Under the pieces are notes generated by a model. The model saw only the letters and a program-made list of their open reading frames with translations. It was not told the origin of the DNA and made no database searches. From Paracoccus methylarcula (GTDB taxonomy: Bacteria > Pseudomonadota > Alphaproteobacteria > Rhodobacterales > Rhodobacteraceae): DNA of 64,000 bases. This document shows positions 1-64,000 of this stretch, piece by piece. The DNA lies in NCBI RefSeq assembly GCF_003007735.2, contig NZ_PXNQ02000002.1, positions 372,001 through 436,000 on the forward strand, in the 5' to 3' direction. Made by a program: the position numbers and the translations under genes. Position 1 is the stretch's first letter; each line of letters opens with the position of its first letter.

Positions 1-183
1 CCCAAGCGCCTCGACCGTCTCGACGGCGCTGGTTTCCAGCGGGTCGAAACCGTGGCGATGGTATATTTCCGCGATACGGTCCAGCATCGCCTTGCGTTCG
101 GTCACATCCGCGCCAAAATAGTCGCGAAAGCCCTTCGGCGTTTCCGCCTTGGGACGGGGTTGTTTCTTTTTATCCTTCGCCAT
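1..183 (-). CDS. hisS: Histidine-tRNA ligase, N-terminal fragment (cut by window edge)
   Basis: Class II aminoacyl-tRNA synthetase charging tRNA-His in the cytoplasm. Only the first 61 residues are visible. After a lysine-rich start ([14 protein letters not shown]) comes [10 protein letters not shown], the motif 1 region entry typical of HisRS, followed by the helix [20 protein letters not shown] and the [11 protein letters not shown] strand that leads to the active site. The ATG at 183 is the only sensible start. The gene runs off the left end, so the catalytic core and anticodon-binding domain are not seen. It is divergent from slyX. Confidence 0.9.
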
Positions 184-236
184 GGTCCTGCGCCTTTCCG
201 GCCAAATCCGTGGCTGCTCTAACGGAAGGGGGCCAG

Positions 237-455
237 ATGGACAAGCAGCAGCAGGCACGGATCGAGCATCTCGAAGAGGCGCTCGCTCATCTGACGCGCC
301 TGACGGATGATCTCAGCGAGGTCATCGCCCGGCAGGATACCGAGATCGCCCGGCTGACCCGCCGTGTCGAAATGCTGATGCGGGCCGAGGCCGAGCGCGA
401 GGCCGATACCGGCGGCACCGCCCCGCTGGCCGATCAGCGCCCGCCGCATTGGTAA
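237..455 (+). CDS. slyX: SlyX family coiled-coil protein
   Basis: A 72-residue protein made almost entirely of heptad-like helix ([20 protein letters not shown], then [17 protein letters not shown]), ending in the PPHW tail that is diagnostic of SlyX. SlyX proteins are small and widespread; their function is not established. The ATG at 237 is chosen over an in-frame GTG at 210 because a GGAAGGGGG Shine-Dalgarno-like run sits just upstream and because the family starts at this point. It is a single gene, divergent from hisS and followed by a strong hairpin. Confidence 0.85.
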
Positions 456-492
456 ACGCGTCCCTTTCTTCTTCATGAAAATATCCCGGGGA

Positions 493-529
493 GCGCAGGC
501 CTGTTTCCATCGGGGAAACGGGCCTGCGC
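493..529. terminator. Strong hairpin after slyX, part of a repeated intergenic element
   Basis: Two arms of about 16 bases, GCGCAGGCC-T-GTTTCC and its near-perfect complement, enclose a four-base loop at 509-512. It lies 38 bp after the slyX stop. There is no T-tract, so rho-independent termination is probable but not certain. The flanking sequence (AAATATCCCGGGG before, GGGGGCAGGGCCCCCGG after) resembles the element near 13630-13682. Confidence 0.6.
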
Positions 530-654
530 GGGGGCAGGGCCCCCGGTCTTCGGCGACGGCAAGACTCGCCTGACCGAAATCCCCGCTTTTCCCCGCCTGC
601 CGCATGCGCTAGACCCTGCTGCGGACAATTTTCGGGCAATGGAAGGACCGGTTC

Positions 655-1947
655 ATGGCCAATGTGGTGGTTGTCGGCGCACAATGGGGCGACGAGGGCA
701 AGGGCAAGATCGTCGATTGGCTCAGCGAGCGCGCCGATGTGATCGCGCGGTTTCAGGGCGGCCATAATGCCGGTCATACGCTGGTCATCGGCAATACGGT
801 GTTCAAGCTTTCGCTGCTGCCCTCGGGGATCGTGCGCGAGGGCAAGCTGGCGGTGATCGGCAATGGCGTGGTCCTTGACCCGTGGTCGCTGTTCTCCGAG
901 ATCGACAGGCTGACCGCGCAAGGCGTCGGGATCTCGACCGAGAACCTGATGATCGCCGAGAACACGCCGCTGATCCTGCCGCTGCACCAGGATCTCGACA
1001 AGCTGCGCGAAGAGGCCGCGGGCAAGGCGCGTATCGGCACCACCGGGCGCGGCATCGGCCCGGCCTATGAGGACAAGGTGGGACGCCGCACCATCCGCGT
1101 CGCCGATCTGGGCGATGAAGAGACGCTGGACGCGCGGCTCGACCGGCTTCTGGCCCATCACGACGCGCTGCGGCAGGGGCTGAATGCCGAGCCGATCGAC
1201 CGGGCAAAGCTGAAGGCCATGCTGCAGGAGATCGCTCCCAAGCTGCTGCCCTATGCGCAGCCGGTCTGGAAGGTCATGGCCGAGGCGCGCAAATCCGGCA
1301 AGCGGATCCTGTTCGAGGGTGCGCAGGGCTCGCTGCTCGACATCGATTTCGGCACCTATCCCTATGTGACCAGTTCGACCACCATGTCGGGCATGGCTGC
1401 CTCGGGCACCGGGATGGGACCGGGGGCGATCGATTTCGTGCTGGGCATCGTCAAGGCCTATACGACCCGCGTCGGCGAAGGTCCGTTCCCGACCGAGCTT
1501 CACGACGCCGACGGCCAGCGCCTTGGCGAGCGCGGCCATGAATTCGGCACCGTCACCGGGCGTCAGCGGCGCTGTGGCTGGTTCGACGCGGTCCTGGTGC
1601 GCCAGACCTGCGCGATCTCGGGGGTCAATGGCATCGCCCTGACCAAGCTTGACGTGCTGGACGGGTTCGAGAAGCTGAAAATCTGCGTCGGCTACGAGAT
1701 CGACGGCAAGCAATATGACTACCTGCCGACCGCCGCCGCATTGCAGGCGAAGGTCACGCCGATCTATGAAGAAATGGACGGCTGGCAGGAATCGACCGCC
1801 GGTGCGCGAAGCTGGGCCGACCTGCCCGCCGAGGCGGTGAAATATGTCCGCCGCGTCGAGGAACTGATCCAATGCCCGGTCGCCTTGCTGTCCACCAGCC
1901 CCGAGCGTGACGACACGATCCTCGTAACCGATCCGTTCGCCGACTGA
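655..1947 (+). CDS. purA: Adenylosuccinate synthetase
   Basis: Catalyses GTP-dependent condensation of IMP and aspartate to adenylosuccinate, the first committed step to AMP. The product has 430 residues, the normal bacterial length. The GTP-binding loop GDEGKGK lies at residues 12-18, followed by the IMP-binding GGHNAGHT, the [14 protein letters not shown] segment, the [19 protein letters not shown] motif and, near the C-terminus, the aspartate loop [11 protein letters not shown]. The ATG at 655 gives the canonical [15 protein letters not shown] start. The gene appears monocistronic. Confidence 0.97.
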
Positions 1948-2056
1948 TCGGGGCAGGGAGGCGGGACGAACCGGCTGGTTCGCCTCACCTTCGGACTCGA
2001 TTTCCCTGTCCCGTCAGCTATACGGATATCAGAACATCGCCCGGAGCGGATCGGAA

Positions 2057-2278
2057 ATGAAGAAATCGAATGCCGTCCTGATCCTGCTGCTTGTCCTCGA
2101 ACTCCTGCTGGTGCTGGGGACGTGGTTCCTGGTCTCGCAGATCCGCTCTGGCGCATGGGGAGAATGGGATGAGCCGGAGGCGTTGAAACGCCTGATGACC
2201 GTGGCGTTCGGTGCCGCGCCATTGATCGCCATCCCCTTCGTGATCATCATTTTCTCGTTGCGCCGCAAGGGACAATGA
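2057..2278 (+). CDS. Small two-span membrane protein, unknown function
   Basis: A 73-residue protein with two hydrophobic helices: LILLLVLELLLVLGTWFLV near the N-terminus and FGAAPLIAIPFVIIIFSL near the C-terminus, the latter followed by a basic RRKGQ tail. A CGGA-rich stretch upstream of the ATG may serve as ribosome-binding site. I do not recognise a family. It sits between purA and the DUF2842 gene with a short gap on each side, so it may be co-transcribed with the latter. Confidence 0.6.
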   Translation: MKKSNAVLILLLVLELLLVLGTWFLVSQIRSGAWGEWDEPEALKRLMTVAFGAAPLIAIPFVIIIFSLRRKGQ

Positions 2279-2360
2279 GCGAAGCGGTAAGTAAAAAGAG
2301 ACCACCGGTCCCGGTGATCCGGACCGGCCAACGAAGGCGGCGATGGCAAGGTATGACTGC

Positions 2361-2573
2361 ATGGACCTGAAAACCCGCAAACGCCTGTCGATCCTGGTCC
2401 TGGTGCTGGGGCTGCCGGCCTATATCATCGTGGCGGTGACGCTGGCGAACTGGCTGGATGCGCGTTTCGGGCGGCAGCCGATCTGGATCGAGTTGCTGGT
2501 CTATATCGGTCTTGGCATCATCTGGATCCTGCCGCTGAAACGCCTGTTCACCGGGATCGGCCGGGACGAATGA
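2361..2573 (+). CDS. DUF2842 family small membrane protein
   Basis: A 70-residue inner-membrane protein with two transmembrane helices (LSILVLVLGLPAYIIVAVTL and WIELLVYIGLGIIWILPL), starting MDLKTRKR. The LPAY...VTLANW...G.IWILPLK pattern matches DUF2842, a family of unknown function common in alphaproteobacteria. The ATG at 2361 is preferred over an in-frame ATG at 2343 because family members begin with MDLKTRK. Its stop overlaps the start of the thiamine pyrophosphokinase gene (ATGA), so the two are translationally coupled. Confidence 0.75.
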   Translation: MDLKTRKRLSILVLVLGLPAYIIVAVTLANWLDARFGRQPIWIELLVYIGLGIIWILPLKRLFTGIGRDE

Positions 2574-3235
2574 TCCCGCCGCTGGTGATATCGGAGAGGG
2601 GGGTGACGGTCGTCGGTGGCGGAGCGATCCGCCCGGTCGAGCTGATGACCGCGCTGAGCCTTGCTCCGACCATGGTGGCCGCCGACGGGGGCGCGGACCG
2701 GGCGCTTTCGCTCGGGCAGGCCCCGGATTGGGTGATCGGGGATCTGGACAGCATCAGCAGCGCCGCGCGCGAGATTATCCCGGCCGAGCGTATCGTCCAT
2801 GTGGCCGAACAGGACAGCACCGATTTCTCCAAATGCCTGACCCGGATCGCGTCGCCCTTCGTGCTTGCGGTCGGGTTCTCGGGGCTGCGGCTGGATCACA
2901 CCTTGGCGGTGTTGACGGCGCTGGTGAATATTCGCCGCCCGCCGGCGATCATGCTCAATTCCGAGGATATCGTCCTGGTGGCTCCGCCGCGCCTGACCCT
3001 GCCGCTGATGCCGGGCACGCGGGTTTCGCTGTATCCGATGGGACCGGCGCGCGGGGTGAGCACGGGGCTTGAATGGCCCATCGAGGGAATCGATTTCGCC
3101 CCCGGCATGCGGGTGGGAACCTCGAACCGTGCGACCGGACTGGTGACGCTGCGGCTCGAAGGGCAGATGTTGCTCATCCTGCCGCGGGAAACGCTGATGA
3201 CGGTGCTGACGGCCTTGCGATTGCCGAAAGGCTAG
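2570..3235 (+). CDS. Thiamine pyrophosphokinase
   Basis: Transfers pyrophosphate from ATP to thiamine to make thiamine diphosphate. The 221-residue length is typical. Family signatures: AADGGADRAL (substrate/metal site), VIGDLDSI, EQDSTDFSKCL (the D-x-T-D acidic motif) and RLDHTLAVL. The C-terminal half (PMGPARGVSTGLEWPI and TSNRATG) is the beta-sandwich thiamine-binding domain. The ATG overlaps the DUF2842 stop. Bacterial members are called thiN or tnr3-like; I leave the symbol blank. Confidence 0.88.
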   Translation: MIPPLVISERGVTVVGGGAIRPVELMTALSLAPTMVAADGGADRALSLGQAPDWVIGDLDSISSAAREIIPAERIVHVAEQDSTDFSKCLTRIASPFVLAVGFSGLRLDHTLAVLTALVNIRRPPAIMLNSEDIVLVAPPRLTLPLMPGTRVSLYPMGPARGVSTGLEWPIEGIDFAPGMRVGTSNRATGLVTLRLEGQMLLILPRETLMTVLTALRLPKG

Positions 3236-3316
3236 GGAAGCCCATCACGGACCCGTGCGGCGGTTGCCGTGCCGTGCCGGATGGCTTATCTGCAGGGGCG
3301 AAACCCGGAGGCTGTG

Positions 3317-4441
3317 ATGTCGCTGAACCCGATCCGTCCATGGCGCAATATCGAGCGGCGGAAATCCCGCCAGATCATGGTGGGCTCCGTGCCGGTCGGC
3401 GGCGACGCCCCGATATCCGTGCAGACCATGACCAATACCGATGGCCATGACGTGCGGGCCACGCTGGACCAGGTGATCCGCGCCGCCGATGCGGGGGCGG
3501 ATATCGTGCGTATCTCGGCCCCCGACCAGGAGACGACACGGGCATTGAAGGAAATCTGCCGCGAAAGCCCGGTGCCGATCGTCGCCGACATCCATTTCCA
3601 CTACAAGCGCGCCATCGAGGCGGCCGAGGCGGGCGTGGCCTGCCTGCGGATCAATCCCGGCAATATCGGCAGTGCCGAGCGGGTGCGCGAGGTCATCCGG
3701 GCCGCGCGCGATCATGGCTGTTCGATGCGGATCGGGGTGAATGCCGGCTCTCTGGAAAAGCACCTGCTGGAGAAATATGGCGAGCCCTGCCCTGATGCCA
3801 TGGTCGAATCCGGGTTGGATCATATCAAGATATTGCAGGACAACGATTTTCACGAGTTCAAGATCAGCGTGAAGGCATCGGATGTCTTTCTTGCCGCCAC
3901 CGCCTATCAACAATTGGCCGAGGCGACCGACGCGCCGATCCATCTGGGCATCACCGAAGCAGGCGGTTTCGTCGGCGGCACGGTGAAATCGGCCATCGGA
4001 TTGGGCAACCTGCTGTGGATGGGCATCGGAGACACGATCCGCGTCAGCCTGTCCGCCGATCCGGTCGAAGAGGTGAAGGTCGGCTTCGAGATCCTGAAAT
4101 CACTGGGCTTGCGGACGCGCGGGGTGCAGATCATCTCTTGCCCTTCCTGCGCGCGTCAGGGCTTTGACGTCATCAAGACGGTGGAAAAGCTGGAACAGCG
4201 GCTGGAGCATATCAAGACCCCGATGAGCCTCTCGATCATCGGCTGCGTGGTGAACGGGCCGGGCGAGGCGCTGATGACCGATATCGGCTTTACCGGCGGC
4301 GGCGCGGGAAGCGGCATGGTCTACATGGCCGGACGCCAAAGCCACAAGATGGGCAATGAGCAGATGATCGACCATATCGTGCAACTGGTCGAGGAACGCG
4401 CCGCGAAGATCGAGGCGGAAGCGGCGGGAACCCCCGCCTGA
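3317..4441 (+). CDS. ispG: 4-hydroxy-3-methylbut-2-enyl diphosphate synthase (flavodoxin)
   Basis: Penultimate enzyme of the MEP isoprenoid pathway: reductive conversion of MEcPP to HMBPP using a [4Fe-4S] cluster. The product has 374 residues. Features seen: the N-terminal TIM-barrel opening [34 protein letters not shown], and the C-terminal cluster-binding CPSCARQ and later GCVVNGPGE. The ATG at 3317 has GGAG seven bases upstream and gives the expected [12 protein letters not shown] start; an upstream in-frame GTG at 3269 has no such support. Confidence 0.95.
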
Positions 4442-4719
4442 TAATTCAGCCGGGTTATTCGCTTTTGAAAAGCGTTTAATATTATCTCGGAAGGTCCCGC
4501 GGGTCTTCTGAAATCTGAATTATTGGTTAATGTATACAAATTTCTTTAAATTTTAGCGAAGCAATGCTATCGTGCCTTACATGACAAAAATTGAAAGGAA
4601 TTTCCGGAGAGTTCGGAAGTCGTAATTCACGTAAAGCGCGAAAATACGGATATTCACCAGCCTGATGGTTGTAACCGGGCGGATGCCGTCGGTTTGTTAT
4701 CGAGTAAAGGGTTTGTTTC
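4442..4719. other. AT-rich intergenic region with a weak terminator-like hairpin
   Basis: No gene seen. The stretch is clearly more AT-rich than its neighbours. A short hairpin, CGCTT/AAGCG at 4460-4474 followed by TTTAATATT, could terminate ispG. Runs such as TTGGTTAATGTATACAAAT near 4523 could contain a promoter for the downstream Hint gene, but no clear -35/-10 pair stands out. Confidence 0.4.
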
Positions 4720-6578
4720 ATGGAAGATAATCTCACGCTGACGGATTCCGTCACTGACCAGGATAATCCCGCATATGAGCTGAACGGGGTATTCGCGGTT
4801 ACCAGCGCCAAGGTCGGGGACGTGACCGTCGTCATCGGCGGATCGCATGATGGCGAAGGCGGGCTGAGCGCGTTCGTGCTGGACAGCGAAACCGGCGAAT
4901 TGTCGCAAACGGCGCCGAATGCCAATGTCCATGTGGACCAGCTGCGGCCCGAGGCATTGTCGGTGGTGACGACCTCGCAGGGAACCTTCCTCTACGCGGC
5001 TGGTGAGAATGACGGTCTCTGGGTATATGAGATCGACGAGAATGGCGGATTGACGCAATTGCCGTCTTCCGGGCCCGGTCAGGCAAATTATGGCAGCGAT
5101 CCCGGCGACAACAACCTGCGCAATATCGAGGCGATGACGCCGCTGACAGGCGAGGACGGGCATCAATATCTTCTGAATACCAGCATCAATGACCGCGATT
5201 TGACCTTGTGGCAGATCGCCGAAGACGGAACGCTGACCCAGGCCGAGAAGGTGGATGATGACGGAACCCTGCAAATTGACGACGTGCGCGGCGCTGATGT
5301 CGTCAATGTCGCCGGCCGGGATTTTGCAATCGTCGGTGGAGGCGAAGACGGTGTCAGCGTGTTTCACGTCGATGCCGACGGGAAATTGCAGAACAGCTAT
5401 AACATCCATGACAATCAGTCAGATGGCAGGGATGGCGAGGGTAATATCATTTCCGGAAACGGGGTTGCTGCGACCGAGTTGAACGATATCGACTGGATCA
5501 CCACGACCACGACACCATCCGGTGCGGGATATGTCTATGTGGGCGGGCAAGATAACGGAATCACGGTTTTCGGGATCGATGCCGATGGCAAGTTGTCCGT
5601 TGTCCAGAACCTGGGAAACGGGACCTACACCGATGCGCAGGGAAACGAGGTGAATATCAGTCTCGGTAACCTGCGCGGCGCAGATGTCGCCGGGTTCGGT
5701 GAGACCAGACATTGGTTGTGGGATCATACGGGGATCAGGCGCTCTATTCGTTCCAGATTGATCCGGAGAGCGGAGAACTGATATTCGCCAATAAACTTGA
5801 CGCGCAGACGGCTGACCAGGAGGCCGGTCCGGGCGTCGGCACCGTGGAATCGGTCCATGCAACGGGGACTTATCTTGTTACCGGCTCGGGTAACGATTCC
5901 CTGGATATATACAAGGCAGCGGTCTGCTATTGCAAAGGAACCATGATCCGGACCGCCCGGGGCCAAGTGCCGGTGGAAGAGCTGGAAGTCGGAGAACTCG
6001 TGGACACGCTGGACGGCGGCTTTCAACCTGTCAGGTGGATCGGGCACAGGCATTTCACGCGAGAGGATTTACGGAACAATCCAAAATTATATCCCGTGCG
6101 GATCGAGAATGGTGCGATTGGACCGCAAAACCCATCGAAAACCCTTTATGTTTCTCGCCAGCATTGTATCTACGTCAATTCAAAAATCGTTAAACGTGTA
6201 TTGGGTGTGACCGAGGCGCTGCTTCCTGCAATCAAGTTGATCGATTTGCCCGGAGTGTTTATCGATCAGGAAGTCCAGCATGTCGATTATTTCCACATTC
6301 TCCTGGATAATCATCAGGTCGTCTTCGCGAATGATCTTCCGGCCGAGTCATTATATCTGGGAGAGCAGGCACTCATTTCTCTCGGTGACGAAGCAAGGGA
6401 GGAATTGATCACGATTTTCCCCGATCTCTTCGATCCGAAGAATGAGATTCTGCTCGCAAGGCCCCGGGTTCAAAGAAAGAAGCCGATCGCCGATCTCATC
6501 AGGAAATCTCTGAAGAACAATCAAAGCCTGCTGAGAGGTGACAGCCAGCCCCGCGATGCCGGGCATGTCTCGATATGA
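4720..6578 (+). CDS. Beta-propeller plus Hint-domain protein, frameshifted near 5705
   Basis: Residues 1 to about 400 show repeated blade-like units (GGLSAFVLDSETGELSQ, DGLWVYEIDENGGLTQL, GVSVFHVDADGKLQN, GITVFGIDADGKLSV, ALYSFQIDPESGELIF), like lactonase-type propellers. The last 210 residues begin CYCKGTMIRTARGQVPVEEL and continue with a VRWIGHR block and LYVSRQHCIYV, the Hint_2 (hedgehog/intein) fold typical of Rhodobacterales secreted proteins. The reading frame breaks between 5700 and 5712. Restoring one base (for example CC to CCC at 5705) gives GETQTLVVGSYGD and a continuous product of 619 residues. Secretion by a type I system is plausible but no signal is obvious. The exact function is unknown. 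Confidence 0.75.
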
Positions 6579-6587
6579 TATGCGATA

Positions 6588-6608
6588 ACCGGGGGGTTAT
6601 CCCCCGGT
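6588..6608. terminator. Hairpin between convergent genes
   Basis: ACCGGGGG and CCCCCGGT enclose a five-base loop. The hairpin sits ten bases after the Hint gene stop and overlaps the last codons of moaA on the other strand, so it may serve both genes. No T-tract. Confidence 0.55.
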
Positions 6609-7610
6609 ATGGCTCATATGCCGGGTCATCTGGCCGGCCACCGTCTGGCGTGAATAGTCGAAATCATGGCCCTTGGGCTTGCGGGCGATGGCCGCGCGGA
6701 TGGCGTTACGCAGCGCCGCATCGTCTTCGGAGGCGCGCAGCGGCGCGCGCAGATCGGCCTGATCCTCTTGTCCGAGGCACATGTACAATTCGCCCGTGCA
6801 GGTGACGCGCACGCGGTTGCAGCTTTCACAGAAATTATGGGTCAGCGGGGTGATGAAGCCGATTTTCTGCCCGGTTTCCTGCAGGCGGACATAGCGCGCG
6901 GGTCCTCCGGTCCGTTCTGCCAGATCGAGCAGGGTGAAACGCTCGGACAACTGGGCGCGAAGATCGGTCAGCGGCCAGTATTGGTCCAGCCGGTCCTCAT
7001 TGCCGAGATCGCCCATCGGCATGACCTCGATGAAGGTCAGGTCATGACCCTCGTCACCGCACCATTTCACCAGGTCGAACAACTCCGAATCATTCACGCC
7101 CTTCAGGGCCACGGCGTTGATCTTGACCCGCAACCCCGCGGCCTGCGCGGCCTTGATCCCCTCCAGCACCTGCGGCAGGCGGCCCCAACGTGTGATTTCG
7201 GCGAATTTCCCGGCATCCAGCGTGTCGAGAGAGACATTCACCCGCCGCACGCCGCAATCGACCAGTTCGCTGGCGAAGCGGCCAAGCTGGCTGCCATTGG
7301 TGGTCAAGGTCAGCTCGTCCAGGCCCTCGCCCAGATGACGCGACATCTGCTGGAAGAACCCCATGATACCGCGCCTGACCAGCGGCTCTCCGCCGGTGAT
7401 GCGCAGCTTGCGGACTCCAAGCCCGACGAAGACCGAGCAGAGTCGGTCCAGCTCCTCCAGCGTCAGCAGCTCGGCCTTGGGCAGGAATTGCATATGCTCG
7501 GCCATGCAATAGACGCAGCGAAAGTCGCAGCGATCCGTGACCGATACCCGCAAATAGGTAATCGGCCGTGCAAATGGGTCGATAAGAGGAGGGGAAGCCG
7601 CATGGGTCAT
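6597..7610 (-). CDS. moaA: GTP 3',8-cyclase (molybdenum cofactor biosynthesis)
   Basis: Radical SAM enzyme converting GTP to 3',8-cyclo-GTP, the first step of molybdopterin synthesis. The product has 337 residues. The SAM cluster motif CxxxCxxC is at Cys28, Cys32 and Cys35; the second cluster uses C-x2-C-x13-C in [32 protein letters not shown] binds SAM, and the protein ends with the conserved Gly-Gly needed for activity. It stands alone here, without other moa genes nearby. Confidence 0.96.
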
Positions 7611-7736
7611 GGGATCAATCTAGTAATTTCGCATTTGATGCACAAGCTTCCGCCGATCACGCGACCGCTTATGGACGGCGCGAGTTGTCGCGGGCTAATC
7701 TGCGGACGAGTTCGAAATTCGAGGAGTGTCATTTCC

Positions 7737-8264
7737 ATGAGCATGTTGAAAGCCGGTTTGGCGGCAAGTCTTTCCCTGCTGGTTCTTGCTGGCTGCGATC
7801 TGTCCAGAACGGGGACGGCCACGACCGGGCGCCCGGCGCAATCCGCGAAACCGGGCGAGGTCGAGACGCAATTGTCCAGCGAACAGCTTGCTGCCGTCAC
7901 TGCGGTCACCCGCGCACCTTCGCCCCGGCCGGCTGCGCGGGCAACTCCGGCCCAGCTGGACACCACCACGGCAGAGCAGAAGGCGGCGGCTGCCAAGGCT
8001 CCGGAAACCAGCGAGGTCAAACTGGGCACCACCGTCGCCTCGCTCGGGAACCCGACCGAGGGTGGGTTCTGGATCAAGACCCCGCTGGTCAAGGCGCGTG
8101 GCGTCGGCCGGATCCGGAATCCCGAGAACGGCAAATCCGCCAAGGTCGATCTGATTCCGCTGGATGCCCCGGCTAGCGGCGGCAGCCAGGTCTCGTTGCC
8201 GGCCCTGCAACTGATCGGGGTGTCGCTGACCGATCTGCCGGTGATCGAAGTGTTCAAATCCTGA
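7737..8264 (+). CDS. Conserved Rhodobacterales lipoprotein
   Basis: A 175-residue protein with a lipoprotein signal peptide (hydrophobic run then LVLAGC, lipid on Cys20 or so), a low-complexity Ala/Pro/Thr linker, and a compact C-terminal domain (LGTTVASLGNPTEGGFWIKT, then ARGVGRIRNPENGKSAKVDL). The ATG at 7737 has GAGGAG upstream. Homologues in this order are often labelled with enzyme names that the sequence does not support. I regard it as an envelope protein of unknown function. Confidence 0.7.
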   Translation: MSMLKAGLAASLSLLVLAGCDLSRTGTATTGRPAQSAKPGEVETQLSSEQLAAVTAVTRAPSPRPAARATPAQLDTTTAEQKAAAAKAPETSEVKLGTTVASLGNPTEGGFWIKTPLVKARGVGRIRNPENGKSAKVDLIPLDAPASGGSQVSLPALQLIGVSLTDLPVIEVFKS

Positions 8265-8388
8265 CAAGGCGGGAAGAGGGGCGTTCCCGGCCCTGACCTG
8301 AATCGGCCCCGGCCGCCGCCGCAAGAAGATGGTGGCGGCAGCGGCATGTCAGCGCTAAAAGGCGGGCATAATCACTGAGGTGCCTCCG

Positions 8389-9729
8389 ATGTCACATTCC
8401 TCCGACCCGCAACCCATGACTTCCCGCCGCAGCGGCCCCTTGACCGGCGAGGCGCAGGTTCCCGGCGACAAGTCGATCAGTCATCGCGCGCTGATCCTTG
8501 GTGCCCTATCGGTCGGCGAGACGCGGATCACCGGGCTGCTCGAAGGGCAGGATGTGCTGGACACGGCCAGGGCCATGGCGGCCTTCGGAGCGCAGGTCGA
8601 ACGGCTCGGGCCGGGGGAATGGTCGGTGCATGGCGTCGGCGTGGGCGGCTTTGCCGCGCCGGAATCCGTCATCGATTGCGGCAATTCCGGAACCGGTGTG
8701 CGGCTGATCATGGGGGCGATGGCGACGACCCCGATTACCGCGACATTCACCGGCGATGCCAGCCTGTCGCGCCGCCCGATGGCGCGGGTCACGGTGCCGC
8801 TGGCGCAATTCGGCGCCGAGATCGCTGCGCGCGAGGGGGATTGCCTGCCGATCACCATCAGGGGGGCGGCGGATCCGCTGCCACTGCGCTATCGGACCCC
8901 GGTGGCCAGTGCGCAGATCAAATCGGCGGTCCTGCTGGCCGGGCTGAACGCGCCGGGCGAGACGGTAGTGATCGAGGCGGAACCGACCCGCGACCATTCC
9001 GAGCGGATGCTGGCCGGATTCGGCGCTGATATCCGGACGGAGACCACGGCAGAGGGCCATGTGATCACGCTGACCGGCCGGCCCGAGCTGCGCGCCCAGC
9101 CCGTGGCGGTGCCGCGTGATCCGTCCAGCGCCGCTTTCCCGGTGGCCGCGGCGCTGATCGTGCCGGGCTCGGCCATCCGCGTGCCCGGCGTGTCCCGCAA
9201 TCCGACGCGCGACGGGCTTTATGTCACGCTGCTCGAGATGGGCGCGGATATCCGTTTCGAGAATGAGCGCGAGGAAGGCGGAGAGCCTGTCGCCGACCTG
9301 GTCGTGCGCCACGGCCCGCTCAAGGGCGTCAGCGTGCCGCCCGAACGCGCCGCCAGCATGATCGACGAATTCCCGATCCTGTCGGTGATCGCGGCCTTTG
9401 CCGAGGGCCGGACGGTGATGAATGGCGTGGCCGAGCTGCGCGTCAAGGAAAGCGACCGCATCGACGCGATGGCGCGCGGGCTGGAGGCCAATGGCGTCAA
9501 GGTCGAGGAAACGCGGGACAGCATGACGGTTCACGGAATGGCTTCGGTGCCGGGCGGAGGCATGGCGGCTACCCATCTGGATCATCGCATCGCGATGTCC
9601 TTCCTGGTCCTCGGCCTGGCGAGCGAAGCCCCGGTCACGGTGGATGACGGCAGTCCGATCACAACCTCTTTCCCCGATTTCCTGCCGCTGATGCGGGGTT
9701 TGGGTGCTGATATCGGGAAGTCGGATTGA
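8389..9729 (+). CDS. aroA: 3-phosphoshikimate 1-carboxyvinyltransferase (EPSP synthase, class II-like)
   Basis: Shikimate pathway enzyme joining shikimate-3-phosphate and PEP. The product has 446 residues. Signatures: [55 protein letters not shown] and [17 protein letters not shown]. The wording is close to the class II (Agrobacterium CP4-like) branch. At the PEP/glyphosate site it reads GNSGTGVR, with Gly where CP4 has the tolerance-associated Ala. The ATG at 8389 is favoured by GAGG upstream; an in-frame GTG lies at 8380. Confidence 0.95.
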
Positions 9730-9757
9730 GTAAAACTTTCAGCAGGTTCCCATTGTT

Positions 9758-9775
9758 CATTACGAACATGTAATG
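9758..9775. promoter_or_regulatory. Inverted repeat upstream of the surface-lipoprotein gene
   Basis: CATTAC and GTAATG are separated by six bases. TACAAT at 9778-9783 just downstream could be a -10 element, so a regulator bound here would lie over the -35 region. The repeat does not match the Fur consensus I know. The role is inferred. Confidence 0.35.
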
Positions 9776-9834
9776 CATACAATATGGTGGTGGTTTCCGG
9801 TATGGTGCCACGATTACAGAGTGAGGATTTCTAG

Positions 9835-10440
9835 TTGAACAAGCAGAAAATGATATTGTCCGCAGTTGCGGTTCTGTCCGTTGCCGCGTGCGGCAGCGAT
9901 GGTTCTTCCGGCGGCGGTAGCGGGGGAAATACGGGCGGAAACACGGCGCCCAGCTATAATCAGCTCAGGGCGGAGGCAGGGGAATTCCTGTGGGATCATG
10001 GCCTTGTCGATGGTTTGAACCCCGATTTCACCCCGGCTCACAGGATGCCGACGAGGGGGACCGCACATTATAGCGGCGTCGGTTCCGTCAAGCTCGGTGA
10101 CGGCACTGCATCTGGCGGTGATCAGGTCCTGGGACGTGCAAGGATGACAGCGAACTTCGATGATTCCAGTGTCACCGGCACGGTTCGTAACTTCAAGGCG
10201 GCACCTGGTCATTCCACGACCGGCGGCAGCCTGGATCTGAATGGCACGATCGACAGGAACACGGTGCTCGGAAATGTCAATGGCAAGGTCAATATCGACT
10301 CGCGCAATTACAATATCAATGCTCCGATGGCCGGACGTTTCCTTGACGACGATGCCGATGCCTTCGCCGGCGTCGCCGAAGGGGTGACCGGAAAGAATGG
10401 CACTCCCTTCCTCGTGGGGATCGGCGTTGAAGATGACTAG
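9835..10440 (+). CDS. TbpB-barrel-like surface lipoprotein (putative Slam cargo)
   Basis: A 201-residue lipoprotein. It has a short signal ending SVAAC, then a Ser/Gly-rich linker (GSDGSSGGGSGG) of the kind that tethers surface lipoproteins. The second half has the pattern of TbpB-type eight-stranded barrels: GRARMTANFDDSSVTGTV, GGSLDLNGTIDRN, GNVNGKVNI, then MAGRFLDDDADAFAGVAEG. Such domains bind transferrin, haemoglobin or other ligands in known families; the ligand here is unknown. The start is TTG at 9835, preceded by GTGAGGA. The next gene is a Slam-like barrel, which fits an exported cargo. Confidence 0.72.
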   Translation: MNKQKMILSAVAVLSVAACGSDGSSGGGSGGNTGGNTAPSYNQLRAEAGEFLWDHGLVDGLNPDFTPAHRMPTRGTAHYSGVGSVKLGDGTASGGDQVLGRARMTANFDDSSVTGTVRNFKAAPGHSTTGGSLDLNGTIDRNTVLGNVNGKVNIDSRNYNINAPMAGRFLDDDADAFAGVAEGVTGKNGTPFLVGIGVEDD

Positions 10441-10450
10441 GTGATGAGAA

Positions 10451-10486
10451 CCCGCCATGTCCTAGCAGCACGCGGGGCATGGCGGG
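10451..10486 (+). terminator. Hairpin between cargo and barrel genes
   Basis: CCCGCCATG and CATGGCGGG form a nine-base-pair stem with an 18-base loop, starting ten bases after the lipoprotein stop. No T-tract is present. It may partly terminate the cargo transcript, giving more lipoprotein than transporter, or protect its 3' end. Confidence 0.5.
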
Positions 10487-10630
10487 AACATAGTTTCCAA
10501 GCTCTGGGAATATTCGCTGTGGCCTGTGGGGTCCGAGCCGGTCCCGAAGGAACTGTAAATGTTGATTTGTCTGTTGCGCTCAGTTGGTTGCATTTCCGAG
10601 GAAGCAGGGTCATTGCACCGAAAGGCTTGG

Positions 10631-11653
10631 ATGGTGACCTGCGCTGCGTTCTGCCTGTCCTTGCTTTTCGCAGGCACCGCCCAAGCGGAGGAAGAATTTC
10701 CCGGTTGGTATGCGTCGCTGATCTCCGGCTCTGATCGGCTTGCGCTCTATTCCGCCGCGCGGGCGGGGGTCGAGGGTGCCATTCCGCCATTGATTTACCG
10801 GACCGGCGGGATGCATCGCGGCGCGGCACCCCGGGTGATCGCGCGTGATGTCGACGCTCGCCCGATCCTTTACTACGCCACGAATTTCAATGGCGGCATA
10901 CCCGGCGCGCAAATCAGCCTGGGCGGACTCGATTTCACCATAGATGACGAATCGCGTGCCAAAAGCGGTATCGTCGCCGGCGCGTCTGTATCTGGCGGGC
11001 TGGTCGCCAGCTATCGCAGGGGATCGCTGCTGCGCCTTTCCTTTGGCAGTTCCGCCGAATGGCTGACCGGCGAGGGGTTGCGGCGGCAGCAGCTTGGCGT
11101 CTCGGGTTGCGGCCAGCACCATCTTGGCGGATGGACATGGCTTGACGGCTGCATCGGTGCCATCCGCGTCTGGCGCAGCTATGACAGGCATGTGTCGCAG
11201 CAGAATATCTCGCTTGGTCCGACCGTGATCTACACCGCTGGCGGCATCGACCAGCAATTCGGGCTCCGCGCCAAGCGGATATTCCACGAGGACGGACCGC
11301 AAAACGGGCTGCAAGCCGACTGGATCGGGGCTTTTTCCGGTATCGGTGCCATCAGCATCGGGCTTGAATGGGCCGAGATGCTGGAGGGAGAGAATACCAC
11401 CCTGCGCGGCATGTCACTGGGTCTTGTTCGCCCGACCGAGTTCAGTCCCGTCAAGGTCAGCCTGAACTATGACGAAACCGGCGGATACCGGCTGGCGGGC
11501 AGGGACCGCAAGGATCGCACGATCTCGTTGGGCGTGGAGATGCCCGTGACCGAAAAGATCGGTCTCGATGCGACGATCGGGCGCCGCGCTTCGACGATTG
11601 ACGCCTATGACGAAAGCTTCTGGCGCTTCAATGTCGATCTGCGGGACTGGTGA
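10631..11653 (+). CDS. Outer-membrane beta-barrel, Slam/type XI secretion-like
   Basis: A 340-residue protein with a signal peptide (MVTCAAFCLSLLFAGTAQA, cleaved before EEEFP) and then alternating amphipathic strands to the end. Blocks such as NGGIPGAQISLGGLDFTIDD, AKSGIVAGASVSGG, HHLGGWTWLDGC and the closing GRDRKDRTISLGVEM ... GRRASTIDAYDESFWRF resemble the barrel of surface lipoprotein assembly modulators (DUF560). The periplasmic TPR domain usual in Slam proteins is absent or very short. The ATG at 10631 is taken because it starts the signal peptide. Adjacency to a TbpB-like lipoprotein supports a lipoprotein surface-display role; this is inference. Confidence 0.6.
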   Translation: MVTCAAFCLSLLFAGTAQAEEEFPGWYASLISGSDRLALYSAARAGVEGAIPPLIYRTGGMHRGAAPRVIARDVDARPILYYATNFNGGIPGAQISLGGLDFTIDDESRAKSGIVAGASVSGGLVASYRRGSLLRLSFGSSAEWLTGEGLRRQQLGVSGCGQHHLGGWTWLDGCIGAIRVWRSYDRHVSQQNISLGPTVIYTAGGIDQQFGLRAKRIFHEDGPQNGLQADWIGAFSGIGAISIGLEWAEMLEGENTTLRGMSLGLVRPTEFSPVKVSLNYDETGGYRLAGRDRKDRTISLGVEMPVTEKIGLDATIGRRASTIDAYDESFWRFNVDLRDW

Positions 11654-11670
11654 TCCCGTGAGAAACGGCG

Positions 11671-13566
11671 TCAGCCTTGCTGCCGCGGATAGCCTGCATC
11701 ACGCAGCGCCGCGGCGATTTCGTCGAGTATGACAGGATCGTCGATGGTGGCGGGGGCGCTGACCTCTTCGCCATTGGCGAGCTTTACCATTGTCGCCCGC
11801 AGGATCTTGCCCGAACGTGTCTTGGGTAACCGCTCCACGACGCAGGCCGTTCTGAACGCCGCGACGGGGCCGATCCTGTCGCGGACCAGCGCGACCACCT
11901 CGCGCGCGATCTGGTCATTGCCGGTCTCGACCCTCCGCTTGAGGCATAGAAAACCAAGGGGCACCTCCCCCTTGAGCGCATCTGCCACGCCGATGACCGC
12001 GCATTCCGCGACCGCCGGATGCGAGGCCAGAACCTCTTCCATCGCGCCGGTGGACAGGCGGTGTCCCGCGACATTGATCACGTCATCGGTGCGCGCCATG
12101 ATATAGAGATAGCCATCCTCGTCGACATAGCCCGCATCGCCGGTTTCGTAATAGCCGGGGAATCGCTCCAGATAGGCCTTGCGAAACCGCGCTTCGGCAT
12201 TCCATAGCGAGGGCAGGGTGCCCGGTGGCAGGGGCAGCTTCACGGCGATGGAGCCCAGGGTTCCCGTCGGGACCGGTGTCCCCGCATCATCGAGGATTTG
12301 CACGTCATAGCCCGGCATCGCCACCGACGGGCTGCCTTTCTTGACCGGCATATGCTCGATCCCGAAGGGATTGGCGGCGATGGACCAGCCGGTCTCGGTC
12401 TGCCACCAATGATCCAGCACCGGCAGATGCAGGCGATCTTCCAGCCATTGGATCGTGTCGGGATCGGCGCGTTCACCGGCAAGGAAGACCGCCTGCAGGC
12501 TGGAAAGGTCGTAATTCCCGATCAACTCGCCCTCCGGATCCTCGCGTTTCACCGCGCGGATCGCGGTCGGGGCGGTGAAGAAGCTCTTGACCCCATGCTC
12601 GCCGATCACCCGCCAGATGGTGCCCGCATCCGGCGTGCCCACCGGCTTGCCCTCGAAGACGACGGTGGTCGCGCCGGTGATCAGCGGTGCATAGCAGATA
12701 TAGCTGTGTCCCACGACCCAACCGACATCCGAGGCGGCCCAGAACACGTCTCCGGCATTGATGCCGTAGATATTTCCCATCGACCAGTTCAGCGCGACGA
12801 GATGCCCGGCCGTGTGGCGGATGACGCCCTTGGGCTGTCCGGTCGTGCCTGAAGTGTAAAGGATATAGGCCGGGTGGTTGCCCTCGACGGCGACGCAATC
12901 GGCGGGCATGACCCCTTGCTGGAATGCCTGCCATTCGTGATCGCGTTCCGGGATCAGGTCGGCGATGGCCTGCTCCCGCTGCAGGATCACGCAGAAATCG
13001 GGCTTATGCGCGGCGCTGTCGATGGCCGCGTCCAGCAAGGGCTTGTAATGAACGATGCGTCCCGGCTCCAGCCCGCAGGAGGCGGCGATGATGGCGCGCG
13101 GCTTGGCGTCATCGATACGGACGGCCAGTTCCCGGGCGGCAAAGCCCCCGAATACGACCGAATGGATGGCGCCGATCCGAGTGCAGGCGAGCATTGCCTC
13201 CAACGCCTCGGGGACCATCGGCATATAGATGATGACACGGTCGCCCTTGCCGACCCCCCTGGCGCGCAACGCACCGGCAAGCCGGGCCACCCGGTCGCGC
13301 AGGTCACGGAAAGTCAGGCTCTGGCGCGTTCCGGTGATCGGGCTGTCATGGATGATGGCCGGCTGGTCGCCCCGGCCAGCCTCGACATGGCGGTCAACCG
13401 CATTCCAGCAGGTATTGACCAGGGCATCCGCGAACCATTCGCCCGCCGGTCCCTGATCGAACCAGGCGCGGCTTGGTGGGCGCTCCCAATCGATCTGCCG
13501 CGCCGCATCCATCCAGAACCCTTCCGGATCCGATTTCCACGAGTCGTAAACCTGCCGATACTCCAT
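11671..13566 (-). CDS. prpE: Propionyl-CoA synthetase
   Basis: ANL-superfamily acyl-CoA synthetase activating propionate (or acetate) through an acyl-adenylate. The product has 631 residues. Seen in order: the ACAS N-terminal segment (YRQVYDSWKSDPEGFW), the P-loop YTSGTTGQPKGVIR, the HWWQTETGW motif, GYYETGD, and the C-terminal KTRSGKILR bearing the acetylation-regulated catalytic lysine. The FWMDAARQIDW start and overall length fit PrpE better than Acs, whose N-terminus is longer. A GGGAGGGG ribosome-binding site precedes the ATG. With PccAB and methylmalonyl-CoA mutase encoded nearby, it supplies propionyl-CoA. Confidence 0.88.
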   Translation of the reverse strand: MEYRQVYDSWKSDPEGFWMDAARQIDWERPPSRAWFDQGPAGEWFADALVNTCWNAVDRHVEAGRGDQPAIIHDSPITGTRQSLTFRDLRDRVARLAGALRARGVGKGDRVIIYMPMVPEALEAMLACTRIGAIHSVVFGGFAARELAVRIDDAKPRAIIAASCGLEPGRIVHYKPLLDAAIDSAAHKPDFCVILQREQAIADLIPERDHEWQAFQQGVMPADCVAVEGNHPAYILYTSGTTGQPKGVIRHTAGHLVALNWSMGNIYGINAGDVFWAASDVGWVVGHSYICYAPLITGATTVVFEGKPVGTPDAGTIWRVIGEHGVKSFFTAPTAIRAVKREDPEGELIGNYDLSSLQAVFLAGERADPDTIQWLEDRLHLPVLDHWWQTETGWSIAANPFGIEHMPVKKGSPSVAMPGYDVQILDDAGTPVPTGTLGSIAVKLPLPPGTLPSLWNAEARFRKAYLERFPGYYETGDAGYVDEDGYLYIMARTDDVINVAGHRLSTGAMEEVLASHPAVAECAVIGVADALKGEVPLGFLCLKRRVETGNDQIAREVVALVRDRIGPVAAFRTACVVERLPKTRSGKILRATMVKLANGEEVSAPATIDDPVILDEIAAALRDAGYPRQQG

Positions 13567-13660
13567 GTCGCGCCCCTCCCTGTATTTGGGAAAGTGTTAC
13601 GCGATCAGGTCAGTCCGCTGCAACTCTGCTTCTTCTTTGCCCAAATACCTTGCAGGGGGT

Positions 13661-13682
13661 CCGGGGGACGCAAGGCCCCCGG
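13661..13682. terminator. Hairpin after malic enzyme, copy of an intergenic repeat
   Basis: CCGGGGG and CCCCCGG form a seven-base-pair stem with an eight-base loop. It lies in the gap between the end of maeB and the start of prpE, both on the minus strand. The preceding CTTCTTTGCCCAAATACC and the hairpin together resemble the block at 466-548. Confidence 0.5.
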
Positions 13683-13717
13683 CCATCGCGGGACGCAATC
13701 GTGATCCTGCCGATCCC

Positions 13718-15996
13718 TCAACTGTAATGCGCGACCGGTGTCCCGGCGAGTACGCTCATGTTCAACAACCCGCGCGTGGTGATCGAGGGGGTCACGATAT
13801 GGGCGCGGTTGCCCATGCCCATCAGGATCGGCCCGACCTCCAGCCCGTTGGCGCAGATCTTCAGCGCGTTGCGCACGCCGGATGCGGCATCGGTGCCGGG
13901 AAAGACCACGATATTCGCCGCGCCTTCCAGCCGCGATCCGGGGAAGATGCGCTCGCGCAACTCCGGGTCGAGCGCCGCGTCGACATGCATCTCTCCATCA
14001 TACATGAAGTCGGGTTTCCGGGCCTCCAGCAATTCCATCGCCGCGCGCATCTTGCGTCCGGTATAGCTGTCCAGATTGCCGAATTGCGAATGGCTGCACA
14101 GCGCGATCCGCGGCGTGACGCCAAAGCGGCGGACATGGCGGGCCGCGCCGATGACGGTTTCGGCCACCTGCTGCGGAGTCGGATCGTTATGGCATTGCGT
14201 GTCGGCGACGAAAAGCGGGCCATTCTCCATGATGATCATCGACAGCGCACCCACCGGCTGCAACCCGTCGCGGGCCAGGATCTGGCGGATATATTGCAGA
14301 TGCCATGAATATTGACCGAAGGTTCCGCAGATCAGGCTGTCGGCCTCTTCGCGATGCACCATGACCGCGCCGATGGCCGTGGTATTGGTGCGCATGATGG
14401 CGCGGGCGATGTCGGGGCTGACCCCGCGCCGTGCCATCAACTGGTGATAGGTCTCCCAGTAATCGCGATAGCGCGGGTCGTTTTCGGGGTTCACGATCTC
14501 GAAATCCCGCTCGGGCCGGATCGGCAGGCCGGCGCGCTCGGCACGCATCGAGATCACCTCGGGGCGGCCGATCAGGATCGGCACATCGGTGGTCTCCTCC
14601 AGCATCGCATTGGCGGCGCGCAGCACGCGTTCGTCCTCGCCCTCGGCAAAGACGATGCGGCGGGTGGCGGTGGCGGCGGCCTCGAAGACCGGGCGCATGA
14701 TCAGCGCCGAGCGGAAGACCGAGCCATCCAGCCGGTGCTTGTAGGCATCCAGATCCTCGATCGGGCGGGTTGCCACCCCGGTTTCCATCGCGGCGCGGGC
14801 CACGGCCGAGGACACGACGCCGATCAGGCGCGGGTCGAAGGGCTTGGGGATCAGGTAGTCGGGGCCGAAGGTCAGGGTCTCGCCGCGATAGGCGGCAGCG
14901 GCCTCGGCCGCCGTGGTGGCGCGCGCCAGCGCCGCGATGCCTTCGACGCAGGCGATCTCCATCTCGTCATTGATGGTGGTCGCGCCGACATCCAGCGCGC
15001 CCCGGAAGATGAAGGGGAAACACAGGACGTTATTGACCTGGTTGGGAAAATCGCTGCGCCCGGTGGCGATGATCGCATCCGGGGCGACGGCGCGGGCATC
15101 GTCGGGCAGGATCTCGGGCGTGGGATTGGCCAGCGCGAAGATGATCGGCTGCTTGCCCATCTTCTGCACCATTTCGGGTGTCAGACGCCCGGCCCCGACA
15201 GGCCAAGGAACAGGTCGGCCCCCTCGATCACCTCGCCGAGCCCCCGCAGGTCGCTGGCCTGCGCATAGGCGGCTTTCTGCGGGTTCATGTCCTCGACCCG
15301 GCCTTCATAGACCAGCCCGTTGATATCGCAGAGCCAGACATTCTCGCGCTTGACGCCCAGTTTCAGCAGCATGTCGAGACAGGCGATTCCCGCCGCCCCG
15401 CCGCCGGTCGAGACGACCTTGATATCGGCGAAGCTCTTGCCCGCCACGCGCAGCGCATTGGTGGCGGCGGCACCCACGACGATGGCAGTGCCGTGCTGGT
15501 CGTCGTGGAAGACCGGGATATTCATTCGCTCGCGGCACAGTTTCTCGACGATGAAACAGTCCGGGGCCTTGATGTCTTCGAGATTGATCGCGCCGAAGGT
15601 CGGCTCGAGCGAGCAGACGATCTCTGCCAGTTTCTCGGGATCGGATTCGTTCACCTCGATATCGAAACAGTCGATATTGGCGAATTTCTTGAACAGGACC
15701 GCCTTGCCCTCCATGACCGGCTTGGAGGCCGCCGCGCCGATATTGCCCAGCCCCAGCACCGCGGTTCCGTTCGTTACCACGGCCACGAGATTGCCGCGTG
15801 AAGTGTAGCGGCTGGCATTGGCCGGATCGGCCTTGATCTCCAGGCAGGCCTCGGCGACGCCGGGCGAATAGGCGCGGGACAGGTCGCGGCCATTGGCCAG
15901 GGGCTTGGTCGCCCGGATCTCCAGCTTACCCGGACGCGGGAATTCGTGATAATCTAGTGCCGATTGACGGGCGCTGTCCTGCCTGCGGTCGTTCAT
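13718..15996 (-). CDS. maeB: NADP-dependent malic enzyme with phosphotransacetylase-like domain, frameshifted near 15184
   Basis: Decarboxylates malate to pyruvate, yielding NADPH. The N-terminal malic domain (residues 1-270) shows [12 protein letters not shown], the NAD(P) region [16 protein letters not shown], and ends [14 protein letters not shown] before a TGA. The frame then changes, and [20 protein letters not shown] continues the same domain, followed by the large-subunit phosphotransacetylase-like domain ([14 protein letters not shown], then [16 protein letters not shown]). Restoring one base near 15184 gives LTPEMVQKM and a 759-residue protein, the normal hybrid length. I treat the break as probable sequence error. 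Confidence 0.88.
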
Positions 15997-16125
15997 ATTT
16001 GCCCCCTCCGATTTCAGGTTAGTTCACCGTTAAACCATTTCTGCGGCGGGGAACAGGAGGGTTCGGCTTGCGTTGGCACCGGATGACGCGCAAAACTTGA
16101 AACAGGACAGGAAGCGGGGAAAGCG

Positions 16126-16521
16126 ATGTCACTACTGGATGCGGCGCGGGAAGTGCGCGACTCGGCCTACGCGCCCTATTCGCATTTCAAGGTGGGGGCG
16201 GCTATCCGGGGGGCTTCGGGCGCCGTCTATCGCGGCTGCAATGTCGAGAATGTCGCCTATCCCGAGGGCACCTGCGCCGAGGCCGGGGCGATTGCCGCCA
16301 TGGTCGCGGCAGGAGAGACTGAACTGGTCGAGGTCGCCGTCATCGCCGACAGCCCCGGCCCCGTGCCGCCCTGCGGCGGCTGCCGCCAGAAGCTGGCCGA
16401 ATTCGGCCGTGCCGAGACGCCGGTGCTGCTGGCCACGACCGGCGGCGCGACATTGTCCACGACGATCGGGGACCTTCTGCCGGGCCGTTTCGATTCGGGC
16501 CATATGAGCAAGACATCATGA
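16126..16521 (+). CDS. cdd: Cytidine deaminase
   Basis: Zinc enzyme hydrolysing cytidine and deoxycytidine to (deoxy)uridine. The product has 131 residues, the tetrameric class. AYAPYSHFKVGAA binds substrate; the zinc site is CAEAGAI (Cys and catalytic Glu) plus PCGGCRQ (two Cys). First gene of a five-gene operon on the plus strand, divergent from maeB. Its stop overlaps the deoA start by four bases. Confidence 0.95.
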   Translation: MSLLDAAREVRDSAYAPYSHFKVGAAIRGASGAVYRGCNVENVAYPEGTCAEAGAIAAMVAAGETELVEVAVIADSPGPVPPCGGCRQKLAEFGRAETPVLLATTGGATLSTTIGDLLPGRFDSGHMSKTS

Positions 16522-17807
16522 CCGATCCGCGCAGCGTCATCGCGGCGGTCAGGGATGGGCGCGGGCTGGATGGATCGGGCGCGGCACTGATCGCGCGGGG
16601 GCTTGCCGATGGCTCGGTCTCGGATGCGCAGGCGGGGGCCTTCGCGATGGCCGTCCTGGCCCGTGGGCTGGGAGAGAAAGGCCGGGTGGCGCTGACAAGG
16701 GCGATGCGCGATTCCGGCCATGTGATGCGATGGGATCTGCCGGGGCCGGTCGTGGACAAGCATTCGACCGGAGGGATCGGCGACACGGTCAGCCTGGTCC
16801 TGGCGCCGCTGTTGGCGGCGTGCGGGGTTTTCGTGCCGATGATCTCGGGGCGGGGCCTTGGCCATACCGGCGGCACGCTGGACAAGCTCGAGGCGATACC
16901 CGGCTTTATTTGCGACCAATCCGAGGAACAGTTTCGCCGGATCGTGAAGAATACCGGATGCGCCATCGTGGCCGCGACGACGGATTTCGCCCCCGCCGAC
17001 CGCCGCCTTTACGCGATCCGCGACGAATCGGCGACGGTCGAGTCGATCGACCTGATCACCGCCTCGATCCTGTCCAAGAAGCTGGCGGCGGGACTGGATG
17101 CGCTGGTGCTGGACGTCAAGGCGGGCTCGGGTGCGTTCATGCGGAGCCCGGAGGCATCCGGGCGTCTGGCGCAGGTGCTGGTAAAGACGGCGAACGGGGT
17201 AGGGTGCCGGACATCGGCCTTGATCTCGGATATGGATCAGCCATTGGCCCGCAGCGCCGGGAATGCATTGGAGGTGGCCGAGGCGATCCGGGTGCTGCAT
17301 GGCGAAAAGGGGGCCTTGCGCGATCTGGTGCTGGCACTGTCGGCGGAATGCCTGGAACTGGCCGGGCAGGAGGCGGATGGGCTGGAACGGGTGCTGGACG
17401 GCGGCGCGGCTGCCGAATCCTTTGGCCGCATGGTCGCGGCGCAGGGGGGACCGGGGGATCTGATCGACCGGCCCGGGATGTATCTGGCTGCCGCGCCGGT
17501 GATCCGGCCAGTACCGGCGCCGGATGGGGCGGTGGCCGGGATCGACGTAACCGCCCTGGGTCATGCGGTTGTCGCCCTGGGCGGCGGACGTGTCCGGGCC
17601 GGGGAAAGGATCGACCATCGCGTCGGCCTGTCCGGTCTGGCCAAGCTGGGCGAGCAGGTCGGCCCCGACGCGCCGCTGGCCATGGTCCATGCCGCCGACG
17701 ATACGGCCGCCGAGATCGCTATCGCCGCCGTGCAGGCCGCTTACCGGATCGGCGAACCGGCCACGCCCGGCCCGCTGGTTCGCGAAAGGATCGCCGCAGA
17801 TGGCTGA
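16518..17807 (+). CDS. deoA: Thymidine phosphorylase
   Basis: Phosphorolysis of thymidine/deoxyuridine to base plus deoxyribose-1-phosphate. The product has 429 residues. The phosphate-binding KHSTGGIGDTVSL, the GRGLGHTGGTLDKLEAIPG motif and the SKKLAAGLDALVLDVKAGSGAF block are all intact. The C-terminal alpha/beta domain has the expected ALGHAVVALGGGR. The ATG overlaps the cdd stop, and the 3' end overlaps deoB by eight bases. Confidence 0.96.
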   Translation: MTDPRSVIAAVRDGRGLDGSGAALIARGLADGSVSDAQAGAFAMAVLARGLGEKGRVALTRAMRDSGHVMRWDLPGPVVDKHSTGGIGDTVSLVLAPLLAACGVFVPMISGRGLGHTGGTLDKLEAIPGFICDQSEEQFRRIVKNTGCAIVAATTDFAPADRRLYAIRDESATVESIDLITASILSKKLAAGLDALVLDVKAGSGAFMRSPEASGRLAQVLVKTANGVGCRTSALISDMDQPLARSAGNALEVAEAIRVLHGEKGALRDLVLALSAECLELAGQEADGLERVLDGGAAAESFGRMVAAQGGPGDLIDRPGMYLAAAPVIRPVPAPDGAVAGIDVTALGHAVVALGGGRVRAGERIDHRVGLSGLAKLGEQVGPDAPLAMVHAADDTAAEIAIAAVQAAYRIGEPATPGPLVRERIAADG

Positions 17808-18987
17808 GAATCGCGCCTTCCTGATCGTCATGGACAGCGCCGGTATCGGCGGCGCGCCGGATGCCGGTGATTTTTTCAATGACGACAAGCCTGATACCGG
17901 CACCAATACCATCGCCCATATCGCGCAGGCCCAGCCTTTGCATATGCCTCATCTCGACCGCTTGGGGCTCGGTGCCGCCATTCGCCTTTCCAGCGGGCAG
18001 GATGCGCCGGGACTTGACGCCGAGCCGCAAGGGCTGTGGGGCGCTGCGACCGAGATTTCACCGGGCAAGGACACCCCGTCCGGCCATTGGGAGATGGCGG
18101 GCGTTCCGGTGCCCTGGCAATGGCATTACTTCCCCAAGGCGATCCCGGCATTCCCGCCCGAGGTCACGGCGCGGATCTGCGAATTGGCGGGAACCGATGG
18201 GATCCTGGCCGCTTGCCATGCCTCGGGCACGCAGGTCATCGAGGATTTCGGGGACCGGCATATCTGCAGCGGCTGGCCGATCTGCTATACCTCGGTGGAC
18301 AGCGTCTTGCAGATCGCCGCGCATGAAGATCATTTCGGCCTCGACCGGCTGCTGGCGCTCTGCGAGGGGCTGGCGCCGATGTTGCACGAGATGCGGGTGG
18401 GCCGGGTCATCGCGCGCCCCTTTGTGGGCGAGGCTCCGGGACGGTTCCAACGCACCCCCAACCGCCGTGATTTTGCCATCGCGCCGCCCGCCGACACGAT
18501 CCTCGATATTGCTGCAAGATCGGGGCGGGTCACCCATGCCATCGGCAAGATCGGCGACATCTTCAGCCATCGCGGCATTGCTCATTTGCACAAGGGCAAA
18601 TCCGACGCCGATCTGGCCGGGCATCTGCTCCGCCTCGGGCAAGAGGCCGAGCCGGGCAGCCTGACCTTCGCCAATTTCGTCGAGTTCGACACGAATTACG
18701 GCCATCGGCGCGATATTCCCGGCTATGCCGCCCAGCTTGAATGGTTCGACGGCATCGCCGGCCGGCTGATCGAGACGCTCCGCCCCGGCGATCTGGCCAT
18801 CTTCACCGCCGATCACGGCAATGATCCAAGCTGGTTCGGCACCGATCACACGCGAGAGCGGGTTCCGGTGCTGGGCTTCGGCCTGGGCCGTCGCGAAATC
18901 GGGCAGGTCGGGTTCAGCGATATCGGCGCCTCACTCATGGCGCATCTGGGCCTGCCCGCCCCGCAACATGGGACGCCTTTCCTGTGA
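17800..18987 (+). CDS. deoB: Phosphopentomutase
   Basis: Interconverts (deoxy)ribose-1-phosphate and -5-phosphate, feeding the sugar from deoA into central metabolism. The product has 395 residues, alkaline-phosphatase superfamily. Seen: FLIVMDSAGIGGAPDA (metal ligand Asp), KDTPSGHWEMAGVP with the phosphorylated Thr, GKIGDIFSHRGI, FVEFDTNYGHRRD and FTADHGNDPSWFGTDHTRE (metal ligands). The start is the ATG at 17800 inside the deoA 3' end; an earlier frame opening is deoA sequence read out of frame. Confidence 0.96.
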   Translation: MAENRAFLIVMDSAGIGGAPDAGDFFNDDKPDTGTNTIAHIAQAQPLHMPHLDRLGLGAAIRLSSGQDAPGLDAEPQGLWGAATEISPGKDTPSGHWEMAGVPVPWQWHYFPKAIPAFPPEVTARICELAGTDGILAACHASGTQVIEDFGDRHICSGWPICYTSVDSVLQIAAHEDHFGLDRLLALCEGLAPMLHEMRVGRVIARPFVGEAPGRFQRTPNRRDFAIAPPADTILDIAARSGRVTHAIGKIGDIFSHRGIAHLHKGKSDADLAGHLLRLGQEAEPGSLTFANFVEFDTNYGHRRDIPGYAAQLEWFDGIAGRLIETLRPGDLAIFTADHGNDPSWFGTDHTRERVPVLGFGLGRREIGQVGFSDIGASLMAHLGLPAPQHGTPFL

Positions 18988-19943
18988 AAAAGATCGAACT
19001 TCACCTGCATCTCGAAGGGGCCGCGCCGCCTTCGTTCATCCGTGCGCTGGCGGCCGAGAAACATGTCGATCTCTCGGGGATCTTCGATGCCCGGGGACAT
19101 TACGCCTATCGCGACTTTGACGAATTCCTGCGGGTTTACGAGGCCGCGACAAGCGTATTGCAAACTCCACAGGATTTCGCGCGCCTGCTGGGCGAGGTGC
19201 TGGAGCGCTCGGCCGAGCAAGGGGTGATCTATACCGAGATTTTCGTGTCGCCCGAATTCTGCGGCGGGGCCGATCTTGTGGCCTGGCGCGATTACCTGGC
19301 GGCGATGACCGAGATTGCCGAGCAGATGCGCGGGCAGGGCATCGACAGTCGCGGCATCGTCACCGCCATCCGTCATTTCGGTCCCGAGCGGGCGAAGAAA
19401 TCCGCGCTATGCGCCGCAGAGGTGGCGGGCGGCTGGATCGCCGGTTTCGGCATGGGCGGGGCCGAGGCGGTGGGCGCGGCGACGGATTACGCCTGGAGCT
19501 TCGATTGCGCGCGCGAGGCCGGGCTGGGGCTGACCTGCCACGCGGGCGAATGGGGCGGTCCCGAAAGCATCCGGCAGGCGCTGGACCTTGGTGTCAGCCG
19601 GATCGGCCACGGTGTCCGCGCCATCGAGGATCCGGCGCTGGTCCGCGACCTGGCCGCGCGCGGCACGGTGCTGGAGATTTGCCCCGGCTCGAACATCGCC
19701 CTGGGGATCTGGTCCGATTGGCCCGCGCATCCGATCGCAAAACTGATGGATGCCGGGGTCAGGGTCACGGTCTCGACCGACGATCCGCCATTTTTCCACA
19801 CCACCATGCGGCATGAATATAATCGCCTTGCCGATGCTTTCGGATGGGGCGAAGAGGAATTCGCACAGATCAATCGATGGGCCATCGATGCCGCCTTTTG
19901 CGACGAGACAACGGCCGAGCGGCTCAGAAAGGAGTTTCCGTGA
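18984..19943 (+). CDS. add: Adenosine deaminase
   Basis: Deaminates (deoxy)adenosine to (deoxy)inosine. The product has 319 residues. Metal and catalytic motifs: ELHLHLEGA (two His), CHAGEWGG (His and substrate contact), [12 protein letters not shown] and STDDPPFF (Asp pair). GTG start at 18984 overlapping the deoB stop by four bases. It could also be adenine deaminase of the same fold, but the SLHxHLEGA form and the nucleoside operon context favour adenosine. Confidence 0.9.
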
Positions 19944-20575
19944 CCAAGCAGCACCTGACCATCATCGACCACCCGCTGGTCCAGCACAAGCTGACGATCA
20001 TGCGCAAGAAGGATGTCTCGACCGCCGGTTTCCGCCGGCTGCTGCGCGAGATCAGCCTGCTTCTGGCCTATGAGGTCACGCGCGAGCTGGAGCTGACCAC
20101 CACCACCATCGAGACCCCGATCTGCGAGATGCAGGCCCCGACGCTGGAGGGCAAGAAGCTGGCGCTGATCTCGATCCTGCGGGCGGGGAACGGGCTGCTC
20201 GACGGGATCCTCGAAATGATCCCCTCGGCGCGGGTCGGCTTCGTCGGCCTTTACCGCGACCCCGAGACGCTGCAGCCGGTCGAGTATTACTGCAAGGTGC
20301 CCAATGCGCTGGATGCAAGGATGACCATCGTGGTCGATCCGATGCTGGCGACCGGGAATTCCTCGGTGGCGGCGATCGACAAGCTCAAGGAGCATGGCGC
20401 GAAGAACCTGCGCTTCCTCTGCCTTCTGGCTGCGCCCGAAGGGGTCGAGCGGATGCGCGAGGCTCATCCCGACGTGCCGGTCTTTACCGCTGCGCTGGAC
20501 GAGAGGCTGAACGATCACGGCTATATCGTGCCGGGACTTGGCGATGCGGGTGATCGGATGTTCGGCACGAAATAG
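19940..20575 (+). CDS. upp: Uracil phosphoribosyltransferase
   Basis: Makes UMP from uracil and PRPP. The product has 211 residues with the standard motifs: [13 protein letters not shown] at the N-terminus, [14 protein letters not shown], the PRPP loop [11 protein letters not shown], and the C-terminal [17 protein letters not shown] uracil-binding flap. GTG start at 19940 overlaps the add stop, with AGGAG about six bases upstream. Last gene of the salvage operon. Confidence 0.96.
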
Positions 20576-20646
20576 GCCCGCATTAATCGCAGCTTCAGGG
20601 ATTTGGCCTATGCGTGAGCCAAGGGATCGAAACGCGCAGGTGGCCG

Positions 20647-21735
20647 ATGCGGAATATCTGGAGCTTGCTGTTCATGGCGGCGCTGACGGGTGCAGCCGGG
20701 GCAACGCCGTCGCCATTGCCGCCTGACAGCTTCACGGGCGAGCAATATATCGATGGGCGGGGCTGCGTCTTTACCCGGGATGGCCATGGCTGGACACCTC
20801 GCCTCGACAACCGGGGCAAGGCGATCTGCGGCTTTCCTCCCAGCCTGTCGGCGAGGCGGACCGATCCCGATACCGTGTCGGTCCTGCCCCCCGGTAGTCC
20901 CGCCGCTTCACCGGATCCGGAGGAACTGTTGCTGGAACATCTTGCCGCGGGGCTGAGGCAAGGCGAGTTCACCGCCGATCCCCGCCCCCCCGAGGCGCGT
21001 CTCGATCCCGCACCGCCTGCGGATGACAGCAAGCTGGTGGCCGTTTTCGGGGCGCTGACGAGAAAGCAGGACGCGATCCGGGCCAGCATTGCCGGTCTGT
21101 CTCCCGGCTCGGATCTCTGTGCGAGGCTGGGTTATGAGCCTGACCCGGATTCGGGGCCGATCCTGGGCGGGGATGTGACACAGGGGCTGTGCCCCGGCAT
21201 GCGTGCCGCAGAGCCCCTGGTGCGGATCATCACCGGACAGCGTCTGGCGGATGGCAATGAGTCCTCGCGACAAGAGCAGCATGGGAATGAGACTGCTCCG
21301 ATCGCCAAGGGCTCCGAAGCCGCAGGGCCGCAGGAGTCCGGGCGACCGGCCAAGGTCACGGTGGTGGCACAACGACCTAAATCACGGGGGGACAGGATCG
21401 AGGCTACGGCTAGCGTCACGAAACGCACCGGAGATGCTTCGAAGCCGAAACCTGCCCGGACGGCCGGAGCGGAACTCAAGCCCAAATCCAAACCCGAACT
21501 GATCCCGGCCTCTGCGCGTTATGTTCAGGTCGGGAGTTTCCCGGATGACGACGGCGCCCACGAGGCCATCCGCAAACTGGCGGCGATGGGCTATCCCGTG
21601 GCCCGTGGTCACGAGCAGGGCGGGGAACAGGCGCGGCAGCTGATCCTTGCCGGTCCCTTCCGTGACAGGCGGTCCCTGGTAGCCGCGCTGAATTTGCTTC
21701 GCGATATGGGCTATGCGAATGCCGTCGCCCGTTGA
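20647..21735 (+). CDS. SPOR-domain secreted protein
   Basis: A 362-residue protein with an N-terminal signal or anchor (WSLLFMAALTGAAGA), a proline-rich region, a long basic low-complexity linker (residues about 200-290, with repeated Lys-Pro-Lys-Ser type sequence), and a C-terminal SPOR domain (residues about 290-360; SARYVQVGSFPDDDGAHEAI through NLLRDMGYANAVAR). SPOR domains bind denuded septal peptidoglycan. The small Cys-containing N-terminal domain (GRGCVFTRDGHGWTPRLDNRG) is unassigned. An in-frame start at 20614 is possible; 20647 places the signal at the N-terminus. Confidence 0.75.
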   Translation: MRNIWSLLFMAALTGAAGATPSPLPPDSFTGEQYIDGRGCVFTRDGHGWTPRLDNRGKAICGFPPSLSARRTDPDTVSVLPPGSPAASPDPEELLLEHLAAGLRQGEFTADPRPPEARLDPAPPADDSKLVAVFGALTRKQDAIRASIAGLSPGSDLCARLGYEPDPDSGPILGGDVTQGLCPGMRAAEPLVRIITGQRLADGNESSRQEQHGNETAPIAKGSEAAGPQESGRPAKVTVVAQRPKSRGDRIEATASVTKRTGDASKPKPARTAGAELKPKSKPELIPASARYVQVGSFPDDDGAHEAIRKLAAMGYPVARGHEQGGEQARQLILAGPFRDRRSLVAALNLLRDMGYANAVAR

Positions 21736-21763
21736 CCCGCCGCCTTTTAGGGCAGGCGGCGGG
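21736..21763. terminator. Bidirectional hairpin between convergent genes
   Basis: CCCGCCGCC and GGCGGCGGG form a perfect nine-base-pair stem with a ten-base loop that begins TTTT. It fills the 32 bp between the SPOR gene and the mutase gene, which converge here. Confidence 0.7.
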
Positions 21764-21767
21764 CATG

Positions 21768-23903
21768 TCAATCGTGCCGCGTCTCGCGGATCAGCCGCAG
21801 GATATCGGCGGCGGCGGCGGGGATGTTGGTGCCCGGTCCGAAGATGGCCTTGACCCCGGCCTTCTGCAGGAATTCGTAATCCTGCTGCGGAATCACGCCG
21901 CCGCAGATCACCAGGATATCCCCGGCACCTTGAGCCTTCAGCGCCTCGATCAGCTTGGGCGCCAGCGTCTTGTGACCCGCCGCCTGGCTGGAGATACCGA
22001 CAACATGCACGTCATTGTCGAGCGCATCCTGCGCGGCCTCTTCCGGAGTCTGGAACAGCGGCCCCACATCCACGTCAAAACCGATATCGGCGAAGGCGGT
22101 GGCAATCACCTTGGCGCCGCGGTCATGACCGTCCTGGCCCATCTTGACCACCAGCATGCGCGGGCGGCGGCCCTCTTCCTCGGCGAATTTCTCGACATCG
22201 CGCTGGATCGCGGCGAAGCCCTCGTCGCCCTCATAGGCGGCGCCGTAAACCCCCGCCAGCGTTTTCACCTCGGCGCGGTGGCGGCCGAATTCCTTTTCCA
22301 TGGCCATGCTGATCTCTCCGACTGATGCACGGGCGCGGGCGGCCTCGACTGCGGCCTCCAGCAGGTTGCCACCCTCGCGGGCGCGGCGGGTCAACTCGTC
22401 CAGCGCCGCCTGGCATGCGGCCTCGTCACGGGTTGCGCGGATTTTTTCCAGCCGGGCGATCTGGCTGTCGCGGACCTTCACATTGTCGATATCGAGAATG
22501 TCGATCGGGTCTTCCTTGTCCTTGCGGTATTTATTGACGCCCACGATCACCTCTTCGCCCCGGTCGATCATCGCCTGGCGGCGGGCGGCGGATTCCTCGA
22601 TGCGCAGCTTGGGCATGCCGCTTGCCACGGCCTTGGTCATGCCGCCCATCTCCTCGACCTCCTCCATCAGCGCCCATGCCTTCTCGGCAAGTTCGGCGGT
22701 CAGGCTTTCGACGTAATAGGAGCCGGCCAGCGGATCGATGACATTGGTGATGCCAGTCTCTTCCTGCAGGATAAGCTGCGTGTTCCGCGCGATCCGGGCG
22801 CTGAAATCGGTGGGCAGGGCGATGGCTTCGTCCAGCGCGTTGGTATGCAGCGATTGCGTGCCACCAAGGGCTGCCGACATCGCCTCATAGGCGGTGCGGA
22901 CGACGTTGTTGTAAGGATCCTGCTCCTGCAGGCTGACGCCCGAGGTCTGGCAATGGGTGCGCAGCATCAGGGAAGACGATTTTTTCGCGCCGAATTCGGT
23001 CATTACCCGGTGCCACAGCATCCGCGCTGCCCGCAGCTTGGCGATCTCCATGAAGAAATTCATGCCGATCGCGAAGAAGAACGACAGCCGTCCGGCGAAG
23101 ACATCCACATCCATGCCCGCCTCGATCGCCGCCTTCACATATTCGCGCCCGTCGGCCAGCGTATAGGCCAGCTCCTGAACAAGATTCGCCCCGGCCTCCT
23201 GCATGTGATAGCCCGAGATCGAGATCGAGTTGAAACGCGGCATCCGGGTCGAGGTGAACTCGATGATGTCGCTGATGATCCGCATCGAGGGCTCGGGCGG
23301 GTAGATATAGGTGTTGCGAACCATGAACTCCTTGAGGATGTCGTTCTGGATGGTCCCCGACAGCACCGAGCGGTCATGGCCCTGTTCCTCTCCGGTGACG
23401 ATGAAATTCGCCAGGACCGGGATCACCGCGCCGTTCATGGTCATCGAGACGCTGACCTTGTCCAGCGGGATGCCGTCGAACAGGATCTTCATGTCCTCGA
23501 CCGAGTCGATGGCCACGCCCGCCTTGCCGACATCGCCGACGACGCGGGGGTGATCGCTGTCGTAGCCGCGATGGGTGGCGAGATCGAAGGCGACTGAGAC
23601 GCCCTGCTGGCCCGCCGCCAGCCCCCGGCGATAGAAGGCGTTGGATTCCTCTGCGGTGGAAAAGCCCGCATATTGCCGAATCGTCCAGGGACGGCCCGCA
23701 TACATCGTGGCGCGGGGGCCTCGGGTGAAGGGGGCAAGCCCGGGCAGGCTGCCCATATGTTCCAGCGTCGCGGTATCGGCCTCGGTGTAAAGCGGCTTGA
23801 CGGTTATATCTTCCAGCGTCTGCCAGTCGAGGCTGTCGGGGTCGCGGCCCTTCAGCTCTTTTTCAGCCAGCTTCCGCCAATCCTCCAATGTCGGTTTTGT
23901 CAT
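21768..23903 (-). CDS. Methylmalonyl-CoA mutase, single-chain
   Basis: Adenosylcobalamin-dependent isomerisation of (R)-methylmalonyl-CoA to succinyl-CoA. The product has 711 residues. The N-terminal TIM barrel carries the CoA-binding [20 protein letters not shown] and the [18 protein letters not shown] and [11 protein letters not shown] segments. The C-terminal B12 domain (residues about 575-705) has [13 protein letters not shown] with the cobalt-ligand His in D-x-H-x-x-G. One gene encodes the whole chain, as in bhbA/scpA/mcm types. It completes the propionyl-CoA route with pccA and pccB upstream on the same strand. Confidence 0.96.
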
Positions 23904-23960
23904 GATCCTGCCTTTCCCATGGGCCGCCCTTTCCTATATTCAGATAAGGATGAGGTGCCG

Positions 23961-24482
23961 ATGAAGTTGAAATTCCTGATAATCGTGATGGCCTTGGCCG
24001 CCATGGGCCCGGCGCGCGATGCGCCGCCGCCGAAAGAGGTGCCTGCGGCCAAACCCGCCCGCCCGATGAGCCCGGAGGAAATGGCCGATACGTCCGAGCC
24101 GGAAGCGGAGCGGCCCGAATTGACGATATACGAGGCAAGCGAGGCCTCGCCCGACGATTTCCAGTGGACGTCGCGCCCTGTCGTGGTCTTTGCGGATACG
24201 CCCAATGACCCCGCCTTTATCGAGCAGATGCGGGCGTTGCGTTCTGCCCCCCGGATGCTGATCGAGCGTGATGTGGTGGTGATCACCGATACGGAACCGC
24301 AATCGGGCAGCGACTGGCGGCGGAGGTTGCATCCCAGGGGGTTTTCGTTGGTGGTCCTGGACAAGGATGGACAGGTGAAGTTGCGCAAACCCTTACCCTG
24401 GGACGTGCGCGAGATCAGCCGCGCCATCGACAAGTTCCCGCTGCGCAGGCAGGAAATCGGGCGTGCAGGGGCGATGCCATAG
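23961..24482 (+). CDS. DUF4174-like periplasmic protein
   Basis: A 173-residue protein with a signal peptide (MKLKFLIIVMALAAMGPA). The mature part has DDFQWTSRPVVVFADTPNDP, VVVITDTEPQSGSDWRRRL and FSLVVLDKDGQVKLRKPLPWDVREI, a thioredoxin-like pattern without the CxxC pair, as in DUF4174. The ATG at 23961 is preceded by GATAAGGATGAGG. It is divergent from the mutase. Function unknown. Confidence 0.7.
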   Translation: MKLKFLIIVMALAAMGPARDAPPPKEVPAAKPARPMSPEEMADTSEPEAERPELTIYEASEASPDDFQWTSRPVVVFADTPNDPAFIEQMRALRSAPRMLIERDVVVITDTEPQSGSDWRRRLHPRGFSLVVLDKDGQVKLRKPLPWDVREISRAIDKFPLRRQEIGRAGAMP

Positions 24483-24581
24483 AATTTACCGCGATGCAGC
24501 TTCGGATTGCGGAATGCTGTCGGCAGCCCTATATTCAAGACAGGACGGCGGATATGCCCGCCCCTGACCGGAGGAATCGAC

Positions 24582-24791
24582 ATGGCGAAATCGACCAGCT
24601 TGCGCAAGGAAAACCAGCCTTCCGCCCCGGCCGTCAGCGCCGAGAGGTTCGAACAGCTGCGTTTGCGCCTGCAGGAAATCCTGCGGGCCAGGAAGGAATT
24701 CCTGGACAAGAACGGTTCGGTCAATGACGTGACCTCTGCCCTGGGATTGACGCCCATCACTGGTCGCTCCGGTCCGCGCTCGTTCTATTGA
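24582..24791 (+). CDS. Short hypothetical protein (69 residues)
   Basis: Begins MAKSTSLRKENQ after a GGAGG site about eight bases upstream. It has a charged helix (FEQLRLRLQEILRARKEFL) and a C-terminal SALGLTPITG. No family recognised. Its last 35 bases overlap the end of the convergent gene at 24757-25338. The ribosome-binding site and helix make it more likely real than not. Confidence 0.55.
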   Translation: MAKSTSLRKENQPSAPAVSAERFEQLRLRLQEILRARKEFLDKNGSVNDVTSALGLTPITGRSGPRSFY

Positions 24792-25338
24792 CCGGCACCG
24801 CCTTGCCTTGCAGGCTTGCGGCAAGCGCGTTCACGGCCTCGCGGCCGGTTTCCAGCGTTTCGCTTTCAATCGCGACATAATCCAGGAACATGCTCGTGGC
24901 GCGGTCGGGATCACCCGTGATCAGGCGCAGCACGTCCTGGCCAAGCGCCGTCCGCACCGTCAGCAAGCGGTAATAGCGCACCACCGGGTCTATGGTCGCC
25001 TCGGGCAGCATATGCGCATCCCCGACCACGGCACGGAAAATCCTGTCATTCGCGTCATGCGGCAGAATTGGTGCATAGCCCTCGGACAGCATGCGCTGCA
25101 TCGCGTGCTCATAGGGGGAATCCTTCATCTGCCGTTCCAGCACCACGACATGAGCCCGGATCTCGGCCAGAAGCGCGCGCTGCATGTCGTTGATCCGCTC
25201 GCGCCGCAACACCAGATCCCGGCGACGTGACAGGGCATGGGTCCAGAACCAGCCCATCGCCACGACGCCACCACCGACGATGGCAGTGACAAGGGCCGCA
25301 ACGACCCGTTCGTTCCATATGAGCGGCTGCCAGTCCAA
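24757..25338 (-). CDS. Membrane-anchored hypothetical protein downstream of pccA
   Basis: A 193-residue protein with one N-terminal transmembrane helix (VVAALVTAIVGGGVVAMGWFW) followed by a basic stretch (SRRRDLVLRRERINDMQRAL) and a mostly helical cytoplasmic domain. It starts three bases after the pccA stop, so it is almost certainly co-transcribed. No family recognised and no catalytic motif seen. Confidence 0.65.
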   Translation of the reverse strand: MDWQPLIWNERVVAALVTAIVGGGVVAMGWFWTHALSRRRDLVLRRERINDMQRALLAEIRAHVVVLERQMKDSPYEHAMQRMLSEGYAPILPHDANDRIFRAVVGDAHMLPEATIDPVVRYYRLLTVRTALGQDVLRLITGDPDRATSMFLDYVAIESETLETGREAVNALAASLQGKAVPVNRTSADRSDQ

Positions 25339-25341
25339 GGG

Positions 25342-27338
<1,997 letters not shown>

Positions 27339-27363
27339 TGCTTATCCTTGGCCGGAAGACATG

Positions 27364-27400
27364 AAAAAACCGCCCGCAGCCGAATGGCCACGGACGGTTT
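27364..27400 (-). terminator. Intrinsic terminator or attenuator just upstream of pccA
   Basis: On the minus strand AAACCGTCCG pairs with CGGGCGGTTT (one G-U), the interior extends the stem, and six T residues follow. This is the clearest rho-independent terminator in the window. It lies after the 27444 lipoprotein gene and only 26 bases before the pccA start, so read-through may control pccA. Confidence 0.75.
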
Positions 27401-27443
27401 CAATGAGATCGTGCCGCGGGAATCCCGCAGCGCGGTCAGAACG

Positions 27444-27665
27444 TTATTCGCAAAGCCGCACGTCGTCGCAGAGCGCGCCACCGGCCGCGCCAATGGCTGC
27501 GGCCTTGTAGATGTCGCTTTCCTTGCGGCCACCGACCTTGGCGATGGTTGCGCCGGCGGCTGCACCCAATACGCCGCGGTCGATGTCGGTCGGCCTGATG
27601 TTCTGCGTGCACCCTGCCACGAAAGTCGCGCCAAGTGCGGCTGCCAGAGCGATTGTCTTGCCCAT
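27444..27665 (-). CDS. Small glycine-zipper lipoprotein
   Basis: A 73-residue protein with a lipobox (ATFVAGC) and two glycine-rich segments, GVLGAAAGATIAKVGG and AAAIGAAGGALCDDVRLCE. The two Cys near the C-terminus may pair. It is a paralogue of the 27741-27980 product, sharing the GAAGGALCDD ending. Probably anchored in the outer membrane; function unknown. Located between pccB and pccA. Confidence 0.7.
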   Translation of the reverse strand: MGKTIALAAALGATFVAGCTQNIRPTDIDRGVLGAAAGATIAKVGGRKESDIYKAAAIGAAGGALCDDVRLCE

Positions 27666-27740
27666 ATCAGATATCCTGTCCTGTTATTGCTACGGTCATA
27701 ACGCGGACCGAGCCGTTTTGGTTCACGGTATCTGTGGGAC

Positions 27741-27980
27741 TTAGTAGCGGCGTTGGCAAACGCCCGCGTCGTCGCAAAGCGCACCGGCTGCACCACCGAG
27801 AGCGGCGCCGGTCGCGATATCTTCGTCGAGTGCCTTGGCGATGACGGCACCGGCAACCGCGCCACCGGCAGCACGCTGCGTATCGGGCGAAAGGCCGGTC
27901 TGGTAGTTGGGATCGCAGGCGGCCAGCCCCAGAAGAACGAGAGAGGCACCGGCGAGGCGGGTAAACAGTGAAGTCTGCAT
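27741..27980 (-). CDS. Small glycine-zipper lipoprotein, paralogue
   Basis: A 79-residue lipoprotein with signal and lipobox (VLLGLAAC), then AAGGAVAGAVIAKALDED and ATGAALGGAAGALCDDAGVC. The glycine zipper and the closing ALCDD-x3-C motif match the neighbouring 73-residue protein, so the pair looks like an old tandem duplication. Function unknown. Confidence 0.7.
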   Translation of the reverse strand: MQTSLFTRLAGASLVLLGLAACDPNYQTGLSPDTQRAAGGAVAGAVIAKALDEDIATGAALGGAAGALCDDAGVCQRRY

Positions 27981-28113
27981 GGGTTCGTATTGCCTGTATT
28001 TGAGGCCTCGTTGAGAGGCGGTTGGTAGATCGGACGCGCAACTATCACATAGTACTCACGCCTGTCCAACGGGCTTATGGGTGGAAAAGTTCCGCTTGGC
28101 AGCAATTCGCGCA

Positions 28114-28504
28114 TCAGCGGTCCTCCGCCGATCCATCGTCCCAATCGTCCTCGCCAAGCGCCGGCAGCGAAGATCTCGGGGAAGGAGGCCTCGGCACAGG
28201 ACATGTCCACCCGCAGCAATTGTTCGTAATCGGTCGGGTCCAATTCGCCCTCGGGCAGAACCTCGCGCCCAAGCAGCCATGACAGGCGGCCGGCATCCAG
28301 GTTGCCGCGTTCGAAAGGCGCGTCGCCGAAATGTTCGATCAGTGCGGCGAGGAAGCCCGCATCGGCGCGTCGGTCCGCAGGCTTGCGGTCGCGATAACGT
28401 TCGCGGCGCGTCAGCGGGGTCGCGCCCTTCTTGTTCTCGCGCCGGATGGTGAACTGGTAATCCGTGCCGGGAAGGCGGCCCGGGAAACCGCGATGCTTCA
28501 GCAT
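28114..28504 (-). CDS. Conserved hypothetical protein, frameshifted near 28165
   Basis: Begins MLKHRGFPGRLPGTDYQFTI, continues with a basic segment (TRRERYRDRKPADRRADAGF) and a helical part (FLAALIEHFGDAP, LSWLLGREVLPEGELDPTDY). After FPEIF the strong GC3 coding signal moves to another frame that ends LGEDDWDDGSAEDR at 28114. Removing one base near 28165 gives a continuous 129-residue product. The original frame stays open much further but then overlaps the two lipoprotein genes with poor codon use, so I reject that longer reading. Family unknown; position in the pcc cluster is the only clue. Confidence 0.55.
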
Positions 28505-28540
28505 GTTGCGCCCTTTCGCGTGAAAATCGGGCGCGGAGGG

Positions 28541-28565
28541 CGCGGGCGACCGGGCCGCCCGCGCA
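28541..28565 (-). terminator. Hairpin after the 44-residue lipoprotein gene
   Basis: GCGCGGGCG and CGCCCGCGC form a perfect nine-base-pair stem with a seven-base loop. It lies 20 bases beyond the stop of the small lipoprotein gene on the minus strand; a GATTTTC run follows a few bases further. Confidence 0.55.
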
Positions 28566-28585
28566 GATTCATCGGATGATCGGCC

Positions 28586-28720
28586 TCAGCCGAATTTACC
28601 GTTGGGGAATTGCGGCTCGGTCGTGACCGGATCGACCTGCGGCACATAAACGGGCTCCTGACGCTGGCATGCGGCAAAGGCCGATACCAGGACAAGGCCG
28701 AGAATGATCTTCTTCGACAT
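28586..28720 (-). CDS. Tiny lipoprotein (44 residues) between pccB and pccA
   Basis: Starts MSKKIILGLVLVSAF and reaches the lipobox FAAC, so the mature lipoprotein is about 28 residues: a Cys, a QRQEPVYVPQVDP stretch and a TTEPQFPNGKFG tail. AGGAG is present just upstream of the ATG (GGAGAGTTAATCC). Small lipoproteins of this look sit beside pccB in other Rhodobacterales as far as I recall. Function unknown. Confidence 0.7.
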   Translation of the reverse strand: MSKKIILGLVLVSAFAACQRQEPVYVPQVDPVTTEPQFPNGKFG

Positions 28721-28925
28721 GGATTAACTCTCCTGTAATGCGGGCGGCATTGCGCCCGACTGCTCGGGTTTGTGCCGGCCTCGTTGCGGGCCGGACAGTT
28801 ATCCATGATAGCCTGTCGATAGGCATGCAGACAGCCGGTCATATATGGCCTCGGCAGAACTCTGCTGGGCTGTGGCGCGGCTGCATCATTCACATGCTTG
28901 TGCATTGGCATTGGATCCCGGCGGG

Positions 28926-30458
28926 TTACAGGGGAATGTTGTCGTGTTTCTTCCACGGGTTCGACAGCTTCTTGCCGCGCAGCGAGGCGAAGGCACGGGC
29001 GACCCGGCGACGGGTGGAATGGGGCTGGATCACCTCGTCGATAAAGCCCTTCTCGGCGGCGACGAAGGGATTGGCGAAGCGGTCCTCGTAATCCTTGGTC
29101 CGCGTCGCGATCTTGTCGGCATCGCCCAATTCGCTGCGATAGAGGATCTCGACCGCGCCTTTTGCGCCCATCACCGCGATCTCGGCCGTGGGCCAGGCAT
29201 AGTTGAAATCGCCGCGCAGATGTTTCGAGGCCATGACGTCATAGGCGCCGCCATAGGCCTTGCGGGTGATGACCGTGACCTTCGGCACCGTCGCCTCGCC
29301 ATAGGCGAAGAGCAGCTTGGCCCCGTGCTTGATGACGCCGCCATATTCCTGGCCCGTCCCCGGCAGAAAGCCCGGCACATCGACGAAGGTCAGGATCGGG
29401 ATCTCGAAAGCGTCGCAGAAGCGCACGAAACGCGCCGCCTTGCGGCTGCTGTCGATATCAAGGCAGCCTGCCAGCACCATCGGCTGGTTGGCGACCACGC
29501 CCACGGTCCGCCCCTCGATGCGGATGAAGCCGGTAATGATATTGCCCGCGAAATCCTTCTGGATCTCGTAGAAATCGCCCTCATCCGCGACCTTCGCAAT
29601 CAGTTCCTTCATGTCATAGGGCTGGTTCGGGTTGTCGGGGATCAGCGTGTCGAGGCTTTCCTCGATCCGGGCGGGATCGTCGAAGAAGGGGCGCTCGGGC
29701 ACGCCATCGCGGTTCGAGAGCGGCAGGAAATCGAAGAGGCGGCGGATTTCCGAGATCGCCTCGACATCATCCTCGAATGCGCCATCGGCGACCGAGCTTT
29801 TCCTGGTATGGGTCGAGGCGCCGCCAAGCTGTTCCGCCGTCACCACCTCGTTCGTCACCGTCTTGACCACGTCGGGGCCGGTCACGAACATGTAGGAGGT
29901 ATCCTTCACCATGAAGATGAAATCGGTCATCGCCGGGCTGTAGACCGCGCCGCCCGCGCAGGGACCCATGATCACGCTGATCTGCGGGATCACGCCCGAG
30001 GCCATGATATTGCGCTGGAACACATCGGCATAACCGGCAAGGCTGGCCACGCCTTCCTGGATACGGGCACCGCCCGAATCGTTCAGCCCGATCACCGGCG
30101 CGCCGTTCTGCATGGCCATATCCATGATCTTGCAGATCTTCTGCGCATGGGTTTCCGACAGCGAGCCGCCGAATACGGTGAAATCCTGGCTGAACACATA
30201 GACCATGCGGCCATTGATCGTGCCCCATCCGGTCACCACCCCGTCGCCATAGGGCCGGTCGGTCTCCATCCCGAAATCGGTCGAGCGATGCGCGACGAAC
30301 ATGTCGAATTCCTCGAAGCTGCCCTCGTCGAGCAGCAGCTCGATCCGCTCGCGCGCCGTCAGCTTGCCGCGAGCATGCTGTGCATCGATACGGCGCTGGC
30401 CGCCGCCAAGACGGGCCTCGTTGCGGCGGCGCTCGAGCTCTTGCAGAATATCCTTCAT
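28926..30458 (-). CDS. pccB: Propionyl-CoA carboxylase beta subunit
   Basis: Carboxyltransferase moving CO2 from biotin to propionyl-CoA. The product has 510 residues with two crotonase-like halves. Motifs: [20 protein letters not shown] at the N-terminus, [20 protein letters not shown] (first oxyanion hole), [17 protein letters not shown], and in the second half [27 protein letters not shown] and [12 protein letters not shown]. Acyl-CoA specificity (propionyl rather than acetyl) is inferred from length and context. The promoter region upstream carries a TTTGCAAA box. Confidence 0.95.
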
Positions 30459-30530
30459 GGGCCGGGCCTTTCGGTTGGGTTAAGGGAAAATAGCTTGCGC
30501 TGCGGGCGCAGGAAAGGAAAATACGGGAAA

Positions 30531-30538
30531 TTTGCAAA
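30531..30538. promoter_or_regulatory. TTTGCAAA box upstream of pccB (possible PccR/ScfR site)
   Basis: A perfect TTTGCAAA lies 73 bases upstream of the pccB start, with a degenerate half (ACTGCAAA) at 30563-30570. In Rhodobacter sphaeroides the short-chain acyl-CoA regulator PccR controls pccB through paired TTTGCAAA boxes. Only one perfect box is visible here. Confidence 0.5.
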
Positions 30539-30570
30539 CTATGCGGTCGCTGGTCGCCGCAAACTGCAAA

Positions 30571-30919
30571 AGTGCTAAATCACGCAGATTGTTCCGCGCC
30601 CCGTCATCCGGGACGGAGGCATTTCAATCGGCGCCAATCGGCCCAATCGAGTTCCATTCTCGCGCCTTCGAGATGTGAGAACGGCGCCTGCCGACTCAAC
30701 TCAATAATAATTGCTTGATTCCAGATAACTTATTCTCCACCGAACATGGTGTCGTCATTCTTGAAAGAGGCGGCGCATTTTGGAGGGAGCGGTCTGAACA
30801 AGACGCATCGATTGCGCGTTCAGCCGGGATACAGGCCTCCGATACGTCGCCTGCGCGTGTGTCAAGCGTAACAAGCGTCTTCCCGGCTTTCTTCGCGGTC
30901 TTGAGAGACTCACCCATCA
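30571..30919. other. Non-coding stretch upstream of pccB and the XRE remnant
   Basis: No convincing gene on either strand. Open frames exist but have no ribosome-binding site, mixed codon use and no recognisable motif. Confidence 0.4.
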
Positions 30920-31162
30920 ATGCTTCGGCCCCTCTACACTGCACGCCCGGAAAAGTTCGCTTCACGTCACTTGACGGATATATCATGTTTGGGAGTATCC
31001 TCGAAATCCGCCTTTCAACAACTGGCCGCTCACCTGCGCAGATTGCGGGAGCAGTGTAACATGACGCTCGATACACTCGCCGGAAGAACAGGTTTGGGCG
31101 GCAGCCCCTTCCACTATTCCAGCCGCCTTGAGTTCCCTTATATGGATGCGGCAAGAGAATGA
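30920..31162 (+). pseudogene. Decayed XRE-type helix-turn-helix regulator fragment
   Basis: The 80-codon frame contains LAAHLRRLREQCNMTLDTLA and then GRTGLGG, which matches the first three helices of Cro/C1-type regulators. The sequence before (TARPEKFASRHLTDIS) and after (SPFHYSSRLEFPYMDA) does not look like such a protein, and the recognition helix and everything beyond are missing. The +1 frame after GRTGL reads AAAPSTIPAAL, suggesting further decay by indels. No ribosome-binding site is clear. It is divergent from pccB, where related genomes often place a regulator, but the fragment is too short to assign to PccR. Confidence 0.4.
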
Positions 31163-31200
31163 TCGTTCAATTGGACATTCAGGCCGATCTTGGCGATAAG

Positions 31201-31218
31201 TTCGAAAACGTTTCGGAT
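31201..31218. promoter_or_regulatory. LacI-family operator upstream of the regulator gene
   Basis: TTCGAAAAC-GTTTCGGAT: the right half is identical to the half-site of the perfect operator at 32322-32339 and the left half agrees at six of nine positions. It lies 20 bases before the regulator start, which suggests autorepression. Confidence 0.6.
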
Positions 31219-31238
31219 AGAGCGCGGGAGCAGCTGTC

Positions 31239-32267
31239 ATGTCAACGCTGAAGGATGTCGCGAAGAAGGCCGGGCTTTCGGTGACCCAGGTCAGCCGCGC
31301 ACTCAACAATCATTCCGATGTCAGCGCCCGGACGCGCGAGCATGTCCATGCCGTCGCGCGCGCGTTGGGGTATCAGCCCAATATTTCGGCGCGCAAGCTC
31401 GTGTCGGGGCGTTCCGGCATGGTGGGGCTGGTTGTGCCCTGGTCTCCCGACCTGTCTTCGGATGGGCTGTTCATGGAGGTGGTCGCCGGGCTGTCCACGC
31501 ATTTTTCAGCGCGTGAGATGCAATTCGTCCTGCATATCGCGCAGAAAGGAGAGCCGATCCTGCCGGTTTATCGGCGGTTGATCGGGAATGGCGCATTGGA
31601 TGGCTTCGTCCTGGTCGATCCCGAGGACGGTGACGAGAGGGCGGCGTTCCTGACCGAACTCGATGTGCCATTCGTGGTGCATGGCCGGATTGGCGAGAAT
31701 CCGGAACATCCTTATTTCGACATTGATAATGAAGGTATTTTTTATGAACTGACCGATCATCTCCTGTCTCTTGGCCATCGGCGGATTGCCCTGCTGAACG
31801 GGGTCGAGGGGCGCACCTATGTCGGTGCGCGGCGGCGCGGTTATATGCGGGCCCTGGCCGGGGCGGGGGGCGGCGCCGACAAGGCAATCACCCGCAACAG
31901 CGAAATGACCGAGGCGTTCGGGCTGGTTTCGACGGTCGATCTGTTCTCGCCGGGGGGCGATACGCCGACGGCGATCATCTGTGGCAATGTGCGGATCGCC
32001 AAGGGGGTATATCAGGCGCTGCAGGCCCTGGGGTTGACGATCCCGGACGATGTGTCGGTCGTCGCACATGACGACCGCTTGGCAAATCTGCAGACCGCGG
32101 CCTTTTATCCGGCGCTGAGCGTGACCGATGCGCCCTTGCGTGACAGTTGGAAGCCCTTGGCCGGGTGCCTCGCCGACGCGATTGCCGGAGCGCCGCTGCC
32201 GAAGTTGCAGTTGATCGGCTCGCATCAGACCCTATTTCGTCAATCCACCGCCGTCCCGCGAAGCTGA
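31239..32267 (+). CDS. LacI-family transcriptional repressor of the thu operon
   Basis: A 342-residue regulator. The N-terminal HTH (TLKDVAKKAGLSVTQVSRALNNH) and hinge helix (ARKLVSGRSGMVGLV) are standard. The periplasmic-binding-like effector domain has DGFVLVDPEDGDERAAFL, HLLSLGHRRIALLNG, ARRRGYMRAL and the DVSVVAHDDRLA segment, which places the sugar-binding residues. It heads the sugar operon and is flanked by two matching palindromes, so it most likely represses both itself and thuE, with relief by trehalose or a related sugar. AGGTG-like ribosome-binding site is weak (GGGAGCAGCTGTC). Confidence 0.88.
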   Translation: MSTLKDVAKKAGLSVTQVSRALNNHSDVSARTREHVHAVARALGYQPNISARKLVSGRSGMVGLVVPWSPDLSSDGLFMEVVAGLSTHFSAREMQFVLHIAQKGEPILPVYRRLIGNGALDGFVLVDPEDGDERAAFLTELDVPFVVHGRIGENPEHPYFDIDNEGIFYELTDHLLSLGHRRIALLNGVEGRTYVGARRRGYMRALAGAGGGADKAITRNSEMTEAFGLVSTVDLFSPGGDTPTAIICGNVRIAKGVYQALQALGLTIPDDVSVVAHDDRLANLQTAAFYPALSVTDAPLRDSWKPLAGCLADAIAGAPLPKLQLIGSHQTLFRQSTAVPRS

Positions 32268-32291
32268 AGATCCTCCTCTCATAACGAATCG

Positions 32292-32339
32292 TTGACAGCG
32301 TGAGAATGTTTTCGCTAACAAATCCGAAACGTTTCGGAT
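32292..32339 (+). promoter_or_regulatory. thuE promoter with overlapping perfect LacI-type operator
   Basis: A consensus -35 TTGACA lies at 32292-32297, with TAACAA about 18 bases downstream as a weak -10. Directly after it sits the perfect 18-bp palindrome ATCCGAAAC-GTTTCGGAT (32322-32339) with the central CG typical of LacI-family operators. Repressor bound here would block transcription start. Confidence 0.75.
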
Positions 32340-32425
32340 CGCGATCAGAGGAAGAATCATCGCGGCGAAACGCAACAGGGAGTGAAGCGGGCCATATCGG
32401 CGCTGCAATCAGGGAGGAGAAGATC

Positions 32426-33694
32426 ATGAAAATACGGATGGTGAAGTCCGGCTTGTCGATATGCGCGCTATGCGTGGCCGCGGGGATGTCGCCTGCCGGC
32501 GCCGAAGAGCTTTTCTATGTCAGCGGGGCGGTCGGGAATGCCCTCGAGAATTTCAGGGAGACGGTGAAGCCCTGGGAAGAGGCGACCGGGCATACCGTGA
32601 CGCTGGTGCCCATGCCCGCTTCGAGTTCGGATCAGTTCGCGCAATATCGCCTGTGGCTGGCTGCCGGGACGACCGACGTGGATCTGTATCAGACCGATGT
32701 CATCTGGGCGCCGCAACTGGCCGATCATTTCGTCGATCTGTCCGATGCCGCCAAGGACCTGATCCCGCAGCATTTCCCCTCGGTTATCGAAAGCCAGACC
32801 GTTGATGGCAAACTGGTCGCGCTGCCACTCTTTACTGACGCGCCGGCGCTGTATTACCGCGCCGACCTGCTGGAGAAATACGGCAAGGAAGTTCCCGCGA
32901 CATGGGAAGAGCTGACCCTGACCGCACAGGAAATCCAGGATGCCGAGCGGGCCGAGGGCGCGGCGGATCTGTGGGGATATGTCTGGCAGGGCAATGCCTA
33001 TGAAGGTCTGACCTGCAATGCGCTGGAATGGATCAAATCCGCCGGTGGTGGGCAGATCGTCGAGGCGGACGGCACCATCTCGGTCAATAACGACGCGGCG
33101 GCACAGGCGCTGGAGATGGCGGCTGGCTGGATCGGCACGATCAGCCCCGAGGGCGTGCTGGCCTATCAGGAAGAAGAGGCGCGCGGCGTCTGGCAGACCG
33201 GCAACGCGGTTTTCATGCGCAACTGGCCCTATGCCTTCAACCTGTCGAATGGTGATGACAGCGCGGTGAAGGGAAAATTCGACGTGGCGCCGCTGCCTTC
33301 GGGCGGAGACGGCTCTGCCGCGACGCTCGGCGGCTGGAATGTCGCGGTTTCGAAATATTCGACCAAGCAGGAGGCGGCGATCAGCCTTGCGCTATATCTG
33401 TCTGGACCCGAAGGGCAGAAGAGCACGACGCTGAAAAACAGCAACCTGCCGACCATCACCGCGCTTTACGACGATCCCGACATCGCCGAGCAGGTGCCCT
33501 TTGTCCCACGCTGGAAAGAGGTGTTCGAACAGGCGGTCCCGCGCCCTTCGGCGGCAACCAAGGGAAAATACAACGAGGTTTCGGCAAAATTCTGGTCGGC
33601 GGTCCATGAAACCCTGTCCGGGACGGGCAGTGCCGCCGAGAATCTCGAATTGCTGGAACTGGATCTCAGCGACATCCAGGGTTCGGGCTGGTGA
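32426..33694 (+). CDS. thuE: Sugar ABC transporter substrate-binding protein (trehalose-type)
   Basis: Periplasmic binding protein of 422 residues with a signal peptide (residues 1-26, ending SPAGAEE). The mature protein is a family 1 solute-binding fold: LFYVSGAVGNALENF, DLYQTDVIWAPQLADHFVDL, PLFTDAPALYYRADLLEKYG, and the C-terminal LGGWNVAVSKYSTKQEAAISL. The ATG at 32426 follows GGGAGGAGA. It is the first gene after the operator and is followed by permeases, ATPase, thuA and thuB in the order of the Sinorhizobium thuEFGKAB operon. Trehalose/maltose/sucrose specificity is inferred from that order. Confidence 0.88.
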   Translation: MKIRMVKSGLSICALCVAAGMSPAGAEELFYVSGAVGNALENFRETVKPWEEATGHTVTLVPMPASSSDQFAQYRLWLAAGTTDVDLYQTDVIWAPQLADHFVDLSDAAKDLIPQHFPSVIESQTVDGKLVALPLFTDAPALYYRADLLEKYGKEVPATWEELTLTAQEIQDAERAEGAADLWGYVWQGNAYEGLTCNALEWIKSAGGGQIVEADGTISVNNDAAAQALEMAAGWIGTISPEGVLAYQEEEARGVWQTGNAVFMRNWPYAFNLSNGDDSAVKGKFDVAPLPSGGDGSAATLGGWNVAVSKYSTKQEAAISLALYLSGPEGQKSTTLKNSNLPTITALYDDPDIAEQVPFVPRWKEVFEQAVPRPSAATKGKYNEVSAKFWSAVHETLSGTGSAAENLELLELDLSDIQGSGW

Positions 33695-33784
33695 TCTGAC
33701 CGCCTGACGGCCCCACCGACTGGGCCGGGCGTTTACCACGCCCGTCCCCATCGGCCCGATGGGCCATGACGAGGAGATATTCCA

Positions 33785-34747
33785 ATGACCGACCTTACCC
33801 TGGGCCGCGCCGCGGGCCCCAGTCTGAAGCAACGCAGGCAAAGGGCGGCCTTCTGGTTCCTGGCGCCCATGCTGATCGCGTTGTTCTGCGTCGCCGCATG
33901 GCCACTCTTGCGCACCATCTGGTTCTCGATGACCGATGCCAGCCTGTCGAGCATGTATGAAGCCGAATGGATCGGCTTCGACAACTACCTATCCGTCCGA
34001 ACCCTGTCCTCGGGACGCGTGGTGTTTCGCGGGACGCTGGTCGATCCGCATTGGTGGAACGCCGTCTGGAACACCGTGCGCTTCGCGCTGATCTCGGTCG
34101 GGTTCGAGACCGCTTTCGGCCTGATCGTGGCGCTGGTGATGAATGCCGAGTTCAAGGGCAGGGGGCTGGTGCGCGCCGCGATCCTGATCCCCTGGGCAAT
34201 CCCGACCATCGTTTCGGCCAAGATGTGGGGCTGGATGCTGAACGACCAGTTCGGGATCATCAACGATATCCTCCTGGGTGTCGGCCTGATCGACCAGAAG
34301 ATCGCCTGGACCGCCAGCGTCGACACAGCCATGACCGCGGTGCTGATCGTGGATATCTGGAAGACCACGCCCTTCATGGCGCTGTTGATCCTGGCCGGGC
34401 TTCAGATGGTGCCCCGCGACATCTACGAGGCGGCGCGGCTGGACGGGGTTCATCCGGTCAAGGTGTTCTTCCGCATCACCCTGCCGCTGATCAAGCCCGC
34501 GCTGATGGTTGCCGTCATCTTCCGGATGCTGGACGCGCTGCGGATCTTTGATCTGGTCTATGTGCTGACGCCGAACTCGGCGGCGACCAAGACCATGTCG
34601 GTCATCAGCCGCGAGAACATGATCGATTTCGACAAATTCGCCTATGGGGCCGCGCAATCGACGCTGCTCTTTGCCATCATCGCCGTTTTCGTCAGCCTCT
34701 ATATCTGGCTGGGGCGCGTCGATCTGTCGGGGGATAGCCAGAGATGA
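33785..34747 (+). CDS. thuF: Sugar ABC transporter permease, MalF type
   Basis: Inner-membrane permease of 320 residues with six transmembrane helices, starting with FWFLAPMLIALFCVAAWPLL. The ATPase-coupling EAA loop reads EAARLDGVHPVKVFFRITLP. The first periplasmic loop contains a large insertion (residues about 50-100), as in MalF-like permeases. Its stop overlaps the thuG start by four bases. An AGGAG precedes the ATG. Confidence 0.9.
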   Translation: MTDLTLGRAAGPSLKQRRQRAAFWFLAPMLIALFCVAAWPLLRTIWFSMTDASLSSMYEAEWIGFDNYLSVRTLSSGRVVFRGTLVDPHWWNAVWNTVRFALISVGFETAFGLIVALVMNAEFKGRGLVRAAILIPWAIPTIVSAKMWGWMLNDQFGIINDILLGVGLIDQKIAWTASVDTAMTAVLIVDIWKTTPFMALLILAGLQMVPRDIYEAARLDGVHPVKVFFRITLPLIKPALMVAVIFRMLDALRIFDLVYVLTPNSAATKTMSVISRENMIDFDKFAYGAAQSTLLFAIIAVFVSLYIWLGRVDLSGDSQR

Positions 34748-35574
34748 CCCGCAACCTGCCTTCCCGCATCGCGTTCTATGCATTGGTCGCCGTGATCGTG
34801 CTGTTCGCGGTATTCCCGTTCTACTACGCCATCGTCACCAGCTTCTCGACCGGCACGGCGCTGTTCCAGGTGAGTTACTGGCCGAAAGTGTTCGATCTTG
34901 CCAATTACAAGGCCGTTCTGGGCAGCCGGAATTTTCCGCGCTCGATCCTGAACTCGGTCTTCATCGCCGGTTGCACGGTGGGTTTCGCGCTGTTCCTGGC
35001 GGTGACCGCCTCTTATGCGCTGGCCCGCGTGCGGTTCCGGGGCAGGGGCCTGCTGCTGATGACCATCCTTGCCGTGTCGATGTTTCCACAGATTGCCGTT
35101 CTGGCGGGGCTGTTCGAACTTGTCCGGTTCCTTGGCATCTTCAACACCCCCTGGGCGATGATCCTGTCCTATACCATCTTCACGCTGCCCTTCACGGTCT
35201 GGGTGCTGACAACCTTCATGCGGGATCTGCCGGTCGAGATCGAAGAGGCCGCCATCGTGGATGGCGCCAACCCTTGGGTCATCATCACCCGCGTCTTCCT
35301 GCCGCTGCTCTGGCCGGCGCTGGTCACGACCGGGCTTCTGGCCTTCATCGGGGCGTGGAACGAATTCCTGTTCGCACTGACCTTCACCAGCTCGGAATCC
35401 ATGCGGACCGTTCCGGTGGCCATCGCGCTGCTTACGGGCGCGTCCCAGCAGGAAATCCCCTGGGGTCCGATCCTCGCGGCCTCGGTCATCGTGACCGTGC
35501 CGCTGATCGTCCTCGTCCTCATCTTCCAACGCAAGATCGTCGCGGGCCTGACCGCAGGCGGAGTGAAAGGCTGA
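34744..35574 (+). CDS. thuG: Sugar ABC transporter permease, MalG type
   Basis: Second permease of the importer, 276 residues with six transmembrane helices. EAA loop EEAAIVDGANPWVIITRVFLP. Start codon overlaps the thuF stop (ATGA) and the thuK start follows four bases after its end, so all three are translationally coupled. Confidence 0.92.
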   Translation: MTRNLPSRIAFYALVAVIVLFAVFPFYYAIVTSFSTGTALFQVSYWPKVFDLANYKAVLGSRNFPRSILNSVFIAGCTVGFALFLAVTASYALARVRFRGRGLLLMTILAVSMFPQIAVLAGLFELVRFLGIFNTPWAMILSYTIFTLPFTVWVLTTFMRDLPVEIEEAAIVDGANPWVIITRVFLPLLWPALVTTGLLAFIGAWNEFLFALTFTSSESMRTVPVAIALLTGASQQEIPWGPILAASVIVTVPLIVLVLIFQRKIVAGLTAGGVKG

Positions 35575-35578
35575 AACC

Positions 35579-36586
35579 ATGGCCAAGATCGAACTGAAGA
35601 ACGTCACCAAATCCTATGGCGCCGTCGAGGTGATCAAGGGCATCGACCTGGAAATCCGCAAGGGCGAGTTCATGGTCTTTGTCGGCCCCTCCGGTTGCGG
35701 CAAATCGACCCTGCTGCGCCTTGTCTCGGGGCTGGAAGAAATCACCTCGGGTGACCTGCTTTTCGACGACCAGAAGGTGAACCATCTCGTCCCGTCCGAC
35801 CGGGGCATCGCGATGGTGTTCCAAAGCTATGCGCTGTATCCGCATATGAAGGTCTATGACAACATGGCCTTCGGCATGAAGCTGGCACGGGCGGACAAGG
35901 CCGAAACCGACAGGCGCGTGCGCGAGGCCGCAGGGCTTTTGCAGATCGAGCATCTGCTCGACCGGCTGCCCAAGCAGCTTTCGGGCGGCCAGCGTCAGCG
36001 CGTTGCCATCGGTCGCGCCATCGTGCGCGATCCGAGGGTGTTCCTGTTCGACGAGCCGTTGTCGAACCTTGACGCCGCGCTGCGCGTGCAGACCCGACTG
36101 GAGATCGCCAAGCTGCATCACGCGATGCGGGACACGACGATGATCTATGTCACCCATGACCAGGTCGAGGCGATGACGTTGGCCGACCGTATCGCCGTGC
36201 TGCGCGATGGCAAGCTGGAACAGGTGGGCACCCCGGCCGAGCTTTACGAAAACCCGAACTCGACTTTCGTGGCGGGCTTTATCGGCAGCCCGAAGATGAA
36301 CTTCCTGACCGGCAGCTTTGCGGATGCCAAGGGCTGCGCGACGCTTGGCGCGCGCCCCGAACATATCGAATTGACGCCGGATGGCAGCGGCGAGTGGCAG
36401 GGCGAAGTCGTTCACGCCGAGGATCTGGGTTCGGACAATTACCTGTTCGTCGAGATCGGCGCGGACGAGCCCTTGGTCGTCCGCCAGCCCGGCAAGCTGG
36501 CGATCCCCTATGGCAGCCAGGTGTCGCTGCAACCGCAGGCACAGCACCTGCATCGCTTCGGCGCGGACGGCCAGCCGCTCCGCTGA
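35579..36586 (+). CDS. thuK: Sugar ABC transporter ATP-binding protein, MalK/UgpC type
   Basis: ATPase energising the importer, 335 residues. Walker [10 protein letters not shown] at residues 36-44, Q-loop [13 protein letters not shown], signature [14 protein letters not shown], Walker [13 protein letters not shown], and the switch His in THDQ. The C-terminal regulatory OB-type domain ([22 protein letters not shown]) is somewhat shorter than in MalK proteins of about 370 residues. Confidence 0.93.
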
Positions 36587-36653
36587 CATTGCCGTCAACA
36601 ATACCAGTCAAACCCCGCGCGCGCAGTCGGCGGAGCAATTCGAGGAGAGCAAG

Positions 36654-37439
36654 ATGAATATCCGCGTTACCGTCTGGAACGAGAATGTCCATGAGCGGAA
36701 AAACCAGATCGTCGCATCGGTCTATCCCGAAGGGATACACGGTACGATCGCCGAAGGTTTGAACGCAGACCCCGCGATCACGGCGGCGACCGCCACGCTG
36801 CAAGAGCCCGAGCATGGGCTGACGGAAGAAAAGCTGGTGCAGACCGACGTGTTGTTCTGGTGGGCGCATTGCGCTCATGGAGAGGTCGCTGACGAAGTGG
36901 TCGAACGGATCTGCAATGCCGTCTGGTCGGGCATGGGGATGGTTTTCCTGCATTCGGCGCATTTCTCCAAGCCCTTCAAGCGGCTGATGGGCAGCCCCTG
37001 CAACCTGACCTGGCGCGAGGCGGGCGAGCGGGAACGGCTGTGGATCACCTCGCGGGGCCATCCGATCACCGCCGGGCTGCCGAACCATTTCGAACTGGAA
37101 AACGAGGAAATGTATGGCGAACCCTTCGGCGTGCCCGAGCCGCTGGAGACGGTCTTCCTCAGCTGGTTCTCGGGCGGCGAGGCGTTCCGTTCGGGTCTGA
37201 CCTACAGGCGCGGGGCCGGGAATATCTTCTATTTCCGGCCGGGCCACGAAACCTACCCGACCTATCACGACGCCAATGTCCAGCGTGTGCTGATCAATGC
37301 GGCGAAATGGGCGCATAACCCGGCGCCGCGGCTTTCCGATCCCAATATCGCGCCGAATGTTCCCGTGACCGAGGCGCTCGAACCCATCGAGGAGCGCGGC
37401 CCCCGGCTGCATCAACATGGCGAGGAAGGGTTCCGCTGA
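36654..37439 (+). CDS. thuA: ThuA-domain trehalose utilisation protein
   Basis: A 261-residue protein of the ThuA family (class I glutamine-amidotransferase-like fold). Seen: [12 protein letters not shown] at the start, [64 protein letters not shown]. ThuA acts with ThuB in oxidising trehalose-type disaccharides to 3-keto forms in rhizobia. The ATG at 36654 has GAGGAGAGC upstream. The stop overlaps the thuB start by one base. Confidence 0.88.
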
Positions 37440-38494
37440 TGAGCAAGATCCGGCTCTTGATCCTTGGCACCGGCGGCATGGCGCGGAACCATGCCGAAGG
37501 TTTCGCCGAACTCCCGGATGTCGAGATCGTCGCGGGCGTGGATACCCGCGCCGATCAACTGGCCGCTTTCTGCGGGGAATACGGTATCCCGCAGGCTTTC
37601 GGCTCGCTTGACGAAGCGCTTTTGTGGGGCCAGTTCGACGCGGCGACGAATGTCACCCCCGATGCCGCGCATTACCCGACAACCATGCCGCTGTTGGCGG
37701 CGGGCAAGCATGTGCTCTGTGAAAAACCCCTGGCGACCGATGCCGCCCAGGCTCGGGAAATGGCCGAGGCTGCCGCAAGGGCGGGCGTGGTAAACATGGT
37801 CAACCTGTCTTACCGCAACGTGCCCGCCCTGCAGCAGGCTGCACGCATGGTCGGCGCGGGCGAAATCGGCACGGTGAGGCATTTCGAGGCATCCTATCTG
37901 CAAAGCTGGCTGACCCAGCCTGCCTGGGGCGATTGGCGCAGCGAAAGCCAATGGCTGTGGCGGTTGTCCACCGCGCATGGCTCCAAGGGGGTTCTGGGCG
38001 ATGTCGGGATCCATATCCTTGATTTCGCGACCTTCATCGCCGCGCAGAATGCCCGCGAAGTGTCCTGCCGCCTGGCCACTTTCGACAAGGCATCGGGTGG
38101 GCGGATCGGGGATTATACCCTCGATGCGAACGACTCGGTGACGATGCAGCTTCTGCTGGAGAATGGTGGGCTGGGAACGGTGGCGGCGACACGCTTTGCC
38201 AGCGGCCATCTGAACGACCTGCGGCTGCGTATATATGGCGATACGGGCGGGCTGGAGGTCAGTTTCGAGCGCCAGCAAAGCCGCTTGCGCGCCTGCCTTG
38301 CCCCCGATCTGCAAAGCGCGGAATGGCACGAGATCGATTGCCCGCCGGTGGTGCCGATCTATCGGCGTTTCGTCGATGCGATCCGGGGGGAGGGGGCAGT
38401 TGATCCCGACTTCGCCCGGGGTGCCGCATTGCAGCGCCTGCTGGATCGGGCTGAGGAGTCGGCTTGTCAGGGCGGGCTCAGCCTCGCCGTCTGA
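37439..38494 (+). CDS. thuB: Gfo/Idh/MocA oxidoreductase, ThuB type
   Basis: NAD(P)-dependent dehydrogenase of 351 residues. Rossmann entry LILGTGGMARNHAEGFAEL, the LCEKPLATDAAQAREM motif with the catalytic Lys, and the C-terminal domain start NMVNLSYRNVPALQQA with DVGIHILDFATFIA. With ThuA it is expected to dehydrogenate the imported disaccharide at C3. The last gene of the operon, followed by a strong hairpin. Confidence 0.88.
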   Translation: MSKIRLLILGTGGMARNHAEGFAELPDVEIVAGVDTRADQLAAFCGEYGIPQAFGSLDEALLWGQFDAATNVTPDAAHYPTTMPLLAAGKHVLCEKPLATDAAQAREMAEAAARAGVVNMVNLSYRNVPALQQAARMVGAGEIGTVRHFEASYLQSWLTQPAWGDWRSESQWLWRLSTAHGSKGVLGDVGIHILDFATFIAAQNAREVSCRLATFDKASGGRIGDYTLDANDSVTMQLLLENGGLGTVAATRFASGHLNDLRLRIYGDTGGLEVSFERQQSRLRACLAPDLQSAEWHEIDCPPVVPIYRRFVDAIRGEGAVDPDFARGAALQRLLDRAEESACQGGLSLAV

Positions 38495-38501
38495 AGGGCC
38501 G

Positions 38502-38532
38502 GTGGCGGCGCCCTTCCTCCCGGCGCCGCCAC
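38502..38532 (+). terminator. Terminator hairpin of the thu operon
   Basis: GTGGCGGCGCC and GGCGCCGCCAC make an eleven-base-pair perfect stem with a nine-base loop, starting eight bases after the thuB stop. No T-tract. Confidence 0.7.
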
Positions 38533-38993
38533 GCAAGCATAAAGGTTTTACCAGGAATGGTATCGAGGCAAGCGCGCCTCCTATCAGTCTTTCGGGCGGC
38601 CGGAGGGTAGGAGGGCGATCATTGCGGTGGATGTGGACACCGCGACTGCCATCACCCAGCTGACGGCAGATATGATTCGACGTCGAAGGTCTCGCCACGC
38701 CAGATCACCCGGATTTCGGCACATTGCTGGGCCGCCACGCCATTGTTGAAATCGAACCGGATGACGAGATGCGGCCTTTTCACGGCATTGTGACATAAGC
38801 GAGATGGACCGAAGCCGGAGAAAACGGGCAACGCATGTCATGCAACATGCGCTAGCGTGGCATGCGAATGCTTGGATCGTCACGTTTCTGGGCATGGTCG
38901 AAGCGCACTTCATCGCTGTAGGTCCAATGAACCCGCACATTCTGAAAATTGTAGCTTAAACTGTTCTATTTGGCTGAATTTATTAAAGTATTT
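38533..38993. other. Decayed sequence between thuB and the 3' end of tRNA-Val
   Basis: No intact gene. On the minus strand two short coding-like pieces are readable: one ending IRVIWRGETFDVESYLPSAG (stop near 38653), which faintly resembles the end of phage head-tail joining proteins, and one reading VRVHWTYSDEVRFDHAQKRD (stop near 38856), unrecognised. The last 60 bases are AT-rich. The position next to a tRNA 3' end fits an old integration site, but no integrase or att duplication is visible. Confidence 0.35.
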
Positions 38994-39069
<76 letters not shown>

Positions 39070-39098
39070 CCGGCGGTGCTTTTAACCTGTTGCGGCGA

Positions 39099-39650
39099 TC
39101 AGCGCCAGACCTCGTGAGCCGCTTTTCGAACGACATGGACTGCCCCCTGTTCAACAGGCAGATCTGCCAGCCTCGACCGTGGCAGGCCAAGCGCGAGAAT
39201 ACGCAGCATTCGAAGCGTGATCCCATGTGTCACGATCAGGGCCGGGCCGGTCAGATCGTCCAGAAAGCTTTGGCAACGGACCGACAATTGCGTGAAATTC
39301 TCTCCGCCGGGTGAGCGGTCGTACCAATCGAGAGGTGAGCCGGCGAAACATTCAGGATGGGCGGGCCGCAACTCCTCGACCCTATGCCCGGTGAATTCGC
39401 CGACATCGATCTCGCAGAGCCGGGAATCGACCCTGAATTCCTTGCCGGCAAACACGACATCCGCAGTCCGGAGGGCGCGGCCCTGCGGGCTGGAAATTCG
39501 CTCTGCCGTGACGTCACCGATCAGTTCGGATTGCCGCGCGGCCTGCGCCATGCCCAGTTCCGTCAAAGGAGAATCCGATCGACCCTGCATCCGTCCCGCA
39601 AGGTTCCATTCGGTTTGCCCATGGCGCATCAGGTAAAGGTCGGGATACAT
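39099..39650 (-). CDS. Histidine phosphatase family protein (phosphoglycerate mutase-like)
   Basis: A 184-residue protein. The catalytic RHG motif is in LYLMRHGQTEWN, followed by GRMQGRSDSPLTELG, the CEIDVGEFTG acid/glutamate region, and the second catalytic His in LIVTHGITLRML. Short members like this are usually broad phosphatases, not glycolytic mutases. The ATG at 39650 has a perfect AAGGAGG just upstream, so the longer in-frame opening to 39722 is rejected. Confidence 0.88.
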   Translation of the reverse strand: MYPDLYLMRHGQTEWNLAGRMQGRSDSPLTELGMAQAARQSELIGDVTAERISSPQGRALRTADVVFAGKEFRVDSRLCEIDVGEFTGHRVEELRPAHPECFAGSPLDWYDRSPGGENFTQLSVRCQSFLDDLTGPALIVTHGITLRMLRILALGLPRSRLADLPVEQGAVHVVRKAAHEVWR

Positions 39651-39844
39651 CCGGCTTCCTCCTTGAAACGGCGTGTCGCTGGACATCGGGGCAGGGTTCA
39701 CCCCGGGCATGGGTGACGGCATATGGCCGCCAGACCGAAACTCCTGCGGATCTGCGTCTGCCGGCGAACAAGAGCGTGCCTTGATTTACCCATTTTCGCC
39801 ATATCCGCAACCTGCTAAAGACGCTATCGAGGATCGACTATTTC

Positions 39845-40021
39845 AGCAACCTGCTAGAGGTTCGCGCCGTCGAAATCACCGGCAACCGTATCGGCGATGC
39901 CTCCATCCTGCCGGGGTTCCTCACTCGGATTGTGGCAAATTGGGGACGGTTCAGTGCCACCGCTGACGGCATCCACGATAGCTATGCAGACAGCAGGACA
40001 GTTGTTGCGATGCGTTATTAG
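39845..40021 (+). pseudogene. IS5-family transposase remnant
   Basis: The frame reads LLEVRAVEITGNRIGDASIL, then PGFLTRI and SATADGIHDSYADSR. This follows the catalytic-domain stretch of IS5-type DDE transposases, in which EVTGSHIGDAPVLP precedes TADGAYDTR. About 55 codons survive with no start, no downstream Glu motif and no inverted repeats. An 11-base direct repeat GCAACCTGCTA occurs at 39807 and 39846. The rest of 39651-40105 holds nothing recognisable. Confidence 0.55.
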
Positions 40022-40105
40022 TATTAATCCGACGTCCAGATGAATGACACACGTTGACCATTCGAATCTAAGCGGGCTATGAAGCTTGAGAAACAAGGGG
40101 TGATA

Positions 40106-41011
40106 ATGGCTGGGATCAAGATCCATATCGGTCATGGAAAGACTGGATCAAGCTACCTGCAGGCCGCGCTGGCTGCTTCGGAAGCGGAGCTTTCCCTAGC
40201 AGGATATTGCTATCCCCTGCACGAACAGACCAAGCAAAAAGCCTTGAGAGGCGAAACTACTTCCGGGAATGTCAGAGATGACAAACTAGCAGAGTTTCTA
40301 ACTAAAAACTCGTGCCCCCCCGATCATAAATTACTGGTCTCCAATGAGGGGCTGTTCCTCAGGTTTGCCTCTGGAGAGGGAATAAATACTGTATTAGAGA
40401 AATTCTCGCCACCGGATGTGTCCATCCTCTTGATGGTTAGAAACCCGCTGGAAAACGCGGCATCATCCTATCTGCAGGCGGTCCAGAAACGGACATTTAG
40501 TGGCCATTTCGAGTCGGCCCTCAGATCATTCAATCAGCCTGCGAATGTGGCTAGGGTAATCCGGAATTGCCGAAATGCAGGCATCGATCTGGAAGTTAAG
40601 AACTATTCTCGGCACCGGCATGAGATTCTGAAGGTGGTCAGCCATTGGTTAGGAGTCGATCTCAATCGTCCGAAGCAAGAAACCATCAATCGTTCCCTTA
40701 CATCCACCGAGGCCGAAATCCAACGCCGACTTAACAAGATGGCGCGAGATCCAAAAGTTTTGGCCATGACGGACCGCATAATAGAAGAGCTTCCCGATAT
40801 CATACCAGACAAGCCAAAAGTCGCACCGGAGGTTATCTCCGCCTTCTTTGATCGGATAAGAGAGCAAGTTGACGAAGTCCACAACCTTCTGGGGGTTGAG
40901 TTATACCAGCGTGAAAATTCGGAACCCTACACTTGCCTTGGTAAGCCCAAGTATTTCCTTGAATCGGAGCAGATCGAATTTATCACTAAGATAATGGCCA
41001 GCCATAGTTAA
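40106..41011 (+). CDS. Sulfotransferase-like P-loop protein, probably horizontally acquired
   Basis: A 301-residue protein. The N-terminal IKIHIGHGKTGSSYLQAAL matches the 5'-phosphosulfate loop of sulfotransferase-like proteins encoded in surface polysaccharide loci. VSILLMVRNPLENAASSYLQ fits the 3'-phosphate-binding arm (Arg and Ser), and HWLGVD is another common block. Base composition is more AT-rich than the flanks, with AAA/ATA-type codons rare elsewhere in the window. AAGGGG precedes the ATG at 40106; an in-frame ATG at 40079 is possible. No glycan genes are nearby, so the acceptor is unknown. Confidence 0.65.
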   Translation: MAGIKIHIGHGKTGSSYLQAALAASEAELSLAGYCYPLHEQTKQKALRGETTSGNVRDDKLAEFLTKNSCPPDHKLLVSNEGLFLRFASGEGINTVLEKFSPPDVSILLMVRNPLENAASSYLQAVQKRTFSGHFESALRSFNQPANVARVIRNCRNAGIDLEVKNYSRHRHEILKVVSHWLGVDLNRPKQETINRSLTSTEAEIQRRLNKMARDPKVLAMTDRIIEELPDIIPDKPKVAPEVISAFFDRIREQVDEVHNLLGVELYQRENSEPYTCLGKPKYFLESEQIEFITKIMASHS

Positions 41012-41671
41012 TATCTGAATTATTGGCATATTCGCGGAAACCCGTATCCAGATCCTGGACTTATTGATTTCAGAGGCTTGTGGTGTTCGTTACCCGAAGT
41101 TGAACGATGAAATGGGTGACAGTACCGAAAAGCATGCCCTGGGTGCTGGATACATGACGGCAGGAACCGGTATGAGACATATCAACTGTCCGCGTCGATG
41201 CGTCATTGTCTCGTGGCCAACACCACAGACAATAGAAAATCGTTCACCAATAGGGCAGAAAACGGCACGCCTTGACGTCGCGCCAGCACCCTCGAACGCT
41301 TTTGATAGGTAGCTAGGTTCTGAAATTGCGCAGAAATATTGGTGATCACGGAAGAAACGGACGAATGGATGATGTGTCGACAACCGGGTTGTTGCGACCG
41401 CTGCGTGACGGATCACTGGAACTGATCGATGACACCGAGTGAACTACCCATTCGCCAGTATCTGGAGTTACACTCCAACAAGGGCGCTACATGCAAAACT
41501 GACCTGTCACGGGCCGCCAATTATTTCCTGACGTGGCGCCGCGCGTCCTCTCTGCGATTCATGGGTGCATAAATGGTTCATGACCGATCAAACCCGCAAA
41601 CTGCCCCTGATGTCCTTCAAATTCCGAGCTGCTGTTGATGCGTGTCCGCAAGCGCTTGTCCACTGGCCTGT
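41012..41671. other. 660 bp without a convincing gene
   Basis: Mixed composition. Short open frames exist on both strands but lack ribosome-binding sites, family motifs or consistent codon use. Together with the IS remnant upstream it looks like accessory debris between the sulfotransferase gene and spoVR. Confidence 0.45.
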
Positions 41672-43175
41672 TTATCTCGCTGATGACACCGGGCTTTCGG
41701 TCAGTTCCACCTCGTAACCCCACAGGCGCTTGCAATGCTGCAACGTGGCCTTGGAGTCGGCTTCGTCAAGCGGCATGCCAGCCACCTTGCGGTGCTGAAG
41801 ATGCAGCACCCGGTCCCCGAGAAGATCGACATCGACGACCTGGATGATCGGTTGCGACAGGGACAGATCTCCGATCCGTTCCAACGTGTCGCGGACGGTC
41901 TGATAGCCGGATTCGTCGTGAATGCCCGAGACCGTGTACCAGTTGTTCCTGTCATCCTCGGTCAGCGCGAACATGCGGAAATCGCGGATCACCTTGGGGC
42001 TGAGAAATTGCTGGACGAAGCTTTCATCGCGGTATCCCTCCCATGCCTGTTTGAGCACATTCCTCCAGTCGCGGCAGCCGGCGATGTCGGGAAACCAGCG
42101 GTGGTCCTCTTCGGTCGGTTCCAGGCAGATCCGCTGGATGTCCCGCATCATCGCGAAACCGATCGCATAGGGGTTGAGGCCGCCATAGCGCGGGTCGTCG
42201 AAGACGGTTGGGTCAACACATTCGTATGATTGTGCAGGATCTCCAGCATGGCGCCATCGGTGATACGGCCGGTTTCGTGCAGCTTGTTCAGGATATGGTA
42301 ATGCACGAAACAGGCGCAGCCTCGTTCATGATCTTGGTCTGCTGCTGGGGATAGAAATACTGGCCGATATTGCGGACGATACGCAAGATCTCCCGTTCCC
42401 ATGGTTTCAGGGCGGGGCTGTAGCTTTCGATGAAATACAGGATATTCTCTTCGGGCAGATGCATCCTGGACTTGTGTTCTTCCGCCTCTTCGGTCCTGTC
42501 CTTCGATTTGTCGCCCTGGTCCAGTGTTGACCACAGGTAATAGACGGCGCGCTCGGCCTCTTCGCTGCGCTTGCGTTCACGCTCCTTCTCGGCGCGCATC
42601 GATGGCGTGGGGGGGCGCCGGTGGCGAAAGATGCTCACGGGCATCAGCGCATGCGCGGCGTCGAGCAGTTCCTCGACCTCGGCCGGCCCGTGCCGTTCCT
42701 CGCAGCTTTGGATATAGCCGCGCGCATAGTCGAGGTAATCGAGGATTCCCTCGGCATCGGTCCACTGCCGGAACAGGTGGTTGTTCTTGAAGAAATGGTT
42801 ATGCCCGCAAGCCGCATGTGCGATCACCAGCGCCTGCAGGGGCATGCTGTTATCTTCCATGCAATAGCTGACACAGGGGCTCGAATTGATGACGATCTCA
42901 TAGGCGAGGCCCCGCATGCCCTTGCGATATTGACGCTCGTGGAAGATGAACTGCTTGCCGAAGGACCAATGGTGATACATCAGCGGCATGCCCACCGAGG
43001 AATAGGCGTCAAGCATCTGCTCGGAGGAGATGATCTCGATCTGGTTGGGATAGAGATCGAGGCCCAGATCGTTCCGCGCGATGTCCTCGATCACGTCATA
43101 GCTTCGCCAGAGCGTGTCGAAATCCCAATCGCTGCCGTCGAACAGCAAGCCGCCGCCTTTCGCCGCCTTAGCCAT
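41672..43175 (-). CDS. spoVR: SpoVR family protein, two frameshifts (near 42320 and 42211)
   Basis: SpoVR/YcgB proteins are conserved partners of the PrkA kinase; the biochemical role is unknown. Reading through two single-base losses gives 501 residues, the family length. Segments: SDWDFDTLWRSYDVIEDIAR, YPNQIEIISSEQMLDAYSS, GMPLMYHHWSFGK, INSSPCVSYCMEDN, AHAACGHNHFFKNN, then NEGCACFVHYHILNKL after the first break and NPYAIGFAMMRDIQRIC after the second. Break one needs GG to GGG, break two TT to TTT on the coding strand. The ATG at 43175 overlaps the yeaH stop by eight bases. Confidence 0.88.
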
Positions 43176-44484
43176 CCGATGTCTCCGTTTCACTCGAGAA
43201 GAGTTCCCGGAACACCGGGTAGATATCCGATCGCTCGGCGACGCGTTTCAATGCGAAATTCGGCCAGGTCGCGGCAACCTCGAGATAGGAGCGCCAGAGT
43301 TCCGTGCCATTGTCGTTATTGGTCAGGATCAGCGCCTCGTCCTTGCCGATGATCTCGACATAGGCGAAATACTGGCAGAGCTTCATCAGCCCGCCATTCA
43401 GGATCTGGATGCATTTGGCCGAGTCGCCGGAATAGTTCTCGCCATCCGAGGCCTGCGCGGCATAGATGTTCCATTCCGATGGCGCATATTTTTCGTCGAT
43501 GATCCGTTTCATCTCGATCAGGGCGGTGCTGACCACGGTGCCGCCGCTTTCGCGGGAGTGGAAGAAGGTTTCTTCGTCCACCTCATGCGCCTGGTGGGTA
43601 TGGCGGATGAAGACCAGTTCGACCTTGTCATAGCGCCGCTTCAGGAACAGGTGCAGAAGCGTGAAGAACCGTTTCGCCAGGTCCTTCTCGCGTTCGCCCA
43701 TCGAGGCGGATACATCCATCAGGCAGAACATCACCGCCTTCGCCGTGGGTTCGGGCTGCATCTCGAAGAACCGGTAGCGGACATCCAGCGGGTCAAGGAA
43801 GGGAATGCGTTTCTGCCGGTGGACGAGCAGGTCGATCTGCGCCCGCAGCCGTTTCAGCCTTGCCCGCCCGGTCTTGTCATCGGGATCGAGCCGCGCCTCA
43901 AGGTCACGCATTTCCTCTCGCAGCTCGTCCACATGCTCGTTCTTCGGCCGTCTCAGGGCAATCCGGCGGCCGATGGAGTTGCGCATGGTGCGCTGGACGC
44001 TGAGATTGGCAGGAGACCCGGTCACGGACAGGCCCGAGCGCCGGGGCTTGCGCGCCTCGGTCTGCTTCATGCTGCGCTTGACTAGATCGGGAAGCTCCAG
44101 ATCCTCGAAGAAGAGGTCCAGGAACTCGTCGCGCGACAGCACGAACAGGAAATTGTCCTCGCCATCGCCCTCCGGCGCGCCCCCGCGGCCCGTGCCGGCA
44201 CCGCCCGGCGGCTTGTCGATACGGTCGCCTTTCCGGTAGGCCCGGTTGCCGGGCAGGACATGCTCGCGGTGGCCGCCTTCACGCGCGATGCGAAAGCTCG
44301 GCTCCTGGATGTCGCCGCCGGGGACGGTGACGCTTTCGCCGCGATCGACATCGGCGATGCCGCGTTTCTGCACCGAGGCATCCACCGCCTTCTTGACCGC
44401 CCCGCGGACGCGCCGGATAAATCGCCGCCTGTTGGCGAGGCTGCGGTCCTTGGGGTTGAGCCGCCTGTCGATGAACTGTGCCAT
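43168..44484 (-). CDS. yeaH: DUF444 protein (YeaH family)
   Basis: A 438-residue protein with a von Willebrand A-like C-terminal domain. Seen: FIDRRLNPKDRSLANRRRFI at the start, basic linker, FFEDLELPDLVK, then AVMFCLMDVSASMGEREKDL with a MIDAS-like DxSxS, VELVFIRHTHQAHEVDEETF and GGTVVSTALIEM. It is the middle gene of the prkA-yeaH-spoVR set, which is induced by starvation and stationary phase in enterobacteria. Twelve bases separate it from prkA. Confidence 0.92.
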   Translation of the reverse strand: MAQFIDRRLNPKDRSLANRRRFIRRVRGAVKKAVDASVQKRGIADVDRGESVTVPGGDIQEPSFRIAREGGHREHVLPGNRAYRKGDRIDKPPGGAGTGRGGAPEGDGEDNFLFVLSRDEFLDLFFEDLELPDLVKRSMKQTEARKPRRSGLSVTGSPANLSVQRTMRNSIGRRIALRRPKNEHVDELREEMRDLEARLDPDDKTGRARLKRLRAQIDLLVHRQKRIPFLDPLDVRYRFFEMQPEPTAKAVMFCLMDVSASMGEREKDLAKRFFTLLHLFLKRRYDKVELVFIRHTHQAHEVDEETFFHSRESGGTVVSTALIEMKRIIDEKYAPSEWNIYAAQASDGENYSGDSAKCIQILNGGLMKLCQYFAYVEIIGKDEALILTNNDNGTELWRSYLEVAATWPNFALKRVAERSDIYPVFRELFSSETETSDG

Positions 44485-44496
44485 GGCCCGCGCCGC

Positions 44497-46440
44497 CTAT
44501 CCGGCTTTCCGGACCCGCATGTACCATTCCACCAGCCGCCGGACCTGGCCCTGGGTATAGCCGCGATCGGTCATGCGCTCGACGAATTCAGCGTGCTTGG
44601 CATCGGTTTCCCGGTCACGCTTGGCCCCGAAGCTGATGACCGGCAGCAGGTCCTCGACATTCGAGAACATCCGCTTCTCGATCACCCGGCGAAGCTTGGC
44701 ATATTTGTGCCAGTCGGGATTCTTGCCCTCGTTCTCGGCCCGGGCGCGCAGCACGAACTTGACCACTTCGTTGCGGAAATCCTTGGGATTGGCGATGCCT
44801 GCCGGTTTCTCGATTTTCTCAAGCTCCTGTTCCAGCACTTCACGGTCATACATCTGGCCGGTATCGGGATCCTTGTAGTCCTGATCCTCGATCCAGGCAT
44901 CGGCATAGGCGATATAGCGGTCGAACAGGTTCTGGCCGTAATCCGAATAGGATTCGAGATAGGCCTTCTGGATTTCCTCGCCGATGAACTCGGCATAGCG
45001 CGAGGTCAGCTCGGTCTTGATGAACTCAAGATAGCGGCCTTGCGTTTCCTCGGGGAACTGCTCGCGCAGGATGGTCTGTTCCAGCACATACATCAGATGC
45101 ACCGGATCGGCAGCGATCTCGGTATTGTCGTGGTTGAAAGTTTCCGACAGCACCTTGAAGGCGAAACGGGTCGAGATCCCGGTCATGCCCTCGTCCACAC
45201 CGGCCTTGTCGCGGTATTCCTGTATGGATTTGGCCTTGGGGTCGGTATCCTTGAGGTTCTCGCCGTCATAGACCCGAAGCTTGGAATAGAGCGTCGAGTT
45301 CTCGTGCTCGCGCAGGCGGGTCAGCACGCTGAACCGCGCCATGATCGGCAGGGTCTCGGGCGCGCAGGGGGCGTGTTTGAGGCTGCTGCTGGTGATCAGC
45401 TTGTCATAGATCTGCGCCTCTTCGGTGGCACGCAGGCAATAAGGCACCTTCACCACGGTGATGCGGTCCAGGAATGCCTCGTTATTGCGGTTGGCCTTGA
45501 ATTGCTGCCACTCTGCCTCGTTGGAATGGGCCAGCACGATGCCCTGATAGGGGAAGGCGCCGATATTCTCGGTGCCCATGTAGCTGCCGTCCTGCGTCGC
45601 GGTCAACAGCGGGTGCAGCACCTTGATCGGCGCCTTGAACATCTCGACGAACTCCAAGAGTCCCTGCGTCGTGCGGTTCAGCCCGCCGGAATAATCATAG
45701 GCGTCCGGGTCGTTCTGGCTGAGATGCTCAAGCTGGCGAATATCCAGCTTGCCGGTCAGGGCGGAAACGTCCTGATTGTTCTCGTCCCCGGGTTCCGTCT
45801 TGGCGACGCAGATCTGCCGGAGCATCGAGGGACGCAGCTTGGCGACGGTGAATTTCGAGATATCCCCGTCCAGTTCCTCGAGGCGTTTCACAGCCCAGGG
45901 AGAGAGGGGATAGTTCAGCAGGGGTCTGGGAATATTGTACTTGTCCTCGAGCAGATCGCCGAAGCGTTCGGGATCGAACAGCCCGAGCGGAGATTCAAAG
46001 AGCGGGCTGAGCTGATCCCCTGCCTTGAGAACATAGATCGGCTCCTGCTCCATCAGGCGCTTGAGGATGTCCGCCATGGTGGATTTGCCGCCCCCGACCG
46101 GGCCGAGCAGGTAGAGGATCTGCTTGCGCTCCTCCAGGCCCTGGCTGGCATGCTGGAAGAAGCCGACGATCCGTTCGATCGTATCCTCGACACCGTGCAT
46201 TTCCGAGAATGCGGGGTAGCGCTTGATGGTGCGGTTCAGAAAAATACGCCCCAAGCGCTGTTCCTGGCTGGTGTCGACAAGTTCGGGTTTGCCGATGGCC
46301 GAAATCATTCGTTCGGCTGCGGTGGCACGCAAGCCCGGATCTTCACGGCATCCGAGCAGATAGTCCTGCAGGGACATTTCCTCGACCTTCAGTCGGTCGT
46401 AAGCTTCTGAGAAACGGTTGAAAACCTCCATTTTCTTCAC
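44497..46440 (-). CDS. prkA: PrkA/YeaG serine protein kinase, AAA+ type
   Basis: A 647-residue protein. The AAA+ Walker A reads LLGPVGGGKSTMADIL, followed by the second block VLAHSNEAEWQQFKANRNNEAFLDRI and the arginine-containing TRLREHENS segment. The C-terminal PrkA kinase-like domain includes EFIGEEIQKAYLESYSDYGQN and DYKDPDTGQMYDREVLEQEL. PrkA proteins phosphorylate serine in stress responses. GTG at 46440 or ATG at 46431 could be the start; the family MEVFNRFSEAY opening favours the latter region. Confidence 0.95.
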   Translation of the reverse strand: MKKMEVFNRFSEAYDRLKVEEMSLQDYLLGCREDPGLRATAAERMISAIGKPELVDTSQEQRLGRIFLNRTIKRYPAFSEMHGVEDTIERIVGFFQHASQGLEERKQILYLLGPVGGGKSTMADILKRLMEQEPIYVLKAGDQLSPLFESPLGLFDPERFGDLLEDKYNIPRPLLNYPLSPWAVKRLEELDGDISKFTVAKLRPSMLRQICVAKTEPGDENNQDVSALTGKLDIRQLEHLSQNDPDAYDYSGGLNRTTQGLLEFVEMFKAPIKVLHPLLTATQDGSYMGTENIGAFPYQGIVLAHSNEAEWQQFKANRNNEAFLDRITVVKVPYCLRATEEAQIYDKLITSSSLKHAPCAPETLPIMARFSVLTRLREHENSTLYSKLRVYDGENLKDTDPKAKSIQEYRDKAGVDEGMTGISTRFAFKVLSETFNHDNTEIAADPVHLMYVLEQTILREQFPEETQGRYLEFIKTELTSRYAEFIGEEIQKAYLESYSDYGQNLFDRYIAYADAWIEDQDYKDPDTGQMYDREVLEQELEKIEKPAGIANPKDFRNEVVKFVLRARAENEGKNPDWHKYAKLRRVIEKRMFSNVEDLLPVISFGAKRDRETDAKHAEFVERMTDRGYTQGQVRRLVEWYMRVRKAG

Positions 46441-46739
46441 ACCATTCGTTAAAGGACGGAATCAGCGGCTGTTCAGGCCTCATAATAGAAATGGTAACCC
46501 AAAACCTAAGATTCCACTCATATTTTAATACTTATGCGTCACGTTCCCGTGCCGCCCGGTCATTGCCGCCACACGCCAAGCGTTGCCGGATACCGGGGCA
46601 AGCGGCATTGGAATCGGACATTCTGGCCTTGCCCGCAGGCCTGCGGGAAACGATGCGGCAAAGCGGCGGACCGTCCGAACAAATTATAGGCCCATCTGGC
46701 AAAAGGCGCGGATGAAACTTATATGATAGACATGGAAGC
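46441..46739. other. Region upstream of prkA without a gene
   Basis: Probably holds the prkA promoter on the minus strand. The first 100 bases are AT-rich. No confident -35/-10 pair. The short open frames here show no family resemblance. Confidence 0.4.
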
Positions 46740-46898
46740 ATCATCGCTCGGGCCGTGGCGGAACCATCCGTATCGGCCGGGATGTCTATCCCCATCGGAG
46801 CGGAGGGCGTGGTCGAGATCGTGTCGCTGGTCGGCTATCTGACTACGCGGTGCCGGATTACTGCCGAATCTTTCCAGGTCAGGATCCGGACCATCTGA
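46740..46898 (+). pseudogene. Possible remnant of a carboxymuconolactone decarboxylase-like gene
   Basis: The frame reads GMSIPIGAEGVVEIVSLVGY, which resembles the helix-turn-helix GEQGVVDLVGLIGYY found near the end of carboxymuconolactone decarboxylase/AhpD-like proteins. The following TTRCRITAESFQV vaguely keeps the YTLVSMTLNAFEV pattern. The start, most of the body and the active-site Cys are missing. The match is short, so this is tentative. Confidence 0.3.
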
Positions 46899-47028
46899 AT
46901 TCGTCAGCAGCTTATCAGGCGGCCAGGAAGGCCGGCGCAATCGGCAGGGGCCCGGGCAAGGCGGGCACCCGGCAAGGATGCGTCATGTCATATCCGGTAG
47001 TGGAACCTCGTCAGAAAGGAGGTCACCG

Positions 47029-47328
47029 ATGATTGATCTGATCCTTGCTGCTGGTTTGGCCTGTCTGCCGACCGCGCAGGTCTATGAGCAGCTTACCGAG
47101 ACATATAGCGAAACCCGCGCCGTATCGGGGCTGAGCGACCGTGGCGCGATCCTTGAAATCTGGGCTTCGCCGGAAGGGACGTGGACGGCGTTGATCACCA
47201 CGCCCGACGGACGGTCCTGCCTGTTGGATGCGGGGCAGGCATTTCGGTCCAACGCTCCGGAAGCCTCTGGCGAACTTGCCAGGGACAAGGTGAAAATGCC
47301 GGGGCCGCACCTGCACGTCTCCGAATGA
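47029..47328 (+). CDS. Small secreted hypothetical protein
   Basis: A 99-residue protein with a short hydrophobic start (MIDLILAAGLACLPTA) that is probably a signal peptide, then YEQLTETYSETRAVSGLSD and EIWASPEGTWTALITTPDGR, ending in a GPHLHVSE tail. An excellent AAAGGAGGT precedes the ATG. Similar short proteins occur in Rhodobacterales. Function unknown. Confidence 0.7.
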   Translation: MIDLILAAGLACLPTAQVYEQLTETYSETRAVSGLSDRGAILEIWASPEGTWTALITTPDGRSCLLDAGQAFRSNAPEASGELARDKVKMPGPHLHVSE

Positions 47329-47546
47329 AGCCCCGGCGGGTGCTTCCCTATTGGTGGAGACGGGTGAGGCAATGAGACCGGGCCGGAGATCGAGGTTTTC
47401 CGGTTCCGATCCGTCAATCGCCGCCGCTGGCGGCCGATAGGCCCGGCGCATGGGCAGGGGAAATTACCGCAGCACCTGGCCATCGATGTGGCATGCGCCC
47501 GCCCCCCCCTTTACGATCCAAGCGGGGCGGGCGCTGGCGGATAGGT

Positions 47547-49047
47547 TCAGGGCTGCTGAGGCGCGCCGCCCATGACCTGCCCGTTGACCGTGATCGCCCC
47601 GCCGGGCGTGGAGGCGTCGATCTCCCAGACCAGTGCGCCCCCTTCGCCGGGTTGTGCCAGTGCCCGGGCCATTCGCAGCATCATCAGGGCCTGACCGGCT
47701 TCCTCCGGCGGAGCGGCGTTCAGCGCCTCTTCGATCTTGTCCAGCCCGGTCGCCGAGATGCGCGCGGAGCCGCTCGGCATCTGCTCCGGCCCGAACCTGC
47801 CATCTCCTTCGAAGTTGATCGCGTAATCCGCGCCTTTCAGGTGACCGGGAGCGATCTGCGCCTGAATATTGCCATCGGGGAGGGTGGCGCTCATCACCTG
47901 ATCGGGATTCAGCGAGGCAAACGGATCCTCGGCCGTCAGATCGAAGCCGTCGATGGCAAGCGATGCCAGCGCAGCGAGGTCATAGCCGGAAAAGGTGAAA
48001 TCGAGCGCGGCCTCTTCGGGAAGCAATGGCCCTGCCCATGTGGGCATCAGGTGCTCGGGGACGCTGAGGCCCGCGATCCTGATCTTTTCCTGCAGATGTC
48101 CATCGGCAATCGCGCCGGAGGTTCCAAGCATGAATTCCATCTCGGCCAGTCCGAAATCCCCGATGGGCGAGGTGATCTTCAGGTCGCGCAGCGTGGTATC
48201 CATGGACAGGTCATCCCACAGGGGCATGGCTGCGCCGAGCTCGCCGCGCAGCTCATCCTGCGAGGCGGTGATCAGTTCTTGCGAGGGATGGGCGACGAAC
48301 CAGGCGAGCAGCGAAAGAATCCCCTCGCTTCGAGCGCCCTCGATATCGAAGGTGCCGTCATAACCGGGGGTCGTCACGCCGAAATTCAGCGGCACCCCGT
48401 TCGCATCCATGATGTATTCCATGGATTGTTCGATTTCCTCCGCGCGGAAACTCATGGCCTGATCCACCCCGCTGGACTGCCCGGCCGTCCCGGTCATCTC
48501 GAATTCCAAGCGCCCGGTGCGCTGATGGTCGCGCGAAAAGACCCGGGTTTCCGGCTTTTCGTCCAGGGGCAGGGCTTCATCGCTGTCGCTGTCGACCGGC
48601 ACGTAATTCACGTTATCGACGACATAGTCGGTCATCACGCCTTTCTGCTCGACAAATCCTTTCAGGTTCTCGTCCCATATGCCGCTCGACTGGCTTTTCG
48701 CGGAACCTGTCTGTTCGAACAGGCCCGGCACGGTGAACGACCATGCCAGTTCCTGGTCTTCGGTGACGCCCCAGGTGCCATCGCCATTATCCGTCAGTTG
48801 ATAGGTCAGGCTGGGGATCTCGAACTGCACCTGCTTGTCGGCGAGGCCGGACAGGGCTGGCGTGGCGTCGATCGTCAGCCTGTAGCTTTCGCCCTCGGGC
48901 GCACCGAAACAACCCCCTCGCATTGCCGAAATAGGATTGAAAAACCTCCGTCAGATGCTCGGCGCCTTCATCCGTGGCCGGAACGGCCCAGGCTGTCGAA
49001 ACGGAAAAAAATGCCATGAAGGCGGCCAAACCGGTTCGTAGATACAT
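47547..49047 (-). CDS. Secreted DUF2125-like protein, frameshifted near 48915
   Basis: A 499-residue protein after removing one base from the five-G run at 48913-48917, which joins YFGNARG to CFGAPEGESYRLTID. The signal peptide is MYLRTGLAAFMAFFSVSTAWA. The mature part is rich in beta-strand (FEIPSLTYQLTDNGDGTWGV, LEFEMTGTAGQSSGV, LALDF-type repeats) and resembles the periplasmic DUF2125 family of Rhodobacterales; I am not certain of that. The ATG at 49047 has AAAGGATC upstream. Palindromes at 49093-49121 lie in its promoter region. Confidence 0.6.
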
Positions 49048-49092
49048 CGGATAGATCCTTTTCAAAATGGAGAGGTTTGGAAAATGGATTCT

Positions 49093-49106
49093 TGACCAAA
49101 AGGTCA
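49093..49106. promoter_or_regulatory. Inverted repeat TGACC-N4-GGTCA
   Basis: A five-base perfect inverted repeat with AAAA centre, 46 bases upstream of the 49047 gene, followed at 49108-49121 by CCTCAT-N2-ATGAGG. Could be an operator or two small hairpins in the leader. Regulator unknown. Confidence 0.3.
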
Positions 49107-49267
49107 GCCTCATGAATGAGGTAGCCGATGCATGATGCGGGATCAAGGCTTTCGCCGCGCGGGAAACACCGTATCCCGGGCTTGTCTGGCCGGGCGCAGG
49201 ACCGCCCGATCTTGTTCTCGCCGGGAGGGCCGGATATGTGTCGTATTATATTGAAGAGACATGATTT

Positions 49268-50143
49268 ATGCTTCGCGCCATATTCTCATTCGTTATTCCT
49301 GCCATTGCGGGCACGGCTCTTTTCGCGGCTGGATACCTGATGGGTGAAAGACAGGTCGAGCCGCCCTGGCGGCCGCCGTCGCTTGAAGACGCCCTGCAGA
49401 AATATGACCAAAAGGAATACCTGGCCGCCAAGCCCGTGCTGGAATATTGGGCCGATCTCGGGAATGTCCGCGCCCTCACGGAACTGGGTCATATGTATAA
49501 TTTTGGATATGGCGTCGAAGAGGACATATCGACGGCAATAGAATATTACCAGCAGGCCGTCGCAAAAGGCGGATATGTCGCCGCCGCGAATCTTGGCTTC
49601 AAATATTTTCACAAGGATTATCCTGGTCCGGAAGCGCAACTTCCGGAAGTGCCGCCCGAAGAGATATTCAGGCTCCTGACACGGGCCAGGAACAACCAGG
49701 TCAGCCTTTATGTCCAGAACCGCCTTGCCATGATGTATTACGAGGGTCTGGGCGTGCCGCGCGACTTCGAAAAGGCACGCGCGCTTTTTGAAGAGCAGGT
49801 CAATATCGATCCGGGTTTCGGGCCGGCGCGGTATATATTGGCGCTCATGGTGCGCAACGGTATGGGTGGCCCCGCCGATCCGGCAAAGGCTGTGCGGCTG
49901 CTGTATGACCGGGCCCTGATGTCCGATTACGATCAGCTATTGGACAGATATGATACGGATCTGCTTCTGGCGTATGAAGACCACATTCTGGAATATGGCG
50001 CGTTCAGCATGGATCGCGATTATCTCGCGGACATGGCCGGAGCGCTGCAGAAAGGCGAGGGATACCCGGAAATGCCCCGGCTCGGTCGCGACATGATGGC
50101 CAATCTCGATCTGCTGCCGGATGAGGGGGCACAACGCAAATAG
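49268..50143 (+). CDS. Sel1-repeat protein with N-terminal membrane anchor
   Basis: A 291-residue protein with one transmembrane segment (SFVIPAIAGTALFAAGYLMG) and Sel1-like helical repeats: ALTELGHMYNFGYGVEED with STAIEYYQQAVAKGG, LAMMYYEGLGVPRDFEKARALF, and LALMVRNGMGGPADPAKAVRLL. Such repeats bind other proteins. The C-terminal 70 residues carry no repeat. Likely periplasmic scaffold; partner unknown. Confidence 0.75.
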   Translation: MLRAIFSFVIPAIAGTALFAAGYLMGERQVEPPWRPPSLEDALQKYDQKEYLAAKPVLEYWADLGNVRALTELGHMYNFGYGVEEDISTAIEYYQQAVAKGGYVAAANLGFKYFHKDYPGPEAQLPEVPPEEIFRLLTRARNNQVSLYVQNRLAMMYYEGLGVPRDFEKARALFEEQVNIDPGFGPARYILALMVRNGMGGPADPAKAVRLLYDRALMSDYDQLLDRYDTDLLLAYEDHILEYGAFSMDRDYLADMAGALQKGEGYPEMPRLGRDMMANLDLLPDEGAQRK

Positions 50144-50268
50144 GCATCGAGGCCCGGCCGGAAACCTGAGCGGCGGCCATTCACAGGCAAAGATCCTCGC
50201 GAGCCTGGTGCGGCAGCTGTTCCGCAAGGGACTCCGAAACATCATCGAACTCAACACCAGAGGCTATC

Positions 50269-50688
50269 ATGGCAAAATCACTCGTCATTCTGACAGGCGT
50301 AATCGGCGTCGCTCTTGTTGCGGGCGGCGGGTATTGGGTGAAGGATCGGCACGGCGAAGATCCATCCGTCGCCGCAGAGAACACCCTGGACGCCGACGCA
50401 GCCCAAACGATGGACGATGCGGAGGATGATTATTACCTGGAATGCCGCGAGAACCTGTTTCGCTGGTATGACTCGCCCTCCTTTCAATTGCAGATCGTCC
50501 AGGAGGGGCAGGAAGGCTATATCACCGCATGCAAGAGCATAATCGAAGCCAGGGATCTGGGGACCGACGCTGAAATCGAAGACTGCGAACATTTGCTGAG
50601 CACCTGGAACCCATCCGCCAATCGTGGAACGAAGACGCAGGTAACGACAGAGCGGCTGCAATATTGCGAGAATCTGCTGTCCCGATAA
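50269..50688 (+). CDS. Single-span hypothetical protein
   Basis: A 139-residue protein. Hydrophobic N-terminus (SLVILTGVIGVALVAGGGYWV) then an acidic periplasmic part with four Cys (YYLECRENLFRWYD, ITACKSIIEARD, IEDCEHLLSTWNP, LQYCENLLSR), likely two disulfides. The two C-x-x-L-L helices suggest an internal repeat. Family unknown. It follows the Sel1 gene by 125 bp on the same strand. Confidence 0.6.
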   Translation: MAKSLVILTGVIGVALVAGGGYWVKDRHGEDPSVAAENTLDADAAQTMDDAEDDYYLECRENLFRWYDSPSFQLQIVQEGQEGYITACKSIIEARDLGTDAEIEDCEHLLSTWNPSANRGTKTQVTTERLQYCENLLSR

Positions 50689-50733
50689 TGCGGGTCTATC
50701 CGCCCGTCCATAGGGTCGGTGTGATCGCCGCGA

Positions 50734-52767
50734 TTACAGGTTGCGGATGAAATCGGCAACTTTCCGGCGGTGCTCCTTGAGTGTTGTCTCGGCGGCATTC
50801 AGACCTTCGTCGAGTTCGGCAATCGCGTTCTCTTCCTCTTCGAGCATTCCCAGATACCGCTGCCCCAGGGTGCTGTCGGGCGGCACCGAGCCAAGGTTCT
50901 GCCTGATCCGGCTCTGGTTTTCGGATGCACGTTCGATATCGCGCCGGATCTCTTCCACCGTTTCGCGGCTTTCGGTTTCCTTCCGCTTGAGTTCGGCCAG
51001 TTCGTCAAGCCTTGCGGCGATCTCGGGATCGGTTGTCATGCCGGACCAATGGATGACCGTGTCCGCATCGGTCTCGACGAGGGCATAAACCTCTCCATCG
51101 CTTCGCTCCGAAATCGCCGTCACCCTGGCGGATCCGCCCGCGGGGATCTGGGCCCGCAGCCGGTGATGGGTCGGCGTATCGCTGTCCAGGGCTTCGGACG
51201 AGAAACTCCAGCCGTCCTCGCGCGGGTGTTCGATCAGGACGGTACGTGCGGCATCCGGTGCCCCCTCGATCGAATAGGTGGTGACCCGGCGCAAGAACCG
51301 GGTTGCGCGAAGGTTGCCATCGACAATGGTAACCTGCCCGACCGAGTCCCGGGATTGGGTTTCGGTCGTGATCTCGACCTTCCGATCAGTGGCGAAACTT
51401 GCCATGCGGCTTTCACCCGCCGGAAGCCCCGTCAGCTGGGCATCCCCGACATAGCCATCCGCCTCGTCATAGACGGTCATCAGCCCGGGCGGCAGGCTGG
51501 CCCCGGTGTCGTTCTCAAGGAACAGTGCCGCGATGGGGTATGTTTCGCCACGCTCGGGCTGGAAAAGCGAGACCCGCTCGGCGGGGATCTCATTGTCGAT
51601 GAATGCCATGGATACGGTCTGGCCCGCCGGCAGATCGACGGGTGATGGAATGCGATATGTCGCCGTGGTCAGCCCCTCCTGCGCGATTGCGGGATTGTCC
51701 GGTTCCGCGGGTTCGAAATAAGCCATGTCGGCCGCTTCCTTGGCCATTTCCGCCATGGGAGCAGGCGCCATCGCACGTTCGAGCTGCTGCGATTGCCCGT
51801 CGCCGCCGCCTGCCGCCATGGCCTTGGATGTGTCCGGGCGCGGCGGTGCGGTCGTGCCGACCGTCACCGGGATCTCGGGCCGGTCATGCCAGTATCTCTG
51901 GTGCAGGCGCTGCGCCAGGGTGACGGGCGCGCCCGAGGAAAGCGTCAGCGAAACACCGTCCCAGTCCTCGCCCGTCGCATTCTCGATCACGGCCCAGGCC
52001 TGAAGCCGCGCGGTTCCTTCCGGTCCGGTCACCATGCGATAGGCCGTCTTCCAGACCGGGGCAGGGGCGAGATAGGTCAGCCCGATGTCCCGGCTGCCGT
52101 CACCCGCAAGCTCGATCGCGATGGTCCGGATGTCGTCCATGCGGCCCCGCCCGCTGACTTCGGCTGCCTCGCGCAGCTTTTCGCGCATCTCCTCGTCGAG
52201 AATGGAGAGGGTGGCATCCGTTCCGAGGGGCAGGGCCTCGATCTCGCCATTATCGGCGATCACGGACAGGACATGCTCCTGTCGCGGAATGTCGTCATGC
52301 GTGAGGTCGTGGCGACCCACCCCCAGCACCGCGCCCTCTATCGCCCGGCCACCTGAAGAGGCGCGAACACGGATTCCCTGCAGGGAGGCCGCGAGATCCG
52401 GCAGCGAGCCCATTTGATCCGGGCCGAATGGCAGGCGGCGAAAGGTCTCTTCGACAGGTGAAAGACCGTCCAGCGTTACCGCGCCGATCCGTCCGGACGG
52501 ATCGCGGATGACGAGCGTCTTCAGGAAATCATCCACCTGTTCAAGGGGGATGTCGATGCTCAGGCTGGTAGAGCCGTCGATGGCGGCGCTGCGGTGAATT
52601 TCGGCCAGCCCGCTGGAGGACAGGGTAACGGCATCGATCCGGCTGGAGCTGGTGCTCTCCTGTGCGAGTGTGGAGGTGGAACAGGCCAGCAGGACGGCAA
52701 GCGCTATGCTGCCCCTGACCGTTGCCGTCTTTCTGTCCCGTCCGGAATGCGGCATGTATTTGCTCAT
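50734..52767 (-). CDS. DUF4139 domain secreted protein
   Basis: A 677-residue protein with a signal peptide (SIALAVLLACSTSTLA). The N-terminal domain (SRIDAVTLSSSGLAEIHRSA) resembles DUF4140, and the central region (GLTYLAPAPVWKTAYRMVTG, LQAWAVIENATGEDWDGVSL, LSSGAPVTLAQRLH) is the DUF4139 core. The C-terminal 90 residues are coiled coil (LKRKETESRETVEEIRRDIE). Probably an envelope-associated protein; the function of the family is unknown. The ATG at 52767 gives a normal signal; an in-frame ATG at 52803 is less likely. Confidence 0.75.
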   Translation of the reverse strand: MSKYMPHSGRDRKTATVRGSIALAVLLACSTSTLAQESTSSSRIDAVTLSSSGLAEIHRSAAIDGSTSLSIDIPLEQVDDFLKTLVIRDPSGRIGAVTLDGLSPVEETFRRLPFGPDQMGSLPDLAASLQGIRVRASSGGRAIEGAVLGVGRHDLTHDDIPRQEHVLSVIADNGEIEALPLGTDATLSILDEEMREKLREAAEVSGRGRMDDIRTIAIELAGDGSRDIGLTYLAPAPVWKTAYRMVTGPEGTARLQAWAVIENATGEDWDGVSLTLSSGAPVTLAQRLHQRYWHDRPEIPVTVGTTAPPRPDTSKAMAAGGGDGQSQQLERAMAPAPMAEMAKEAADMAYFEPAEPDNPAIAQEGLTTATYRIPSPVDLPAGQTVSMAFIDNEIPAERVSLFQPERGETYPIAALFLENDTGASLPPGLMTVYDEADGYVGDAQLTGLPAGESRMASFATDRKVEITTETQSRDSVGQVTIVDGNLRATRFLRRVTTYSIEGAPDAARTVLIEHPREDGWSFSSEALDSDTPTHHRLRAQIPAGGSARVTAISERSDGEVYALVETDADTVIHWSGMTTDPEIAARLDELAELKRKETESRETVEEIRRDIERASENQSRIRQNLGSVPPDSTLGQRYLGMLEEEENAIAELDEGLNAAETTLKEHRRKVADFIRNL

Positions 52768-53021
52768 GACATCTTCTCGCTGTTGCGCGATGGATTGAAG
52801 CATGGCGGGAGGATTTGCTCAACCGTGATGCCGCGCGGAGATATACTGTGATTCAACGCGCTTTGGGTTCGGGGAAAGATGCGGGAGGCTGCCGGGTCTC
52901 GTGGAATAGGGCGGTTGCGTGGCTGCCCGACCTGTCATGCTCCGGCTTGGGGGGAATGTTGCCTGTTCCGGTGGATCGGGCGCCCATGACCTTCGACCAT
53001 CACCCCGAGCCGGTTCCGGTT

Positions 53022-53537
53022 TCAGCCGCAATCGCCACGCCTCCATTCATGCAGGTCGGGATCGCGGCAAAATCCTGCCTCCGCCATCGCGTCCCCGATG
53101 GTGAACAGAGGCGCGATCACGGTCCCGGGACCCGGCTGGCAGGATAAGGAAACCAACAGCTCTTCACCGCGAAGGACATTCACCCCGCCCTCCAGTGAGG
53201 CAACCTGCTCCAGCCGGTCGAAACTGTGCCAGACTTCATAGACATGGCCCTCGTGGCGGAAAGCGACACTTTCCCAGATTGCCCGTCCGACACCGCTCCA
53301 GGGCGTGGCGGTTCCGGCCGCCAGTTCCTCGCGCAGCGTCAGTTTCGGCTTGTCCCGGGGACCGAAAGCATAGGTAAATCTCGCCCCGTCCGGAGAAACT
53401 CCGGCTTCGATACAGGCTTCGAGATGGTTCCCATTGCCGGTATCGCAGGAGATGAGTGTCTGTTCCGTGCAATCGGCCAGCGCGGCACTGGACAGAAAGA
53501 TCAGCGGAAGGGCGGCCAGACAAGGCGATTGGCGCAT
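53022..53537 (-). CDS. Secreted hypothetical protein
   Basis: A 171-residue protein with a signal peptide (LAALPLIFLSSAALA) and six Cys in the mature part, e.g. ADCTEQTLISCDTGNG and LEACIEAG. The FTYAFGPRDKPKLTLREEL block is shared with a family of Rhodobacterales exported proteins I know only as hypothetical. Divergent from the metallopeptidase-like gene. Confidence 0.65.
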   Translation of the reverse strand: MRQSPCLAALPLIFLSSAALADCTEQTLISCDTGNGNHLEACIEAGVSPDGARFTYAFGPRDKPKLTLREELAAGTATPWSGVGRAIWESVAFRHEGHVYEVWHSFDRLEQVASLEGGVNVLRGEELLVSLSCQPGPGTVIAPLFTIGDAMAEAGFCRDPDLHEWRRGDCG

Positions 53538-53705
53538 CGGGGGCTCCGGTCAGGGTGTTTCATTCTAGACAGGCGTTGTCCCTGTGCAAGCTCTCGTGCC
53601 TGATGCGGTTCAGACTCGGCCTGATCGGACATGGTGAGGGTCCGCCATTGACAGCGGGAACCCGATTCCTGAAGGTTGTCCCGCATTTTGAGGAAGGGAT
53701 TCAGC

Positions 53706-54554
53706 ATGGAAGCCAGGAAGGGTGAAAAGCGCCGCCTGACAGAGGGCGAGATCAGCATGGCGAACCGGGTTTTCAACGGTGCCGTCAACCTGCGAAAGGT
53801 GCGGGTCTACAGCTCTCCCAGTAGAACCAGGGGATCATTGGTTCATAAACACACCGTCGATAGCGGCATTTATTGCCCGACAGCGCAACATTATTCCGAA
53901 GATTTCAGTCAGACCGCGCTGGTCGATCAGGCCGCCTTCATTCACGAAATGGCCCATGTCTGGCAGAACCAGACCCGGCAGCGCCACACGCTGTCGCACA
54001 AGAAATATCATGACTATATCAATCAGGTGAAAGGCTCGATGAAGGCTTACCTGAAGCATCGCGGCCTGTGGCGCAACTACCGGAAGCGCCCGGTGGTCTT
54101 CGACGAGGTCGGCGGTCCCCTGAGCTCGACCCGCAAGACATCACCGGTCCAGATGCCGACCCGGATCAGCGCCACGCAGATCGATGGCAGCGTCGCGGTC
54201 AGGGAACTGCCCGGCGCGGCTGCGGAAGATGTGGTCGAAAGCTATATGCGCGACTACAACATGCCGAACCAGAAACTGTCAGGCGGTTCGGACAGCAAGA
54301 CAGAACTGCACCGCATGTGGACCAACGAATATCATTACAATTACCTGCTCGCTGGCAGCGAAAAGATCGTATTCGCAGGGCTGACCCGAGAGGGGCAGGC
54401 CGAGATGATCATGGATTACTTCATCCTGCTCAATGGCGGTAACCCGATGAATCCGGTGCTGCGCAACGTGCTGCCCGATCATGTCCCCAAGGGCTGGCAG
54501 GAACGGCCGCCGTTGGGTTTCTACAAGAAGCTGATCCCGTTCGTTACCGCCTGA
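53706..54554 (+). CDS. Vgr-related zincin-like protein (HExxH)
   Basis: A 282-residue cytoplasmic-looking protein without signal peptide. It has HEMAHVWQ at residues 80-87 (His80, Glu81, His84), the zinc-peptidase HExxH motif, in the context AAFIHEMAHVWQNQT that is typical of proteins annotated as Vgr-related or DUF4157-like. A later EGQAEMIMDYF supplies candidate acidic residues for the third zinc ligand. The ATG at 53706 follows GAGGAAGGG. No VgrG or other type VI gene is visible. Activity and target unknown. Confidence 0.65.
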   Translation: MEARKGEKRRLTEGEISMANRVFNGAVNLRKVRVYSSPSRTRGSLVHKHTVDSGIYCPTAQHYSEDFSQTALVDQAAFIHEMAHVWQNQTRQRHTLSHKKYHDYINQVKGSMKAYLKHRGLWRNYRKRPVVFDEVGGPLSSTRKTSPVQMPTRISATQIDGSVAVRELPGAAAEDVVESYMRDYNMPNQKLSGGSDSKTELHRMWTNEYHYNYLLAGSEKIVFAGLTREGQAEMIMDYFILLNGGNPMNPVLRNVLPDHVPKGWQERPPLGFYKKLIPFVTA

Positions 54555-54650
54555 GGCATTTTCCGGCAAAGGTGGAATCCCGGCTTTCGCCCGGGCATGC
54601 GCGTCATCGCGCCTCTTGACGGCTCCCTCCGCTTGGGAGAAAGCAAATCC

Positions 54651-55667
54651 ATGGGATTGCAGATCGATATCGCGGCCATCCAGGCCAATTGGAAGGCATT
54701 GGCGGGCAGGGCCCCCACTGCGCGGGCGGCGGCGGTGGTCAAGGCCGATGGCTATGGCCTGGGCGCGGCAAGGATCGTGCCGGCGCTTTACGAGGCCGGG
54801 GCACGCGATTTCTTCGTGGCGCTGGCCGGGGAAGGACGGGCGATCCGCCCGCTTCTGCCGGATGACGCGACCGTCAACATATTGTCGGGACATATGGAAG
54901 GCGCGGATCTGGCCGGGCTCGTTCCGGTCATCAACAGCCCCGGACAATTCTTCCGCGACAGGGCCATGCGCCCCGGGCAGCCCTTCGCGATCCAGCTTGA
55001 CAGCGGCATGAACCGGCTTGGCATGGAGGCGGCGGAATGGGCCGCCATCCGCGATGAGGCCCTGTCTGCCGGACCCGCCTTTGTCATGTCGCATCTGGCC
55101 TGCGCGGACGAGCCGGGACACCCGGCCAATGCCATGCAGTGCAGGACCTTCCGGGAAATGACCCAAGGAGCAGGGGTGCCATTGTCGCTGGCGGCGACGG
55201 GGGGAATCCTGCTGGGGCCGGATTATCATTTCGACATGGTGCGCCCCGGTGTCGGCCTGTATGGCGGGCTACCCTTTGCCGATGCAAAGCCGGTCCTGCG
55301 CCTGTCCCTGCCGGTGATCCAGACCCGCGATCTGCGGCCGGGCGAATTCGTGGGATATGGTGCGACCTGGACCGCCGAAGCCCCGCGCCGCATTGCCACG
55401 GTCGCGGCGGGCTATGCCGACGGGATCCTGCGGATGCTGTCGTCAAGCGGGGTCAGCCTTTACGCTGATGGCGCGGCCTGTCCCATCGTCGGCCGGGTCT
55501 CGATGGATCTCGTGACCGCCGATGTCACCGATCTGGACGAGGTGCCGCCCGAACTGGAACTGATCTGCCCGGAACAGCCCATAGACGCGCTGGCGGATCA
55601 TGCCGGAACGATCGGCTATGAAATCCTGACATCCCTGGGACATCGATACCAGCGGGACTATCTCTGA
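54651..55667 (+). CDS. alr: Alanine racemase
   Basis: PLP enzyme making D-alanine for peptidoglycan. The product has 338 residues. The PLP lysine is in AVVKADGYGLG; HLACADEP, RPGVGLYGG and PVGYGATW-like (FVGYGATWTAE with the catalytic Tyr region), and GRVSMDLVTADVTD follow in the expected order. Slightly short at the N-terminus compared with family members of about 360. The ATG at 54651 has GGGAGA upstream. Confidence 0.92.
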   Translation: MGLQIDIAAIQANWKALAGRAPTARAAAVVKADGYGLGAARIVPALYEAGARDFFVALAGEGRAIRPLLPDDATVNILSGHMEGADLAGLVPVINSPGQFFRDRAMRPGQPFAIQLDSGMNRLGMEAAEWAAIRDEALSAGPAFVMSHLACADEPGHPANAMQCRTFREMTQGAGVPLSLAATGGILLGPDYHFDMVRPGVGLYGGLPFADAKPVLRLSLPVIQTRDLRPGEFVGYGATWTAEAPRRIATVAAGYADGILRMLSSSGVSLYADGAACPIVGRVSMDLVTADVTDLDEVPPELELICPEQPIDALADHAGTIGYEILTSLGHRYQRDYL

Positions 55668-55792
55668 TCCCGGTTTCCGGTCGCATTTGTCACAATGTCT
55701 ACACAGAATTGCCGCAGAAAATGCCGGGATGACCTTGTGCGAATCCGATTGGATCGCCACCATAAGGACATAGTCTCAAGCAGGAGAGAAAT

Positions 55793-56869
55793 TTGGGCCT
55801 GACCCCAACGCCCCCCGTCGCCACTTCACCAAGCGAAACTCTGCTGGAATTCCCCGATAACCGGCTGCTGATCGACCTGTGCGGCGTCAATGACCGGCAT
55901 CTTGCCCGTATCGAAGAGGCGCTGTCCGTCCATATCCTCCGCCGCGGCAACCAGCTTGCCGTCGTGGGCGAGGGTGCGGCGCAGGAAGAGGCCGCGCAAT
56001 TGTTGCAGGGTCTCTATGCCCGGCTGGAGCAGGGGCGCCCGGTCGAACTGGCCGAGATCGACGCCGCCTTGCGCATGGGCGCGGACAGCACGACCGAGAC
56101 CACGGCCTCCGAGCAGCTCGAGATGTTCGCCGCCGGGAATTACGAGCTGCGCACCCGCAAGAAATCCGTCGAGCCGCGCACCGAGGCACAGAAGGCCTAT
56201 GTCCGTTCGCTGTTCGAGAACGAACTGGCCTTCGGCATCGGACCGGCAGGCACCGGCAAGACCTATCTGGCCGTGGCCGTGGGGGTCACGATGCTGATCG
56301 GCGGGCAGGTGGATCGTATCATCCTGTCGCGCCCGGCGGTCGAGGCGGGCGAGCGCCTTGGCTTTCTGCCCGGCGACATGAAGGAGAAGGTCGATCCCTA
56401 CATGCAGCCGCTCTATGATGCGCTGAACGATTTCCTGCCGGGCAAGCAGATGCAGAAGCTGATGGAGGAGAAGCGGATCGAGATCGCGCCGCTGGCCTTC
56501 ATGCGCGGGCGCACCCTGTCCAGTGCATTCGTGGTTCTGGACGAGGCGCAGAACGCCTCGACCATGCAGATGAAGATGTTCCTGACCCGCTTGGGCGAGG
56601 GCTCGCGCATGGTCATCACCGGCGACCGCACGCAGATCGACCTGCCGCGCGGGGTGCAGTCCGGCCTGATGGATGCCGAGCGTATCCTGGACGGGGTGAA
56701 GGGGATCAGCTTCAGCTATTTCACCGCCAAGGATGTGGTCCGCCACCCGCTGGTTGCCCGCATCATCGAGGCTTATGACGCCGAGGATCAGGCGGCATTG
56801 GCCCGTGGCGAAACCGTGGAGGTTCGGGGCGGCTACATTCCGCGCCGGGCAAGACGAGACGATGCCTGA
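55793..56869 (+). CDS. PhoH-like ATPase (YbeZ)
   Basis: Cytoplasmic P-loop ATPase of 358 residues linked to RNA metabolism and ribosome maturation. Walker A GPAGTGKTYLA, Walker B VVLDEAQNASTMQMKMFL, and GDRTQIDLPRGVQSGL are intact; the N-terminal KH-like domain is at residues 20-90. The start is TTG at 55793 with CAGGAGAG upstream. It overlaps ybeY by eight bases, the widespread ybeZ-ybeY arrangement. Confidence 0.92.
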   Translation: MGLTPTPPVATSPSETLLEFPDNRLLIDLCGVNDRHLARIEEALSVHILRRGNQLAVVGEGAAQEEAAQLLQGLYARLEQGRPVELAEIDAALRMGADSTTETTASEQLEMFAAGNYELRTRKKSVEPRTEAQKAYVRSLFENELAFGIGPAGTGKTYLAVAVGVTMLIGGQVDRIILSRPAVEAGERLGFLPGDMKEKVDPYMQPLYDALNDFLPGKQMQKLMEEKRIEIAPLAFMRGRTLSSAFVVLDEAQNASTMQMKMFLTRLGEGSRMVITGDRTQIDLPRGVQSGLMDAERILDGVKGISFSYFTAKDVVRHPLVARIIEAYDAEDQAALARGETVEVRGGYIPRRARRDDA

Positions 56870-57359
56870 CGAGATATCCGCCGACAGCGTCATCGAGGAC
56901 GACCGATGGCAGGAGGCCGGGCTGGAAAGCCTGGCCGAACGCGCCGTCATTGCCGCGCTGGAATGGCACGGGACCAGTGGCGAGGTGGTGGTGCTTGGCT
57001 GCGACGATGCCCGGATCGCGGCGCTGAACGCCGATTTCCGGGGCAAGCCGCGCGCGACCAATGTCCTGTCATGGCCCTCGGTCGAACATGCCCCGCGCGA
57101 TCCGGGCGCCCGCCCGCTTCTTCCCGAGATTGACGAACTGGGTGACATCGCCATCGCCTTCGATACCTGCGAAGCCGAGGCCGCCGCGCAAGGCAAGCCC
57201 TTTGCCGATCACGTCACCCATCTGCTGGTCCATGCGGTCCTGCATCTGCTGGGCTATGATCACGAAAACGATCTCGATGCCGAAACCATGGAGGCGGCCG
57301 AGCGTTCGATCCTGCAAGACCTCCAGATCCCCGACCCATATCAAGAGAAAGTGTCATGA
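56862..57359 (+). CDS. ybeY: Endoribonuclease YbeY
   Basis: Metal-dependent RNase for 16S rRNA 3'-end maturation and ribosome quality control. The product has 165 residues with the zinc motif HLLVHAVLHLLGYDH (three His) and the preceding ATNVLSWPS strand. Translationally coupled to the PhoH gene upstream and to corC downstream (four-base overlap). Confidence 0.95.
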   Translation: MPDEISADSVIEDDRWQEAGLESLAERAVIAALEWHGTSGEVVVLGCDDARIAALNADFRGKPRATNVLSWPSVEHAPRDPGARPLLPEIDELGDIAIAFDTCEAEAAAQGKPFADHVTHLLVHAVLHLLGYDHENDLDAETMEAAERSILQDLQIPDPYQEKVS

Positions 57360-58303
57360 ATTCCGAGTCTCGATTATCCACCCCCCATCTCGGCGACCAA
57401 CCCGCCACGGCGGCTGATGGCGTCGGAGGAGAGGGGCGTGACCTGCCGGCCTCTCGCGGCTTTTTCGGCCGCGTTTTCGAGGCGCTCACCGGACATGACG
57501 ACGAGCATGATGTGATCGCGGAGGAAGAGCATCCCAAGGCCCATCCCGCACCGGGCATGGTCAATCTGCGCCGGATGCGGGTCGATGACGTGGCCATCCC
57601 CAAGGTCGAGATCGTCGCCGTGCCGCTGACGGTATCCCTGGACGATCTGGTCGAGATGTTCCGCGAACACGGCTTTTCGCGCATCCCGGTCTTTCGCGGC
57701 ACGCTGGACAGCCCGCTCGGACTGATCCATCTCAAGGACCTGGCGCTCAAGCACGGCTTCGGCAAGGGGGGCAAGTTCACCCTGCGCCCGATGCTGCGCC
57801 CACTGCTTTACGTGCCGCCCTCGATGCCCATCGGCGTGCTGCTGCAGCAGATGCGGCAGAAACGTATCCATATGGCGCTGGTCATCGACGAATATGGCGG
57901 CGTGGACGGGCTGGTCACGATCGAGGACCTGATCGAACAGGTGATCGGCCAGATCGAGGACGAGCATGACGAGGAGGAGGGCGATCTCTGGAGCCTGGAA
58001 AAGCCCGGCCAATGGCTGATGCAGGCGCGCGCGCCCCTGGACGAGGTCGAGGCCGAGATCGGGCTGCGCCTGCTGGCCGAGGACGAGGACGAGGATATCG
58101 ACACGCTAGGCGGGCTGATCTTCATGCTGGCAGGCCGCGTGCCCCTGCGCGGCGAGGTGATCGCCCATGAAACCGGCGCCGAATTCGAGATCGTCGAGGC
58201 CGATCCTCGCCGCATCAAGCGGATCCGGCTGCGCCTGCCGGGGGTTGTCTCGTCATCGCCGCCGGCCAAGACGGATGAAAGCCGCGCGGGCGCGGCAGAG
58301 TAG
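57356..58303 (+). CDS. corC: Hemolysin/CorC family CBS-domain protein
   Basis: A 315-residue protein without transmembrane helices. It has two CBS domains (residues about 80-200; VDDVAIPKVEIVAVPL, MALVIDEYGGVDGLVTIEDLI) followed by the CorC_HlyC domain (IDTLGGLIFMLAGRVPLRGE, FEIVEADPRRIKRIRL). Usually linked to magnesium/cobalt efflux regulation or to envelope biogenesis. In many alphaproteobacteria lnt follows; here it does not. Overlaps ybeY by four bases. Confidence 0.9.
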   Translation: MNSESRLSTPHLGDQPATAADGVGGEGRDLPASRGFFGRVFEALTGHDDEHDVIAEEEHPKAHPAPGMVNLRRMRVDDVAIPKVEIVAVPLTVSLDDLVEMFREHGFSRIPVFRGTLDSPLGLIHLKDLALKHGFGKGGKFTLRPMLRPLLYVPPSMPIGVLLQQMRQKRIHMALVIDEYGGVDGLVTIEDLIEQVIGQIEDEHDEEEGDLWSLEKPGQWLMQARAPLDEVEAEIGLRLLAEDEDEDIDTLGGLIFMLAGRVPLRGEVIAHETGAEFEIVEADPRRIKRIRLRLPGVVSSSPPAKTDESRAGAAE

Positions 58304-58424
58304 AACCTGCGAGCTTCATCCCGGAACCTCATCGAAGCCGTGATCATGTCGGTCCGGGAGTCCGAAGCCGTGGGTTGCGCTGTCCGAAAACCCGTTGTCC
58401 GGGATGTTCCGGGTGATCATCGGC

Positions 58425-58443
58425 GGGGCGCAATATGCGCCCC
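58425..58443. terminator. Bidirectional hairpin between corC and the M20 gene
   Basis: GGGGCGCA and TGCGCCCC form a perfect eight-base-pair stem with a three-base loop, in the gap between convergent genes. Earlier in the same gap, CCCGGAAC-type repeats (58319-58412) add weaker pairing. Confidence 0.6.
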
Positions 58444-58477
58444 TGATCCTCCTTTGCTCCGATAGTTGCCGCGCGCC

Positions 58478-59902
58478 TCATTCAGCCGCGATCGGCGGGG
58501 TCACCTCGGGTGGGATCGGGCAGGAATAGGGGAATTCGGCCAGATGCGCCTGATGCGCCCTGATTGCGGCGGCGCGCAGGGTGTCGTTGCGCAAGACGGC
58601 GCAAGCGGTGGCGGCCATCACCTTGGCCGCGTGGATCATGCCCTTATGGGCCGCCGGGGATTTGCCCTGCGCCGTTTGCTGCCAGCTATGCAGCGGCGTG
58701 CCAAGGGCGCAGGTGGCGACGCGGGCCTGCACCAGCGGAACCGCCCAACTGACATCGCCCAGGTCGGTCGAGCCCATTGCGGCGGCCTGGGGCCGGTCCA
58801 GCGGAGCGACGAAATCGCAAAGCGGCAGATCGTAATCCGGTTTGCGGGAAATCTGGGCGAAGGCGGCGGCGATATCTGCCCGGGTAAGGGTCTTGCGGAT
58901 TTCCATGGCGTATTCGATATCCCCGGCGTCGAAGGGCACCGGGCCGAGCCGGTCGAACTCGGCCTGCATGGCTTCTTCGAGCGGGCGGTTGCCGATCAGG
59001 TTGGAGACGGCGGAAAAGACCCTGGATTCGACCTCGGTGCCGCTCATCAGCGCTGCACCCTGGGCGATATTGTTCACGCGCTCGACCAGTTCCCCCAGCC
59101 CTTCCAGGTCGGGGCTGCGGATCAGCTGCCTGACGGTGGCCCTGGATTGCACCACATTGGGGGCGATCCCGCCAGCGTCGAGATAGGCGTAATGGACCCG
59201 GGCGGCATCGGGCATATGCTCGCGCATGTAGTTGACGCCGATATTCATCAGTTCCACCGCATCCAGCGCCGAGCGGCCCAGATGGGGGGCGCCAGCGGCA
59301 TGGGCGGCCTTGCCGGTGAAGCTGTAATCGATCCTTGTATTGGCAAGGGAGCGGGCATCATCGACGCAGTTATAGCTGGCCGGGTGCCAACTGATGGCGA
59401 TATCGACATCGTCGAACAGCCCGTCGCGCACCATATAGGTCTTGGCGGCTCCGCCTTCCTCGGCCGGGCAGCCGTAATAGCGTACGCGGCCCTTGATGCC
59501 TTCGGCTTCCAGCCAGTCCTTGACGGCGGTGGCGGCCTGCATGGCGGCCGAGCCGAGCAGGTTATGGCCGCAGCCATGCCCGAAACCGCTTTCGTCGATC
59601 ATCCTGGGCTCGGCAATGCCGGGTTCCTGGCTCAGGCCGGGCAGGGCGTCATATTCGCCCAGGATCGCGATCACCGGCCCTTCGCTGCCCGCCTCGCCGA
59701 TCACGGCTGTCGGGATTCCGGCGACGTTTTCGCGGATGCGGAAACCCTGCTGGCGCAGCATGTCCTTATGCGCCGCGCAGGAGCGGGTTTCGGTATAGGC
59801 GATCTCGGGCGTGTCGAAGACGGCATCGGCAAGGCCGATGAAGGCTTCGCGCCTGGCATCGACATGGGACCAGATCGGATTTTCATTGGTCAGGCTTGGC
59901 AT
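58478..59902 (-). CDS. M20 amidohydrolase, AbgB/IAL-like
   Basis: Metal-dependent amidohydrolase of 474 residues. Seen: AILGEYDALPGLSQEPG, the metal motif GFGHGCGHNLLG, CPAEEGGAAKTYM with the catalytic Glu pair, ISWHPASYNCVDD, and the dimerisation insert FTGKAAHAAGAPHLGRSALD. AbgB-type enzymes split p-aminobenzoyl-glutamate; relatives cleave N-acyl amino acids or indole-acetyl conjugates. It is the last gene of the peptide ABC operon, so it probably hydrolyses what that system imports. The ATG at 59902 follows GAAGGAAAG. Confidence 0.85.
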   Translation of the reverse strand: MPSLTNENPIWSHVDARREAFIGLADAVFDTPEIAYTETRSCAAHKDMLRQQGFRIRENVAGIPTAVIGEAGSEGPVIAILGEYDALPGLSQEPGIAEPRMIDESGFGHGCGHNLLGSAAMQAATAVKDWLEAEGIKGRVRYYGCPAEEGGAAKTYMVRDGLFDDVDIAISWHPASYNCVDDARSLANTRIDYSFTGKAAHAAGAPHLGRSALDAVELMNIGVNYMREHMPDAARVHYAYLDAGGIAPNVVQSRATVRQLIRSPDLEGLGELVERVNNIAQGAALMSGTEVESRVFSAVSNLIGNRPLEEAMQAEFDRLGPVPFDAGDIEYAMEIRKTLTRADIAAAFAQISRKPDYDLPLCDFVAPLDRPQAAAMGSTDLGDVSWAVPLVQARVATCALGTPLHSWQQTAQGKSPAAHKGMIHAAKVMAATACAVLRNDTLRAAAIRAHQAHLAEFPYSCPIPPEVTPPIAAE

Positions 59903-59921
59903 GGGCTTTCTTTCCTTCGTA

Positions 59922-60922
59922 TCAGGCCGCGTCGTTGAGGTGACAGGCCGAGAGGCGGCCGGGGGCGACCTCCTTGAGTGCCGGGGCCTCTTCGCGGCAC
60001 CGGGCATGGGCATGGGGGCAGCGCGGGTGGAAATGACAGCCGCGCGGCGGGTTGAGGGGCGAGGGGATCTCTCCCTTGATGGCCGAATAGATCTTCTTGC
60101 CGGTCTCGAATGTCGGGATCTCCGACACCAGCGCCTGTGTATAGGGGTGGTTGGGGCGCGCGATCAGATCCTGCGCCGTGCCCAGTTCGATCAGCCGCCC
60201 CAGATACATTACCGCGATCCGGTCCGAGATATGTTCGACCACGCCCAGGTCATGGCTGATGAAGAGATAGGTGAGATCGAATTCCGAGCGCAACTGAACG
60301 AAAAGGTTCAGCACCTGCGCCTGGATCGACACGTCGAGCGCGGCGACCGATTCGTCGCAGACAAGGAAATCCGGCTTTACCGCCAATGCGCGGGCGATGC
60401 CGACACGGGCGCGCTGGCCGCCGGAAAACTGGTGCGGGTAACGCTTGCCCATCGCAGGATCGAGCCCGACCTGACCGAGAATATCCTCGACATAGGCGGC
60501 CATGTCGCGGCGCTTGACGATGCCATGGACGCGCGGCGCCTCGCCGATGATGTCGCGCACCCGCAGGCGCGGGTTGAGCGAGGACATCGGGTCCTGAAAC
60601 ACCATCTGGATGTTCAGCGCCGCCGCACGGGCCTCTGCGCCCGACATTTCCGCGACATCCTTGCCGTGAAACAGGATCCGGCCTCGGAAGGGGTCAGCAG
60701 ACCGGCGACCATCCGGCCGAGGGTCGATTTTCCGCAGCCGGATTCGCCGACCAGCCCCATCACCTCGCCGGTATTGATCCGGAAACTGACATTATCCACC
60801 GCATGAACGGTTTGTGGCGCCACCGACGAGCCGAGCAGCCGGGCGGTTTTCTCGGCCATGTCCAGCTCCTTGGTAAAGCGCTTGGACAGTCCGTCAAGTT
60901 CGATGATCGGTGTTTGCGTCAT
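59922..60922 (-). CDS. dppF: Peptide ABC transporter ATPase (DppF/OppF type), frameshifted near 60682
   Basis: Second ATPase of the importer. The N-terminal part has Walker [17 protein letters not shown] and breaks after LLTPSE; restoring one G (GG to GGG) gives SEGRILFHGKDVAEMSG and a 333-residue protein. The rest holds the Q-loop VFQDPMSSLNPRL, signature FSGGQRARVGIARAL, FLVCDESVAALDVS (a D-E-S variant of the Walker B), and the C-terminal oligopeptide domain with HFHPRCPHAHARC. The four-base overlap with dppD shows the operon. Confidence 0.9.
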
Positions 60923-61896
60923 GCGCCGGCCTCTGCGTGGGGATGGATACAGCGCACATGCCTGTCGGTGCCGATGACCGGATCAAGGTCCGGTTCGGTC
61001 TGGCAGGCGGCATCGGCGCGGGGGCAGCGCGGGTTGAACTTGCAGCCAGAGGGCAGTTTCAGCAGGGAGGGCGTCATGCCCTTGATCTGCGTCAGCAAGG
61101 CGCCGTGCTGCTTGCCCTTGGGCACGCTTTCGATCAGGCCCTTGGTATAGGGATGCATCGGGGCCGAGATCAGGTCGGCGGTCGGGCCTTCCTCGATGAT
61201 GCGCCCTGCATACATCACCGCCAGACGGTCGGCGAGGCCCGAGACCACCGCGAGGTCATGGGTGATCCAGATCAGGGCGGTGCCGGAATTGGCGCAAAGC
61301 TGCTGCACCTCGGAAAGTATCTGCGCCTGGATGGTGACATCGAGCGCGGTCGTGGGTTCATCGGCGATGATGAGATCGGGCTTGTGCAACAGCGCGATGG
61401 CGATGGCGACACGCTGGCGCATCCCGCCCGAGAACTGGTGCGGGTAGCTTTGCAGCCGTTCGTCGGGGGCCGAGATGCCGACGGCGACCAGTGCTTCGCG
61501 AGACCGCTCCAGCGCTTTGCTGCGCGAGACCTTCTCATGCGCGAGGACGGTCTCGACCATCTGGGTGTCGATGCGCAGCACCGGGTTGAGGGTCATCATC
61601 GGATCCTGGAAGATCATGGCGATGCGCCTGCCTCGCAGGCTGCGCATCAGGCGCTCGCCGCCCTTGACCAGATCCTGTCCGTCGAACAGGATCTGCCCCG
61701 AGACGACGCGGCCGGGCGGATCGACGAGGCCAAGGATGGAAAAGCCGGTCACGGATTTTCCCGAGCCGGATTCCCCCACCAGGCCAAGGATTTCACCGCG
61801 ATCCACCGACAGGCTGACATTGTCGATGGCCCGGGCCACCCCGTCGCGGGTGAAGAAATGCGTGCTGAGATCGGTGATTTCCAGAAGTTTGCTCAT
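60919..61896 (-). CDS. dppD: Peptide ABC transporter ATPase (DppD/OppD type)
   Basis: A 325-residue ATPase. Walker [19 protein letters not shown]-loop [13 protein letters not shown], signature [15 protein letters not shown], Walker [14 protein letters not shown], switch [10 protein letters not shown]-terminal CysN-x-type cluster [13 protein letters not shown] typical of OppD/DppD. Overlaps both neighbours by four bases. Confidence 0.93.
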
Positions 61897-62810
61897 TTCT
61901 GCAACCTCGGGTTAAGCACATCGCGCAGCCGGTCTCCGACCAGGTTGAGACCGATGATGGTGAGAACCAGCGCGATACCGGGGAAGAGGCTGATCCAGTA
62001 GCGGCCCGACAGCAGGTAATCATAGCCATTGGCGATCAACAGGCCGAGCGACGGCTCGGTGATGGGCACGCCGACGCCGAGAAAGGACAGCGTCGCCTCC
62101 AGCGCGATGGCCTGGGCGATTTGCACCGTGGCGACCACGATCAGCGGCGGCACGCAATTCGGCAGCAGATGGCGAAACATGATGCGGCGATGCGAAAGCG
62201 CAAGGCAGCGGGCGGCATCGATATAGTCCTTGCGCCGTTCGACAATGGCGGAACTGCGCACGGTGCGGGCGTAATAGGCCCATTGCACGATCACCAGCGC
62301 CAGGATCACCTTGTCCACGCCGCGCCCGAATAACGCCAGCAGGATCAGCGCGATCAGGATCGCCGGAAAGGAAAGTTGCAGATCGACGATGCGCATGACG
62401 AAGGCGTCGAAACGTCCGCCGAAATAGGCCGCGGCGACGCCGACGATCACGCCGATACTGATGGCGATGCCAAGCGAGACAAAGGCCACGACCAGGCTGA
62501 TCCGCAGCCCGTACATGATCGCGGACAGCATGTCGCGCCCTTGCGTGTCGGTACCAAGCCAATAGGTCTGGCCGGTGCCGAAGCTCTGTTCGCCCGGGGG
62601 CAGGCCGCCATCCATGATGTCAAGCTGCGCCAGGGCATAGGGATCTTGCGGGGCCAGCCACGGGGCGGCGATGGCGATGACCGCCACGATGACGAACAGG
62701 GCGAGGCCGAGCACGGCAACCCTGTCCTCGACGAATTCCTTGAACACCCGTTTCACCGGATGGTCGATCCTGGCCGGGATGGCGGCGGGCTGATCGGAGG
62801 ACATGCTCAT
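61893..62810 (-). CDS. dppC: Peptide ABC transporter permease (DppC type)
   Basis: A 305-residue permease with a cytoplasmic N-terminus, first helix VAVLGLALFVIVAVIAIAAP, the periplasmic segment DPYALAQLDIMDGG and the FGTGQTYWLGTDTQGRDMLS motif found in DppC/OppC, then five further helices with the EAA loop DAARCLALSHRRIMFRHLLP. Overlaps dppB and dppD. Confidence 0.92.
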   Translation of the reverse strand: MSMSSDQPAAIPARIDHPVKRVFKEFVEDRVAVLGLALFVIVAVIAIAAPWLAPQDPYALAQLDIMDGGLPPGEQSFGTGQTYWLGTDTQGRDMLSAIMYGLRISLVVAFVSLGIAISIGVIVGVAAAYFGGRFDAFVMRIVDLQLSFPAILIALILLALFGRGVDKVILALVIVQWAYYARTVRSSAIVERRKDYIDAARCLALSHRRIMFRHLLPNCVPPLIVVATVQIAQAIALEATLSFLGVGVPITEPSLGLLIANGYDYLLSGRYWISLFPGIALVLTIIGLNLVGDRLRDVLNPRLQK

Positions 62811-63784
62811 CCTTTCATCTCCGACAGGCGCACGCGGGGATCGAGGATCGAATAGAGGATATCGACGAAGAGGTTGATCGAGACGATGATCAGCACCGTA
62901 AGCATCAGATAGGCCACGATCACCGGCCGGTCGAGCAGGTTGATCGAATCGATCAGCAGCTTGCCCATGCCGGGCCAGGCAAAGACGGTTTCGGTGACGA
63001 TCGCGAAAGCCACCATGGAGCCAAGCTCCAGCCCGATGATGGTGATCACCGGGATCATGATGTTCTTCAGGATATGCACCATGACCACCCGGCGCGACGA
63101 GATACCCTTGGCACGGGCGAACTTGACATAATCCTGAAGCACCACCTCGCGGGTATTGGCCCGGGTGAGGCGGATGATCAGCGACATCTTGAAAAGCGCC
63201 AGGTTGATGGCGGGCAGGATCATATGCGACAGCCCATCAAGGGTCAGGAAGCTGACCTGCATGCCGAGGAACTCGGTGGTGGTGCCGCGTCCGCCTGCGG
63301 GAAGCCAGCCGAGCAGCACGGCGAAAACCAGGATGAGCAGCATGCCTTGCCAGAAATTGGGCAGGGAAAAGCCCAGGATCGAGCCGCCCATGATGGTGCG
63401 CCCGGCGATGCTGTCGGGGCGCAGACCGGCCCAGACACCAAGCGGCACACCGATCCCGACCGAGAGGATCAGCGCGACCATCGCCAGTTCCATCGTGGCC
63501 GGAAGCCGGTCGAGGATCACATCCATCGCCGGGCGGCCAAAGACGAACGAAGTGCCCAGATCGCCCTGGAACATGTTGACCACGAAGATACCGAATTGCT
63601 CGTAAAGCGGCTTGTCGAGGCCGAGACGCTCGGTGGTGGCTGCAATCTCGGCCTGCGTGGCCTCGGGATTGATCAGCACATCCACCGGGTTGCCGATGGC
63701 ATAGACGCCCAGGAACACCAGCACCGCCATCGCCGCGATGGCAAGCAGGCTCTGGCCGAAACGGCGTATGAGATAGACGATCAT
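62807..63784 (-). CDS. dppB: Peptide ABC transporter permease (DppB type)
   Basis: A 325-residue permease. Starts MIVYLIRRFGQSLLAIAAMA, the standard DppB opening, followed by the long periplasmic loop (LGLDKPLYEQFGIFVVNMFQGDLG-type block) and the EAA loop region YVKFARAKGISSRRVVMVHI. Six transmembrane helices. The ATG at 63784 fits the family; an in-frame start at 63892 lies within intergenic sequence and is rejected. Confidence 0.92.
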   Translation of the reverse strand: MIVYLIRRFGQSLLAIAAMAVLVFLGVYAIGNPVDVLINPEATQAEIAATTERLGLDKPLYEQFGIFVVNMFQGDLGTSFVFGRPAMDVILDRLPATMELAMVALILSVGIGVPLGVWAGLRPDSIAGRTIMGGSILGFSLPNFWQGMLLILVFAVLLGWLPAGGRGTTTEFLGMQVSFLTLDGLSHMILPAINLALFKMSLIIRLTRANTREVVLQDYVKFARAKGISSRRVVMVHILKNIMIPVITIIGLELGSMVAFAIVTETVFAWPGMGKLLIDSINLLDRPVIVAYLMLTVLIIVSINLFVDILYSILDPRVRLSEMKG

Positions 63785-63809
63785 CGGGTGCTCCGCAGAA
63801 GAGTGGATC

Positions 63810-63830
63810 GGAGGGGCCGGGGGCCCCTCC
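63810..63830 (-). terminator. Intercistronic hairpin between binding-protein gene and dppB
   Basis: GGAGGGGCC and GGCCCCTCC form a nine-base-pair stem with a GGG loop, seven bases after the binding-protein stop. No T-tract. Such hairpins commonly protect or partly terminate the abundant binding-protein message. Confidence 0.6.
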
Positions 63831-63836
63831 ACCGGG

Positions 63837-64000
63837 TCATTCAGCCGGTTTGACCTCGCTGGCGAGCGTGTACTGGTCCACGCGCGGCTCATAGCTCAGG
63901 TCGGATTTCATCGCCCAGACCGTTTGCTCGTAATGCAGCGGGATCAGCCCGTGATCGTCCAGAGCCAGCGTCTCGGCCTCTTGCAGCAGCTTCTCGCGTT
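63837..64000 (-). CDS. Peptide ABC transporter substrate-binding protein, C-terminal fragment
   Basis: The last 53 or so residues of a family 5 extracellular solute-binding protein, cut by the right edge. The text REKLLQEAETLALDDHGLIP, then LHYEQTVWAMKSDLSY and RVDQYTLASEV, matches the conserved end of DppA/OppA-like proteins (LIPLHY plus WA). It is the first gene of the dpp operon on the minus strand. The ligand cannot be judged from this piece. Confidence 0.85.
   Translation of the reverse strand, partial: REKLLQEAETLALDDHGLIPLHYEQTVWAMKSDLSYEPRVDQYTLASEVKPAE

Follow-up and report, generated by a model that had tools for sequence, protein, structure and literature searches.

A TbpB-like lipoprotein and a Slam-related outer-membrane barrel without a TPR domain: a conserved gene pair and candidate minimal secretion unit in Paracoccus methylarcula and its relatives

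The window considered here, a stretch of 64,000 nucleotides from the genome of Paracoccus methylarcula, includes two neighbouring genes on the plus strand, the first specifying a small lipoprotein and the second an outer-membrane barrel (table 1). They had been described as such, from the bare sequence, in a first-pass annotation, and the ORF list and the translations agree with that description. The pair is flanked by genes that we take to be aroA-like on one side and acyl-CoA synthetase-like on the other, and no TonB receptor was recognised by eye among the ORFs at positions 6000-16000 of the window. Comparison with the closely related locus L152 indicates purifying selection on both genes, with dN/dS values of 0.25-0.32 for the lipoprotein and about 0.22 for the barrel. 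The intergenic stretch contains a predicted hairpin (positions 10438-10510, -31.9 kcal/mol, z -3.43), but the corresponding stretch of L152 has none (z +0.66), and we therefore do not claim an attenuation model. A consensus promoter scan revealed no promoter site on the strand of the pair upstream of it. The element TGTTC-N5-GAACA is found upstream in both the window and L152, and TTCACCC-N4-GGGTGAA is common to four other loci; the idea of a shared regulatory motif was dropped, as none runs through all the loci examined.

Table 1. Positions in the window of the two genes and of the features recognised in them (all on the plus strand).
Feature	Position	Strand	Basis
Candidate cargo lipoprotein, 201 aa, with one TbpB-type eight-strand barrel	9835..10440	+	Pfam, AlphaFold2 (AF2), PDB matches
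Lipoprotein signal peptide and lipid-acceptor Cys19 (lipobox SVAAC)	9835..9891	+	read from translation
Gly/Ser-rich tether after Cys19	9892..9948	+	translation
Eight-strand barrel domain of the lipoprotein, residues 76-200	10060..10434	+	AF2, VIA-align
Intergenic stretch, strong hairpin right after the lipoprotein stop	10441..10630	+	RNA fold
TPR-less Slam-like outer-membrane barrel	10631..11653	+	hhalign to SlipAM proteins, AF2
Likely Sec signal peptide of the barrel, residues 25-43 of the 364-aa ORF	10631..10687	+	translation; kept in L152
Short N-terminal helices 49-55, 59-69 and 75-81, where Slams have the TPR domain	10703..10801	+	AF2
14-strand barrel, residues 92-361	10832..11641	+	AF2 DSSP
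Slam-like signature NxNGG...LGGLxFxID between strands 1 and 2, residues 109-129	10883..10945	+	alignment A1
Marker cysteines of the TPR-less clade, Cys184 and Cys198, on adjacent strands 4 and 5	11108..11152	+	alignment counts

The lipoprotein gene starts with a TTG codon that is preceded by GAGGA and kept in L152. Its lipid-acceptor cysteine is invariant in 17/17 aligned lipoproteins and is followed by the tether GSDGSSGGGSGGNTGGN, which is Gly/Ser-rich in relatives too and is modelled with low confidence (pLDDT <50 at residues 29-35). The sequence thus carries both a lipid anchor at the lipobox cysteine and a Gly/Ser tether, as in Slam-dependent surface lipoproteins; a lipid anchor is also present in fHbp and TbpB. 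Pfam recognises a TbpB_B_D domain at residues 71-181 (E 4.6e-9, 37.3 bits with a gathering score of 26), and the match to the NCBIfam equivalog model slam_lipo (NF041636) does not reach its cut-off (33 bits vs 80, E 6.7e-8). In the AlphaFold2 model built on the 17 aligned lipoproteins (pLDDT 83.0, pTM 0.76), the tether is disordered, and the ordered elements are a single helix at 41-54 and eight strands (76-87, 98-107, 112-122, 130-140, 143-154, 157-170, 176-184 and 191-200). A Foldseek search of the PDB with this model places TbpB first (E 1.6e-6), and the best 50 matches are to TbpB, LbpB, fHbp, NHBA, HpuA and one haemophore. VIA-align aligns it with TbpB (3ve2_B, Z 14.6, rmsd 5.5, 148 residues aligned) and with fHbp (7nru, Z 13.7, rmsd 2.3, 119 aligned), its best 50 matches being to TbpB, LbpB, fHbp, NHBA, haemophilins and an entry titled 'Surface Lipoprotein'. 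Both the profile search and the predicted fold therefore bear out the earlier description of a small lipoprotein with a Ser/Gly tether and a TbpB-type barrel. The eight-strand barrel is shared with fHbp, TbpB, the C-terminal domain of NHBA and the haemophilin HphA (VIA-align Z 12.8-14.6 among the best 50 matches); unlike these proteins, the window lipoprotein comprises one barrel plus a short helix and no handle domain.

The longest ORF of the barrel gene spans positions 10559-11653 (364 aa), of which we regard the ATG at 10631 as the likelier start, because L152, with a barrel 82% identical to that of the window, retains the signal-peptide-like sequence MVTCAA.CL beginning there. For modelling we used alignment A1, made up of the 19 longest TPR-less barrel proteins with that of the window included and the 146-aa fragment L100 left out. 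The resulting AlphaFold2 model (pLDDT 89.3, pTM 0.81) has 14 long strands, the number that the first-pass annotation had expected. Strand 1 is followed by a small hairpin (118-127), and short helices occupy parts of residues 40-81; the N-terminal helix region is predicted with a block pLDDT of at least 93 over residues 51-90. The sole Pfam match of the protein is a weak one to OMP_b-brl (E 0.072), and no NCBIfam model, Slam models included, matches it. Its best VIA-align match is the pore CymA (Z 17.2, rmsd 3.7, 260 aligned), followed by BamA (Z 15.5), CdiB (Z 15.3) and OmpG (Z 15.2); CymA and OmpG have 14 strands, BamA and CdiB 16. Foldseek ranks the autotransporter NalP first (E 6.3e-5, TM 0.27). 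With NalP leading one search and BamA and CdiB lying close to CymA in the other, these comparisons support the size of the barrel and not its family. No Slam structure is among the PDB matches listed for the barrel, which does not exclude that one would match. When PDB chains were searched by sequence, profile A1 returned nothing at E up to 10, and the best 60 of 249 matches of profile A2 are TPR and other helical-repeat proteins. Profile A2 stands for SlipAM proteins with TPRs in this bacterial family and draws on 21 of 30 loci (six were omitted, one had no ORF, and in two the frame was too long or ended oddly).

Two of the structural neighbours named above, CymA and OmpG, are pores for uptake, and it is conceivable that the two genes instead encode a receptor pair, in which the barrel would be a passive pore importing a small molecule and the lipoprotein its ligand-binding partner at the surface, exposed by some other route. 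TbpB with TbpA, and LbtU-type porins taking up siderophore, may serve as models of such an arrangement. Besides the structural neighbours, it is favoured by weak matches within A1 to Porin_4 (4/19 members, best E 7e-5, the window barrel not among them) and to the LbtU porin model (2/19 members, best E 0.005), which leave room for a pore function. Nevertheless, the whole barrel is homologous to Slams with an E value of 1e-16, as detailed below, vs 0.0026 for the Porin_4 profile, and it retains the Slam-like signature, a similar motif being found in TPR-bearing SlipAM proteins. The lipoprotein's other route, moreover, has no named candidate in the window genome, as neither SlipAM nor TPR_Slam has a match there (the genome is 94.8% complete); the same SlipAM search is sensitive elsewhere, with matches in 98/295 genomes of the bacterial family. 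We consider a receptor pair unlikely.

The likeness of the barrel to Slam (DUF560) proteins, proposed in the first-pass annotation from its strands and C-terminus, was not apparent in direct profile searches. The SlipAM/DUF560 model PF04575 does not match the window barrel at E up to 10, and with a limit of E 1 it matches no member of A1 (0/19). Because the Pfam model misses the barrel, we turned to profile-profile alignments with SlipAM proteins from this bacterial family, and there the likeness is clear. At full length, A1 and A2 align with an hhalign probability of 98.8 (E 1.3e-16), and their barrel parts with the same probability over 251 columns (E 9.9e-17); A1 still aligns with SlipAM barrels over 212 columns once the signature motif is removed (E 8.5e-10), and a profile of 39 TPR-less barrels aligns with SlipAM at E 3.8e-17. 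The control comparisons of A1 gave E values of 0.021 with FadL (15 sequences of 17 loci), 0.0026 with Porin_4 (18 of 25 loci; probability 11.7), 0.0021 with reversed SlipAM and 0.076 to 0.67 with five column shuffles, and the 39-sequence profile gave 0.0012 with Porin_4. The best control with Slam-side profiles was SlipAM vs Porin_4 (E 4.3e-4), and the worst pair of unrelated barrels was FadL vs Porin_4 (E 6.5e-6). Judging from these comparisons, the barrel shares ancestry with Slam/DUF560 barrels. We do not claim strict membership of the Slam family, because a direct profile match and a TPR domain were both looked for and neither was found.

Indeed, no TPR was detected in the window barrel at E up to 10, and the 19 members of A1 yielded one TPR_4 match (E 0.085). 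The TPR region of Slams (21 SlipAM proteins) does not match the N-terminal region of the TPR-less barrels either (hhalign probability 0.6, E 0.09). The apparent lack of a clear periplasmic TPR domain, already remarked upon in the first-pass annotation, is thus confirmed, and the N-terminal helices to be looked for there are predicted to be three short ones (table 1). The barrel might need a TPR protein supplied in trans, as would befit the role of the TPR domain proposed by the authors of PMC8406197; however, the TPR_Slam search of the window genome came up empty, and we regard such a split Slam as decidedly improbable.

In an unrooted FastTree tree, which gives no order of appearance for the TPR-less and the TPR form, the 39 TPR-less and 26 SlipAM barrels separate cleanly with a support of 1.0. 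Cys184 and Cys198 are each present in 38/39 of the former and in 0/26 of the latter. A search of 385 genomes of the class with the A1 profile produced, besides the window, seven weak matches, six of them outside the bacterial family; Pfam identifies five of the seven as SlipAM proteins, and another one carries TPRs; since at most five candidates per genome were scored, relatives can be missed. The absence of the TPR domain would also be expected of a degenerate Slam, that is, a decayed T11SS protein that has lost this domain together with its function. Such decay is very hard to reconcile with the low dN/dS of the barrel (about 0.22), with a clade set apart from SlipAM proteins and marked by its own cysteines, and with the conserved pairing with a lipoprotein gene described below, and we give it hardly any credence.

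Barrels of this type were matched in 19 of 295 genomes of the bacterial family, the window genome included, and an iterated profile recovered the window and 19/20 fetched loci; L101 (genome G177, E 5e-4 in the first search) was not recovered by the iterated model and was left out of the co-occurrence counts for the 295 genomes. A search of genome contigs for short peptide patterns of the barrel protein found no relative, such patterns probably being too strict at 20-30% identity. Within the genus, 20 of 25 places other than the window were fetched as neighbourhoods, three more were judged from coordinates and two were not used. By one common rule, a lipoprotein is encoded directly upstream on the same strand of 19/21 genus barrels and 10/19 further family barrels, compared with 2/142 other long ORFs of the same loci, 0/15 FadL genes and 9/28 SlipAM genes (28 of 30 loci). 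The Fisher test of barrels against other ORFs gives 2.5e-22, a value that overstates the case because the loci are related by descent and not independent. A stricter first rule (18/21 genus and 5/19 family barrels, 0/15 FadL, 10/28 SlipAM) missed lipoproteins visible by eye, and the looser one was therefore applied alike to barrels and controls. Inspection by eye finds a gene of lipoprotein type beside the barrel at 14/18 further family loci with a barrel of >300 aa: it lies upstream at 11, downstream at one and in convergent orientation at two. By rule and eye together, 10/40 barrels lack a same-strand lipoprotein gene immediately upstream, namely 7/18 family barrels of >300 aa, the 146-aa family fragment and 2/21 genus barrels; three of the ten have a downstream or convergent one and one lies at a contig edge.

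The association extends to whole genomes. We searched 125 genomes from the genus and matched the barrel in 22 of them, TbpB_B_D in 15 and SlipAM in three, once as a fragment; 13 contain both barrel and TbpB_B_D (p 2.9e-10). In all 13, the window genome with its one TbpB_B_D match included, a TbpB_B_D match is found no more than 354 bases upstream of a barrel match on the same strand; such barrel-adjacent matches account for 14/20 TbpB_B_D matches of the genus. In the family sample, TbpB_B_D is present in 8/18 genomes with the barrel vs 42/277 without it (p 0.004), and, among genomes without a SlipAM match, in 7/15 vs 9/182 (p 2.5e-5). SlipAM itself occurs in 3/18 genomes with the barrel vs 95/277 without, no significant exclusion (p 0.19). 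The pairing p-values, too, are overstated by the common descent of the loci. Most TbpB_B_D matches of the family sample (72/96) have neither kind of transporter within 3 kb, which would suit the receptor pair considered above. Still, the expectation that a cargo gene should adjoin that of its transporter, as formulated in the first-pass annotation, holds for the barrel family beyond chance.

At 11 loci (six in set A3 and five of the genus) the place of the TbpB-type neighbour is taken by a lipoprotein whose ORF measures 280 to 346 aa. Apart from one hint of HphA_C (E 0.017), Pfam does not recognise the six A3 lipoproteins. A profile of the 11 proteins aligns with the TbpB-type profile over 99 columns (probability 93.8, E 1.7e-7, compared with 0.14 for the reversed control). 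With query and target exchanged, however, the top match is a 21-column stretch at the signal peptide (probability 90.4), so that kinship of the two cargo families is likely on sequence grounds and not proven. Relatives of the barrel type also occur in 20 public plasmid records, and the pair is present in 5/6 records examined: with the second cargo type in Cereibacter sphaeroides 2.4.1 and EBL0706, Gemmobacter fulvus and Alloyangia pacifica, and with TbpB-type cargo in Paracoccus liaowanqingii. On the Ketogulonicigenium plasmid, the first gene upstream of the barrel is matched by neither of the cargo profiles, and the name 'transferrin-binding protein-like solute binding protein' is given to a gene some 1.2 kb upstream of the barrel. 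In C. sphaeroides 2.4.1, the pair is located on plasmid pC (lipoprotein DQL45_RS21515, barrel DQL45_RS21510), where the two genes overlap by 4 bases and are annotated as 'viral aspartic protease' and 'hypothetical protein'. Across the plasmid records, the lipoproteins bear these two names or 'transferrin-binding protein-like solute binding protein', and the barrels are called 'lipocalin' or 'hypothetical protein'; labels such as 'viral aspartic protease' and 'lipocalin' are misleading for parts of this pair.

Taken together, the TbpB-type cargo, the Slam-homologous 14-strand barrel and their conserved pairing support the notion of a candidate type XI secretion pair put forward in the first-pass annotation. 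We infer that the two genes quite probably constitute a minimal type-11-like secretion unit that works in the manner of a type 11 secretion pair. The lipoprotein would leave the cytoplasm by the Sec route, receive its lipid at Cys19 and be carried across the periplasm in an unfolded state, probably with the help of a Skp-type chaperone (a gene for an OmpH/Skp-type chaperone is present in the window genome). The TPR-less 14-strand barrel encoded downstream would then let the polypeptide pass the outer membrane, and outside the cell the C-terminal part would fold into an eight-strand barrel like those of TbpB and fHbp, with the Gly/Ser tether keeping it attached to the membrane. Slam1 liposomes take up TbpB, with a higher yield in the presence of Skp (PMC9090332), and deletion of the whole N-terminal domain of NilB ameliorates the colonisation defects of small TPR deletions (PMC8406197); both sets of data appear compatible with a bare barrel as the translocon. 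Extending this reading to Rhodobacterales, we lean towards a distinct, minimal type 11 class, in which the bare 14-strand barrel with its cysteine pair would be the whole outer-membrane translocon for two cargo families, the single TbpB/fHbp-type barrels and the proteins of about 280-350 aa unrecognised by Pfam. If this is true, the TPR domain would be an add-on outside the transport mechanism itself.

Slam-type secretion as such is known; the novelty lies in a TPR-less variant with its own paired cargo. With the Slam/T11SS proteins (DUF560; Slam1, Slam2, NilB, HrpB) the window-type barrels share a homologous 14-strand barrel with a similar C-terminal end, an NxNxG...GG.F.I-like signature and a gene adjoining that of a TbpB_B_D lipoprotein, but they differ in having no TPR domain, no direct PF04575 match and two clade-specific cysteines, and in ORF length (about 345-400 aa vs 375-495 aa for the 21 SlipAM proteins compared). 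All 832 Slams reported in PMC5449769 have the N-terminal domain, none consisting of DUF560 only. The marine 'cluster 3' T11SS of PMC12282271 resembles the pair described here in occurring in the same bacterial families (Rhodobacteraceae/Roseobacteraceae) and in its predicted cargo, a lipoprotein with a C-terminal eight-strand barrel; unlike the window pair, it relies on a DUF560 transporter with few cargo genes nearby (0.21 per transporter). The main text of that paper contains neither 'TPR' nor 'tetratricopeptide'; we came across no mention of TPR-less barrels there, and no report of TPR-less DUF560 relatives among the titles and abstract openings of open-licence papers.

For the study of how Slam-type barrels work and what their TPR domain contributes, the TPR-less clade offers a very small candidate translocon. 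As the lipoprotein-barrel unit recurs in related bacteria, including C. sphaeroides 2.4.1, a common laboratory strain that is harmless and tractable, the need for the TPR part becomes testable. The pair also provides candidate transporters for some of the Rhodobacteraceae lipoproteins that a SlipAM profile search leaves without one.

The TPR-less Slam-like barrels adjoin, at loci L085, L087, L088, L089, L094, L096, L163, L164, L166, L167 and L168 of relatives, members of the second candidate cargo family, lipoproteins of ~280-350 amino acids with the pattern YTT.HNGY.RVR. This family was not recognised by Pfam in the six members scanned, and its relatives in public plasmid records bear the name 'viral aspartic protease'. 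As for TbpB_B_D, the Pfam domain of the window lipoprotein, 72 of its 96 matches in the sample of 295 genomes of the bacterial family have neither a match to SlipAM (the Pfam domain of TPR-bearing Slam transporters) nor a barrel like that of the window within 3 kb. In one genome of the genus set, the region G299:C4:34500-38024 has an open frame of 147 amino acids that matches the C-terminal end of SlipAM only; ~3 kb or less from this frame, a TbpB_B_D match adjoins a match to the TPR-less barrel.

A small gene, which we take from its pattern to be PepSY-like, directly precedes the lipoprotein gene, ahead of the pair, at L161, L162, L165 and L084. The window itself encodes a protein with what is presumably an intein-like Hint pattern (see table).

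Features of the window near the lipoprotein/barrel pair
Feature	Window position	Placement	Same place in close relative L152
Protein-coding gene with CYCKGTMIRTARGQVPVEELEVGELV pattern	5712-6578	few kb from pair	
Inverted repeat TGTTC-N5-GAACA	9754-9768	5' of lipoprotein gene	yes
Conserved CGAACATGTAATGCATACAAT block	within 9754-9783	5' of lipoprotein gene	yes

L156, L157, L158 and L160 share, 5' of the lipoprotein gene, the palindrome TTCACCC-N4-GGGTGAA followed by CTGTAATCGG or a similar sequence; this palindrome is a possible operator.
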